A program made the translations under genes and the position numbers. From Prosthecobacter debontii (GTDB lineage: Bacteria; Verrucomicrobiota; Verrucomicrobiia; Verrucomicrobiales; Akkermansiaceae): 48,337 bases of DNA. The stretch is from positions 1 to 48,337 of the forward strand of contig CAMBQC010000004.1 in the NCBI GenBank assembly GCA_945869855.1. Reading direction: 5' to 3'. Positions 1 to 48,337 of the stretch are shown piece by piece. Under the pieces are notes generated by a model. That model was not told the DNA's origin. It was given only the letters and a program-made list of their open reading frames with translations, and did no database searches. Each line of letters starts with the position of its first letter. Position 1 is the stretch's first letter.

Positions 1-414
1 ATCGGAATCAACGACGTCTGGCATTGGAAGATGGATAAAGAAGGCAAGCTCCTCGGCGGCGGCACCACCAAGGAAATCTTTGAATCCGGACTCAAGGACA
101 TCATCGCGAAGATCAACGCCGCGGGCGCGCGCGTGATCCTCTGCACGCCTTCCGTCATCGGTGAGAAAAACGACGGCAGCAACGAGCGCGACGCCATGCT
201 TGAGGAATACTCCGTCATCAGCCGCAAGGTCGCCACCGACACCGGCAGCCAGCTCGTCGATCTCCGCAAGGCGTTTATCGACCACCTGAAAGCCAACAAC
301 GCGGACAACGCGCCCAAGGGCATCCTCACCGGCGATGGCGTCCACCTGAACCCGAAAGGCAACGCGTTCGTCGCCGCCGAAATGGGCAAGGCCATCGGCG
401 TCGAGGTGAAGTGA
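1..414 (+). CDS. SGNH/GDSL-family hydrolase, C-terminal part (5' end outside window)
   Basis: The reading frame is open from base 1, so the gene begins before the window. The first residues read IGINDVWHWK, which matches block III (GxND) of SGNH hydrolases, where Asn helps form the oxyanion hole. Near the end, GDGVHLNPKGN matches block V (DxxH), which supplies the catalytic Asp and His. The nucleophile-Ser block lies upstream and is not visible. The family hydrolyses esters, often acetyl groups on carbohydrates or lipids; the substrate here cannot be read. The stop is 37 bases before the next gene on the same strand, so the two may be co-transcribed. Confidence 0.85.
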   Translation: MGINDVWHWKMDKEGKLLGGGTTKEIFESGLKDIIAKINAAGARVILCTPSVIGEKNDGSNERDAMLEEYSVISRKVATDTGSQLVDLRKAFIDHLKANNADNAPKGILTGDGVHLNPKGNAFVAAEMGKAIGVEVK

Positions 415-451
415 GCTTGCTATTCCGGGATTCCGGCATGAACTCAAAATC

Positions 452-3400
452 ATGCGCGCGGCCCTCTTCCTTTCAGCGTTTCAGCTTCTCAGCGTCTCGG
501 TTTTATCCGCCGAGTCCTTCCCCGCCGCCAACGGCCTTGAGCGCACGCTCATCGCCGAGCAGCCCTTGCTGAAAAATCCGGTTTCCGTCTCCGTGGATGT
601 GGACGGCACCATCTACGTGACCGAGACCGCCCGCCGCAAGGAGGCCGACCTCGACATCCGCGAGTTCGTGAAATTCGGCTGGGTGCCCCGCGATGTGGCG
701 CTGACATCGGTTGAGGAGAAACGCGCGTTTTTCGAGGAGCAGCTCGACGGGAAAAACGCCTTCAAAGGCACATCCCTCATGGATAAGAACAAGGACGGCA
801 AGATCGATGCGAAAGATCTCACCGCCATTTCCGAAAAGATCATCCGCATCACCGACAAGGACGGCGATGGTGTTTACGACACGTCGAACGTGTTCGCCGA
901 GGGCTTCAACACCGAGGTCACCGGCATCGCCGCCGGGGTCTTGGCATGGCGCGGCGACGTTTACACGACCATCGCCCCCGATGTCTGGAAACTCCGCGAC
1001 AGCGACGGCGACGGCAAGGCCGACAAGCGCGAGTTGCTCGCCCACGGTTTCGGCATCCACATCGCCTACGCCGGTCACGACATGCACGGCCTGATCCTCG
1101 GCCCCGACGGAAAGCTCTATTGGTCGATCGGCGACAAAGGTGTCAACGTCACCGACAAGGACGGGAAAAACCACTACGCGCCCCACGAGGGCGCCGTGCT
1201 GCGCTGCAACCCTGACGGCTCCGGCTTCGAGATCTTCGCCCGCGGCCTCCGCAACCCGCAGGAGATCGCGTTCGACAAATACGGCAACCTTTTCTCCGTG
1301 GACAACGACGCCGACTTCAAGGGCGAGCGCGAACGTTTCCTCCACATCACCGAAGGCTCGGACACCGGCTGGCGCTGCTACTACCAATACCGTGGATCCG
1401 CCTACAACCCGTGGATGGCGGAAAGCATCTGGGAACCCTCCGGCAAGCACCAGCCCGCCTACATCACCCCCACCAGCGGTAACTACTCCGACGGCCCATC
1501 CGGCTTCGCCTACAACCCCGGCACCGCCCTCAACGCGAAGTATGCCGACGCGTTCTTCGTCACCGAGTTTCCGAAAGGCAACCTGCTCTCCTTCACCGTG
1601 AAGCCCAAGGGCGCGAGCTTCGAGATCGATCAGAGTCACATCGTCCTCTCCGGCCCCATGAACGTTGGCATCAACTTCGGCCCCGACGGCGCGCTCTACT
1701 CCGCCGACTGGGCGGGCGGCTACCCGCTCAATGAAAAAGGCGCGGTCTGGAAACTCGACGACCCCAAGGAAGCCGGCTCGGATCTCCGGAAAGAGGTCGC
1801 GGCGATGTTGAAAGCCGGCACCAAAGATCTTTCTACTGCGGATCTAGTAAAACGCTTGTCCCATGCCGACATGCGCGTCCGTCTCGACGCTCAGTGGGCG
1901 CTAGCGGAGAAAAAAGCCATAGCCGAACTCCACGAGGTCATCACCTCCGAGAAATCCGCCCAACTCGCCCGCATTCACGCCGTCTGGGCACTCAGCCAAG
2001 ATGGCAGGTTTTTCGAGAAAGCCTTCCACAGCCTCGCCGCATCCGACGATCCCGAAATCCGCGCCCAAGCCGCCAAGCACGCCGGTGAAACCATGAAAGG
2101 CCCCAACTCGATCATCACCAAAATGCTCGCTGACGAAAGCTCCCGCGTCCGCTTCATGGCTGCCACAGCGATGTGGAAAACCGGCGACGCCACTGGCATC
2201 GACGCGGTGATCACGATGCTCGCCGAAAACGACAACAAGGACGCCTACCTCCGCCACGCCGGAGTCCTCGCCCTCACCGCCTCGCCCGACGAAGCGATCG
2301 CCGCGAAAACCCTCGCCCACGAAAGCCCCTCCGTCCGCCTCGCCGTCGCCTTCCGCCGCCTTTCCTCGCCCCTCGCCGCGAAGTTGCTTTCCGACATCGA
2401 CCCCAAGGTCGTCGCCGAAGCCGCCCACGCGATCTTCGACGACCCGCCGATCACCGCCGCCTACCCCGCCCTCGCCGGACTCATCCAAAAAAATCCCCGC
2501 GCCACCATCCCCGCCGCCCGCCGCTCCATCGCCGCGAACCGAACCCTCGCCGACGCGGAATCCGCAACCCGCCTCGCGAATTTCTCCGCCGACGACTCCG
2601 TGGAAACCTCCCTCCGCATCGCCGCCCTCGAAGCCCTCGCCTCATGGACGGAGGCCTCCGAACCTAATCCCGTCGATGGCCGCCACGATCCGCTGAAACC
2701 TGCTGATGCCGCCATCGCGAAAGCCGCTTACCAGCCCCACGCCGCCGCTCTCTGGAAGCACCGTGACAAGGCCATCTCCAAAGCCGCCGCCGCCGTTTCC
2801 AAAAGCCTCGGCATCACCACCGATCCGGAGGAAATGAAGAAAGTCATCCTCAATCCGAAGGCCGATCTCGCCACCCGCCTCCGGGGACTCGAATCGCTAG
2901 GCGACTCCCATGAAAAAGCCGACAGGGCCGCTATCGCGAAAATCCTTACCCAGCTCCTCAAGGACAAGTCCGCCCCTCTACGCACCCGCGCGGCCGCCAT
3001 GCTCGCGGAAAGCGACCCCGCAGCCGTCATCTCCTATGCCGAAGCCGCACTGGCAAAGTCAAATGACATCTCCGAAAAACAGGAGGCCGTGCGCCTTCTC
3101 GGGAAACTCAACCCCGCTGCTCTTGAAAAAATCCTGACGAATCCCGAGCCCTTTCTCCTCATCGAACTCAGCGAGGCTCTGCCGGAAAAAAACATCAAAC
3201 TCGACCCGCTTGTCGCTTCCCTCAGCGGCGGAAACCCGGAGCTAGGCGAGATCGTTTTCAACGAAAACCTCGCTGCCCAATGCGTCGCTTGCCATCGGGT
3301 CGAGAAAGAGGGCAGCGAGGTTGGTCCGCCGCTTACAGAAGTTGGTAAAAAAGGTAGCGGATATATTCTCGAATCGCTCCTCAATCCCCAAGCACAAATC

Positions 3401-3640
3401 ACCCCCGGCTATGGCATCGTAAGTCTAATCAACAAGGATGGTAGCGCTGTATCTGGCATACTCATCGAGCGGGGGGAAAATCATATCATTCTGAAAGCTT
3501 CAGATGGCAAATTACAACGACACTCGCTCGGACACATGGCTAACCTCAAGCCACCCATATCGACTATGCCGCCGATGGGGGGTATCCTTACGCCGCGCCA
3601 GCTCCGCGATCTCGTCGGATACCTTTCCGAACTAAAGTGA
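452..3640 (+). CDS. PVC-type membrane-bound dehydrogenase with HEAT repeats and C-terminal c-type haem domain
   Basis: A secreted protein of 1062 residues with an N-terminal signal peptide (MRAALFLSAFQLLSVSVLSA). Residues about 25-420 resemble the PQQ-sugar-dehydrogenase-like beta-propeller of the putative membrane-bound dehydrogenase family (TIGR02604 type). They contain EF-hand-like loops: DKNKDGKID near 111, DKDGDG near 137 and DSDGDGKAD near 184. Residues about 450-900 are alanine-rich HEAT-like repeats. The haem site CVACH is at 944-948, followed by the GPPLTEVG signature of the planctomycete-type haem-binding domain (TIGR02603 type). Such proteins are abundant in Verrucomicrobiota and Planctomycetota and probably oxidise sugars or polysaccharide products in the periplasm; the substrate is unknown. 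The last roughly 110 codons have clearly lower GC than the rest. Confidence 0.9.
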   Translation: MRAALFLSAFQLLSVSVLSAESFPAANGLERTLIAEQPLLKNPVSVSVDVDGTIYVTETARRKEADLDIREFVKFGWVPRDVALTSVEEKRAFFEEQLDGKNAFKGTSLMDKNKDGKIDAKDLTAISEKIIRITDKDGDGVYDTSNVFAEGFNTEVTGIAAGVLAWRGDVYTTIAPDVWKLRDSDGDGKADKRELLAHGFGIHIAYAGHDMHGLILGPDGKLYWSIGDKGVNVTDKDGKNHYAPHEGAVLRCNPDGSGFEIFARGLRNPQEIAFDKYGNLFSVDNDADFKGERERFLHITEGSDTGWRCYYQYRGSAYNPWMAESIWEPSGKHQPAYITPTSGNYSDGPSGFAYNPGTALNAKYADAFFVTEFPKGNLLSFTVKPKGASFEIDQSHIVLSGPMNVGINFGPDGALYSADWAGGYPLNEKGAVWKLDDPKEAGSDLRKEVAAMLKAGTKDLSTADLVKRLSHADMRVRLDAQWALAEKKAIAELHEVITSEKSAQLARIHAVWALSQDGRFFEKAFHSLAASDDPEIRAQAAKHAGETMKGPNSIITKMLADESSRVRFMAATAMWKTGDATGIDAVITMLAENDNKDAYLRHAGVLALTASPDEAIAAKTLAHESPSVRLAVAFRRLSSPLAAKLLSDIDPKVVAEAAHAIFDDPPITAAYPALAGLIQKNPRATIPAARRSIAANRTLADAESATRLANFSADDSVETSLRIAALEALASWTEASEPNPVDGRHDPLKPADAAIAKAAYQPHAAALWKHRDKAISKAAAAVSKSLGITTDPEEMKKVILNPKADLATRLRGLESLGDSHEKADRAAIAKILTQLLKDKSAPLRTRAAAMLAESDPAAVISYAEAALAKSNDISEKQEAVRLLGKLNPAALEKILTNPEPFLLIELSEALPEKNIKLDPLVASLSGGNPELGEIVFNENLAAQCVACHRVEKEGSEVGPPLTEVGKKGSGYILESLLNPQAQITPGYGIVSLINKDGSAVSGILIERGENHIILKASDGKLQRHSLGHMANLKPPISTMPPMGGILTPRQLRDLVGYLSELK

Positions 3641-3720
3641 TCGATAAAAACGTAGCTGAGAATTCCAGCCCCGCGCTGTTGTTGGGGAATCTTGCCCTAA
3701 CCTTTCAAATTAAAGAACCA

Positions 3721-3740
3721 ACTTTTTGGCAAACGGTCCC
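3721..3740 (-). repeat. Dispersed 19-bp element, copy 1 (reverse orientation)
   Basis: The plus strand reads ACTTTTTGGCAAACGGTCCC. Its reverse complement matches the consensus TAGACCGTTTGCCAAAAGT apart from one extra A and the first two bases. It lies about 80 bases after the preceding gene and covers the outermost possible ATG (3726) of the SprT-like gene, which argues for a start further in. Confidence 0.6.
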
Positions 3741-3788
3741 AACGGCAGGCTTGCCAAGTGGATGGGGAAATACCTAACGTTGTGCCAG

Positions 3789-4388
3789 ATGCCAAAACGC
3801 TTCGCGCAACTGGAATTTCGATTCCCCGCATGGCTGCGGTCGACGAGTGTTGTCTCGCAAAAGCCCGTCCGGAGCGCGCCGGATTGCCTCCATGATACCG
3901 GCATGACCGCCTGGTGCCAGGAGCAGGCGCTCTCATTCGGTTTGCCCGAGTTGGCGAAAAAAGTCCAAGTCACGTGGAATCCGCGTATGCGCACCACCGC
4001 CGGCCGGGCATGGTGGCCTTCGCGCGGCATCGAGATGAATCCGAAGCTCAAGGATTTTTCCGATGCGGATGTCTGGCGGACGCTGAAGCACGAGTTCGCC
4101 CATCTCCTCGCCTACGAGCGCTGCGGGCGGCGGCACATCGACCCACACGGCCCGGAGTGGCGTGCCGCGTGCGCGGAACTTGGCATCCCCGACGAGCAAC
4201 CCTACCATTCGCTCCCCCTCAAATCCCGGAAGATGAAACGCAAATACACGTATGCATGCCCTTCCTGCCTGACGGTCATCGCACGTGTCCGCCCGTTCCG
4301 CCGCGCTGTCGCCTGTTACACCTGCTGCCGGAAATTCAACGGCGGCCTTTATCACGACCGTTTCCGCCTGTTCCGGAACGATGTCTGA
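3789..4388 (+). CDS. SprT-like zinc metalloprotease with C-terminal zinc ribbon
   Basis: From ATG 3789 the protein has 199 residues. The metalloprotease motif HEFAH is at 101-105, and a downstream HGPEW (H120) gives the third zinc ligand, as in the SprT/Spartan family. A CPSC...CYTCC zinc ribbon follows near the C terminus, typical of SprT-like proteins. Eukaryotic relatives cut DNA-protein crosslinks; the bacterial role is not firmly known. An upstream in-frame ATG at 3726 falls inside a dispersed repeat, and its added 21 residues look non-conserved, so 3789 is preferred. ATG 3903 is also possible. Cytoplasmic; probably its own transcription unit. Confidence 0.85.
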   Translation: MPKRFAQLEFRFPAWLRSTSVVSQKPVRSAPDCLHDTGMTAWCQEQALSFGLPELAKKVQVTWNPRMRTTAGRAWWPSRGIEMNPKLKDFSDADVWRTLKHEFAHLLAYERCGRRHIDPHGPEWRAACAELGIPDEQPYHSLPLKSRKMKRKYTYACPSCLTVIARVRPFRRAVACYTCCRKFNGGLYHDRFRLFRNDV

Positions 4389-4470
4389 AAGGTAAAAGAA
4401 TTTCGTAGAAAATACGCTCTCTGTATTGCTAATACTTGCCAGAATCGAAAGCGAATCTAAGCTAACATAT

Positions 4471-5199
4471 ATGACTGAAATCTTTACAAACTTCCATCTC
4501 GCGTTCGTTTACGGATTCTCGCCTGCATACATCATTATTTTTGTGGCCACCGCTCTTGCAAGCTGGCTGGTCTCCAGCACGCTGAAACGCCGTTTTCAAG
4601 AATACTCACAGATCCCTATCCAATTCACGGGAGCTCAGATCGCGGAGACGATGCTTCGGGAAAACGGCATCACCGATGTGAAGGTGATCCATACCCCCGG
4701 AAAACTTACCGATCACTATGACCCGACGAACAAGACGGTAAATCTAAGCGAAGAGGTTTATGCGATGAACAGCATCGCCGCGGCCGCTGTCGCCGCCCAC
4801 GAGTGCGGCCACGCTATCCAGCATGCGAAGTCGTATTCATGGCTCACGATGCGCTCAAAAATGGTGCCCGCCGTGCAATTCGCCGGGAATGCGCTGAACG
4901 TTTTCCTCATCATCAGCATCGTAGGTGCGGGGATTTTCAACACGCCCGCCCTGCTTTACGTCTGGGTATCGCTGTTTGCCATCACCACGCTGTTCGCTTT
5001 CGTGACACTGCCGGTAGAGTTCGATGCCAGCCGCCGCGCCCTTGTCTGGCTGGAAGGCTCGCGGGTTTCGTCGTCCATGGATCATGACAAAGCGAAAAAC
5101 GCGCTCTTCTGGGCCGCCATGACTTATGTGGTAGCTGCCATCGGCTCGCTCGCCACCTTGCTCTACTACGTATCCATGCTTTTCGGACGCAGGGATTGA
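4471..5199 (+). CDS. YugP-type membrane zinc metalloprotease
   Basis: A protein of 242 residues from ATG 4471, near the usual length of the YugP family. One N-terminal membrane segment (about 12-32) precedes a cytoplasmic or membrane-associated region with HECGH at 110-114 in the context AAHECGHAIQH, the family's zinc-binding motif. Further hydrophobic segments lie near 135-180 and 215-235. The function of YugP proteins is not established. An in-frame ATG at 4426 would add 15 residues before a typical membrane-protein start; 4471 is preferred. The stop is 15 bases from the end of the convergent thioredoxin-like gene. Confidence 0.85.
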   Translation: MTEIFTNFHLAFVYGFSPAYIIIFVATALASWLVSSTLKRRFQEYSQIPIQFTGAQIAETMLRENGITDVKVIHTPGKLTDHYDPTNKTVNLSEEVYAMNSIAAAAVAAHECGHAIQHAKSYSWLTMRSKMVPAVQFAGNALNVFLIISIVGAGIFNTPALLYVWVSLFAITTLFAFVTLPVEFDASRRALVWLEGSRVSSSMDHDKAKNALFWAAMTYVVAAIGSLATLLYYVSMLFGRRD

Positions 5200-5214
5200 T
5201 CGGCCTCAGCAGAA

Positions 5215-5784
5215 TCACCTCGGCTCATTGCCGAGCTTCCATTTGATGCTGCAACCGCTGCTTGGAATGCCCTTATGCGGGGCTTTCCCGGTGAGCATTA
5301 CACCGACCGCATGGCGGAGGTCGTCGCCTGTCGCTTTCTCACCCGAGCGCGGACGTGTGCTATCGAACTGCCCAGCGTAAGAGAGGTGGCCTTCCGCGTT
5401 GAAAAGGAAAAAGTCTGGGGTGCATGCCGCGCCGTAGGATTTCGCGACCGTCTGCGACTCATCAATCAGGTAGGAGAAATCCCACCCGTATCCCTGGGCG
5501 AAATTCCTCATCGGCAGGGGGCCGTCCTGGGGAAAGTTCACGAGATCATTCGAATTGATCACGACTGTGTTCACGCCCTTTACGGAAATTTCCCGCGCCA
5601 TCTCGCCGAGTTCCTTGGCGAGATGGATCACGAAGGGGCAGTGGTTGCAGGCGAAAACTACCAAGGTGCCTTCCTTGCCCGCCAGATCCTGCAAGGAATG
5701 TCTATTTCCCCATGCGTCAGGAAGCTCGAAGGACGGCGCGCTCTCCCCAATTCTTAACTCTTGTGTCGAAAATGCTAAGGCCAT
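5215..5784 (-). CDS. Thioredoxin-family protein (AhpC/TSA-like redoxin with CxxC)
   Basis: 189 residues with the peroxiredoxin/redoxin fold start (APSFELPDAWGN) and a CNHC motif at Cys46-Cys49 (VVFACNHCPFV). The later segments SYGAACTPDFFLFNAEG and YAGQFDSTRP are typical of the cytoplasmic thioredoxin-like proteins often annotated as alkyl hydroperoxide reductase. It has no signal peptide. It probably acts as a thiol-disulphide reductase or peroxidase; which one cannot be decided from sequence alone. Monocistronic on the minus strand, convergent with the YugP gene. Confidence 0.85.
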   Translation of the reverse strand: MALAFSTQELRIGESAPSFELPDAWGNRHSLQDLAGKEGTLVVFACNHCPFVIHLAKELGEMAREISVKGVNTVVINSNDLVNFPQDGPLPMRNFAQGYGWDFSYLIDESQTVAKSYGAACTPDFFLFNAEGHLSYAGQFDSTRPRSGEKATGDDLRHAVGVMLTGKAPHKGIPSSGCSIKWKLGNEPR

Positions 5785-5833
5785 GGCGGATGGTTAAATG
5801 GAATCGCTCAGCGAGCAACCGATCTCTTTTAGG

Positions 5834-5854
5834 TTTTAAAGTTTAGGGTTTAGA
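5834..5854 (+). repeat. AT-rich leader repeat (AAGTTTAGGGTTTA family), copy 1
   Basis: The plus strand reads AAAGTTTAGGGTTTAGAG between 5837 and 5854. The same core occurs, inverted relative to the adjacent minus-strand start codon, at 8089-8111 and 16347-16375. This copy lies 50 bases upstream of the thioredoxin-like gene and directly before the truncated end of the MoeB-like gene. Confidence 0.6.
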
Positions 5855-5879
5855 GTATTCCCGAGAGGGTATACGCGTT

Positions 5880-6410
5880 GTGCTCGGTAACATCGGCTCC
5901 CTGCAGGCGCTGGAGGCGATCAAGCTCCTCCACGGCATCGGCGATCCGCAGCTGGGTAAAATCCTGATCTACGATGCCCTTAGTCCTTCCTTCCGATCCC
6001 TGAAACTGCCTTCCGATCCCGCTTGCCGCCTCTGCGTAAAAAATCCCACGATCTCTTCCGTTTCCCATCCAGAAACCCACGCAAATCCCTCCTGCGAAAT
6101 CCAAGACCCCGCCATGCAAATTATCACCCCTGCCGAACTCAAAGCCCGCCTCGACTCCGGGAACCTCAACGCTCTCCTCATCGATGTCCGCGAAAAGGAG
6201 GAATGGGAGATCGACCACATCCCGCAAGCCAAGCTGATCCCGCTCCAGACCATCCCCGCCCATGCGGACGCCTTGCCGAAGGATTCCGAGATCATCATTC
6301 ACTGCAAAGCCGGCATGCGCTCCGCCCGCGCCTGCGAATACCTCATGTCACTCGGTTTCGAGAACGTAACCAACGCCACCGGCGGCATGGATGCGTTCCG
6401 GAAGCTTTGA
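5880..6410 (+). CDS. 5'-truncated MoeB/ThiF-type protein fused to a rhodanese domain
   Basis: The first 60 residues match only the C-terminal end of a MoeB adenylyltransferase (IGSLQALEAIKLLHGIG, then IYDALSPSFRSLKL, then a CRLC zinc pair and NPTI). The ATP-binding Rossmann part, the catalytic Cys and the first zinc CxxC, about 190 residues, are absent. The frame upstream reaches a stop at 5844-5846 inside an AT-rich repeat. A linker leads to a full rhodanese domain from about residue 79 (MQIITPAELKARL) with the active-site loop CKAGMR. GTG 5880 is the outermost start; ATG 6114 would give the rhodanese domain alone (98 residues), which may be the functional product. Adenylation is not possible; sulphur transfer could be. 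Confidence 0.7.
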   Translation: MLGNIGSLQALEAIKLLHGIGDPQLGKILIYDALSPSFRSLKLPSDPACRLCVKNPTISSVSHPETHANPSCEIQDPAMQIITPAELKARLDSGNLNALLIDVREKEEWEIDHIPQAKLIPLQTIPAHADALPKDSEIIIHCKAGMRSARACEYLMSLGFENVTNATGGMDAFRKL

Positions 6411-6421
6411 GCGCCCCGAGT

Positions 6422-7216
6422 TCATGGAAAAAACGCCCGCAGCGCCTCGACCACGCCATATCCGCGGGCGGCGCGGGTGATCAGCCCGCCCCGGGCGGCG
6501 ACGGTTTCCCGGATCGCACCCACGGCGTTGGCGGGGCAGGCGGCATAGCCCGAATGGGCAGCGGAAAGCATCTCTATGTCGTTGTGGCTATCACCGGCGG
6601 CGAAGGTCTGCGCGGTTCCGAGGCCGTGCAGCCGCGCGACCTCCGTCAAAGTACTACCTTTCTGGTAGTTCCGGTGGCCAAAGCGCAGGTAGATCGAGTT
6701 CCGCTGCCAACCGAGCTCTGGCACCTCCGCCATCATGGGCGCGATGTGAGCGACGATCCATTCCATCTCCTCCTCGGTGCGCGAGATCAACCCGGCGGGC
6801 TCGCCATCCATCTCGATGTATTGCGCGCCGGTGTGCTCCTCGACCTCATGGCGGATTTTTTTCAGCACCTTGCGGCAGTTTTTGAAGAGTTTGTGGATAT
6901 CCTTCTCGCAACGCTTGTTCCAATCCGTATGCGGCAGGAAGCGCCCGAAGTCGTTCGGGAAATGGATCTCGCGCTCGCGGGCGACCACCCAATCCGGTAG
7001 GAAGGGAAAACGGCTTTCGATCAGACCTTCCATGACATGCGGCATCGAGCGGCCAGTATTGATGCCCCACACCGCGCCCTGCGTTTCGCGCAGGCGGCAG
7101 ATCTCCTCGAAAAACTCGCCCGGCACCGGCGGAGTCCCGGCGGGATCATGCAGTGTCCCATCGAAATCGAAGGAAAGGATCAGGTTCGGCTGCGGGCAGG
7201 CGTCGAGAGTTCTCAC
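6422..7216 (-). CDS. HAD-superfamily hydrolase (Cof/sucrose-phosphatase-like)
   Basis: 264 residues with HAD motif I DFDGTLHD (nucleophile Asp about 16), motif II in GINTGRSMPHV, a Lys in the middle region and motif IV AAGDSHNDIEMLSAA, the form seen in type IIB HAD phosphatases (Cof, SPP, MPGP). A C2 cap fits the region between motifs II and IV. It probably dephosphorylates a sugar phosphate or other small metabolite in the cytoplasm. It lies 62 bases downstream of hisF on the same strand, so the two may share a transcript. No specific substrate can be named. Confidence 0.8.
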   Translation of the reverse strand: MRTLDACPQPNLILSFDFDGTLHDPAGTPPVPGEFFEEICRLRETQGAVWGINTGRSMPHVMEGLIESRFPFLPDWVVAREREIHFPNDFGRFLPHTDWNKRCEKDIHKLFKNCRKVLKKIRHEVEEHTGAQYIEMDGEPAGLISRTEEEMEWIVAHIAPMMAEVPELGWQRNSIYLRFGHRNYQKGSTLTEVARLHGLGTAQTFAAGDSHNDIEMLSAAHSGYAACPANAVGAIRETVAARGGLITRAARGYGVVEALRAFFP

Positions 7217-7278
7217 ACCGCGAGGCTAGCGCATCTAGGAGGATGGGCAAGGATCGTGGCGGCGCGCTATGGCCAAAG

Positions 7279-8076
<798 letters not shown>

Positions 8077-8088
8077 GGGCGAAACTTC

Positions 8089-8111
8089 AAATTTTAAACC
8101 CCAAACTTCAA
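8089..8111 (-). repeat. AT-rich leader repeat, copy 2, upstream of hisF
   Basis: The plus strand reads AAATTTTAAACCCCAAACTT, then CAA. In the hisF direction this is TTGAAGTTTGGGGTTTAAAA followed by TTT, 13 to 35 bases before the start codon. It is nearly identical to 16347-16375, in the same position relative to another minus-strand gene. Confidence 0.65.
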
Positions 8112-8166
8112 TGAAGAAACGGATTCCGGGGTTGTTTCCGGTGGCGGTCGGGGATACCTGTTCCGC

Positions 8167-8751
8167 ATGTCAGCTGGTGAAAAACGATTTCCAACCGGTG
8201 AGCAATACCTCGCATGGGAGCGGGAGGCCGATTTCAAAAGCGAGTATCTGCGCGGGGAAATTTATGCGATGTCGGGTGCTTCGCTGGAGCATAACACCAT
8301 TTCAAGTAACCTCAACCGGGCGATCGGCAACCAGATGTTGGATCGCCCTTGCCAGATTTTGGGTTCGGACATGAGGGTTCAGGTTGTGGAAGCGGATGCC
8401 TATTTTTACCCGGATCTATCAGGGTTGTGCGGCGGGTTCGATTTCCACGACGAGCGCAAGGACACCTATAAGAACCCCCAGTTTGTGATCGAGATCCTCT
8501 CCGCCAGCACGGAATCTTATGACCGCGGGAAAAAGTTCTTTCATTACCAGACCTTGCCTAGTTTGCGGGAGTATGTGTTGGTTTCGCAGGGAGAGGCGGC
8601 GGTGGAGATTTACCGGAAGGAGGGGGATCGCTGGATCTATCAACTCCTCACTGGCCCCGGCGCGGAACTCAAGCTGGAATCAGTGGACTGCACGGTGCCG
8701 CTGTCCGAAATTTACCGCAATGTGACTTTTACCGCCGAAATGCCGGCATAG
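8167..8751 (+). CDS. Uma2 family (DUF820) restriction-endonuclease-like protein
   Basis: 194 residues with the family's markers: an N-terminal [11 protein letters not shown], then [16 protein letters not shown] with the conserved Glu, [18 protein letters not shown] with the PD motif, and [19 protein letters not shown] with the E-x-L and D/K residues of a PD-(D/E)xK nuclease core. Uma2 proteins are common as many paralogues in cyanobacteria and several other phyla; their biological role is unknown. It is followed by a strong bidirectional terminator. Start ATG 8167 is set by the domain's usual beginning. Confidence 0.85.
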
Positions 8752-8766
8752 ACTACGGCTTGATAC

Positions 8767-8802
8767 AAAAAAACGGCGACCCATTGCGGGACGCCGTTTT
8801 TT
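8767..8802. terminator. Bidirectional intrinsic terminator
   Basis: A near-perfect hairpin: AAAAAACGGCG, an A:A mismatch, CCC, loop ATTGC, GGG, mismatch, CGCCGTTTTTT. Poly-A on one side and poly-T on the other let it end transcripts of the Uma2 gene on plus and rpmE on minus. Confidence 0.9.
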
Positions 8803-8832
8803 GAGAGGAACGGAACATTTCCGTTCGGTGGC

Positions 8833-9102
8833 TTATCCGACCTTGGGCTTGCCGACGCGGCGGACCGCTCCGAAACGCTTTTGGAACTTGTCGATGCGGC
8901 CTTCGGTATCGACGAACTGTTTCTGTCCGGTGAAGAACGGGTGAGAATCCGACGTGATGCCGGCGGAGATGATGGAATGCTCGACGCCGTCGATGACTTC
9001 CTTTTTCTCAGAGGACTTGGTCGATTTCGTGACGAAGCGCGCGCCCGTGGTCATGTCAACGAAGACGACGGGATTGTATTGGGGATGAAGTTCCTTTTTC
9101 AT
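8833..9102 (-). CDS. rpmE2: 50S ribosomal protein bL31, type B (zinc-independent)
   Basis: 89 residues beginning MKKELHPQYNPVVFVDMTTG and containing SDSHPFFTGQKQFVDTEGR, diagnostic for L31 type B. The four zinc-binding Cys of type A L31 are absent. In other bacteria this paralogue often replaces the zinc form during zinc starvation; whether a type A copy exists in this genome cannot be seen. It lies 90 bases downstream of dnaA on the same strand and ends at the bidirectional terminator. No zinc-uptake-regulator site was recognised upstream. Confidence 0.95.
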   Translation of the reverse strand: MKKELHPQYNPVVFVDMTTGARFVTKSTKSSEKKEVIDGVEHSIISAGITSDSHPFFTGQKQFVDTEGRIDKFQKRFGAVRRVGKPKVG

Positions 9103-9192
9103 GGGAGTTTGGTAGTTGCCACACGTTCCAACGCGCGGGGGGGGAAATTGGCGGAAATCGGTGGGGTGTCAAGTTTTTAGGATGTTTACTTG

Positions 9193-10632
9193 CTAGCGCC
9201 GTAACTGCTGTTCGATCCGCTCGATCCTTTCCCGCAGGCCGGGTTGCTTTTCCAACTCCGAGACGACCTTCTTGCAGGCGTGGATCACCGTGCCGTGGTC
9301 GCGCCCGCCGAAGGACTCGCCGATCTCGACGAGGGAGTTGTGGGTGAGGCTGCGGCTCAGATACATGGCGATCTGGCGGGGAAAGGCGATGCTGGCCGGG
9401 CGGCGGCGCGAGATCATGTCGGCGAGGCGCAAGTCAAAGGTTTCCGCGACGGCGCGCTGGATGGCATCGATGGTCACCTGGCGGCTGGCCTCTTCCTGGA
9501 TGAAATCCCGCAGAAGGTGCTCGACCTTCTGCACGGACACACTCTCACCGGCGAGCGAGGCGAAGGTGGCCACGCGGACGAGCGCGCCCTCGAGACGCCG
9601 AACATTCGAGCGGATTTTCTCGGCGAGGAATAGCAACACGGATTCGTCGATGGAGACTTTCCACTCCGCCGTTTTTTTCCGGAGGATGGCGATGCGGGTC
9701 TCGATCTGCGGCGGCTGCAGCTCGACGGCGAGGCCACACTCGAAGCGGGAGATGAGGCGCGGCTCGATGCTCTTGATCTCGCAGGCGGGGCGGTCGCTGG
9801 TGAGGACGACCTGGTTGCGGCCGTCGAGGAGGGTGTTGAAGGTGTGGAAAAACTCCTCCTGCGAGCGCTCCTTGCCGGCGAGGAACTGGACGTCGTCTAT
9901 CAGCAGCACGTCGGAGCTGCGGTAGCGGCGGCGGAACTTTTCGATCTCCCCTTTGCGGATCGCCTCAATGAACTCGTTGGTGAATTTCTCGCAGGTGAGG
10001 TAGATCACGCGGCAGTCAGGGCGGCGGCGCAAAATCTCGCGGCCGATGGCGTGCATGAGGTGGGTTTTCCCGAGGCCGGAACCTCCGTGGATGAAAAGCG
10101 GATTATAGCCGACGCTGCGTTTCGTCGCCACCGCCTCGCACGCAGCGTGGGCGAACTGGCTGTTGCCACCGACTACGAAATTTTCGAATGTGTAACCGGG
10201 ATTGAGTCCAGCGGCGGCGGCGCGCTTGTCGAGCATCTCGCCGGGCATTTCCTTGCGGACTTGCGGTGCGGCGGCGGAAAAATCGTCGATGGATGCTTCG
10301 CCCGTCCCGGAGTTTTCGGCGACCAAGATGTTGATCTTGTGCAGCCCCTCGGTGGATTGGCTAGCTGCGTAGAGAAGCTCGGGTAGGTAGTTCGTCTCGA
10401 TCCAGACTTGGTGGATTTCGCCGGGAACGATCACAGCTCCCTGGCCATTGGAGGCTCCACCCCAGGTAGCGGCTCCGAACCATCTTTGGAACGCATCACC
10501 ACCGATGGACTTGCGCAGGGTCTCCGCGATTTTCCCCCAATCACTCTCATCATGGATCGAGCCGTCCCCTAGTTCTTGCTGCTCTACTGCAACGGGGACG
10601 CTCTCCCCGAATTCCATCGATGGTTGTTTCAT
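9193..10632 (-). CDS. dnaA: Chromosomal replication initiator protein DnaA
   Basis: 479 residues, the normal domain set. Domain I is about 30-105 (WGKIAETLRKSIGGDAFQRW), then a linker. The AAA+ domain III has Walker A GGSGLGKT at 183-190, Walker B VLLIDDVQFL near 242-251 and sensor 1 VVLTSDRP. Domain IV has the DnaA signature FGGRDHGTVIHACKKV near the C terminus. It binds oriC boxes and opens the origin. The usual neighbours dnaN, recF and gyrB are absent: rpmE2 follows and a sodium symporter gene lies upstream on the same strand. No cluster of DnaA boxes is visible in the upstream gap, so this locus is not obviously the origin. Confidence 0.97.
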   Translation of the reverse strand: MKQPSMEFGESVPVAVEQQELGDGSIHDESDWGKIAETLRKSIGGDAFQRWFGAATWGGASNGQGAVIVPGEIHQVWIETNYLPELLYAASQSTEGLHKINILVAENSGTGEASIDDFSAAAPQVRKEMPGEMLDKRAAAAGLNPGYTFENFVVGGNSQFAHAACEAVATKRSVGYNPLFIHGGSGLGKTHLMHAIGREILRRRPDCRVIYLTCEKFTNEFIEAIRKGEIEKFRRRYRSSDVLLIDDVQFLAGKERSQEEFFHTFNTLLDGRNQVVLTSDRPACEIKSIEPRLISRFECGLAVELQPPQIETRIAILRKKTAEWKVSIDESVLLFLAEKIRSNVRRLEGALVRVATFASLAGESVSVQKVEHLLRDFIQEEASRQVTIDAIQRAVAETFDLRLADMISRRRPASIAFPRQIAMYLSRSLTHNSLVEIGESFGGRDHGTVIHACKKVVSELEKQPGLRERIERIEQQLRR

Positions 10633-10902
10633 GTCTTTTAAAAAATTCTGTCTCGGCTCCCCTCATGGGCGTATTAAACGAACGGTGCGTGAAAATGAAC
10701 ACTGATTGCACACGCCGGAATTTTTATTAGCACGCATCTAACAGATGTGACTTTTCAGCCGCATTCCACAAGCGTTCCACGGGATATTTTTTTTAAAACT
10801 TGACCGCAACTTTGATTCGGTTTTCCGAAGCAGTTCCCGTGTCTATCAGGTGTTACCCGTATTAGCCCTTAAAAATAAGCGGGTAGGAATGTGGCGTTCC
10901 CG
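10633..10902. other. Intergenic region upstream of dnaA
   Basis: 270 bases between the symporter stop and the dnaA start, both on the minus strand, presumably holding the dnaA promoter. Visible structures are an AT run at 10783-10797 and a small inverted repeat CATCT-AAC-AGATG at 10735-10747. I find only weak DnaA-box-like words (ATTCCACAA, GTTCCACGG) and no good match to TTATCCACA. No gene is supported. Confidence 0.5.
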
Positions 10903-12489
10903 TCACTTCGCAGTAGTGCTCAGTTTCCCACCGAAAGGCAGGCATGCCCCGAGGAAAGTGATGGCTCCGTTAATTGGATAAAACCAAGGGAAAGCGATTT
11001 CCGGGCGGATGTCGGCGAGGATATCCGCAAGTCCCGTGAGCTTCATAGCTGTGAGTATTTGGCCGAGTTCAGGACGGATCCACGCGACGATGATGATGGA
11101 AATGGCAACGCCCGCGTAGAGTCCGTAAATGTTCCTCCGGCCGGGTAAGATCGCTGCGAGCAGCACGCCTAACAGCGGGCCGTAGGTGTAGGCAACCATG
11201 CCGAAGGCGAGGTCGATGAGGTTCTTGTTGTCGCTCTGCGCGTAGCCTCCTGCCAGCAGGATGGCGACTCCGGAAAGAATCACCGCCCAGATCACCACCG
11301 CCATCCTGGAGCGGAAGACCATGCGTTTCCCGTCCGCCTCTTTCTCCAGTTTCTCGCGACCGTAGATCGCGGAGAGCGAAGTCTGCGAAAGCGCGGCGAG
11401 CACGGAATCGAGGCTGGAGATTGCGGCCGCGAAAGCTCCGGCGAGGACCAGCCCTGTTAGGCCCGGTGGTAGGACGGTGGTGATCCATACTGGGAAAACG
11501 AAGTTCGGGTTTTCGGCGAATTTCGCGGCCTCGTCGGGAGTGAGTCCTTTCACCGCATACCAAGCGAAAAGCCCCGATCCGACGGCGAGCATCAGCAGCG
11601 TGGTGAGCAGGGAAAGGCTGCTCCAGATCATCGCTTTTTTCGCGTCCTTCTCGGAGCCGCAACAAAAGATCCGTTGGGCGTTGAGTTGATCGGTGCCGAA
11701 CGCCGCAAAATTCTGGAACGGCATCGCGATGACACCCACCCAGAAGGTATAATGCAGCAGCGGGCTGTCCCATGGGAAGGTGAAATCGAACACCCTGAGC
11801 TTGTCGATGTCTCCGTCCGGTCCGGCCGCGCTGTTGATCTGCCAGATCGTATCGATGCCGAGATGTCCCACGAGCCAGCCGAACGCGAGTAACCCGCCGA
11901 ACATGAAGATCCCGAATTGGATCACATCCGTCCAGATGACCGTGCGCATGCCGCCGAGCAGCGTCCACACCACCGCGAAGGCACCGATGGCGAGGATGCA
12001 GGTATTGGTAGGAAGCCCCGTCACCGTTTCCAGGATCAGCGCCGTCACCAGCACCCGCACGCTCTGCCCGAGGATCGCGCCCAGAGAGAAGAGCCCGGTC
12101 ACCATGCGCTTCACGCCCTCGCCGAGCCGCGCGCCCATAAAGTCGTAAGGGCTATAGATTTCCTCCCTGAAATACAGCGGCACTAACCACCAGCTGACCG
12201 CGAAGCGCGCGATGATCGAGCCGATCCCCCATTGCAGGTAAGTCCAGTCGCCCTTGAGCGCGTAGACGCCCCCCGGGACGCCGATGAAAGTCAGCGCGCT
12301 GATTTCCGTGGCGATCATTGAGCCGCTCACCGCCCACCATGGCAGCGAACGCCCGCCGAGGAAAAAGTCACGGATCGTCGCGTTCTTGCCGCTCAGCGCG
12401 TGCCCGATCCAGGTGGTTAGCAGCATGTAGCCGATCACCACGACCCAATCCAGACTCTTGAAATGCGTTTCGATGGCGCCGAGGAACAT
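10903..12489 (-). CDS. Sodium:solute symporter (SSS family)
   Basis: 528 residues with about 13 predicted membrane segments. The start LDWVVVIGYMLLTTWIGHAL and the next segment DFFLGGRSLPWWAVSGSMIATEISALTFIG are the SSS/SLC5 signature; the latter contributes to the sodium site. GGMRTVIWTDVIQ and the later SLDSVLAALSQTS are also typical of the family. It probably imports a sugar, amino acid or carboxylate with sodium at the inner membrane; the substrate cannot be assigned. The promoter must lie in the repeat-containing gap upstream (12490-12755). Confidence 0.9.
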   Translation of the reverse strand: MFLGAIETHFKSLDWVVVIGYMLLTTWIGHALSGKNATIRDFFLGGRSLPWWAVSGSMIATEISALTFIGVPGGVYALKGDWTYLQWGIGSIIARFAVSWWLVPLYFREEIYSPYDFMGARLGEGVKRMVTGLFSLGAILGQSVRVLVTALILETVTGLPTNTCILAIGAFAVVWTLLGGMRTVIWTDVIQFGIFMFGGLLAFGWLVGHLGIDTIWQINSAAGPDGDIDKLRVFDFTFPWDSPLLHYTFWVGVIAMPFQNFAAFGTDQLNAQRIFCCGSEKDAKKAMIWSSLSLLTTLLMLAVGSGLFAWYAVKGLTPDEAAKFAENPNFVFPVWITTVLPPGLTGLVLAGAFAAAISSLDSVLAALSQTSLSAIYGREKLEKEADGKRMVFRSRMAVVIWAVILSGVAILLAGGYAQSDNKNLIDLAFGMVAYTYGPLLGVLLAAILPGRRNIYGLYAGVAISIIIVAWIRPELGQILTAMKLTGLADILADIRPEIAFPWFYPINGAITFLGACLPFGGKLSTTAK

Positions 12490-12755
12490 GCCCGCAGACT
12501 AGCGTCCCGCGGCGGGTGACCAAGTTTCAATTTTGGCGCGTCAAACCCGTCAACCCGGTGCGATATTTCGAGATCATCTTTCGACGGCTTCCTGCCTGGG
12601 TTGTTTGTGCGTCAGGAACGTGGCGGAAAGTGATTAGACCATTTGCCAAAAGTCCGTTCGTAAAAATTCATAACAGCATCTTAGCTCTGAGAACTCCCTG
12701 CCCTCCGTGGTTTAAATTTCCGTTCTCGAAAACGAAAGCACTTTTGGCAAACAGT
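12490..12755. other. Intergenic region between the symporter and gph
   Basis: 266 bases. It contains most of the inverted-repeat element and, upstream of the symporter start, a non-repetitive stretch that should hold its promoter. No convincing minus-10/minus-35 pair stands out. No coding potential is seen. Confidence 0.5.
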
Positions 12756-12758
12756 CTA
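12635..12758. repeat. Inverted-repeat element with two copies of the 19-bp dispersed repeat
   Basis: The left arm, 12635-12661, begins TAGACCATTTGCCAAAAGT and ends TTCGT. The right arm, 12732-12758, is its imperfect inverse: ACGAA, a spacer, then ACTTTTGGCAAACAGTCTA. The arms agree at about 22 of 27 positions, and the 70-base interior is AT-rich. The outermost TAG of the right arm, read on the minus strand, is the stop codon of gph. Confidence 0.75.
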
Positions 12759-13460
12759 GCCGTTTGGAAAGCCTGTGGGTGAGGATTTCCCGCCACGCGT
12801 CCGATGGCTTCGGGAAAAATCGCCGAGCAGCGCTGCGAGTTCCTCCACGTTTTCCACCAGCCTATCCGCGCCGAGCAGGCGTTCGCGGTCATGGTAGCCC
12901 CACGTGACGACGATGGATGCCATGCCGGCATTGCGGGCGGTATCGAGATCCATGGTGGAGTCGCCGATCAGGATACAGTTTGCCGGGGCGAACCCGAGGA
13001 CGGCGGCGGTTTCCAAGGCGCCCGCCGGAGCGGGCTTGTGAGGCATGCCTTCGCGGTGTCCAAGCACGGCGGTGAAGGTGCCTTCGGGAAAAAGTTTCGC
13101 GACAATCTCCGTAGTAAATGCGTCGGGTTTGTTAGAAAGCACGGCGAGAGCCACGCCGCGTGCCCGGAGGTCGGCAAGCAGGGAGGTGATGCCGGGGTAA
13201 GGCGCTGTGCCGTTTTGCCATGAGGCGGCATAATCCTCTCCAAAACTCCGCAACACGCTTTCAAGCTGCGGCTCCGCCACGTTGGGAGCCATCGCGCGGG
13301 TAACGAGCAGGCGGGCTCCATCGCCGATGAAACCCCGCACCGCCGCATCTCCGTGTCCTGGCAAGCCGTGCCGCGCAAGCGCACGGTTCAGCGAGGCGGC
13401 GATGCCTGGCAGCGACTCCACCAGCGTGCCATCCAGATCAAAAATCAGTGCCCCATGCAT
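12756..13460 (-). CDS. gph: Phosphoglycolate phosphatase-like HAD hydrolase
   Basis: 234 residues with motif I LIFDLDGTLVESLPGI (nucleophile and acid Asp), motif II AVLSNKPD, the catalytic Lys in HKPAPAG and motif IV ILIGDSTMDLDTARNAGM, the layout of Gph/PGP phosphatases with a helical C1 cap. Gph clears 2-phosphoglycolate formed in DNA repair or by oxygenase reactions; other phosphate monoesters are possible. The C-terminal tail after about residue 215 is basic and not family-like, and the stop codon TAG is supplied by the right arm of the adjacent repeat element, so the 3' end may have been reshaped by it. Confidence 0.85.
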   Translation of the reverse strand: MHGALIFDLDGTLVESLPGIAASLNRALARHGLPGHGDAAVRGFIGDGARLLVTRAMAPNVAEPQLESVLRSFGEDYAASWQNGTAPYPGITSLLADLRARGVALAVLSNKPDAFTTEIVAKLFPEGTFTAVLGHREGMPHKPAPAGALETAAVLGFAPANCILIGDSTMDLDTARNAGMASIVVTWGYHDRERLLGADRLVENVEELAALLGDFSRSHRTRGGKSSPTGFPNG

Positions 13461-13549
13461 GGGACGCAGGGAAGCACCACGTCGCCATGATGAAAGGAAA
13501 TTTTCTCACCTCCTCTGAATGCGTTGAAAGAAAAATCCTTATCAACCAA

Positions 13550-14365
13550 TTACGGCACCCTCGGAAACTTCGAGAAATCCGGCGCGCGTTTTTCGAGAAA
13601 CGCCTCTTTGCCTTCGCGACCCTCCTCGGACATGTAGTAGAGCAGGGTGGCGTTGCCCGCGAGATCGAGCAGCCCCATCTGTCCGTCGCAATCCGCGTTG
13701 AGGGCGGACTTGAGGCAGCGCAGGGCGAGCGGGGAGTGGGCAAGCATTTCCCGGCACCACTTGATCGTCTCCGTTTCCAGTTCGGCAAGGGGCACGACGG
13801 TATTCACCAAGCCCATGTCGAGCGCCTGCTGCGCGTCATACTGGCGGCAGAGATACCAGATTTCCCGCGCCTTTTTCTGGCCGACGATGCGGGCAAGGTA
13901 ACTGGAGCCAAGGCCGCCATCGAAGCTGCCGACTTTCGGGCCGGTCTGGCCAAAGCGCGCGTTGTCCGCCGCGATGGAAAGATCGCAGACGACGTGGAGC
14001 ACGTGCCCGCCGCCGATCGCGTAGCCCGCGACCATGGCAACAACCGGCTTCGGCAGGGAGCGGATCTTCTTCTGGAGATCGAGAACGTTGAGACGCGGCA
14101 CGCCGTCGCCGCCGACGTATCCGGCATGGCCGCGGACTTTCTGGTCGCCGCCGGAGCAGAAGGCGAGATCGCCCTCGCCGGTTAAAATGATGACGCCGCA
14201 CTGCGGATCCTCGTGCGCCATGTCGAAGGCGCGCAGCATTTCCGTCACCGTCAGCGGCCGGAAGGCGTTGCGCACCTCGGGTCGGTTGATCGTGATCTTG
14301 GCGATCGCGCCATCCTCCGTCGTCTCGTAACGGATGTCTTCGAAGTCATGTTTGGAAATCCACAT
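13550..14365 (-). CDS. menB: 1,4-dihydroxy-2-naphthoyl-CoA synthase MenB
   Basis: 271 residues of the crotonase fold. SGGDQKVRG and [22 protein letters not shown] are characteristic of MenB, with [13 protein letters not shown] carrying the catalytic-site Asp/Gly region and a C-terminal [13 protein letters not shown] tail. It cyclises O-succinylbenzoyl-CoA to 1,4-dihydroxy-2-naphthoyl-CoA in classical menaquinone synthesis. The menH-like gene is divergent 124 to 228 bases away, so the control region 14366-14489 may serve both. Cytoplasmic hexamer in known relatives. Confidence 0.97.
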
Positions 14366-14454
14366 CGCCGCGCAATCTGAACCCTGCCCCGCCTCGGTTC
14401 AACCGCGAATCCGGGAAAGAAAGCCGCCCGCCGCTTCCCTCGCCCCTCGGGCGG

Positions 14455-14480
14455 TTGACACTTCCGGCTTCCTCTGATAG
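14455..14480 (+). promoter_or_regulatory. Possible promoter for the menH unit
   Basis: TTGACA at 14455-14460 is followed by TGATAG at 14475-14480. The 14-base spacer is shorter than the sigma-70 optimum, so this is tentative. The next ATG (14490) would be nearly leaderless. Confidence 0.3.
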
Positions 14481-14489
14481 CCGTACGCC

Positions 14490-14597
14490 ATGGGGGAAAA
14501 AAAGCCGTGGAAAGAATGTCCGGGCGTGAGGCGATCCGCCACTGAGGAGCACACCCAGAACACCGACGAACCCCAGGAGGCGCAGGAGAAACGGTGA
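14490..14597 (+). CDS. Possible 35-residue leader or small protein coupled to menH
   Basis: An open frame starting MGEKKPWKECPGVRR and ending QEAQEKR, rich in Glu, Lys and Gln. It was read by hand and is below common length limits. Its TGA stop overlaps the GTG start of menH as GTGA, the classic four-base coupling arrangement, and its last codons contain the AGGAG ribosome-binding site of menH. No family is recognised and no Shine-Dalgarno sequence precedes its own ATG. It could be a real small protein, a translated leader controlling menH, or chance. Confidence 0.35.
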   Translation: MGEKKPWKECPGVRRSATEEHTQNTDEPQEAQEKR

Positions 14598-15388
14598 TAC
14601 ACACCAACAAGCAAACCGACGAGCGTCTCCAAGCCGCCGCGAAAGTCAGGGATGTGAGTCTTGCCCCGGTGGATTGCTGGTGTCTGCATGGAGCGGTCGG
14701 CGCAGTAGCGGATTGGCGCGGGCTGGCGCAGGCACTTGCCACGAAGGGCATTTCCACCCGCGCCGTGGATCTCTGGCGCTTCCTGGAATGCGAGAGCGTA
14801 ACCATGCCAGATTTCGGCAAGCGGCTCAACGCGGATGCCGAAGGCGAGATCACCAGAGCGGCGCGGCGCATCCTCATCGGCTACTCGATGGGCGGGCGGC
14901 TCGCGCTGCATGCCCTGCTAGAGGGTGGCCCGTGGGACGCGGCGGTGATCATTTCCGCAAACCCCGGAAGCCGCGATCCCAACGAAGCAGCGGCGCGGCG
15001 TGTCGCGGACACCGTTTGGGCTACGCAAGCGCTGACCCTCCCGTGGCAGGACTTCATCGAAAAATGGAACGCCCAGCCCCTCCTCGGCAGAGCGATGCGC
15101 GACAGCCGCGAGGATGGAAAGCTCGTGCAGCGCCGCCGCGAGATCGCGCGTAGCTTTGTCGATTGGTCGGTAGGAAGCCAGCAGCCGCTGTGGGAAAGGC
15201 TGCAGGAAATCAGGATTCCCACACTTTGGATCGCCGGGGAAAACGATGCGAAATTCCGCGCGATCGCCGAGGCGGCGGCGGGGCTATCGGATCAGTTCAC
15301 TCTCGCCATCGCCCCCGATGCGGGCCATCGCGTCCCATGGGAAAATGAGGAGTGGCTGGCGGAGAAGATCGTGGGCGTATTACCCTAG
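14594..15388 (+). CDS. menH: Alpha/beta hydrolase, probable SHCHC synthase MenH
   Basis: 264 residues from GTG 14594, which has AGGAG five bases upstream. The alpha/beta-hydrolase features are the oxyanion region LHGAVGAVADW, nucleophile elbow GYSMGGRLAL, an acid in WIAGENDAKF and the catalytic His in APDAGHRVPWEN. FIEKWNAQPLLGR resembles the MenH lid segment. MenH removes pyruvate to give 2-succinyl-6-hydroxy-2,4-cyclohexadiene-1-carboxylate, and the neighbouring divergent menB supports this call. The stop codon TAG is the first triplet of a dispersed-repeat copy (15386-15404). A generic hydrolase is the alternative. Confidence 0.8.
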   Translation: MIHTNKQTDERLQAAAKVRDVSLAPVDCWCLHGAVGAVADWRGLAQALATKGISTRAVDLWRFLECESVTMPDFGKRLNADAEGEITRAARRILIGYSMGGRLALHALLEGGPWDAAVIISANPGSRDPNEAAARRVADTVWATQALTLPWQDFIEKWNAQPLLGRAMRDSREDGKLVQRRREIARSFVDWSVGSQQPLWERLQEIRIPTLWIAGENDAKFRAIAEAAAGLSDQFTLAIAPDAGHRVPWENEEWLAEKIVGVLP

Positions 15389-15404
15389 GCCATCCGCCAA
15401 AAGT
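15386..15404 (+). repeat. Dispersed 19-bp element, copy overlapping the menH stop
   Basis: Reads TAGGCCATCCGCCAAAAGT, which fits TAGACCGTTTGCCAAAAGT with four differences. The first three bases are the menH stop codon. Confidence 0.55.
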
Positions 15405-15425
15405 CGAATACCTCCAAGCTCGCTT

Positions 15426-16340
15426 TCACAGTCCGCGGTATTCTGCGGCGAGGCGTTTCGCGGTGGCGATGGTGTTGCGGTGGAGTTTGGCGGTGAACTC
15501 GGGTTGCCGGTTGTAGCCGCCGCCGTAGAGGATGGCGACGGGGATGCGGTTCTTGATCATGGCGCGCAGCAGCACCTCGTCGCGGCGCTGAATGTCATTG
15601 AGGGAAAGGTGCATCTGGCCGAAGCGGTCGTTGCGGTGGTTGTCCGCGCCGGAGATCCAGATGACGAGATCCGGCGAGAACTTGTCGAGCGAGTCCGCCA
15701 GCGTCCGGAAAAGCTCCTGCAGATACATCTCGCCCTCCACGTAGCGGACGGTTTCCACATCTAGGGTGGAGGCGACTTTTTTCGTGGGATAGTTCCGCCC
15801 GACGTGGATGGAGTAAGTGAAAACGCGTGGATCATCGCCAAGGAGGGAGGCGGTGCCGTTGCCTTGGTGCGCGTCGGTATCGACGACCATGACTTTGATG
15901 CCCGGGCGCTTATCCTGGAGATCCCGGATGGCGATAGCAACGTCGTTGAAAACGCAATAGCCCTCGCCGTGGCCGCGGAAGGCGTGGTGGGTGCCGCCCG
16001 CGAGGCAGACGCCCACGCCATCGGTGAGAGCGGCGCTGCAAGCGAGCCGCGTGGCCTCCACCTCGGTGGCGGAACGGGCGAAAAGGTTGGGCGAGGCGGG
16101 CAGCCCGAGCAGGATCTGCTCCTTGCGACCAAGGAGGTTCGACTGGACTTTCTCGATGTAAGCCCGGTCGTGGACGCGCAGGATGTGGTGGAAATCCACC
16201 GCCTTCACCTCGATGATCTCTTCTGGCCTAAGGATGCCGCCTAGCAGCAGCATCTCCTTGGAAACACGGAATTTCTCCATCGGAAACGGGTGTCCGCTCG
16301 GCAGGTCAAGCTCTAGGGACTCGGAGTAAAAGCAGCGCAT
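15426..16340 (-). CDS. Histone deacetylase-family (acetylpolyamine/acetyl-lysine amidohydrolase-like) enzyme
   Basis: 304 residues of the arginase/deacetylase fold. GGTHHA gives the tandem His pair at 118-119, VVDTDAHQGNGTA carries zinc ligands Asp156 and His158, and SGADNHRNDRFG carries the distal zinc ligand Asp233. YGGGYN near the end positions the transition-state region. The enzyme should hydrolyse an N-acetyl bond on a lysine side chain, polyamine or small metabolite; the true substrate is unknown. It lies 71 bases downstream of tsaB on the same strand but has its own AT-rich leader repeat seven bases upstream of the start. Confidence 0.9.
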   Translation of the reverse strand: MRCFYSESLELDLPSGHPFPMEKFRVSKEMLLLGGILRPEEIIEVKAVDFHHILRVHDRAYIEKVQSNLLGRKEQILLGLPASPNLFARSATEVEATRLACSAALTDGVGVCLAGGTHHAFRGHGEGYCVFNDVAIAIRDLQDKRPGIKVMVVDTDAHQGNGTASLLGDDPRVFTYSIHVGRNYPTKKVASTLDVETVRYVEGEMYLQELFRTLADSLDKFSPDLVIWISGADNHRNDRFGQMHLSLNDIQRRDEVLLRAMIKNRIPVAILYGGGYNRQPEFTAKLHRNTIATAKRLAAEYRGL

Positions 16341-16346
16341 GAGGAA

Positions 16347-16375
16347 AACCCTAAATTTTAAACCCTAAACTTCAA
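16347..16375 (-). repeat. AT-rich leader repeat, copy 3, upstream of the deacetylase gene
   Basis: In gene orientation it reads TTGAAGTTTAGGGTTTAAAA and continues TTTAGGGTT, so the heptamer TTTAGGG occurs twice. It ends seven bases before the start codon at 16340. It shares 21 of the 23 bases of the hisF copy at 8089-8111. Confidence 0.65.
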
Positions 16376-16411
16376 GGAAGAGTCTGGATAGGCTGCGAGG
16401 TTCGTGTTGCC

Positions 16412-17062
16412 TCATTGCCGCCCGTAGGTTGCCTTCTTGGAAGCGGTGATGTGCGGCTGGGCGAGATAGATCGGTTGCGGGATACGCCCGGCCCAGATGC
16501 CGCGATCCTGCGGCGTGGCATTGTGCCACGCCTGCCACAGTCCGACCGCGTTTGGCAGGGCGAACGGGATCTCGCGGTCCATGAATCGATCCGACGAGGA
16601 AACGCGAACCGCCGCCTCACCCGCGAGACGAAGGGCGGAGTCCAGGCCGGACGCATCTGTCAAAGTGAGCCCGCCGGACAGCCGGCCTTGGTCAATGTCC
16701 GCAAGCCAGAAAGAGCCGCGCCGCGCGTCTCCCACCGCGAGGCATTTGCCGCCGGAAAGTGCCGCGGGCACGGCGAGGATGGAGGGTATGGCCACCGCTT
16801 TGCAGCCCGCCACGAGAGCGGCTCCCTGCGCCGCCGCTACGCCCACCCGGGTGCCGCTGTAACTGCCCGGCCCGCTGCCCACCAGGACGGCGTCGAAGGA
16901 TTTCCCGCCGTGGATCCTTACGATCTCCGCCAGCGGCGCGAAGAGCAGCGCATTGTGCCGGCGGTCGCTCAAGAAGCTTTTTTCCGCGACGATCTCGCCA
17001 TCCACAGCGAGCGCGACCGAGGCCGCCTCGGTGGAGGTTTCGATAATGAGCACCGCCTGCAT
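16412..17062 (-). CDS. tsaB: tRNA threonylcarbamoyladenosine biosynthesis protein TsaB
   Basis: 216 residues of the ASKHA fold: N-terminal LIIETSTEAASVAL, the TsaB signature GSGPGSYSGTRVGVAAAQG and AVGDARRGSFWLADI. TsaB lacks catalysis itself and works with TsaD and TsaE to add threonylcarbamoyl to A37 of ANN-decoding tRNAs, an essential modification. TsaD and TsaE are not in this window. Gene order places it upstream of the deacetylase gene. The C-terminal PIYLAQPHITASKKATYGRQ is a plausible short tail. Confidence 0.93.
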   Translation of the reverse strand: MQAVLIIETSTEAASVALAVDGEIVAEKSFLSDRRHNALLFAPLAEIVRIHGGKSFDAVLVGSGPGSYSGTRVGVAAAQGAALVAGCKAVAIPSILAVPAALSGGKCLAVGDARRGSFWLADIDQGRLSGGLTLTDASGLDSALRLAGEAAVRVSSSDRFMDREIPFALPNAVGLWQAWHNATPQDRGIWAGRIPQPIYLAQPHITASKKATYGRQ

Positions 17063-17163
17063 GGGCGCAGGCTACGCGGAAACAGCTTTCGGCAAACCCC
17101 AAACTTCGTCGAAACCGCCATCTTGCCACTTGCAACTTCGAAGGCGGGTCGTGAGGCTCTGCT

Positions 17164-18264
17164 ATGCGCCTCGCCGACCGCTACATCGCCAAGCAAGTCC
17201 TTGTGGGGACTTTGTATGCGATCGTGGTGCTCAGCCTCGTGCTGGTGATGGGGAACCTCTTCAAGCAGGTGCGCCCTCTGCTCGTTGAGCAACACGCGCC
17301 CCCCGGCCTGGTTTTCGGCTTTATCCTCAACTTGGTGCCGTTCTCGCTGATGTTTACAATCCCATGGGGCTTCCTTTCCGCCGTGATCCTCGTGTTCGGC
17401 AGGCTCTCGGGAGAAAACGAGATCAACGCTTTCCGTGTCGCGGGGATCAGCCTCGTGCGGCTCGCGCTACCGGTATTCCTGATCGCCGCGCTGCTTTCGG
17501 GGCTTTGCGCCTGGGTCAATGTGAACGTTGTCCCGCATGCCAAGGCCTCGCTCACGGAAATGCTTTACGAGCAGGTGAAGCGCGACCCGCGTTCCCTCCT
17601 CAATCCGGGTCTTGTGCAGTCCCGCTTCAAGAACCAGAAGGTCTTCGTCGAGAAACGCGTGGGTGATTCGCTGCAAGGCTTTCACCTTTACCAGGTTTCC
17701 AACGGCGACAACGGGGTGGCGGCGCGCGCCGAAGCCTACGTCCATGCCGGCGAGGTGTCGCTGGTCGTGGATGAGGATAAAAAGGAATTGCGGCTGAAAC
17801 TCACCGACGCGTTCATCGAGGCGAAAGGGGAGGATGGCATGTCCGAATTCGCGTTCGCGCGGGAGGCCGAGCCTTGGCTCTTCGATTTCGGCGCCGTGCA
17901 ATACCGCAAGGTGCGTTCTTCAGCGATGACAAACCCGGAGATCCGCCGCTACATCGCGGAGAATCCGGATCTCCCGGAAAAGAAGCGGGTCGAGCTCGGT
18001 GCGGAAATCACCAAGCGCTACAGCTTGTCGCTGGCCTGCCTTTCTTTCGCCTGCGTGGCCGTTCCGCTGGGCATGAAAGCCCGGCGCAAGGACACCTCAG
18101 GCGGGCTCGTTATCAGCCTCGGGATCGGGATGCTCTACTACCTTTTCATGATGGCCGCCGAGGGCTTCGAAAGCGATACCGCCACCACCCTCGCGCTGTG
18201 GGCGCCGAATGTTTTGTGCGGCCTGCTCGGCTTACACCTGTTCAGGAGGGCGCGGTTAAGGTAA
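17164..18264 (+). CDS. LptF/LptG-family permease (YjgP/YjgQ)
   Basis: 366 residues with the family's architecture: three N-terminal membrane segments (about 15-35, 55-80, 98-120), a periplasmic beta-jellyroll region (about 130-270) and three C-terminal segments. The start MRLADRYIAKQVL, then FGRLSGENEINAFRVAGIS and the later AVPLGMKARRKDTSGGLVIS are characteristic. With LptB and its partner permease it extracts lipopolysaccharide from the inner membrane for export. No second permease gene is adjacent, so whether it is LptF or LptG is undecided. SulP follows after 15 bases. Confidence 0.9.
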   Translation: MRLADRYIAKQVLVGTLYAIVVLSLVLVMGNLFKQVRPLLVEQHAPPGLVFGFILNLVPFSLMFTIPWGFLSAVILVFGRLSGENEINAFRVAGISLVRLALPVFLIAALLSGLCAWVNVNVVPHAKASLTEMLYEQVKRDPRSLLNPGLVQSRFKNQKVFVEKRVGDSLQGFHLYQVSNGDNGVAARAEAYVHAGEVSLVVDEDKKELRLKLTDAFIEAKGEDGMSEFAFAREAEPWLFDFGAVQYRKVRSSAMTNPEIRRYIAENPDLPEKKRVELGAEITKRYSLSLACLSFACVAVPLGMKARRKDTSGGLVISLGIGMLYYLFMMAAEGFESDTATTLALWAPNVLCGLLGLHLFRRARLR

Positions 18265-18279
18265 TCTTGAGGGAGTCTT

Positions 18280-20154
18280 ATGATTTCCTGGCAATTCATC
18301 AAAAAAGCCTCCCGCCAGCTTCGGGGGTATTTCGCCACGGGGCAGATTGATTTCCTGCCCCGGGCGGGACCGGTCAATGTCTATTCCCGCGACAAGTTCG
18401 CCGCTGACATCCGGGCGGCCGGAAACGTCACGCTGCTGGCCCTGCCGCAGGCCATCGCCTACGCGGCCATCGCCGGCCTGGACGTGGTCTATGGGCTGGT
18501 GAGCGCGGCCGTGGCCGCGATGATCGCGCCGTTTTTCGCCAGCTCGCGCTTCAATGTCCCCGGCCCGACGAACGCCACGGCCTTCATGCTATTCAGCTTC
18601 TTTTCGGTGAACCCGGCGATGCAATCCCGCATCCCCGAGCTGCTGCCGCTGCTGGTTCTGCTTATCGCGATCTGCTCGGTGATCGGCGCGACACTCAAGG
18701 TCGCGGACCTGCTCCAATACGTTTCTCGCAGCGTGCTCGTCGGCTACATGGCGGGTGCGGCGGTGCTCATCATCGGCAACCAGCTCAAGCCGTTGCTCGG
18801 CCTCGACGCCTACGTGGACTCCGAGAAAACCGCGACATTTTTCGGCCTCGTTTGGGAGCTTATCATCTCCCTGCCGCGCACGGATTGGGTGCCGCTCACC
18901 ATCGGCGCGGTCACGCTCCTCATCTATCTGGCTTTCCGGAAATGGAAAAAATCGTGGCCCGCTTTCTCCATCGCGCTCGTCCTAGGCTCCGCGCTTTTCG
19001 GCCCGCTGATCCATTTCGACGTCGGCCCCTTCGCCGGGGAGGCGACGTTTACCACCTTCGGCTTCGCGGAGCTGATGCCGGCCTGGCCCCATTTGGTGCG
19101 CGAGGGGATTTTTAACGACATCTCCACGCTGCTGGGGCTCGCGCTAGCCATCGCTTTCCTCGCCTCGCTGGAAAACACCCTGATGGCGAAGTCGATCGCC
19201 TCACAAACCGGCGACCGGCTCGACCCGAACCAGGACATGCTCTCCATCGGCTATGCGAACCTCGGCTCGGCCCTCGCCGGCGGGATGCCGGCGTCCGGTT
19301 CGCTCACGCGCTCGATGCTGAATGTCCAATCCGGAGCGGCCACCAAGGCGGCTCCCGTCTTTACCGGCATTTTCACACTGATCCTCGTCATCCTCATCGC
19401 CTGGTCCGGGGAAACGGGGATCAACCTCATCGACCACATCCCCAAGGCGGCACTCGCGGTGCTGGTCATCGCGATCTCGTTCTCACTTTTCAACATCCGC
19501 CAGATCCGCATCTGCCTGCGCTCCACGGGTGATGACGCGTTGGTGATTGTGATCACTTTTCTCGCCACCCTGCTCGCCCCGCTGCACGTCGCGATCTTCA
19601 TCGGCGTCGCCATTTCCATCACCCTTTTTCTCAGGAAAGCCAGCAAGCCCTACCTGACGGAATACGAGTTCAATGAGACCGGTGAGCTGCGCGAAAGGGA
19701 GGGTAAACGCGCTCGCCCCATCCCCGCGATCTCGATCGTGCACGTCGAGGGCGACCTATTTTTTGGCGCCTCGGAGCTGTTCCGGACGCAGATCCAACGC
19801 ATCGTGGCGGATCCCGCGATCAAGGTGATCATCCTGCGCCTGAAGAACGCCCGCCACCTCGACGCGACCAGCGTGTTCGCCCTGGAGGAACTGGCTGAGT
19901 TCATGCGCCGCAAAGGCCTCCACCTGCTCATCTCTGGAGCCACCAAGGACGTTTACAAGGTGCTCAAACGTTCGGGGATTTTGGAAACCCTCCAGCAAGG
20001 GGCCGACCGGACCGAGGGCGAGAGCAACATTTTCCTGACCATGCCCTCGAACCCGAACATCTCCACCCGTGCCGCCCTCCGCCGCGCCCAGCAGCTCCTC
20101 GGGACGAAAGAGGCAGACGTGCGCATTTTCTACGACCCCAACAAGCGCTCCTGA
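18280..20154 (+). CDS. SulP-family inorganic anion transporter with STAS domain
   Basis: 624 residues. Residues about 40-450 form the multi-pass SulP transporter: NVTLLALPQAIAYAAIAGLDVVYGL is the signature entry, SLENTLMAKSIASQTGDRLDPNQDM is the conserved central region and GGMPASGSLTRSM the substrate-site loop. Residues about 480-600 are a STAS domain (ISIVHVEGDLFFGASELF). It may carry sulfate, bicarbonate or another anion; sequence alone does not decide. GAGGGAG-like bases eight upstream of ATG 18280 give a ribosome site. Close spacing to the LptF/G gene suggests co-transcription, though no functional link is apparent. Confidence 0.93.
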   Translation: MISWQFIKKASRQLRGYFATGQIDFLPRAGPVNVYSRDKFAADIRAAGNVTLLALPQAIAYAAIAGLDVVYGLVSAAVAAMIAPFFASSRFNVPGPTNATAFMLFSFFSVNPAMQSRIPELLPLLVLLIAICSVIGATLKVADLLQYVSRSVLVGYMAGAAVLIIGNQLKPLLGLDAYVDSEKTATFFGLVWELIISLPRTDWVPLTIGAVTLLIYLAFRKWKKSWPAFSIALVLGSALFGPLIHFDVGPFAGEATFTTFGFAELMPAWPHLVREGIFNDISTLLGLALAIAFLASLENTLMAKSIASQTGDRLDPNQDMLSIGYANLGSALAGGMPASGSLTRSMLNVQSGAATKAAPVFTGIFTLILVILIAWSGETGINLIDHIPKAALAVLVIAISFSLFNIRQIRICLRSTGDDALVIVITFLATLLAPLHVAIFIGVAISITLFLRKASKPYLTEYEFNETGELREREGKRARPIPAISIVHVEGDLFFGASELFRTQIQRIVADPAIKVIILRLKNARHLDATSVFALEELAEFMRRKGLHLLISGATKDVYKVLKRSGILETLQQGADRTEGESNIFLTMPSNPNISTRAALRRAQQLLGTKEADVRIFYDPNKRS

Positions 20155-20187
20155 AGACCAAGCTCCCGGTCGCCCGCCCGCCGCCTG

Positions 20188-20838
20188 ATGTTCGCCATTG
20201 AACTCCGCGCTCAAAACGTTTCCTCTCGGTTCGTGAAGCGGAAAAACTTCGGCGAGAGAAGCCATGGGGACAAGACAAGGCAGGCGCGGGAGAACCGCCA
20301 TGTGAAGCCTGTGGAGGAGACGCTCGCGCCGGCGCTCGATGAGCACGATCTATTGCGGCTGGTGGCGGAAACGGAAATCCCTTTCCTGCTGATCCTCGAT
20401 TGCGTGCAGGACCCGCATAACCTCGGGGCGATCCTGCGGACGGCGGACGGCGCGGGCGTGCATGCCGTGATCGCGCCGAAGGACAAGGCGGTGGGAATCA
20501 CGGAAACAGTGCGGCGCGTGTCCGTAGGCGCGGCGGATCATGTGCCTTTCGTGCAGGTGACCAACCTCGCGAGGACGATGGAACAGCTCAAGGAAGCCGG
20601 GGTGTGGTTCGTGGGAACCTCTGACCGCGCGGAGAAAACACTCTACGAACTCGACCTGCGCGGCCCGCTCGCGCTGGTGCTCGGCGCGGAGGAAAAAGGC
20701 ATGCGCCGCCTCACCGAGGAAAACTGTGATTTCCTCGCCAAGCTGCCGATGGCCGGAAAAGTGGAATGCCTCAACGTCTCCGTCGCCACCGGCGTGTGCC
20801 TTTTCGAGGCGGTGCGGCAGCGGTCGCCTTCGGCTTGA
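20188..20838 (+). CDS. SpoU/TrmH-family rRNA methyltransferase (RlmB-like, no N-terminal domain)
   Basis: 216 residues with the three SPOUT knot motifs: [20 protein letters not shown] (motif 1), [14 protein letters not shown] (motif 2) and [22 protein letters not shown] (motif 3). The closest common relatives are RlmB (Gm2251 of 23S rRNA) and TrmH proteins. The L30e-like substrate-binding N-terminal domain of RlmB is missing: residues 1-45 are a short basic stretch instead, and the total is about 30 residues shorter than RlmB. The target nucleotide therefore cannot be named with confidence. It is in a four-gene same-strand run. Confidence 0.85.
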
Positions 20839-20857
20839 GACGCAAGATGGCGAAATC

Positions 20858-21661
20858 ATGAAACTTCCCGTCAGGATCTTTTCCGACCTTCACCTCGGTC
20901 ACCGCGCATCGCGGATCGGCGATGTGGAAAAGTTGTGGCCCTTGTTTCAGGGCGCGGGCACGGTGCTTTTCAATGGCGACACTTGGGAGGAGCTCTCGCC
21001 ACCATGGCAGGAGAGATCCGCGGAAATGCTCGGCCAGATCCGCCGCTTCCTCGCGGATGAAGACCGCGGCGCGATCTTTCTCCCGGGAAACCACGATCCC
21101 GGCTGGGAGGGCAGCGGCTTCATGGAACTCGCGGAGGGCAGGATCGTCATCACCCACGGCGATGCGCTGTTGCGCAGCGGCGCACCCTGGAAACGTGAGA
21201 TGCTTACAAATCCAGAAGTGATCGATGAACTCTGGAGCCGCTTCCCGGATGCCGCCACGGACATCGCCAGCCGCCTCGCACTCGCCCGCGCCATCGCACG
21301 GCGCATGGCGACGACGCATCCACCGCACGGACGCAGCCTACTGGCAAGGGCCGTTGATGCCGCTTTCCCCCCTCAACGCGCCCTCCACATGGTCTCCGCA
21401 TGGCTTCGCCAAGGAGGCAACGGGGCGCGTTTCTGCGAAATCTACCTTCCTCGCGCGGAGATCCTAGTCTGCGGCCATTTTCATTGCCAGAGCATCCGCA
21501 AGGCGAGGGGCAAAACCGTGATCAATACCGGCTCTTTCGTCGTCCCCGGCCCCGCCGGATGGGTGGAGTGGGATGGCTCGCATCTTTCTGCGGGGCGGGT
21601 TTGTGAGGCGGGAGGGGAATTCTCTTTAAAAAGCAAGACAGCAGAGTGGAAACTACCTTAG
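20858..21661 (+). CDS. Metallophosphoesterase (UDP-2,3-diacylglucosamine-hydrolase-like)
   Basis: 267 residues from ATG 20858. Motifs run IFSDLHLGH (DxH), FNGDTWEE (GD), LPGNHDPGW (GNHD), ITHGD and VCGHFHCQS (GHxH), a complete two-metal calcineurin-type site. INTGSFVVPGPAGWVEWD near the end is typical of the LpxH/YbbF-like and related families. The proximity of an LptF/G-type permease makes a lipid A role thinkable but unproven. The start is chosen because the longer frame to 20726 lies inside the upstream methyltransferase gene. It lies 19 bases after that gene. Confidence 0.85.
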   Translation: MKLPVRIFSDLHLGHRASRIGDVEKLWPLFQGAGTVLFNGDTWEELSPPWQERSAEMLGQIRRFLADEDRGAIFLPGNHDPGWEGSGFMELAEGRIVITHGDALLRSGAPWKREMLTNPEVIDELWSRFPDAATDIASRLALARAIARRMATTHPPHGRSLLARAVDAAFPPQRALHMVSAWLRQGGNGARFCEIYLPRAEILVCGHFHCQSIRKARGKTVINTGSFVVPGPAGWVEWDGSHLSAGRVCEAGGEFSLKSKTAEWKLP

Positions 21662-21691
21662 ATTTATATAATTTTTAGTTTTCCAGATATC

Positions 21692-21713
21692 AAGGATATA
21701 GCCAAGTATCCTT
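21692..21713. promoter_or_regulatory. Inverted repeat in the promoter region of the 107-residue gene
   Basis: AAGGATA-TAGCCAAG-TATCCTT, a 7-bp perfect stem with an 8-base loop in an AT-rich 102-base leader. It overlaps the 15-bp word ATAGCCAAGTATCCT that recurs at 22577-22592. It could be an operator or a leader hairpin. Confidence 0.45.
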
Positions 21714-21763
21714 TCGAAAATTTGAGTCGCTTTCGTCACCAAAGCTGCTAGGTTTCGCTTGTT

Positions 21764-22087
21764 ATGCCAACTACCACTAAAAAGACCCGGTTTTCCCGGA
21801 GACTTCCAGACCACGTTACCGATGAACTCTGCAACGTCCTTTCCGAAAAGAAAGTGTTCGGTTTCAACGATCTCTTCGAGAGAGTATTCGAAAATCTGAA
21901 ACTGCGCAACGCAGTGAGCGGCGGTGAGGAAATGCTCCGCCTCCGTTCCTACGAGAAGCTGCAGAATTTGGTCAACCGGGGCCTCGTCGAAAAGCTCGGT
22001 AAGGAATACAAGGGCACAGCCCGCGTTCACGAAGCTTCCAGCGCCTATGCAGCTGCCCAAGACGCTGCCGCAGCGGCTGAGGCCTGA
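21764..22087 (+). CDS. Small uncharacterised protein, 107 residues
   Basis: I do not recognise a named family. The protein starts MPTTTKKTRFSRRLPDH and has a helical middle (FNDLFERVFENLKLRN, then RLRSYEKLQNLVNRGLVEKLGKEYKG) that could form a small winged-helix-like or helical DNA-binding fold; the basic N terminus fits. The tail is alanine-rich (AAAQDAAAAAEA). Good codon structure, an AT-rich promoter region with an inverted repeat and an intrinsic terminator just after the stop support a real, independently expressed gene. nuoA follows beyond the terminator. Confidence 0.75.
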   Translation: MPTTTKKTRFSRRLPDHVTDELCNVLSEKKVFGFNDLFERVFENLKLRNAVSGGEEMLRLRSYEKLQNLVNRGLVEKLGKEYKGTARVHEASSAYAAAQDAAAAAEA

Positions 22088-22108
22088 TCCCCAATAACCG
22101 CTTCCGAC

Positions 22109-22145
22109 AAAAACCCGCGCCGCAAAAACCGGTGCGGGTTTTTTT
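22109..22145 (+). terminator. Intrinsic terminator after the 107-residue gene
   Basis: AAAAACCCGCGCCG, loop CAAAAAC, then CGGTGCGGGTTTTTTT. Ten pairs including one G:T, followed by a T run. Poly-A on the left means it could act in both directions. It separates the small gene from nuoA. Confidence 0.85.
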
Positions 22146-22197
22146 CTACCCAAGGCGCGCGCCAAGCCCTACGAATCGCGCCGACAACTTCAAAACC

Positions 22198-22572
22198 ATG
22201 CCCGAAAATTATCTCCCCGTCCTCTTTCAGGTGATCATCGCCATCGGCTTTGCGGCGACAACGCTCGCGCTGAGCGTAATCTTCGGGCGCTCGGCTCACC
22301 GTAACGCTACCAAAGACAGCGCCTACGAATGCGGCATGGTTCCGATCGGAGACGGCGCGCCTCGTTTTTCCGTGAAATTCTATATGGTCGCAATGCTGTT
22401 CGTGATCTTCGATATCGAGGTCGTCTTCATGTATCCGTGGGCCGTGCAGTTCCGGGATCTCGCCGCGCATCACGGCCCGACTGCGTTGGCAAGCATGGCT
22501 GGTTTCGCCGGGATTCTTGCAATCGCCTACATTTACGCACTCAAAAAAGGGGCGCTGAACTGGAAAAGCTAG
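22198..22572 (+). CDS. nuoA: NADH-quinone oxidoreductase subunit A
   Basis: 124 residues with three membrane segments and the subunit A signature: KDSAYECGMVPIGDGAPRFSVKFYMVAMLFVIFDIEVVFMYPWA. The conserved Glu/Asp residues of the second segment (FDIEV) and the ECG loop are present. It forms part of the membrane arm of complex I near the quinone site. The start ATG 22198 is chosen over an in-frame GTG at 22132, which would add a basic segment encoded inside the terminator. No other nuo gene is here; the gene stands alone between a terminator and convergent gcvH. Confidence 0.93.
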   Translation: MPENYLPVLFQVIIAIGFAATTLALSVIFGRSAHRNATKDSAYECGMVPIGDGAPRFSVKFYMVAMLFVIFDIEVVFMYPWAVQFRDLAAHHGPTALASMAGFAGILAIAYIYALKKGALNWKS

Positions 22573-22691
22573 GGCGATAGCCAATGTATCCTGTGGATAC
22601 CGTCGCCAGGAAAAGACAGATACGGTATCTTTCGGATTTAAAGCACAGACTTAAGGCAAACGGTCTAGGCTCCCGAAGAGCGCCCCCAGGA
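22573..22691. other. Palindrome-rich gap between nuoA and gcvH
   Basis: 119 bases between convergent genes. Stem GTATCC-TGT-GGATAC at 22586-22600 is extended by flanking GGCGA/TCGCC (22573-22607). A second palindrome, AGATAC-G-GTATCT, is at 22618-22630. A dispersed 19-bp repeat copy lies at 22649-22667. There is no T run, so termination by the first stem is uncertain. Confidence 0.6.
22649..22667 (-). repeat. Dispersed 19-bp element, copy downstream of gcvH
   Basis: The plus strand reads ACTTAAGGCAAACGGTCTA. In the gcvH direction it is TAGACCGTTTGCCTTAAGT, two differences from the consensus, 25 bases after the gcvH stop. Confidence 0.7.
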
Positions 22692-23078
22692 TCACCCGAT
22701 CAGTTCGCCATAGGCTTGCGGGGTGAGGAGACCGGAGAGTTGATCGGGCTTGCTGACCTTGAGCTTGAAAATCCAGCCGGCGCCATAGGGGTCGGTGTTG
22801 ACGAGCGAGGGATCCGCCTCGACGGCGGGGTTCACCTCGATGACCTCACCGGAAATGGGGGCGTAGATGTCGGAGGCGGCTTTCACGGACTCGACGACGG
22901 CGGTGGGATCACCGGAATCGACGGTTTTGCCTAGCTGGGGCAGCTCGACGTATACGACATCCGTCAATTCGGATTGCGCATGGTCGGAGATGCCGACGGT
23001 GGCGGTGTCGCCCTCGACGCGGGCCCATTCGTGGGAGGATTGGAAAAGGAGATCAGCGGGGATTTGTGTGGCGCTCAT
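22692..23078 (-). CDS. gcvH: Glycine cleavage system H protein
   Basis: 128 residues of the lipoyl-domain fold. The lipoylation site is Lys66 in VESVKAASDIYAP; SSHEWARVEGDTATVGISDHAQ and DPYGAGWIFKLK are the flanking family motifs. The lipoyl arm shuttles the aminomethyl group from P protein to T protein. It lies 16 bases downstream of gcvT on the same strand, so they are co-transcribed. gcvP and lpd are not in the window, and no glycine riboswitch fits in the short space upstream of gcvT. Confidence 0.97.
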   Translation of the reverse strand: MSATQIPADLLFQSSHEWARVEGDTATVGISDHAQSELTDVVYVELPQLGKTVDSGDPTAVVESVKAASDIYAPISGEVIEVNPAVEADPSLVNTDPYGAGWIFKLKVSKPDQLSGLLTPQAYGELIG

Positions 23079-23094
23079 GTGGGTGTGTTGTGGC

Positions 23095-24174
23095 TTATTT
23101 CGGTATTTTTAGGAAGGGCTTTTTCACCGAGACGGCCTTGAATTGGCGGCCGCGGATATCGATGAGGAGGGGTGTGGCGGGCTTGGTGAAGGCGGCGGGG
23201 AGATATGCCATGGCGATACCGATGCCGAGGGTGGGTGAGAGGACGCCGCTGGAGAGCTCGCCGAGCGTTTCGCCGTCGGCGGAAAGGACGGGGTAATGCG
23301 GGCGCGGCGGTGGGCCTTTCTCGGTGAGCTCGATGGCGGTGAGCTTCACTTCCGGGCCATTTGCTTTTTGGGAGACGAGGGTTTCGCGGCCGATGAAATG
23401 AGGTTTTGTGAGATCGCAGAAGAAACCGAGGCCGGCCTCGATGGGCGAGCGGGCGGGGGAGAGGTCGTTGCCGTTGAGGGGGAAGCACATCTCAAGGCGC
23501 AGGGTGTCGCGCGCGCCGAGGCCGCATGGGGTGGCTCCGGCTTCGATGAATTTCGTGAACCAGGCGGAGCCCTCGGCGGCGGGGCAGAAGAATTCGTAGC
23601 CGTCCTCGCCGGTGTAGCCGGTGCGGCAGACGATTTCCCCGGATGCGGTTTTCGAAATGCCATTGCGGGGCGGGAGGGATTCGGCGGGGAAAAGTTTCGC
23701 GAAGATCGCGGCAGCGTCCGGCCCTTGAATGGCGAGGCCGGCCCAAGCATCGGATTCGTTGCGGAGGTTACAGCCGGGGGCGAGGTGTTTGTCCATCCAT
23801 GCGACATCCTCGGCGATCATTGACGCATTGATTACGAGGAGAGTTTCCGTTTCCGAGATCCGGTAGGCGATGAGGTCGTCGATCACGCCGCCGCTTTCGT
23901 TGAGCATGATTGTGTATTGGCCTTGGCCGGGGGGGAGCTGGGAAAGGTTGTTGGTGAGCAGGGTGTCTAGCGACGCGACGTGATCCGCGCCGGTCACGAA
24001 GACTTGGCCCATGTGGGAGATGTCGAACACCCCGGCCTTTTCGCGGACGGCGGCGTGCTCGGTGAGGATGGAGGAATATTGCACCGGCATCGCCCAGCCG
24101 CCGAAGGGGATGAGCTTCGCGCCAAGGGCGAGGTGGGCGGCTTCGAGCGGCGAGTGGAGGACGGTTTCGGACAC
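23095..24174 (-). CDS. gcvT: Aminomethyltransferase (glycine cleavage T protein)
   Basis: 359 residues from GTG 24174 (VSETVLHSPLEAAH). Motifs are FGGWAMPVQYSSI, the folate-site region GVFDISHMGQ, NESGGVIDDLIAYR with the catalytic Asp, CRTGYTGEDGYEF and the C-terminal barrel with GETLGELSSGVLSPTLG. It takes the lipoyl-bound aminomethyl group of H protein and yields ammonia and methylene-tetrahydrofolate. An ATG 81 bases further out is in frame, but the extra residues are non-conserved and would run past the start of the divergent gene at 24239, so GTG is preferred. Confidence 0.95.
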   Translation of the reverse strand: MSETVLHSPLEAAHLALGAKLIPFGGWAMPVQYSSILTEHAAVREKAGVFDISHMGQVFVTGADHVASLDTLLTNNLSQLPPGQGQYTIMLNESGGVIDDLIAYRISETETLLVINASMIAEDVAWMDKHLAPGCNLRNESDAWAGLAIQGPDAAAIFAKLFPAESLPPRNGISKTASGEIVCRTGYTGEDGYEFFCPAAEGSAWFTKFIEAGATPCGLGARDTLRLEMCFPLNGNDLSPARSPIEAGLGFFCDLTKPHFIGRETLVSQKANGPEVKLTAIELTEKGPPPRPHYPVLSADGETLGELSSGVLSPTLGIGIAMAYLPAAFTKPATPLLIDIRGRQFKAVSVKKPFLKIPK

Positions 24175-24238
24175 AGGCGAACACTGCCGCCGACGGTGGT
24201 GCTTGTCAACCGGGCGCGGCTGGGGAAGGTTTCCCGCG

Positions 24239-25024
24239 ATGCTTTTTCTGGACAAGTGGGAGAGGAAATTCGGGTGGCTGTCGTTCCCCGGGTTGTTGAA
24301 ATATTACGCGCTGTTTCACGTGCTGGTTTATCTCCTGCAGATCGTGAATCCCGGCATCGGCGAGATCCTGGATTTCAACCGCGCAAAGATCATGGACGGC
24401 GAGGTGTGGCGGGTCTTCACCTTCCTTGTCGCCGATAGCGGCTCGGGCGGGCTGGGAGCGTTCGGCGCGCTGTTCCTGTTTTTCATGGTGATGATCGCGT
24501 TCATGATGAACGACTCGCTGGAAGGTGCGTGGGGGGTGTTCCGCACCAGCCTGTTCCATTACACCGCGTTCGTCGGGCTGATCCTCGCGAATTTCCTCTA
24601 CGCTGAACCGATGGCGGGGAGTGGCTTCTTCGTCTATACCTCGGCGTTTTTCGCCTTCGCCACCCTGTTCCCGAGGCATGAGTTTATGATGTTCCTGATC
24701 ATCCCGGTGCAAGTGAGGTGGCTGGCGTTCCTCGGCGGTGGCTTTCTGGTTTTCGGGGTGATCTTCAATCCCATCTACTTCGGCTTCCTGCTGCTGGGAT
24801 TCGGGAACTATCTGCTGTGGGCGGGTATCCCGGCGCTTCGCGGGCAGGCGCGCGCCGTGAACTCCGTGGCGAGGAAACGGAAATTCGATAAATACAAACT
24901 TGATGATGGCGAGGCCTTCCACCGTTGCAAAACCTGCGGGCGGACCGAGGTTTCCGATCCCGAGCTGGAGTTCCGCATGGCAGCGGACGGCGAGGAGTAT
25001 TGCGGGGATCATCTGCCGCAGTGA
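24239..25024 (+). CDS. Rhomboid-like membrane protein with C-terminal zinc-ribbon-like tail
   Basis: 261 residues with about six membrane segments. The order (MDGEVWRVFTFLVAD, then a long loop and SGFFVYTSAFFAFATLFP) is that of rhomboid or derlin folds, but the catalytic GxSx serine and the late helix His are not found. It is therefore likely an inactive rhomboid-like protein. The tail after residue about 225 holds CKTCG and YCGDH, a short Cys/His group that could bind zinc. It begins a same-strand run with a TPR gene and comEC, 44 bases upstream of the former. The true role is unknown. Confidence 0.75.
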   Translation: MLFLDKWERKFGWLSFPGLLKYYALFHVLVYLLQIVNPGIGEILDFNRAKIMDGEVWRVFTFLVADSGSGGLGAFGALFLFFMVMIAFMMNDSLEGAWGVFRTSLFHYTAFVGLILANFLYAEPMAGSGFFVYTSAFFAFATLFPRHEFMMFLIIPVQVRWLAFLGGGFLVFGVIFNPIYFGFLLLGFGNYLLWAGIPALRGQARAVNSVARKRKFDKYKLDDGEAFHRCKTCGRTEVSDPELEFRMAADGEEYCGDHLPQ

Positions 25025-25068
25025 AATTTTCCTTTTCCCCCGCTCCGGGATGTTGAAACTGGACGCTT

Positions 25069-25752
25069 ATGGCCAAATACATAGGCACCGCAATCCTGGC
25101 GTTACTGGTGGCCGGAAGCTGGTATATGTTTAATCGATCCGGGGATGAAGTGCGGGACATGGAGAAACAAATCGCACTGCTCGAGGATAATGATCCCGAG
25201 GAACGGACGCCGAAACTCAAATCCGAGATGAGTGGCAAAGAGGGGGCGCGCATCTTCAATGGTATCCTGCTGACTTTCCTAAGCGCGGGCCTGATCGGCA
25301 TCGTTTTCGTGACCACGGTGCTGCCTCTCCTTGCCGATAAAATGACGCACGCGATTTATGACAGCGGCGAGGAGGTGGAGAGGGACGTATTTCATCAGGC
25401 CCGCGTGCTGATGGCGCAGGGCGACTGGGAGGGCGCGATCGAGGCCTTCAGGATGGGGGCGCAAAAGGAGCCGCTCAACCGCATGTCATATCTCGAGATC
25501 GCGAAAATCCAGAAAAACCAGTTGGAGGATCCGCTGGCTGCGATCAGCACCCTCCGCGAGGCGCTCGAAGGCCAGGAGTGGGAGGAAGACAATGCCGCCT
25601 TCTTGATGTTCCGGATTGCGGAAATTTACGATGAGGACGCCGATGATCGTAAGGCAGCGGTCGCGATTTTCGAGCAGGTGATGGAGCTGTTTCCGGAAAC
25701 CCGCCACTCGGCCAATGCGCGAACCAAGCTCCACGAATGGGGCATGGCCTAG
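25069..25752 (+). CDS. Membrane-anchored TPR protein
   Basis: 227 residues. An N-terminal hydrophobic segment (about 4-21), a charged stretch, a second segment (about 64-85, GILLTFLSAGLIGIVFVTTV), then about three tetratricopeptide repeats from residue 105 onward (QARVLMAQGDWEGAIEAF is the clearest). The repeats probably face the cytoplasm or periplasm and bind a partner protein. It ends six bases before comEC, so the two are likely translated from one message. A role linked to the ComEC channel is possible but not shown. Confidence 0.75.
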   Translation: MAKYIGTAILALLVAGSWYMFNRSGDEVRDMEKQIALLEDNDPEERTPKLKSEMSGKEGARIFNGILLTFLSAGLIGIVFVTTVLPLLADKMTHAIYDSGEEVERDVFHQARVLMAQGDWEGAIEAFRMGAQKEPLNRMSYLEIAKIQKNQLEDPLAAISTLREALEGQEWEEDNAAFLMFRIAEIYDEDADDRKAAVAIFEQVMELFPETRHSANARTKLHEWGMA

Positions 25753-25758
25753 AAGGCG

Positions 25759-28008
25759 ATGTCGAAATTCGTCATGCGGTTGTGGGCGAAACGGCCGCTC
25801 TTCGCGCTGGCTGCCGGGCTGGTGGCACTCATGGCGCTCGATCACTTTTCGCCGGGTTTTCTGTGGCTTGGCGGGCTTGTTTTCGCGGCGATAGTGGTGC
25901 GCTTCGGAGGGTGGAAAACGGGATTTATCGCTTTCTTCCTCACTGCCATCGTGTGGGGCGGCGGTCGGTTCCGCGACGCGCGGCAGGAGGCGGATGAGGC
26001 GCGGTTTTCAAAAATCGGCCTGGCGGAGGCGGAGGCGCGCCTGGCCGAGGATGGCACCGGCGAGGAGGGGAAATGGAGTGCGGTCGCGCGGCTGCATGGC
26101 GATAAGTATGGCGGCAGGAAAGTGCGCTGGATCGGCACGGGCGAGCCCCCGCCTGTCGGGACCGAGCTGAGGGCGAGCGGGGTTTTCGAAGACCTCGGCG
26201 GGGAGAGAAATCCTGGTGTGCCGGATCGCGTGGAGAATTTGCGGAACGAGGGGGTGGTAGCGGTTTTCCGGGCGAACGGGATGCGCTCGGAACAATGGAT
26301 CGGGCCGGTGAGTTCATGGGCGGCGGGCATCAAGAAGAGTTTCCGCGAGAGCATCACGGTGGGCTTGGACAGGGAAAGTCTCGCGGCGAAGGTGATCTTG
26401 GCAGTGGTGATCGGGGAGAAGGCGAAGGATTCGCTGGGCTTGGTGCGGGACTTCCGTGAGAGCGGCACGCTGCATGTATTTTCCGTCAGCGGCATGCACG
26501 TGATGATGCTGGGGAGCATGATCTGGTTTGCGCTGAAATGGGCGGGCGTCCCGCGGCGGGCGGCGATCCCGGTGATCATCGCCGCGATGTTCGGCTATTC
26601 GTGGCTGGCGGGAAACGGCCCTGCCGCCGTGCGCTCGGCATGGATGGGCGCGGTGTTTCTCGGCGGTTTCGCATTCCGCCGCAGGACGGATCTGCTCAAC
26701 TCCCTCGGCGCGGTGCTCATCGTTTCCCTGCTGTGGGACCATCGTATAATCCGCATGCCCGGCGTGCAGCTTTCCTACGGCGTCGTCGCGGCCATCGGGC
26801 TTGGGACGGCGCTGGCGCGTCGCGGTCTCACTTGGATCGCGGCGGATGAGCTTTTTCTACCGACCAGTGAGATCGGCTTCTGGCGGGCAAAATGGCTCGG
26901 CTTCCGAAAAAATCTCGCGGAGTCGTTTGCCGTTTCCACGGCGGCCTCGGTGGGTTCCGCTCCGCTGACGGCTTTCCATTTCGGCATGGTATCGCCGATC
27001 TCGGTTTTCGCGACCGTGGCGCTCGTGCCCATTGTTTACGCGCTGCTTGGCCTCGCCCTGATTTCCTGCGTGCTGCGTCCTTTTTCAGAAAGCGCGGCCA
27101 TTTTCCTTAACCGGACCAACGCTCACCTCGCCAATGCCTGCGCGGGAACGGCAGGATTTTTCGCACGGATACCAGGCGGGTCAGGTTCTGTCGTGACTAC
27201 GAAAAAAGACACGCTCATCATCTACGATCTCGGCTACGGTGCCGCCGCCACGTGTTTCACCTCGGGTGCTGGCAATGCCATCCTGCTCGACACCGGCGGG
27301 AAATTCTCGCTGGAGAGCCAGGTCGGCCCCTCGCTGATGCGGCTGGGGATGCGTCCCGATTCCGTGATCCTTACCCACGCCGATGCGGGACATGCCTCGC
27401 CACCCGAGTTGCTTTTGGAAATGTTCCCGTTGCGGCAGGTCGCCAGCGGGATGGTGCCATCGCAGGGCACGGTCGCGGCGCAATGGAAGGATTTCCATGC
27501 GAAGGACGTCCGTGTTTACACTCCCGGAAAAGGGGATCGCCTCGATTTCGGGGGTGGAGCTTGGGGCGAGGTTTTGCTCTCGGCGAAGGATGGTAATCTC
27601 GGATCGCTCGCCGATGACCGCGCGATGGTATTGCGGCTGCACAGGAAGGGCTGGAAAATCCTTTTTACCGGAGACGCGGGCAGACTGAGTGAGGAGGCGC
27701 TTCTCGAATCGGGAACCGATCTCGCGGCGGATGTGATCGTAGCCGGGCTCCATGAGAACGACCTGAGCCTTACCGATGCCTTTCTCAGCGCCGTGAAACC
27801 GCAGGCGATCATCATGGCTAGTTCCGCGGGTTCCGAAATGGACCGCCAACGCGAGTTCCAGAAAAAATCGTGGGAGAAGAAAGGGATGCGTGTGATCGAC
27901 CAAACGGAGACCGGCGGGCTGACCATGACATTTGCAGGGGAGGGAAACCTAGTCATTCAGGGCTTTGCCGACGGCTCGGAAATTCGAATCAACCATGGGC
28001 GCCATTAG
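25759..28008 (+). CDS. comEC: ComEC/Rec2-family DNA-uptake channel protein
   Basis: 749 residues in the ComEC order: N-terminal membrane segments (1-70), an OB-like soluble part with GTELRASGVFEDLG (about 75-190), the competence membrane domain (about 200-480) with HVFSVSGMHVMMLG as the family signature, and a C-terminal metallo-beta-lactamase-like domain (about 490-749). The last holds LTHADAGH (H540, D542, H545) and FTGDAG. The Asp normally found directly before the last His of the LTHxDxDH motif is Gly here. ComEC passes single-stranded DNA into the cytoplasm during transformation. GAAGG lies close before the ATG. Confidence 0.9.
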   Translation: MSKFVMRLWAKRPLFALAAGLVALMALDHFSPGFLWLGGLVFAAIVVRFGGWKTGFIAFFLTAIVWGGGRFRDARQEADEARFSKIGLAEAEARLAEDGTGEEGKWSAVARLHGDKYGGRKVRWIGTGEPPPVGTELRASGVFEDLGGERNPGVPDRVENLRNEGVVAVFRANGMRSEQWIGPVSSWAAGIKKSFRESITVGLDRESLAAKVILAVVIGEKAKDSLGLVRDFRESGTLHVFSVSGMHVMMLGSMIWFALKWAGVPRRAAIPVIIAAMFGYSWLAGNGPAAVRSAWMGAVFLGGFAFRRRTDLLNSLGAVLIVSLLWDHRIIRMPGVQLSYGVVAAIGLGTALARRGLTWIAADELFLPTSEIGFWRAKWLGFRKNLAESFAVSTAASVGSAPLTAFHFGMVSPISVFATVALVPIVYALLGLALISCVLRPFSESAAIFLNRTNAHLANACAGTAGFFARIPGGSGSVVTTKKDTLIIYDLGYGAAATCFTSGAGNAILLDTGGKFSLESQVGPSLMRLGMRPDSVILTHADAGHASPPELLLEMFPLRQVASGMVPSQGTVAAQWKDFHAKDVRVYTPGKGDRLDFGGGAWGEVLLSAKDGNLGSLADDRAMVLRLHRKGWKILFTGDAGRLSEEALLESGTDLAADVIVAGLHENDLSLTDAFLSAVKPQAIIMASSAGSEMDRQREFQKKSWEKKGMRVIDQTETGGLTMTFAGEGNLVIQGFADGSEIRINHGRH

Positions 28009-28115
28009 CGCGGGGCACTGTCAGGCCGTTCCGCAGGGTTCACGCTAGGCGCTACAGCGAATCACCCGCGACAACGGCACGAACCAAACCTAAGACCTTC
28101 CCGCGCTTTGGATTT

Positions 28116-29213
28116 TTACACAATCCCCTCGGCTGTCTCCTGTTTCAGTCGAAGCTGGCCGCAGGCGGCGTCGATATCGTGACCCTTCTCGATGCGGAGG
28201 GTGGCGGTGACGTCGGCGTTTTTCAAGACATCCTGGAAGGCGCGGCAGTGGGAAAGGGCGGGGCGCTCCCATTCGAGACCCTCGACGGTGTTGTAGGGAA
28301 TGAGGTTTACCTTGGCGGAAACATGGCGGGCGTGGCGGGCAAGGATGGCGGCCTGCTCCAGGGAATCGTTGACACCTTTGATGAGGATGTATTCGAGGGT
28401 GAGCTTCTGCTTTTTCGTGGAGTTCCAATGGGCGAGGGCGTCCATGAGGGTGGCGACAGGATACTTCCTGTTCACCGGCATGATGCGATCGCGGACTTCG
28501 TCGGTGGCGCCGTGAAAGGAAATGGCGAGGCGGATCTGCTGGGGATGATCCGCGAGTTTTCTGATCTGCGGGGCAAGGCCTGAGGTGGAGATGGTGAGGT
28601 GGCGGGCACCGAGGTGGAGGGTTTCCGGGCCGGTGATCAGGGCGATGGCGGCCATGAGCTGGTCAAAGTTCGCCATGGGCTCGCCCATGCCCATGAAGAC
28701 CAGATTGTCCACGCGCTCACCGGAAATCTGCTCGGCGGCGAGCACTTGCCCGGCAATCTCGGCGGCGTCAAGATTCCGCGTGTAGCCGGCGAGGCCGGAG
28801 GCGCAGAACTTGCAACCATACGCGCACCCAACCTGCGAGGAAACGCAGAGCGTGCGGCGGTCGGATTTCTCACCGTAGAGGGCGGGGTTCGCGGGGATGA
28901 GTACGGACTCGATGTAGCGGCCGTCGTGGAGGCGGAAGAGAAACTTCCGCGTGGTGTCGGCGCTACCCTGGGTCTGTGCGTGGGTGAGTGCGCTGAGGCG
29001 GAAGGCGTCGGCGAGCTTTTCGCGCAGCGCGGCGGGGAGATTCGTCATGTCCGCGAAGGAGGATGCCTTTTTTTTCCAGACCCAATCAAGGATCTGCTTC
29101 GCGCGAAAAGCCGGTTCGCCCTGTGCGGACAGCCATGCTGAGAGCACTTCCGCGGATTGACCGGGGAGGGCGGGGAGGGCTTTTTCTACGATATTTCCCG
29201 TAGTTCCCATCAT
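28116..29213 (-). CDS. rlmN: 23S rRNA (adenine2503-C2)-methyltransferase RlmN
   Basis: 365 residues, a radical-SAM enzyme. The CxxxCxxC cluster is Cys130-Cys134-Cys137 (CAYGCKFC), FMGMGEPM follows and the methyl-carrying Cys351 is in IDAACGQL at the end. It methylates A2503 of 23S rRNA and often A37 of tRNAs. The ATG start overlaps the TGA stop of the upstream secreted metallopeptidase gene (ATGA), so translation is probably coupled; a second ATG follows immediately. The C-terminal dozen residues after the Cys motif are variable, as usual. Confidence 0.97.
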   Translation of the reverse strand: MMGTTGNIVEKALPALPGQSAEVLSAWLSAQGEPAFRAKQILDWVWKKKASSFADMTNLPAALREKLADAFRLSALTHAQTQGSADTTRKFLFRLHDGRYIESVLIPANPALYGEKSDRRTLCVSSQVGCAYGCKFCASGLAGYTRNLDAAEIAGQVLAAEQISGERVDNLVFMGMGEPMANFDQLMAAIALITGPETLHLGARHLTISTSGLAPQIRKLADHPQQIRLAISFHGATDEVRDRIMPVNRKYPVATLMDALAHWNSTKKQKLTLEYILIKGVNDSLEQAAILARHARHVSAKVNLIPYNTVEGLEWERPALSHCRAFQDVLKNADVTATLRIEKGHDIDAACGQLRLKQETAEGIV

Positions 29214-30391
29214 TTGGAAAAAGTGAAATCAACTCCCTTGCGTGAGTAGGCCTTGGCGATTTCCTCCTCAAGCTGTTCCCATGTCTGGCCATCCAACAAA
29301 ACGTTTAGTGCATCGTCGCCATCCTTACCTTCGTGAAGCGCCTTGAGGAAATTCTTGATGCGGGCAGCATCTTCATTGCGATCCATGTGGAAGAAGTAGT
29401 TCGTGATCAGTAGGCCGCAGCCGTAGTTGACCTGTGAGTTTGAGGTGAACGATGCGTAGGGTTGAAGCATCCAGTTTCTGAGGCTGCCTAGCTTGATGTC
29501 TTTGCCAATCGCACGTCCTCCATCGCCCTTTTTCCCATATGAGGTGACATATTCTACAATAGGTTTGAAATTCGTCTTCACGTTGAAGTTGCCATAGCTG
29601 TATGGGGTGACGGCGACGTACTCGGCCAAGCCCTCGGTGAACCAGCCCATAGAGCCGTGGGCGTAGTAATTGTCCGGAGTGAGCTGGTGGACGAGTTCGT
29701 GCGGCAGGGTCTTGTTTGATTTATCTCGATCAAGCATGTATCCGCTACCGACAGGTCTCACGCCGAGGCTGGTGAGAGGAACCATGACGATATTCTTCCC
29801 TCCGATGAAAACCCCGGCGGAACCAGGCGGGCCGCCAGCGGAGTGGTAGGACTGTTCCGTTTCAAACAGGAGAATTTGGTATTTCCCCTCTTGTTTCACC
29901 CCACCGCTGATGGCGAGAGGTAATGCGCGCACGAATTGGTGGGTGGCTTCAAACATTACGGCGAAGCCCTTGACCACGGAATTCGAGAGCCTCACATCAC
30001 AGTGGTAGCGGTAGTTGGTAGATTCATAAATGAACGTCTTCGCATCCGCATCCTCCTTTACTGTTTGGATCTCTGGATCGCCGTCGTAGGAAATCCGGTC
30101 AGGCCACGGAGCATCGAAGTTATCAGCAGGCTTATCACCCTCTCCTTCTTTCACCTTTTCGCGCTCAAGCAGGAACTTCTCGATAAATGCTTGGTCGTTC
30201 CTAGAGAGTTTTGCGATGAGATAAGGAATTTTTCTCCCGTCAGGCATCAGCAGCATGGCGTACTCGTTCTCTACCTTCACCAGTGAGGCTTTGATCTTGC
30301 GTCCCTGCTCATCTGTCCAAACGCGCTCAAGCTGTTGCGATAGCGCCAAGGTAGCGGTAACGAAAAAAAAGATGATGGTTTGGATTTTCAT
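29210..30391 (-). CDS. Secreted SHD1-domain gluzincin metallopeptidase
   Basis: 393 residues. A signal peptide (1-19, ending LALSQQ) leads to an SHD1-like module (about 22-72: RVWTDEQGRKIKASLVKVEN through KLSRNDQAFIEKF), a small domain frequent in Verrucomicrobiota and Planctomycetota. A middle domain is followed by HELVH at 231-235 and FTEGLAEYV with Glu253, the gluzincin zinc set. It is probably an extracytoplasmic peptidase of the DUF1570-like group; the substrate is unknown. Its GC content is clearly lower than its neighbours (23 of 60 bases at 29521-29580), suggesting a different origin. It overlaps rlmN by four bases and follows the Nudix gene by 18. Confidence 0.8.
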   Translation of the reverse strand: MKIQTIIFFFVTATLALSQQLERVWTDEQGRKIKASLVKVENEYAMLLMPDGRKIPYLIAKLSRNDQAFIEKFLLEREKVKEGEGDKPADNFDAPWPDRISYDGDPEIQTVKEDADAKTFIYESTNYRYHCDVRLSNSVVKGFAVMFEATHQFVRALPLAISGGVKQEGKYQILLFETEQSYHSAGGPPGSAGVFIGGKNIVMVPLTSLGVRPVGSGYMLDRDKSNKTLPHELVHQLTPDNYYAHGSMGWFTEGLAEYVAVTPYSYGNFNVKTNFKPIVEYVTSYGKKGDGGRAIGKDIKLGSLRNWMLQPYASFTSNSQVNYGCGLLITNYFFHMDRNEDAARIKNFLKALHEGKDGDDALNVLLDGQTWEQLEEEIAKAYSRKGVDFTFSK

Positions 30392-30409
30392 GTTGTTCGC
30401 CGAGTTCTA

Positions 30410-31015
30410 CTACGACTCGTATCGTTCGTCGAACGCATTCACGCGTTCGCAGAATGCCACGTCGGTGATTTCTTTCCAAACCATCGTTTCGCCCTCGAAA
30501 ACGAATTTTCCGCAGATGCTCCGGCCTTCAAGGACGAGGGGCAGCCAATGGCGGTCGTCCTCCCACATGCGGCCGTACGGGATGGCGTCGAGCGGCGACC
30601 AGAGCGGCACGGCCTCGTCCGTTTCCGTGGGCGTGCCGCTGAACTCGGAGCCAAGGAACACATGGCAGAAAATGTCCGGGCAATCCGACATGCGGAACCA
30701 CAGCTCGCCGACCTTGCGCGCATCGCTCACAGAAACGAGCAGCTCCTCCTCGGTTTCGCGAACGGCGCATTCGAGGGGAGTCTCGCCGGGATCGATCTTG
30801 CCGCCGGGGCCGTTCACCTTGCCCGCGCCATGGCCGCGCTTTTTCTCGATGAGAAGAATCTCGCTGCCGCGCACGACGAACATCAGGGTCGCCTCAATCT
30901 CGCCCCGCCATTCCGTCCAATCATCTAAGCGCACGCGGGGGAATTTGGGGATTGAACGGGGAATGTCCAGCTTTCCGGAATTGCCACGCAGGCGTAAGGA
31001 GGCAACTTGTGTCAC
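30410..31015 (-). CDS. Nudix hydrolase, MTH1-like oxidised-nucleotide diphosphatase
   Basis: Up to 201 residues. The Nudix box reads GGKIDPGETPLECAVRETEE followed by EL, preceded by KKRGHGAGKVNGPGG, and the C-terminal MWEDDRHWLPLVLEGRSICGKFVFEGE closely follows the human MTH1 pattern. It probably hydrolyses 8-oxo-dGTP or related damaged nucleotides. The start is unsure: ATG 31015 would overlap the divergent GTG start at 31009, while GTG 30934 (174 residues) and ATG 30883 (158 residues, MTH1 length) better fit the domain. It is first in an apparent operon with the metallopeptidase and rlmN. Confidence 0.88.
   Translation of the reverse strand: MTQVASLRLRGNSGKLDIPRSIPKFPRVRLDDWTEWRGEIEATLMFVVRGSEILLIEKKRGHGAGKVNGPGGKIDPGETPLECAVRETEEELLVSVSDARKVGELWFRMSDCPDIFCHVFLGSEFSGTPTETDEAVPLWSPLDAIPYGRMWEDDRHWLPLVLEGRSICGKFVFEGETMVWKEITDVAFCERVNAFDERYES
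30998..31003 (+). promoter_or_regulatory. Strong ribosome-binding site fixing a GTG start
   Basis: AGGAGG lies five bases before GTG 31009, in frame with the downstream gene and ahead of the ATG at 31030. A perfect Shine-Dalgarno sequence is rare in this window, so it favours GTG 31009. Confidence 0.65.
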
Positions 31016-33342
31016 CGTATCACGATATCATGCATGCTCGCCACATCCTCCCGATCATGATGCTTGGTGCGAAAACGGCCATCGCAGATGAAGCCTACAA
31101 GTCGGAGATCGAGCCGTTGCTCGTCGAGTATTGCTTCGACTGCCACGGCGACGGATCGCGGGAGGGAGATTTCCGGATGGACACATTCAAGGATCTCTCC
31201 GCCCACCTCGGCGACCGCGAGCACTGGATGCCTGTCTGGAGAAATCTCCGCTCACAGATCATGCCGCCGTCCGATGAGGCGCAGCCGAGCGTGGAGGAAA
31301 CCAAGAAGCTGCTCGCATGGATCGAGTCCAAGGTGTTCAAGCTCGATCCCCAAAAGCCGGATCCCGGGCGCGTCACTATCCGCCGCCTCAACCGCAATGA
31401 ATACGCAAACGCCGTCTTCGACCTGCTCGGCATCGAATACGACACCGCCGAGGCCTTCCCGCCGGACGATACCGGATACGGCTTCGACAACATCGGCGAC
31501 GTGCTTTCCATCTCCCCGCTGCTAATGGAGAAATACCTCACGTCCGCCGAGGAGGTGGTAAACCTCGCGCTGCCCGACGACGCCTCCGCGCAGGTTCCGC
31601 GGGTCGAGTTTCCCGCCGGAAATTTCAAAAATCCCTCCGTCCCGCCGACCTGGATCCCTTTTTCCGAAAGGGCGAATTTCACCGTGAACGTGCCGGTAAA
31701 GTGGGACGGGACATACCAGCTCACCCTCCAATATGCGATCCAGGGAGCGACCGAAGCAACCACCGCCGAGGCCTTTCTGGAAATTTCAGCCGAAGGAAAA
31801 AAGCTCGCGGAAGCCGCGCTCGGCTGGGATCAGCGCCGCAGCATTGACCTCGCCGCCGACGTGAAAATGGAGAAGGGCGAGCGAACCATCAAGGTGACGC
31901 TGAAACCGGAAAAATCACCCACGGCAGGTGAGGAGGCGCTTTTCCTCCGGCTCCAGCGTCTCATTGTCCGGGGGCCGCTCGACGGTACGCAGAGGGAGTT
32001 TTCGAAAGGCCACCGCATGATCTTCGTGGATGGTCCGGCTCCGGAAGATCCCGAGGCCGCCAACGCCTATGCGCGCAAGATCATGCGCTCGTTCGTTTCC
32101 CGGGCTTTCCGGAGACCGGTTGTCGAGAGCGACATCACCCGCCTTGTGGCGATCGTGAACGAGATCGACAAGCTACCCGGAAAAACCTTCCAAGACGGCA
32201 TCAAACAGGCCATCGCCGCCTGCCTCGCCTCGCCGCGTTTCCTGTTCCGTGCCGAGATCCAGCCGGAGCCGAACAACCCGGCAAAAATCGTCCCGCTCGA
32301 CGAATACGCCCTCGCCTCGCGCCTGTCCTTTTTCCTGTGGGCATCCGTCCCCGACGACGAACTACTATCTTTGGCGTACAACAAAAAACTCCGCACCAAC
32401 CTCCGCCAACAAGTGGAGCGCATGCTTGCCGATCCGCGCTCGCGTAGGCTTACGGAAAACTTCGTCGGCCAATGGTTGCAGGCACGTGATATCGCCACCG
32501 CACCCATCTCCGCGCCGACCATTCTCGGGGTCGCGGACAACCGCGAGGCGGCGGAGATTTTCGATCCACGGCTCCGCGACGACATGCGCGAGGAAACCTA
32601 TGCGCTCTTCGGATACATTCTCCGCGAAGGCCGGCCGGCCGAGGAACTTATTTCCGCCCGCTACTCTTTCCTCAACGAGCGCCTCGCCGCTTTCTATGGT
32701 GTGGGCGGCGTGAAGGGGGAAGATTTCCGCCCTGTCGATCTCACCGAGCACCCGGAGCGCGGCGGCCTTCTGACCCAAGGCACATTCCTCATCGTAAGCT
32801 CCAACCCCACCCGCACCTCTCCGGTGAAACGCGGCCTCTATGTCTTGGAAAACCTGCTGGGAACGCCGCCCCCACCGGCGCCACCTAACGTGCCGGAGCT
32901 CACGGAGGCGGCCAAGGAAGGGGCGAACCCAACCATGCGCGAGATGATGGAGATCCATCGCAAGAATCCTGATTGCCGCGGCTGCCACGCACGCATGGAC
33001 CCCATCGGGCTCGGTTTGGAAAACTTCGATGCCCTTGGCCGTTTCCGTAAAACCGAGTCTGGCAAGCCTATCGATACCGCCGGCGAGCTGGTCACCGGTG
33101 AGGCATTTACAGATGTGGCTGCGCTCAAAGCCATCCTCGCCGAAAAACGTAAGCCGGATTTCTACCGCACCGTTTCCGAGAAACTCCTCACCTACGCGAT
33201 CGGGCGCGGCGTGGAGTATTACGACTCCACCACCATCGAGCAGCTCGCCGCCCACATGGAGAAAAACGATGGCAAGCTCATCGAGTTAATCCACGCCATC
33301 ACCACCTCAGCACCCTTCCAGCTACGCCGCGGGGATGAGTGA
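31009..33342 (+). CDS. Planctomycete-type cytochrome protein (DUF1587/1592/1588/1585)
   Basis: 777 residues from GTG 31009, with a signal-like N terminus. The order matches the PSCyt/PSD family: haem site CFDCHG at 42-47, DUF1587 (RLNRNEYANAVFDLLG, about 125), a beta-rich middle, DUF1595/1592 (FVSRAFRRPVVE, then RLSFFLWASVPDDELL and FVGQWLQARDI), DUF1588 (RGGLLTQGTFL) with a second haem-like site CRGCHA at 656-661 and DUF1585 (YAIGRGVEYYD). These are periplasmic redox proteins of unknown substrate, typical of PVC bacteria. The usual neighbouring DUF1552 gene is absent. Confidence 0.9.
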   Translation: MSPYHDIMHARHILPIMMLGAKTAIADEAYKSEIEPLLVEYCFDCHGDGSREGDFRMDTFKDLSAHLGDREHWMPVWRNLRSQIMPPSDEAQPSVEETKKLLAWIESKVFKLDPQKPDPGRVTIRRLNRNEYANAVFDLLGIEYDTAEAFPPDDTGYGFDNIGDVLSISPLLMEKYLTSAEEVVNLALPDDASAQVPRVEFPAGNFKNPSVPPTWIPFSERANFTVNVPVKWDGTYQLTLQYAIQGATEATTAEAFLEISAEGKKLAEAALGWDQRRSIDLAADVKMEKGERTIKVTLKPEKSPTAGEEALFLRLQRLIVRGPLDGTQREFSKGHRMIFVDGPAPEDPEAANAYARKIMRSFVSRAFRRPVVESDITRLVAIVNEIDKLPGKTFQDGIKQAIAACLASPRFLFRAEIQPEPNNPAKIVPLDEYALASRLSFFLWASVPDDELLSLAYNKKLRTNLRQQVERMLADPRSRRLTENFVGQWLQARDIATAPISAPTILGVADNREAAEIFDPRLRDDMREETYALFGYILREGRPAEELISARYSFLNERLAAFYGVGGVKGEDFRPVDLTEHPERGGLLTQGTFLIVSSNPTRTSPVKRGLYVLENLLGTPPPPAPPNVPELTEAAKEGANPTMREMMEIHRKNPDCRGCHARMDPIGLGLENFDALGRFRKTESGKPIDTAGELVTGEAFTDVAALKAILAEKRKPDFYRTVSEKLLTYAIGRGVEYYDSTTIEQLAAHMEKNDGKLIELIHAITTSAPFQLRRGDE

Positions 33343-33516
33343 TTCACGTATCCGGCGCCGGCTCGGATCCGCCGGATGCAGGGTGTAATGAGAACCGTCC
33401 GGATTGATCGTGGTGACGGAGGCCAGGTTCGGTCGATTGGTATCTTAGAGACCCGCATTTCCAGGAAACGCTGTAAAATCTGGAAAGGAGCCCTTCATTA
33501 TCCGGACAGGGTTTCA

Positions 33517-33930
33517 TCAGATATAGAACATTGGATCGGAGGGCGGGTTGGCCATGGAGCTGAGGCTGATGTTGTCGAGGTCGTTGGCGAGTTTGGAGGA
33601 GACGGTTTGCCAGGCGCGGCGGACCGCGGTGCCGGATTCGCCTTCGGTAAGGGCAGTGTTTTGGAGCTGGGAGGGCTCCACGGCATCGACGATCTGGCGG
33701 AGGGTGATGCGCTCGGCGGGGCGGGAGAGGAGATAGCCGCCGTGGGCGCCGCGGCGGGAGTCGATGATCCCGGCGCGGCGGAGGTCGTTGAGGATCTGGA
33801 CCAAAAAGTTGGCGGAGACAGCTTCCCGTTGCGCAAGTTCGTCAAGGCGGGTAAGACTCTTGCCGTCATAGGTCTTTGCGAGCTGTGCAAGGGCGCGGCA
33901 GGCGTATTCCAATTTCTGGGAAATTTTCAT
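33517..33930 (-). CDS. Rrf2-family transcriptional regulator (CymR-like, no cluster cysteines)
   Basis: 137 residues. The winged helix runs MKISQKLEYACRALAQLA, then ANFLVQILNDLRRAGIIDSRRGAHGGYLL (recognition helix and wing), and the C-terminal dimer helix. The three Cys that hold an iron-sulphur cluster in IscR and NsrR are missing; the only Cys is in the first helix. Cluster-free Rrf2 proteins include CymR, the cysteine-metabolism repressor that senses through CysK. The head-to-head position with cysE fits such a role (inference). Its start codon overlaps that of cysE on the opposite strand. Confidence 0.85.
   Translation of the reverse strand: MKISQKLEYACRALAQLAKTYDGKSLTRLDELAQREAVSANFLVQILNDLRRAGIIDSRRGAHGGYLLSRPAERITLRQIVDAVEPSQLQNTALTEGESGTAVRRAWQTVSSKLANDLDNISLSSMANPPSDPMFYI
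33911..33925. promoter_or_regulatory. Possible operator at the rrf2/cysE junction
   Basis: AATTT-CTGGG-AAATT, a 15-base inverted repeat inside the first codons of rrf2 and ending three bases before the cysE start codon. It is well placed for binding by the Rrf2 protein, but no known site consensus was tested. Confidence 0.3.
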
Positions 33931-34813
33931 GAGTGATACGAAAAATACCGATCAGGCAGAAGAGACGGCAACCGAAGATCGCCGCCACGGTGGGACAAAG
34001 CTTTGCCGTGGGGAAGCCGCGAATTTGGAAAACCTCTGGGCGAAGCTGCGTTCGGAGGCGGAGCGGCTGTGTGCGGAGGAGCCGGAGCTGCGGCATTTGG
34101 TAAACGATGTGGTTCTTTCCCGGGGAAGTTTCGCGGAGGCTCTGGCGGCAAGGCTGGGGCGGAGGCTGGCGCGGGAGGATATGCCGCGCGGGATGCTGGA
34201 GCCGCTTTTCGTGGAGATCCTTTCCGGCGATGAGCGCATCGCCCATTCTTGCGGGCGGGATCTGCTGGCGATGTTCGAGCGGGATCCGGCGTGCTTTTCC
34301 CCGTTAGAGCCGCTGTTGTTTTTCAAGGGCTTTATGGCGCTGGGCACCTACCGCATCAGCCACAAGCTGTGGCGTGACGGGCGGCGCTGGCTGGCGCTTT
34401 ATCTGCAGAGCATTTCCTCCGAGGTTTTCTCCACGGACATCCATCCGGCGGCGCGCATCGGCTGCGGCATCCTGCTCGACCACGCGACTTCCTTTGTCGT
34501 CGGTGAGACGGCGATCATCGAGGACGATGTCTCGATCCTTCACGAGGTGACGCTGGGCGGCACGGGCAAGACGACCGGAGACCGCCACCCAATCATCCGC
34601 TCGGGTGTGTTGATCGGCGCGGGCGCGAAAATTCTCGGGCGCGTAGAGATCGGGGCACACGCGAAGGTGGGCGCGGGCAGCGTGGTGCTCAACGACGTGC
34701 CGCCGCACACCACCGTGGCGGGAGTCCCGGCTGTGGTGGTGGGCGAGGCGAAGGAGTTAAATCCTGCCTTGGAAATGAACCAGCGGCTCGATTGCCTCGG
34801 AGCGAACATTTAA
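33929..34813 (+). CDS. cysE: Serine O-acetyltransferase CysE
   Basis: 294 residues. An N-terminal helical domain (LWAKLRSEAERLCAEEPELR from about 36) leads to the left-handed beta-helix with hexapeptide repeats; DIHPAARIGCGILLDHATSFVVGETA carries the catalytic His/Asp region and LGGTGKTTGDRHP the acceptor-loop motif. It makes O-acetylserine from serine and acetyl-CoA, the first step to cysteine. The first 30 residues are hydrophilic and not conserved, so a start at TTG 34025-34030 is possible. As annotated, ATG 33929 shares two bases with the opposite start codon of rrf2. Confidence 0.93.
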   Translation: MSDTKNTDQAEETATEDRRHGGTKLCRGEAANLENLWAKLRSEAERLCAEEPELRHLVNDVVLSRGSFAEALAARLGRRLAREDMPRGMLEPLFVEILSGDERIAHSCGRDLLAMFERDPACFSPLEPLLFFKGFMALGTYRISHKLWRDGRRWLALYLQSISSEVFSTDIHPAARIGCGILLDHATSFVVGETAIIEDDVSILHEVTLGGTGKTTGDRHPIIRSGVLIGAGAKILGRVEIGAHAKVGAGSVVLNDVPPHTTVAGVPAVVVGEAKELNPALEMNQRLDCLGANI

Positions 34814-34828
34814 AAGGAAGAAAAATGG

Positions 34829-34959
34829 AACCACAGATGGACGCAGATGGACGCAGATATCCGATGGAGCGACCCAATCTCTTTAATCAGCCAGGGGCAT
34901 TCGGTAAAAGCTCCCGTGGATCTCTTCCACTTGACGTCCATCTGCGTTCATCTGCGGTT
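34829..34959. repeat. Inverted-repeat element built on 10-bp ACGCAGATGG units
   Basis: The left arm, 34829-34858, reads AACCACAGATGG, then ACGCAGATGG and ACGCAGAT. The right arm, 34935-34959, is the inverse of the outer 25 bases with two mismatches (CGTCCATCTGCGTTCATCTG followed by CGGTT). The 76-base interior has no coding sense. The element ends 17 bases before the LplT-PlsC start codon. No transposase is present. Confidence 0.8.
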
Positions 34960-34976
34960 GGATTCTCTTTGTTAAA

Positions 34977-37385
34977 ATGAGCGATCCGCAACCCATAGAC
35001 GAGCCGACGAAGCGGCAATGGCTCGGCTACTGGAGCATGATCGTGCAGCAGACGCAGAACGCGTTTAACGACAAGGCGGCGCAGTTTATCCTGATCCCGT
35101 TGGGCGGTGCGGTGGGTTACGCCGTGGAGTCTGCGGCGGGGATTATGATCGCGCTGCCTTTCGTTCTCTTCGCGCCGCTGGCGGGGTGGATGAGCGACCG
35201 CTTCTCCAAACGGACTGTGATGCTAGGAGCGGCGATCGCGCAGGTGCTAATCCTCGCGCTGATCTGTGCGGCCGTGTTTTTGAAAAGCATGCCGCTCGCG
35301 CTGTTGGGGTTTTTCCTTCTGGCCGTGCAATCGGCGTTTTTCAGTCCGGCGAAGATTGGGATCAACAAGGAACTGGTCGGCTCGAAGCATCTCGGCTTCG
35401 CGGCGGGAGTGCAGCAGATGCTCGCGATGCTTGCGATCATGGCGGGGCAGATCGTGGCGGGCTGGTGGTATGACATGCGTTACGAATCGCTCGGTTCGAT
35501 TCCAGAAAAAGGGTGGGAGGCGGCGCTGTTTCCCTTGGTGCTGCTGGCTTGTTGTTCGGTGCCGGCGGTGGGGCTAGCGCTCTCGATTCCGAAGGTGCCG
35601 GCGCAGGGCGGCGCGAAGCTTTCCTGTAAACACCTCGTCAGTCATTTCAAGGATCTCAACGAGTTGTGGCGGGATCTCGGGCTTCGGCGGGCTTCCTTTG
35701 GCGTGGCGTATTTCTGGGGTTTTGCGGCGTTCATCAACCTGTGGTCGGTGAAAGTAGCGGGTTCGCTGACCGCAGGCGGCGTGGGTTTCGGGACGATGTC
35801 CTCGATGTTCATGGCGGCCGCCTCGCTGGGGATGGCGGTGGGCTTCGGGTTCGCATCCTTTCTGCTGAGGAAACGGATCGAGCTGGGCTGGGTGCCACTT
35901 GCGGGGATCGCAATGACGGTGTGTGCGCTGACTCTGGCCTTTCTGCCGCCGCCTGGCTTGCCGTTCCTCATCGGCCTGGGGCTGGTGGCGTTTTTCGCGG
36001 CGCTATTTCTCGCTCCGCTCAACGCCTGGATGCAGGATCGTTACCCGGCGGACAAGCGCGGCGAGCTGCAATCGGCGGTGAACCTACAGGACTGTTTCGC
36101 GGGGATCATCGCAGTGGCTTTGATCGAGGGGCTTCATCTACTGTCGGTATGGATGGGCTTCACTGCGCTGGAGGGATTCAAAATGCAGATGCTCGTGATC
36201 GGCCTTACCTGCGGGGTGATGACGTGGTATATCCTCCGCATCCTGCCGGCTGATTTCATCAGGCTGGTATGCCTCGCGGCGGTGAAAACGCTCTACCGGA
36301 TCAAGGTTTCCGGAGCCGAGCGTATCCCGAAAACCGGTGGCGTCCTGTTGTTGCCGAACCACATCACCTTCGCCGACGCGTTTTTCCTCTCCGCCGCGAG
36401 CGACAGGCCGCTGCGCTTCGTGATGGACGACACCTTTATGGCCAGCAAGGTGATCCGTTTTTCCGTGAAACTGTTCGATGCGGTGCCGATCCGCCGGGAG
36501 CAGCCGCTGGAGGCGATTCGTAAGACCATTGCAGCGCTCGAAAGCGGGCACGTCGTCGTGCTTTTCCCCGAAGGTCAGCTCACCCGCACCGGCGGCCTGT
36601 GCAAGCTGGAGCGCGGCTTCGAGCTGATCGCGAGAAAGGTGAAATGCCCGATCCTGCCGCTATGGGTCGATGGCTTGTGGGGCTCCATTTTCTCTTTTGA
36701 GCGTGGCCGTTTTTTCCGGAAAATCCCGCACCGTGTGCCGTATGGATTGTCCATTGCGATCGGTGAGGAAATCACTGGAAAACCTGATCGGGAAATCATG
36801 CGCGACGCCTTGCTAAAAGCCTCGTCCGAGGCAGTGGTCGCGAGGTTTCCGCACAACACCAAGTCCGCGAAGCTCAACGGCCACCAGCTCACTCAGCTCG
36901 ACGCGTTGCCACGCGGAGGGACGTTGCATGTGCTGGAGGGGGATGTGCCGGATGGCCTGCTCGAAGTGCTCATGGAGTTCGCGCGGCAGGCGAAGGGGAA
37001 AGTGATTGTCCTACAGGATTTTGTCCGTGGTGCGGGCAGCGTATGGATCGGCGGGGAAAATTTGCGCAGGCGGATGACGGCTTCGGAAAATCCCGGCGAG
37101 CCGATACGTTTTTTTGATTTCGGCGCGAACGTATTCGTTCCGTTCGGAATGGAGGGCGTGATTCATCTGCCCTGCCTCGCGGTGAACGGGCTGGTCGTTG
37201 CGATATCCTTGATTGATCCGCCCATGTCCGATGCGCGCTGTGAGTTCCAGACCGGACACAAGCCGGACTCATGGGGCAAGCTCCTCCCCGGTTGGCACAT
37301 CGCAGACGGGAAACTTTTCCCCGGCGGCCACGCGCTGCCCGATGGCGCGAAGCTCGACGGCGAGTGTTTCCTCATGCGAACCTAG
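34977..37385 (+). CDS. LplT-like MFS domain fused to PlsC acyltransferase with unassigned C-terminal domain
   Basis: 802 residues. Residues about 10-425 are an MFS transporter of the lysophospholipid-flippase LplT type (QQTQNAFNDKAAQF at the start). Residues about 430-635 are a PlsC acyltransferase with NHITFAD (H462, D467, the HX4D motif) and FPEG at 530-533. The last roughly 165 residues (from GGTLHVLEGDVPDG) match nothing I recognise. Aas-type proteins carry an AMP-binding acyl-ACP synthetase here, but no such motif is seen. It probably flips lysophospholipid inward and re-acylates it at the inner membrane. Its stop shares the palindrome CTAG with the convergent gene. Confidence 0.85.
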   Translation: MSDPQPIDEPTKRQWLGYWSMIVQQTQNAFNDKAAQFILIPLGGAVGYAVESAAGIMIALPFVLFAPLAGWMSDRFSKRTVMLGAAIAQVLILALICAAVFLKSMPLALLGFFLLAVQSAFFSPAKIGINKELVGSKHLGFAAGVQQMLAMLAIMAGQIVAGWWYDMRYESLGSIPEKGWEAALFPLVLLACCSVPAVGLALSIPKVPAQGGAKLSCKHLVSHFKDLNELWRDLGLRRASFGVAYFWGFAAFINLWSVKVAGSLTAGGVGFGTMSSMFMAAASLGMAVGFGFASFLLRKRIELGWVPLAGIAMTVCALTLAFLPPPGLPFLIGLGLVAFFAALFLAPLNAWMQDRYPADKRGELQSAVNLQDCFAGIIAVALIEGLHLLSVWMGFTALEGFKMQMLVIGLTCGVMTWYILRILPADFIRLVCLAAVKTLYRIKVSGAERIPKTGGVLLLPNHITFADAFFLSAASDRPLRFVMDDTFMASKVIRFSVKLFDAVPIRREQPLEAIRKTIAALESGHVVVLFPEGQLTRTGGLCKLERGFELIARKVKCPILPLWVDGLWGSIFSFERGRFFRKIPHRVPYGLSIAIGEEITGKPDREIMRDALLKASSEAVVARFPHNTKSAKLNGHQLTQLDALPRGGTLHVLEGDVPDGLLEVLMEFARQAKGKVIVLQDFVRGAGSVWIGGENLRRRMTASENPGEPIRFFDFGANVFVPFGMEGVIHLPCLAVNGLVVAISLIDPPMSDARCEFQTGHKPDSWGKLLPGWHIADGKLFPGGHALPDGAKLDGECFLMRT

Positions 37386-38911
37386 TTCTTCCCGGCACCC
37401 TTGCCGATGCGGAACCCGAGATCCGGGCGGCGGGTCATGCGGTCGGCGACCCACTCCCGGCTGAGTGCGCCCTTGCCGGGGTTCAGGTAGGATCCACCGA
37501 TGATCACCCACAGCGGTTCTCCAAGTGGATTCGATGGGCTAGTGCGCGGTTCTCCAGTCCATTCGGAAACGGAACCGGCCATGCCCAGCAGGCCGTTTGA
37601 AGTGCGGTCTTCCGTTTCCTTGTTCACCGGCAGCATGTCGCTAACGGGGATTTGCGAAGGAACCTTCGAGCCGGTCATCAGGGCACCGAGCCAATGCTCC
37701 TGTGTCGGCAGGTAGGACTTCTTCCATTTCGCGTAGGCGAAAGCGTCCCACCAATCGACGCCCACCACCGGCGAGTGGATGTTGATTTCGCGATCTCCCC
37801 ACATCCCGCCCTCTTTCGCGGTGAGGTAAAGTTTTTCCCAGTCGTCCGGCATGTGATCGATCTTCGTTTCTGGCTGGTCAGGGTGATCGAAGGTAGTTTG
37901 ACCTCCTTCTTTGGCGAGGATGTTCAGGGTTTCGAGGAAATCCGCATAATCGCCGATTGTGACTTCGCAGGCGGCGATGGTGAAATCCGGTATACTAACC
38001 CGCAAGCCGTCCGGCGTATCATAATCGCCGGCTTTAATTTTGACCCAGCCGGGCAACGGGGCCCCCGAGGGTTGCTGTTTCTTGTTTTTAGATAGAGATA
38101 GAAAAACAACTGCGATGACAGCCACGGGCAGAACGGCGACGACCCATACGAAGTTGTTTTTTTTCACGGGACGGATCGCGGCGGTCGGCGGGGCTACCAC
38201 CTGCGAGGGGGTTGCTAGTTGCTGTTCGATCTGTTCGCAGTAACCGCGGATCTGCGACCATTTCAAAGGCTGGGTGATATCTTCGCCGCGCATCCAGGAG
38301 AGCAGAGTAAGGCAGCGCGTCACTCCCGGATGGTGTTGGTCGAGATTCAATTCCAGCACTTCACCCAGCTTGTGAACATCACGTAGCGAGTGATCTGGCA
38401 AACGCTCGCCTGCTATGACCAAGTTCTTGAGGCGGATGACCCCGTGCTTGTCCACGTGAATCGCATCCGGCCCCAGCGGCGCGGTGGCGTTGCCGTGGGA
38501 TTCGTAATAAATGTTCGCCTCCGCGACTCGCCGAAGGATGTGTACGAGACGCTGCGCCTTGATCTTTTCGCCATGCCTCGCACGGTCGGAGAGGGTTTCT
38601 CCGGGAAGCAGTTCATACGCATAATGGCAGATCCCGTTTTCCATCGTGGCCTCATAGATCGCGCCGACAAGAGGATGTTCTACCCCGGCCTTGGCGCGGA
38701 CATTCGCGATAAACTCCTCGCTTTCCACCCCCTCTTTGAGTTCCTCCACGAGTACCATCCGCCCCACGGAAACCTGCTTGGCCAGCCATGTCCTAGTCGT
38801 CTCGGTTTCTGCAAGACACTCCTGCGGCAGATAATCACCGAACTTTTTTTCCGCTTCACCCACTTCTTCGTGCACGTTGTTCATACTGGGTTTTTGTGGG
38901 TTGTATTTCAA
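37382..38911 (-). CDS. Membrane pseudokinase fused to formylglycine-generating-enzyme (SUMF1) domain
   Basis: 509 residues. Residues about 24-235 have the layout of a protein kinase, but every catalytic element is altered: the VAIK lysine is Glu56, the HRDLKPxN loop reads APLGPDA (144-150) and DFG is NLV (163-165). One membrane segment spans about 254-273. Residues 288-505 are an FGE/SUMF1-type domain (ACEVTIGDYADF, VVGVDWWDAFAYAKW, LLGMAGSVSEWTG, IGGSY, GFRIG) without obvious paired catalytic Cys. It is probably a signalling or scaffold protein with a cytoplasmic pseudokinase and external FGE fold. Its ATG overlaps the stop of the upstream TPR gene by four bases. Confidence 0.8.
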   Translation of the reverse strand: MKYNPQKPSMNNVHEEVGEAEKKFGDYLPQECLAETETTRTWLAKQVSVGRMVLVEELKEGVESEEFIANVRAKAGVEHPLVGAIYEATMENGICHYAYELLPGETLSDRARHGEKIKAQRLVHILRRVAEANIYYESHGNATAPLGPDAIHVDKHGVIRLKNLVIAGERLPDHSLRDVHKLGEVLELNLDQHHPGVTRCLTLLSWMRGEDITQPLKWSQIRGYCEQIEQQLATPSQVVAPPTAAIRPVKKNNFVWVVAVLPVAVIAVVFLSLSKNKKQQPSGAPLPGWVKIKAGDYDTPDGLRVSIPDFTIAACEVTIGDYADFLETLNILAKEGGQTTFDHPDQPETKIDHMPDDWEKLYLTAKEGGMWGDREINIHSPVVGVDWWDAFAYAKWKKSYLPTQEHWLGALMTGSKVPSQIPVSDMLPVNKETEDRTSNGLLGMAGSVSEWTGEPRTSPSNPLGEPLWVIIGGSYLNPGKGALSREWVADRMTRRPDLGFRIGKGAGKN

Positions 38912-39978
38912 TCGCCCGGCAGAGGATTAAGAAGCGGAATGTCAGGATCGAAATTTGGCGGGAGGATATCTTGGTCCAGAAACTCGGGGAAATCGCCCGG
39001 CTGCTCTCCGGCGGGTGCCGCTTGACCGATCCTCGCCGCTAGGTCGCGCGGCCATGCCTGCACATCGAGCACCTCGCCTTTATACCTAAGCGTTACGACC
39101 TGGCCGTAGTAGCTGAGATCGCCGAAGAGGTGCGCCGTCTGCTCGTCGCGCAGTGGAATCCGGTAATTCACGCGTAGGGATTCTTCCCCCGCCGCCCAAT
39201 CGAAGGGCATGGTAACCCACGAGTGCTGCGCCCATGCTTCCTCTTCACTCGCAAGCGGGACGATCCTGCCTTTATCGGTTTTGTTGAAAAAAAGCACTTC
39301 CATCTGTAATTCGGGCGTTTCGATTTCCTGGCCAGGCGCTTTCTGGACGGGAACGGTCAGCACCACCCGCTGCCCACCCGCCGCCTTCGCGTCGTTGAAA
39401 ATACGCACGCGGCCGAGCGCGAGTTTGCCGCGCATGTCACCGGGTTGCTCGAAGCCGTCGCGCAATTTCGCGGCGGCTGCCTCGTAAAGGTTTCCCGCAC
39501 TGGAAACGCCGAGCTGGAATACCTGCTCGTAATAATCCGCCGCCTTTTCATAGACGCCCATCATTTCGTGGACCATGCCGAGTTCGTAGAGCACAGTGGG
39601 ATCGCCCGGGGATTCCCCAAGCGCCTCTTCTAGCTTCACGATCGCGGCACCCATGTCGCCCGCGATCCGTGCCTTTCGCGCTTCGGTAACAAGTAGCTCC
39701 GAGCGGGGATCCGCGATGGCTGGCGTGACGAGTTGCTCCGGCTCGGGCACGGGCGGCAATACCGGCTCCGCCTTCGCCATCGGTTTCGCGGAGAGATCGT
39801 TGGGCATCGGCACGCTGATCCGGATCGGCACTAGCTTCTCCACTTTCTTTTCGATGATTTTCACCTGCCGCCCTTCCTCGACGCGTACCGCCAGCGCCAT
39901 GCCGGCGATCAGGAGCTGCGAAAAAGCCATCAGCCCGAGGCCGCAGCAGGCTAGAGTGAACAAGCGGTTACCTTTCAT
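38908..39978 (-). CDS. Membrane-anchored TPR protein, partner of the pseudokinase-FGE gene
   Basis: 356 residues. A membrane anchor at about 10-30 (LACCGLGLMAFSQLLIAGMALA) is followed by a proline-rich linker (VLPPVPEPEQL) and TPR-like helices from about 95 to 170 (ILYELGMVHEMMGVYEKAADYYEQ-type pattern). The remainder to about 320 looks beta-rich, with no named family, and the tail is Asp/Pro-rich (PPNFDPDIPLLNPLPGD). It overlaps the next gene by ATGA, so the two proteins are probably made together and may form one membrane complex. Promoter expected between 39979 and 40051. Confidence 0.7.
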   Translation of the reverse strand: MKGNRLFTLACCGLGLMAFSQLLIAGMALAVRVEEGRQVKIIEKKVEKLVPIRISVPMPNDLSAKPMAKAEPVLPPVPEPEQLVTPAIADPRSELLVTEARKARIAGDMGAAIVKLEEALGESPGDPTVLYELGMVHEMMGVYEKAADYYEQVFQLGVSSAGNLYEAAAAKLRDGFEQPGDMRGKLALGRVRIFNDAKAAGGQRVVLTVPVQKAPGQEIETPELQMEVLFFNKTDKGRIVPLASEEEAWAQHSWVTMPFDWAAGEESLRVNYRIPLRDEQTAHLFGDLSYYGQVVTLRYKGEVLDVQAWPRDLAARIGQAAPAGEQPGDFPEFLDQDILPPNFDPDIPLLNPLPGD

Positions 39979-40051
39979 CGTTCCCCAGCGTGATGGAAAC
40001 CGGGAGACGCGTCAAATTTGATGTTCGCGGGCGGTTTTTCGGTTTTGAATC

Positions 40052-41413
40052 GTGGAAATGAAGGTTGTCATCGGTCTCGCGCTTATGCTCGCTATCGCGC
40101 TTTTTCTGCCGCTGACTCCGGAGGCGAAGGCGCTGGAAGGGCTGGATCCGAGGTTGGTGCGGCTCGGGCTGGCACTGTTTGTGGGCATTGCATTTCTATG
40201 GATGACCGAGGCGCTGCCGCTCGCTATCACGGCGCTCCTCGTGCCGGTGGCCGCCGCGGTGATGGGGCTGGCGGGCGTGAAGGACGCGCTGGCATCCTTC
40301 GCCGCACCGCCCATTTTCCTATTCCTTGGCGGATTCGCGCTCGCTTCGGCGCTTTCCGCACAGGGGATCGACCGTTGGCTGGCCGGGAAGCTGGCGCAGT
40401 TAGGGAAAGGGAAATTCATTCCCGTTTGCCTCTACCTTTTTGGCGGCACAGCATTGCTCTCGATGTGTGTGAGCAACACCGCCACGACGGCGATGATGAT
40501 CCCTCTCGCGCTCGGTATCATCAGCCAGTTCCGGACGGAAGGTGCCGCCCCAAAGAATACCTATTTCCTGCTCCTCGGTGTCGCCTACGCGGCGAGCATC
40601 GGCGGCCTCGGGACTCTCGTCGGCAGCCCGCCGAACGGGATCGCTGCGAAAGCTCTCGGCGTTTCCTTTTCCGAGTGGCTGAAATTCGGGATTCCGGCCG
40701 TGATTGTCCTGCTTCCGGCGATGGTCGCCACGCTGCATTTCCTGCTGAAACCGTCCAATGAGGGCGGCGCGATTGAGGTCAAGGCCGAGCGTTTCGATTT
40801 TACGCCACAGCGGAAAATCACACTTGCGATTTTCGCGGCCGCCGCCCTTGGCTGGATTTTCGGCACCCCGCTCGGGAAGCTACTGGGGATTTCCGATATC
40901 GATACCTGGGTCGCGCTCGCCGCTATCGGGTTGTTAGCGGCGACGCGGGTGGTCAGTTGGCGGCAGATTGAGGAAGGCACCGATTGGGGCGTGCTCCTGC
41001 TTTTCGGTGGCGGACTAGCGCTAAGCGCAGTCCTTGGTTCTTCCGGCGCGAGCCTTTTCATGGCACGCCTGCTCGGCGGTGCGATGGGCGAATGGCCGCT
41101 GTGGGCGATCATCATGGGTGTGGTCGCATTCGTGATCTTCCTGTCTGAGCTTGCCAGCAACACCGCGACCGCCGCCCTGCTCGTGCCGATCTTCATGGCC
41201 ATGGCGCTGGAGTTTGATATCGATGCCGCGAAGCTGGTTTTGCCCGTTACCATCGCCGCTTCGTGCGGTTTCATGCTTCCCGTCGGCACGCCTCCCAACG
41301 CCATGGTTTTCGCCACGGGCAGGATCCCTCAGCGCTCGATGATCCGGGTCGGTTTCGTCATGGATCTCGTTTTCATCGCGCTGATCACCGCGATGTCACT
41401 GCTGCTCTTCTGA
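40052..41413 (+). CDS. DASS/SLC13-family sodium:dicarboxylate symporter
   Basis: 453 residues, about 11-12 membrane segments. The two SNT sodium-site motifs are CVSNTATTAMMIP and ELASNTATAALLVP, each followed by a conserved loop (GTLVGSPPN and LPVGTPPNAM), the inverted-repeat pattern of DASS proteins such as VcINDY. It carries dicarboxylates, sulfate or citrate with sodium; the substrate is unassigned. The start is GTG 40052 or ATG 40058; the difference is two residues. Divergent from the TPR gene, with 73 bases between. Confidence 0.93.
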   Translation: MEMKVVIGLALMLAIALFLPLTPEAKALEGLDPRLVRLGLALFVGIAFLWMTEALPLAITALLVPVAAAVMGLAGVKDALASFAAPPIFLFLGGFALASALSAQGIDRWLAGKLAQLGKGKFIPVCLYLFGGTALLSMCVSNTATTAMMIPLALGIISQFRTEGAAPKNTYFLLLGVAYAASIGGLGTLVGSPPNGIAAKALGVSFSEWLKFGIPAVIVLLPAMVATLHFLLKPSNEGGAIEVKAERFDFTPQRKITLAIFAAAALGWIFGTPLGKLLGISDIDTWVALAAIGLLAATRVVSWRQIEEGTDWGVLLLFGGGLALSAVLGSSGASLFMARLLGGAMGEWPLWAIIMGVVAFVIFLSELASNTATAALLVPIFMAMALEFDIDAAKLVLPVTIAASCGFMLPVGTPPNAMVFATGRIPQRSMIRVGFVMDLVFIALITAMSLLLF

Positions 41414-41448
41414 GGGAGCTTGTACCGTAAACTAGTAAAACATCAAAA

Positions 41449-41476
41449 GGATGGACGCCGATAAGAACGCTCATGA
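41449..41476 (+). repeat. Degenerate member of the ACGCAGAT repeat family
   Basis: The region reads GGATGGACGCCGATAAGAAC followed by GCTCATGA. The spacing and words GGACGC-GAT and ACG--AT follow the 34829 element. The match is imperfect, so this is tentative. Confidence 0.3.
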
Positions 41477-41557
41477 ACAGGCCGGTGCGGGTTCTTTTCT
41501 TGCAACTTACACATCCGTGGGATTTGCGCGATGACGAAATGGGGCGATGCTATCACT

Positions 41558-41701
41558 ATGCCGAAACGAGTGGAGAAAGCAGACTTGCCGCAAAAAGTTT
41601 GTGCCGCATGCGGGCGGCTTTTCGCGTGGCGAAAGAAGTGGGAGAAGGTGTGGGAAGAGGTCAGGTATTGCTCGGACCGCTGCCGGAGGGCGCGAAAATG
41701 A
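41558..41701 (+). CDS. DUF2256 zinc-ribbon-like small protein
   Basis: 47 residues, starting [20 protein letters not shown]. The family pattern is clear: CAAC, then [18 protein letters not shown], then DRCRRARK, giving two CxxC/CxxxC metal-binding pairs. DUF2256 proteins have no known function; in other genomes they are often near photolyase-like genes, which are not seen here. ATG 41558 is preferred because the family begins near this point; an in-frame ATG at 41531 adds nine residues. It lies between a transporter gene and trpD. Confidence 0.85.
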
Positions 41702-41843
41702 CAGCTCTACCGCAGGTGAACTCCCCTCTTCGAAAGCGTATCTTAATCGATTCGGTCAAAGATGCCTTCGCTCGCGTATCGAACCCTGTTAAATTTCTTT
41801 CTTTATTGAATTTTGAAACTTACGGGCTGTAGTTTCCACTTAG

Positions 41844-42890
41844 ATGGACTTGCTTATCACCCACCTCGAGCACGGCGAGGAACTCGGCGCGCGCGAGATC
41901 GAATTCGCCGCCGAACTGCTGCTTGATCCGGGCGTCGCCGATGAAAAAAAAAGCCGCCTGCTGCTCGCTCTCTCGGAAAAAGGGGAGACGCCCGCCGAGA
42001 TCGCCGGCTTCGTGGAGGCATTTCTTCAGCATGCGGTAGATCCCATGATCGGCGCGATGGAACTCGAAGGCCCCACGCTGGATGTCTGTGGCACTGGCGG
42101 CGACCAGCTCGATCTTTTCAACGTCTCCACCACCGCGATGTTCATTGCGGCGGCGGCCGGGGCAGTGGTCGTGAAACATGGCAACCGCGGCATCACCTCG
42201 AAAAGCGGCGGCGCGGATGTGCTTGAAGCGCTCGGCGTGCGCATCGATCTGCCGCCGGAGGGCTTCCGCCATTGCCTCGAAAAAGCGGGTGTCGGCTTCC
42301 TCTTCGCTCCAAATTATCATCCTGCTTTCAAGGCTGTGGTGGGTGTGCGGAAACAGCTCGCTGCCGCAGGGCACCGCAGTATTTTCAACCTGATCGGCCC
42401 CCTACTCAACCCCGCCCGCCCCGAGTGCCAGCTTGTTGGCGTCTCTGACCGCTCGCTCTGCCCCGCCTTCGCGAAAATTTTACAACGCCTCGGTAGAGAG
42501 AGCGCGTGGGTCGTCAGCGGCATGGCTCCCGACCTTCGCGCGGTGGATGAGGTCTCGCTGATGGGTTCCACCCTGATCTGCAAGTCCGGCGCCTATCAGG
42601 ATCTCGAGGACGAGGAGGTCAACCCTGAAGATTTCGGTTTTCGGAAAGCAAGTCTGGAAGACCTCCAGGGTGGCGACGCGAAAACCAACGCCGCCATCCT
42701 CGAAGCCATCCTTTCCGGCAAGGAAACCGGCCCGAAGTGCGACATGGTCATCCTCAATGCCGCTGCCGCCCTCGCCTGCGCCGGCCTCGCCGACCACATG
42801 GGCGACGCGATCGGCATCGCCCGCGAGGCGATCAGCGGCGGTGCTGCCATCGAGCGCCTGCGTTTGCTTCAGGAAGCCAGTTCCAAATAG
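41844..42890 (+). CDS. trpD: Anthranilate phosphoribosyltransferase
   Basis: 348 residues, full length. DVCGTGGDQLDLFNVSTT is the PRPP-binding signature, VVKHGNRGITSKSGGADVLEALG follows and FNLIGPLLNPA is also diagnostic. TrpD joins anthranilate to PRPP to give phosphoribosylanthranilate in tryptophan synthesis. No other trp gene is in the window and no leader peptide or attenuator is obvious before it. A run of nine A residues (about 41943-41951) sits within the early coding region. Confidence 0.97.
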   Translation: MDLLITHLEHGEELGAREIEFAAELLLDPGVADEKKSRLLLALSEKGETPAEIAGFVEAFLQHAVDPMIGAMELEGPTLDVCGTGGDQLDLFNVSTTAMFIAAAAGAVVVKHGNRGITSKSGGADVLEALGVRIDLPPEGFRHCLEKAGVGFLFAPNYHPAFKAVVGVRKQLAAAGHRSIFNLIGPLLNPARPECQLVGVSDRSLCPAFAKILQRLGRESAWVVSGMAPDLRAVDEVSLMGSTLICKSGAYQDLEDEEVNPEDFGFRKASLEDLQGGDAKTNAAILEAILSGKETGPKCDMVILNAAAALACAGLADHMGDAIGIAREAISGGAAIERLRLLQEASSK

Positions 42891-42986
42891 TCCAAACAAA
42901 TAGAAACTTGCATACTAGGATTTCCAGCGCCAACAGACATTCAGAGGTCTGGAACTTTGTATAGGCTTACTTTACCTACGTGCCTC

Positions 42987-45900
42987 ATGAACCTTCGATC
43001 TTTCACCCTAATCGCCGGTTGCCTGCTTTGTATTCACGCGGGTGACTTGCATGCGCAGAAGGTGCCGCCAACGGAGGCACGCACGCGGTTTGATATCGAG
43101 GATGGCGGCAGGAAGCGCGGGTTCGAAATCGCGACGGATGAGTTTGCTGAGAAAGCGGCTGCAGGTGAGAAGTCCACGAAGGCGACCAAGCAGGCCAACA
43201 ACTTCGGCGAACTGCGGCAGATGGCTCGTGATGCTGAAGCGGTGACGGGCAATAAACAGGACATCATACTCTATGAAACCGGAAAGCCGAGAAGCGAAAC
43301 CACGCGGCGTGTTTTGACACGGCAGGTGTTGGTGAAGTTTGTGCCGGGGTTTGATGAAAAAGCGGCGCAGGCAGCCATCGGGGCTGTTGTGACGAAGAAG
43401 CCGAGCTATGCGCCGGATCATGTGATCTTCACACTGCGTGGCGCGGGTGACTCCCTGCTCGTTCTGGATAAACTCCGCGCGCTTCCGGGCGTGGTGAGCG
43501 CGGAGCCGCTGCTAGCGCGTATCCAAAAACGCAGGCTGCTGCCGAATGACACGTTCTTCTCATACAACGCGGCGAACCCAGGTTATCAGTGGCATTTGAG
43601 AAATACGGGTCAATCTCCCGGCGTGGCGGGCGTGGATGTCAATGTGACGTCGGTTTGGGACAGTTATCTCGGCACCGGCATCCGCATGGGAATCGTGGAT
43701 GACGGGCTGGAGGTTGCGCATCCGGACATCTCGCCAAATGCAGACACTGCGAACGACCATGACTGGAATGATGCGACTCCGGAGGATCCAACTGGCAATC
43801 CGTCGAGCGACACGCACGGCACGGCCTGCGCCGGTGTGGCCGGTGCGCGTGGCAACAACGGCAGCGGCGTGAGCGGCGCGGCTCCACAAGCGACACTGGT
43901 CGGGCTACGACTGATCGCAGGCAATGTGTCGGATGCGGACGAAGCGGAGGCTTTGACCTGGAAGAACGACATCATCCACTTGTATAGCAATTCGTGGGGG
44001 CCTGCAGATGATGGCGCGGACCTGCGCGATGCGGGACCGCTCGTAAAAGCGGCCTTTGCCAACGCTGCGATTGTGGGACGCGGTGGCAAGGGCAGTATTT
44101 GGCTGTGGGCCGGAGGAAACGGCGGCAGCTCGCAGGACAACTCGAACTACGACGGCTATGCAAACTCGATCTACACCATCGCGGTCGGCGCGCTTAATAG
44201 TTCGGGTGCCCGCAGCCGCTACTCGGAGCCGGGGGCGAATGTGCTGGTGTGCGCACCGTCCAATGACACGGCCTCCGGACACCGCGGCATCACCACGACC
44301 TCGACGAACGGCAGCTACATTCATGACTTTGGCGGCACCTCCTCCGCGACGCCGCTGGCTGCCGGCGTGGTGGCACTGCTGCTGCAAAGCAAGCCCACTC
44401 TCGGCTGGCGCGACGTGAAGGAAATCCTTCTGCGCAGCGCGACGAAAATCAACCCCACGCACTCCGATTGGGTGAACAACAGCGCGGGCTATCATTTCAA
44501 TCACGATTTCGGAGCCGGTTTGATCAATGCGCAGGCCGCGGTGACACTGGCGAACACTTGGTCGAATCTGGGGCCGATGGTGACGCAATCCCAAGCTCAG
44601 AACGGACTTGCTGTGGCGATCCCAGATAATAACGCGACGGGCATCACACGCACCTTCACCATACCCAGCACGGTCCTCATGCGGGTGGAGCATGCGACGG
44701 TGAAAGTGACCGCCACTCACGGCCTACGTGGAAATTTGAACGTCACATTGACCTCTCCGACAGGCACGGTGAGCAAACTTTTCAACGCACACACGAATGA
44801 TGGCAACCTGAACCTCGACTGGACTTTTTCCACCGTGCGGCACTGGGGCGAAGCCGCCTCCGGCAACTGGAGCGTAAAGGTGAGTGACACCATTGCCGGC
44901 AATGCGGGCACACTCAACAGCGTGGCGCTGACTCTTCATGGCACCAATATCACACCACCAAGCGCGCCACCGACGATCACTAGCCCGCTGGTGGCGGGTG
45001 CGAACGCGGAGTCCCCTTTCAGTTATCAAATCGCGGCGTCACTGAATCCGCAGTCATTTTCCGCCAGCGGACTTCCTGCGGGGCTGAGTTTGAGTGCGAG
45101 TGGCCTCATCAGCGGCACGCCGGCGACGCAAGGCGTGAGCAATATTACCATCGGCGCGTCGAACAGCCTCGGCACGGGCACGGCGACGCTTGTTCTGACC
45201 GTAGGACCACGCCTGCCGACGCCGCCGGTGATCACCAGCAGTCTTGCGGTGGCAGCTGTGGTGAATGTGCCTCTCAACGTCCAGATTACCGCCACGAACA
45301 GCCCGACAAGCTACTCCGCGAGCAACCTGCCAGCCGGGGTCACGGTGAACACCCAAACGGGTGCCATCAGCGGCACACCGACGGTGATCGGCACCTTCAA
45401 TGCGAGTATCTCCGCGACGAATGCGGATGGAGCGGACACCGATACGCTGGTCATCACCGTCAGCGCCACTGCGTCTGCTTTGGCGCAGGCGCTCGACGCA
45501 CCTCAGCTCATCTTCACCACCGGCGGCGACGTGCCGTGGATCACTCCCGCCACAGATACACATGATGGCGTTGATGCCGCGCAGAACGGCAATATTTCCG
45601 ACAGTCAGCAGAGCTGGATCGAAACGACGGTGACGGGACCCGCCTTTATCTCGTTCTGGTTCCGGCTATCGTCGGAGTCGGGTTATGACTTCTTCCGCTT
45701 CTCCATCGATGGCGAGGAACTGTGGTTTAGCGACGGCGAACACGCTTGGCGTCGTCTCGGTTTTCACGTGCCTCCGGGCATCCACACGGCGCGGTGGAAC
45801 TACACGAAGGATTATGCCGATTCATCGGGTTCTGACACGCTGTGGCTCGATCAGGTCGCGGTGGATGGAGAACAGATGTTCCTCAGCACGGTGCTGGATA

Positions 45901-46694
45901 ATGCGAACCTGAGCTGGCGCATGCCCGGCCTTGGCACCTGGACCATGCAGGACCGCCGCACCATCGACAACGTGGACGCGCTGATCAGTCCCATCTATCT
46001 TGCGGATGGCCGCAGCAGCAGCATCGAGACGCCGGTGACGGGGCCGGGCACGGTGAGCTTCGCGTGGACGGTTTCATCAGAAGCGAATTATGATTATTTC
46101 CGCTTTGAAATCGACGACACGGTCAGCGACCAGATCAGCGGCAACAGCGGTGGTAACAACATCCCCTGGGCTACGCTCACTCGGGATATTCCGGCCGGTT
46201 CGCACGTGCTGCGCTGGCGCTACATCAAGGATGGAAATGGCGAAGATGGTCTCGATGCCGCATGGCTGGACAACATCCAATACAGTCCCGCCTTTGCCAC
46301 CGGCCCGCCATACGCGCAGTGGCTCAACGGTCAATTCCCCGAGGACCTGCTTGGCAACGCCATGCACACCGGCCCGGACATCGACTACGATGGTGACGGG
46401 CGTAGCAATCTGGAAGAGTATGCTTTCGGTGGATTGCCTATGACGCCTGATAGGGCACCCAATCCGATCTCCATCCAGCGGCAGGTCAGTGAGATGTTCT
46501 TCGAATACAGCCGCGAGGTCTCTAAAACCGATCTAATCCTCACCCCGCGAGTTTCCCAAAACCTGGCGATTTGGTCGAACACGACCTCCGAATTTGTCGC
46601 GCTTGACTCCGGACGGAACCACTACCGCGTCCGCGTGCCGTTGACGGAAGGACGGAAGTTCATCCATCTGCAGGCGACGTTGCAGCAACCGTGA
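42987..46694 (+). CDS. Large secreted subtilisin-family protease with P domain and Ig-like repeats
   Basis: 1235 residues from ATG 42987 with a signal peptide (MNLRSFTLIAGCLLCIHAG). A propeptide runs to about 185, where LLPNDTFFSYN begins the kexin-like S8 domain. The catalytic triad is Asp238 (IVDDGLEVAHPD), His277 (DTHGTACAG) and Ser452 (GGTSSATPLAAG). A proprotein-convertase P domain follows (about 530-650), then two putative-Ig repeats (about 656-735 and 745-825), two tandem beta-rich repeats of about 130 residues from 834, and a calcium-loop tail DIDYDGDGRSNLEEYA near 1131. It is an extracellular or surface protease. The longer TTG start at 42957 is less likely. Confidence 0.9.
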   Translation: MNLRSFTLIAGCLLCIHAGDLHAQKVPPTEARTRFDIEDGGRKRGFEIATDEFAEKAAAGEKSTKATKQANNFGELRQMARDAEAVTGNKQDIILYETGKPRSETTRRVLTRQVLVKFVPGFDEKAAQAAIGAVVTKKPSYAPDHVIFTLRGAGDSLLVLDKLRALPGVVSAEPLLARIQKRRLLPNDTFFSYNAANPGYQWHLRNTGQSPGVAGVDVNVTSVWDSYLGTGIRMGIVDDGLEVAHPDISPNADTANDHDWNDATPEDPTGNPSSDTHGTACAGVAGARGNNGSGVSGAAPQATLVGLRLIAGNVSDADEAEALTWKNDIIHLYSNSWGPADDGADLRDAGPLVKAAFANAAIVGRGGKGSIWLWAGGNGGSSQDNSNYDGYANSIYTIAVGALNSSGARSRYSEPGANVLVCAPSNDTASGHRGITTTSTNGSYIHDFGGTSSATPLAAGVVALLLQSKPTLGWRDVKEILLRSATKINPTHSDWVNNSAGYHFNHDFGAGLINAQAAVTLANTWSNLGPMVTQSQAQNGLAVAIPDNNATGITRTFTIPSTVLMRVEHATVKVTATHGLRGNLNVTLTSPTGTVSKLFNAHTNDGNLNLDWTFSTVRHWGEAASGNWSVKVSDTIAGNAGTLNSVALTLHGTNITPPSAPPTITSPLVAGANAESPFSYQIAASLNPQSFSASGLPAGLSLSASGLISGTPATQGVSNITIGASNSLGTGTATLVLTVGPRLPTPPVITSSLAVAAVVNVPLNVQITATNSPTSYSASNLPAGVTVNTQTGAISGTPTVIGTFNASISATNADGADTDTLVITVSATASALAQALDAPQLIFTTGGDVPWITPATDTHDGVDAAQNGNISDSQQSWIETTVTGPAFISFWFRLSSESGYDFFRFSIDGEELWFSDGEHAWRRLGFHVPPGIHTARWNYTKDYADSSGSDTLWLDQVAVDGEQMFLSTVLDNANLSWRMPGLGTWTMQDRRTIDNVDALISPIYLADGRSSSIETPVTGPGTVSFAWTVSSEANYDYFRFEIDDTVSDQISGNSGGNNIPWATLTRDIPAGSHVLRWRYIKDGNGEDGLDAAWLDNIQYSPAFATGPPYAQWLNGQFPEDLLGNAMHTGPDIDYDGDGRSNLEEYAFGGLPMTPDRAPNPISIQRQVSEMFFEYSREVSKTDLILTPRVSQNLAIWSNTTSEFVALDSGRNHYRVRVPLTEGRKFIHLQATLQQP

Positions 46695-46699
46695 GCATG

Positions 46700-46718
46700 T
46701 AGACCGTCGGCCCAAAGT
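46700..46718 (+). repeat. Dispersed 19-bp element, copy after the subtilase gene
   Basis: Reads TAGACCGTCGGCCCAAAGT, three to four differences from the consensus, starting six bases after the protease stop codon and in the same direction. Confidence 0.6.
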
Positions 46719-46804
46719 CCCTTCATATTGAGCCGCGGCTGGGGATTTTAGCCTCAGGCCGTTGTTTCAACCATCAAACCATCACTTTTTATCACCCACA
46801 CTGG

Positions 46805-47770
46805 TTAGGATCGCATACGATTCACGCGCTTCATGATCGGCGCGATGATATTCCGCACAAGCGGATCCACCAATGCGCCAATGACCACACCGAACAGAGC
46901 TGCGATGCCAGCTCCCACCGACCAACTCACCAAGCCACCCATTGCGGGCACCGATGCTGCCAGCGTTTTGGAAGCGTGCCGCAGCATCTCATCTGGGGCA
47001 TGCACCCCGAGCACATGTAAACCATGGATCAAGATCCCACCGCCCACCCAGAGCATCGCCACCATCCCTATGATGGTCAGCGCTTTGAGGAAAAACGGCA
47101 TGCCGACCACGATCGCACGGCCCAGCGCCTTAGCGAAGCGATTGGCTGTCTGCGCCAGCGCCATGCCCAAATCATCCGCCTTCACGATCACCGCCACCGC
47201 GCCGTAGACCAGAAACGTCATAAAAGTTCCCACGACCGCCAGCACCCCGCCCTGCAACAAAATGGGTGACGTTGCCACCGAATCCAGCGTGATGGCCATA
47301 ATCTCCGCCGACAGGATGAAATCCGTTCGAATCGCGCCCGCTACCCTTTCTTTCTCAATTTCCGCTATGGACTGTCCGGTTGGCTCAGTGCTTTTTTTGG
47401 TCCCGGCCTTTCCCGGTTTCAGGAAATCCATCAGCTTGTGATACCCCTCCAGACAGAGAAACGCACCGCCTGCCATCAGCAGTGGGGTGATTGACCAAGG
47501 TGCGAAAAAACTGAGGAAAAGAGCGGCTGGGAGCAGGAAGAGAATCTTGTTCTTCAGAGAGCCCGCAGCGATCTTGCGGATGATCGGCAATTCCCGGTCT
47601 GCTGCCAGGCCTACCACATAGCGGGGCGTCACCGCAGCATCATCGATCACAATCCCTGCGGCTTTGCCACTGGCCTTAGCGGCCTGCGCACCGGCATCAT
47701 CTAGCGATGCGGCCGCCAACTTCACCAGGGCGCTGATATCATCGAGCAACGCGATCAATCCGCCGCTCAC
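46805..47770 (-). CDS. DUF808 family (YedI-like) membrane protein
   Basis: 321 residues. The start MSGGLIALLDDISALVKLAAASLDDAGAQAAKA, then GIVIDDAAVTPRYV and RELPIIRKIAAGSLKNK, and the later IRTDFILSAEIMAI are the conserved signature of DUF808. About six to seven membrane segments follow. The family is widespread and of unknown function. It is convergent with the subtilase gene, and a 301-base gap lies upstream. Confidence 0.93.
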   Translation of the reverse strand: MSGGLIALLDDISALVKLAAASLDDAGAQAAKASGKAAGIVIDDAAVTPRYVVGLAADRELPIIRKIAAGSLKNKILFLLPAALFLSFFAPWSITPLLMAGGAFLCLEGYHKLMDFLKPGKAGTKKSTEPTGQSIAEIEKERVAGAIRTDFILSAEIMAITLDSVATSPILLQGGVLAVVGTFMTFLVYGAVAVIVKADDLGMALAQTANRFAKALGRAIVVGMPFFLKALTIIGMVAMLWVGGGILIHGLHVLGVHAPDEMLRHASKTLAASVPAMGGLVSWSVGAGIAALFGVVIGALVDPLVRNIIAPIMKRVNRMRS

Positions 47771-48071
47771 TGGCTACCTCCGAGAAAAATCCAGTTCCAA
47801 ATCACCATTTGCTGGGGCTTAATCTCCCCAGTCCTCCTCGTTTTATCAAGTGTAGAAATCGCGCCTACCTGTTCCGCAATGTAATTTCTCACCACTCTTG
47901 GCATGCCTGTCCCGACACGCGCCTTGTTAGGGCAGGGATTTTTTTAAAACTATCGCCTTGACGATTTTTAATTAGGCCTCTTCATTCCGCCCGCCCGCAA
48001 AATTTTTGCATGTGCCCAGCTAATAGGTGAATTGTCTTCGGACATCCCGTGCCCAATCTCCCTCGCTCCTC
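47771..48071. other. Intergenic region between the DUF808 gene and the H1-like gene
   Basis: 301 bases serving two divergent genes. It contains the hairpin CTGGGG-CTTAATCT-CCCCAG at 47812-47831, a possible minus-35 TTGACG at 47958-47963 without a clear minus-10, and the perfect palindrome GCAAAA-T-TTTTGC at 47997-48009, 62 bases before the H1-like start codon. No gene is seen. Confidence 0.55.
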
Positions 48072-48337
48072 ATGTCTTCCAAAACGATCGCCAAGAAACC
48101 CGCCGCTAAAAAGCTGACTAAAGCCGCCCCCAAAGCTGCCCCGGCGAAAAAAGTTCTCGCCAAGCCCGAAACCAAAAAAGCCGCGCCCAAACCCAAGGCG
48201 AAACCTGCCGCGAAACCTGCCGCGAAACCTGCCGCGAAACCTGCCGCGAAACCTGCCGCGAAACCTGCCGCGAAACCTGCCGCGAAACCTGCCGCGAAAC
48301 CTGCCGCGAAACCTGCCGCGAAACCTGCCGCGAAACC
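48072..48337 (+). CDS. Histone-H1-like lysine/alanine/proline-rich protein, 5' part (runs off window)
   Basis: The frame opens MSSKTIAKKPAAKKLTKAAP and is unbroken to the end of the window. From residue 43 it is a perfect tandem AKPA repeat. The composition (Lys, Ala, Pro only) is that of the bacterial histone-H1-like, DNA-compacting tails found in several phyla, so DNA or RNA binding is likely; a fused ribosomal or nucleoid-associated domain could follow beyond the window. The N-terminal 42 residues are a degenerate version of the same pattern. Confidence 0.7.
   Translation, partial: MSSKTIAKKPAAKKLTKAAPKAAPAKKVLAKPETKKAAPKPKAKPAAKPAAKPAAKPAAKPAAKPAAKPAAKPAAKPAAKPAAKPAAK
48198..48337 (+). 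repeat. Perfect 12-bp tandem repeat
   Basis: GCGAAACCTGCC is repeated without a single change for 140 bases, 11 full copies plus 8 bases, up to the last base of the window. It encodes AKPA. Confidence 0.97.

Follow-up and report, generated by a model that had tools for sequence, protein, structure and literature searches.

What does a membrane protein do when both of its recognizable enzyme folds have lost their catalytic residues? A 48,337-nucleotide stretch of DNA from Prosthecobacter debontii, here called the window, encodes such a protein, K, in which a kinase-like domain is joined through a membrane helix to an FGE-like domain. Its gene follows that of a TPR-containing membrane protein, T. 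A first-pass annotation of the window had read the pair as an inner-membrane complex, for signalling or as a scaffold, that contains two dead-enzyme folds. This reading fits our results, as a kinase fold is present, its catalytic residues are lost, and the pair is conserved. If anything, it was understated: K of relatives starts with a further, third domain, a receiver that has degenerated within the order, and genes for a secreted protein, Z, and a peptidoglycan amidase are linked to the pair.

Gene boundaries and domain architecture

Both open reading frames lie on the minus strand where the annotation had placed them. The ORF list gives K as a frame of 509 aa (37382-38911) with a TTG start at 38911. 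We consider this start doubtful: most K orthologs at the genus level begin at the methionine equivalent to the ATG at 38884, so that K probably starts there, 23 nt past the stop codon of T (Table 1). The ATGA overlap that had been described for the two genes is actually TTGA, and arises from the doubtful TTG. Such an overlap was also rejected as conserved translational coupling, since the -4 overlaps in this genus stem from GTG or TTG codons upstream of the conserved methionine. A gene for an MFS-acyltransferase (LplT/Aas-like; 34977-37385) is convergent with K, and the stop codons of the two overlap by 4 nt (37382-37385). The window further encodes a large secreted subtilase with a P-domain and putative Ig (He_PIG) repeats (42957-46694).

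Table 1. Positions in the window of the two genes and of the domains they encode.
Feature	Position	Strand	Basis
Gene K, pseudokinase - TM - FGE-like, 500 aa from the conserved ATG	37382..38884	minus	ORF and ortholog comparison
Pseudokinase domain of K, residues 11-224	38213..38854	minus	Profile, AF2/Foldseek, alignment
Sole transmembrane helix of K, residues 242-268	38081..38161	minus	AF2 model and sequence
FGE-like (PF03781) domain of K, residues 283-500; lacks both FGE cysteines and an EgtB-like HxxxHxE	37385..38038	minus	Pfam, ortholog profile
Gene T, 356 aa: N-terminal membrane anchor, Pro-rich linker, TPR, beta domain	38908..39978	minus	ORF, Pfam, model
N-terminal transmembrane anchor of T, residues 6-33	39880..39963	minus	Sequence
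TPR helices of T, residues 91-174	39457..39708	minus	Pfam, structure model, Foldseek
Beta domain of T (186-308) plus last helix, residues 186-316	39031..39423	minus	Alignment, model

The description of T as a TPR membrane protein held, as both the membrane anchor and the TPR helices were recovered, and a beta domain can be added to it. Most of the conserved residues of T sit in this beta domain and the last helix, including P258, D260, E266, Y272, G292, Y299, D305, and P310. The domain matched nothing in Pfam and no fold in particular; Foldseek returned TPR proteins only.

Two folds without their catalytic residues

On its own, the K sequence of the window gave weak matches to the Pfam family PK_Tyr_Ser-Thr (E 0.15), to PknB_PASTA (E 3.7e-4), and to the PD-T4-6 kinase models of PADLOC (E 4.8e-8). 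A profile built from 30 K orthologs matched PknA of M. tuberculosis in its kinase half at 1.8e-22. An AF2 model of K, made from an alignment of 14 sequences, reached a pLDDT of ~80-93 over residues 11-222, and a Foldseek search with this model returned PknB, with a best TM of 0.65 among the matches listed. A kinase fold is thus present in K, and the annotation, which had staked its reading on structure prediction finding one, stands on this point.

It had likewise correctly listed the VAIK Lys, the catalytic Asp, the loop Asn, and DFG as lost. In the alignment, E47 replaces the VAIK Lys, T134-A135-P136 replaces HRD (with P136 at the Asp position), G138 replaces the Lys of HRDxK, A141 replaces the loop Asn, and N154-L155-V156 replaces DFG (with N154 at the Asp position). 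K proteins of the window and its genus have no G-loop and carry an acidic residue where the VAIK Lys would be; in the window, too few residues separate DFG from the following helix to form a normal activation segment. Among 79 distinct K sequences, not one has an Asp at the HRD or DFG position, and the latter is Asn in 74. Its predicted fold places K in the kinase superfamily, whose defining catalytic features it lacks. An active Hanks-type Ser/Thr kinase was rejected on these residues, all four of which are replaced. That K is non-catalytic is well supported by its sequence, from which we infer the loss of catalysis itself. A role in a defence system was also rejected, since the PADLOC matches are to generic kinase models and a single-copy core pair without defence neighbours does not fit it.

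The single membrane helix joins this domain, as had been claimed, to an FGE-like half (PF03781, E 6.9e-17). The ortholog profile found its best structural-sequence match for this half in the catalysis-deficient SUMF2 (4.9e-33), and it matched the FGE-like domains of PorK/GldK at 3e-19. The annotation had seen no evident catalytic Cys here; across 79 K orthologs, no Cys occurs at the positions equivalent to C336 and C341 of FGE, nor elsewhere in that segment. The iron-binding pattern HxxxHxE of EgtB/SenA is absent from K of the window, which scores far below the cut-offs of the EgtB/SenA models. An FGE or EgtB/SenA enzyme was therefore rejected on the missing Cys and His motifs, and by predicted fold K is a member of the FGE-like family without its defining catalytic cysteines. 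The AF2 model is poor in this half. The FGE-like half is the better conserved of the two, with a mean pairwise identity of 42% versus 30% for the kinase half.

How the two folds came to be in this state is suggested by more distant relatives. In other families, K has a receiver-like domain at its N-terminus, joined in several other orders by a DUF4388 domain; on this domain comparison, K of the window is a reduced form of a receiver-bearing protein. Of 14 outgroup sequences aligned, 6 have the phospho-accepting Asp of the receiver; all 15 order-mates lack it and show E, S, A, G, N, or L at this position. K of the window has no receiver at all, and hence no phospho-accepting Asp by which to count as a response regulator. 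No histidine kinase was seen among the ten flanking genes checked near K orthologs with an intact receiver. Outgroup K proteins often keep the kinase G-loop and the VAIK Lys, and never the catalytic Asp. As the receiver is degenerate in order-mates, the G-loop and VAIK Lys are kept in outgroups, and the catalytic Asp is found nowhere, K of the window stands at the end of a series in which the receiver degenerated and was then lost, and in which ATP-site residues were lost as well. By the root of the sampled class, catalysis would already have been lost.

A conserved gene pair and its link to Z and an amidase

The annotation had proposed to look for the same gene pair in other Verrucomicrobiota. 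We sampled 59 relatives, 37 of the window's genus and 22 from other families of the order (Verrucomicrobiales), of which 57 had T and 53 a true K ortholog. In all 52 order relatives with both genes on one contig, covering six families, T and K were adjacent on the same strand with T first, while the genes flanking them varied. The pair is single-copy and near-universal in the order, and other orders of the class show the adjacency again in most of their sampled genomes; the pair is ancient. The second condition that the annotation had named as refuting its reading, a pair that is not conserved, therefore does not hold. The open-access literature searched contained no description of the pair, in line with its having been called undescribed; this is not proof of absence.

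Comparison with two close relatives gave a dN/dS of 0.13-0.26 for the two globular domains of K and of ~0.1 for T, indicating that these are not decaying genes. Between K of the window and that of one relative (L031), dS rises from 0.17 over the FGE half to 0.55 over the kinase half, a contrast that could reflect intragenic recombination.

K is not indispensable, since T and Z persist without it in small-genome relatives. In four genomes, T is retained and a full K is not. In one (G046), K is reduced to fragments, and genome-wide searches of members of the genus with genomes of 1.5-2.1 Mb (G007, G030, and G033) found T and Z and no K ortholog. In two of these small genomes, checked at the T locus (L158 and L160), no K follows T. 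Some families of other orders also have T and Z without K. In one family (f14; L093:7866-8543, L095:6903-7952), only a receiver-like protein with DUF4388 lies between T and Z, as if the kinase, membrane, and FGE parts had been removed or not yet added. A family of another order (f12; G072, G090, G108, G115, and others) has a T homolog consisting mainly of the beta domain, with no detected Z and no strong K.

Z, a secreted beta-rich protein without a Pfam match or a convincing PDB match, was present in 57 of the 59 relatives. It directly follows K in 17 of 21 order-mates outside the window's genus, and in several of these, K and Z are followed by genes for an Amidase_3 enzyme, NnrD/E, SppA, and a CPBP protein. 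In a sister genus (g18), T, K, and Z occur in this order in 18 of 18 genomes, although K fell below the strict K cut-off in 4 of the 18 and was read directly in one of them (L087). Within the window's genus, Z has been relocated away from T and K (C17 in the window genome), and the amidase, with a PF01520 match of 1.5e-48 in the window genome, still follows it. Of 54 relatives compared, 42 have Z next to the amidase, among them all genomes of the window's genus that were compared. Other orders show the arrangements T-REC/DUF4388-Z-amidase or T-K-Z-amidase. Because Z co-moves with the amidase, and T-K with Z, we propose an output in the envelope.

Part of this synteny may be neutral, since Z and the amidase are not neighbours in the sampled family f4 or in g18, and since the neighbours NnrD/E, SppA, and PabB look like unrelated housekeeping genes. 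The last of these, encoding a PabB-like aminodeoxychorismate synthase, lies divergently upstream of T in nine order-mates (e.g., L056, L057, and L058). Z also occurs in many other classes of the phylum without synteny to T and K. The FtsX ectodomain (PF18075) was found in 0 of 39 Verrucomicrobiales relatives and in 7 of 14 control genomes; its absence from the former may be due to divergence.

A candidate non-catalytic regulator, its alternatives, and known systems

We consider it highly probable that K is a non-catalytic transmembrane regulator or scaffold. T and K would be two inner-membrane proteins of a single regulatory module, with the pseudokinase of K predicted in the cytoplasm and, across its one helix, the FGE-like domain in the periplasm, because orthologs carry a cytoplasmic receiver. 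The input may originally have been two-component-like, as older relatives of K carry this phosphorylatable-looking domain, sometimes with DUF4388; its phospho-Asp would have been lost in the window's order, and the receiver then deleted in the window's family. K would transmit a signal by binding and conformational change, without catalysis, and its periplasmic domain may be a binding module that meets T, with its TPR and beta domains, and the secreted Z. Such an assembly could tune cell-wall remodelling through the Z-linked Amidase_3, in the manner of FtsEX-EnvC-amidase and not by homology. That K feeds a periplasmic T-Z(-amidase) envelope module as part of a T-K-Z complex, whose existence we infer, is plausible, if a little short of an even chance. 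The peptidoglycan amidase as output of the module, which is deduced from gene order, is a more tentative proposal. The widest version is rather unlikely: a phylum-specific envelope control whose inner-membrane regulator consists of dead folds throughout (pseudo-receiver, pseudokinase, and pseudo-FGE) and acts on a periplasmic TPR-Z-amidase complex, replacing amidase control of the FtsEX-EnvC type in Verrucomicrobiota, including gut Akkermansia-like bacteria.

Other readings draw on the same data. T, K, and Z could form an envelope assembly or secretion scaffold without peptidoglycan output, in which the FGE-like domain plays a structural part like that in PorK/GldK rings and the pseudokinase ties it to a cytoplasmic partner. 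The profile matches to PorK/GldK and SUMF2, the higher conservation of the FGE-like half, and the near-universal, single-copy occurrence of the pair would all suit this. The deeper K proteins with intact receiver and ATP-site residues, however, point to signalling, and the conserved neighbourhood lacks secretion or pilus genes, on which ground a secretion or pilus operon was rejected. We regard such a scaffold as a minority possibility.

Less probable still is that K senses sugars, mucin, or other ligands outside the cell. FGE/C-type-lectin folds often bind ligands, and K could use its lectin-like FGE fold in this way, with a real linkage to T, a cytoplasmic output, and no link to a cell-wall enzyme. 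Yet a sensor normally keeps its output domain, whereas the cytoplasmic part in the window's family consists only of a dead kinase, and the linkage to Z and the amidase points to the periplasm. Least probable of all is that K is an atypical active kinase or a pseudokinase-type transferase. SelO and Fam20-type kinases do use residues other than the canonical ones, and part of the family has its pocket under constraint, given that deeper K proteins keep the VAIK Lys and G-loop and that Asn is nearly invariant at the DFG position. Against this, K of the window's genus has an acidic residue in place of that Lys and no G-loop, and the activation segment in the window is too short.

Bacterial pseudokinases and FGE-like binding domains are each known singly; here, the two are joined across the inner membrane. 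The stepwise loss of receiver, ATP-site, and catalytic residues would offer a natural series from an active signalling protein to a scaffold. If the amidase link is true, it identifies candidates for regulating cell-wall splitting in a phylum without a detected FtsX ectodomain, the envelope biology of which has been little studied.

Each part of K resembles a known system. Like the Hanks-type kinases PknA/PknB, it has a kinase fold, a single membrane helix, and an extracytoplasmic C-terminal domain; unlike them, it lacks catalytic residues, has a shortened activation segment, and carries an FGE-like domain instead of PASTA. It shares the PF03781 fold with the FGE/SUMF1 family, SUMF2 in particular, but has no FGE cysteine, and its FGE-like domain is fused through a membrane helix to a pseudokinase. 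PorK/GldK, the ring lipoproteins of the T9SS, use the domain structurally, but have no kinase part, and no T9SS genes were seen near T and K. Chlamydia Pkn1, which has an FGE-like part, is likewise a kinase-family protein of the PVC superphylum, but an active one, whereas the catalytic residues of K are missing. It has been reported as a validated, autophosphorylating, cytoplasmic kinase encoded outside any operon (PMC5177608). As an analogue, we propose FtsEX-EnvC-amidase, in which an inner-membrane complex relays a cytoplasmic signal to a periplasmic Amidase_3 through non-catalytic parts. The T-K-Z module has no homology to it, and neither an ABC transporter nor a LytM protein; K and its partners may work like FtsEX-EnvC without being a member of that system.
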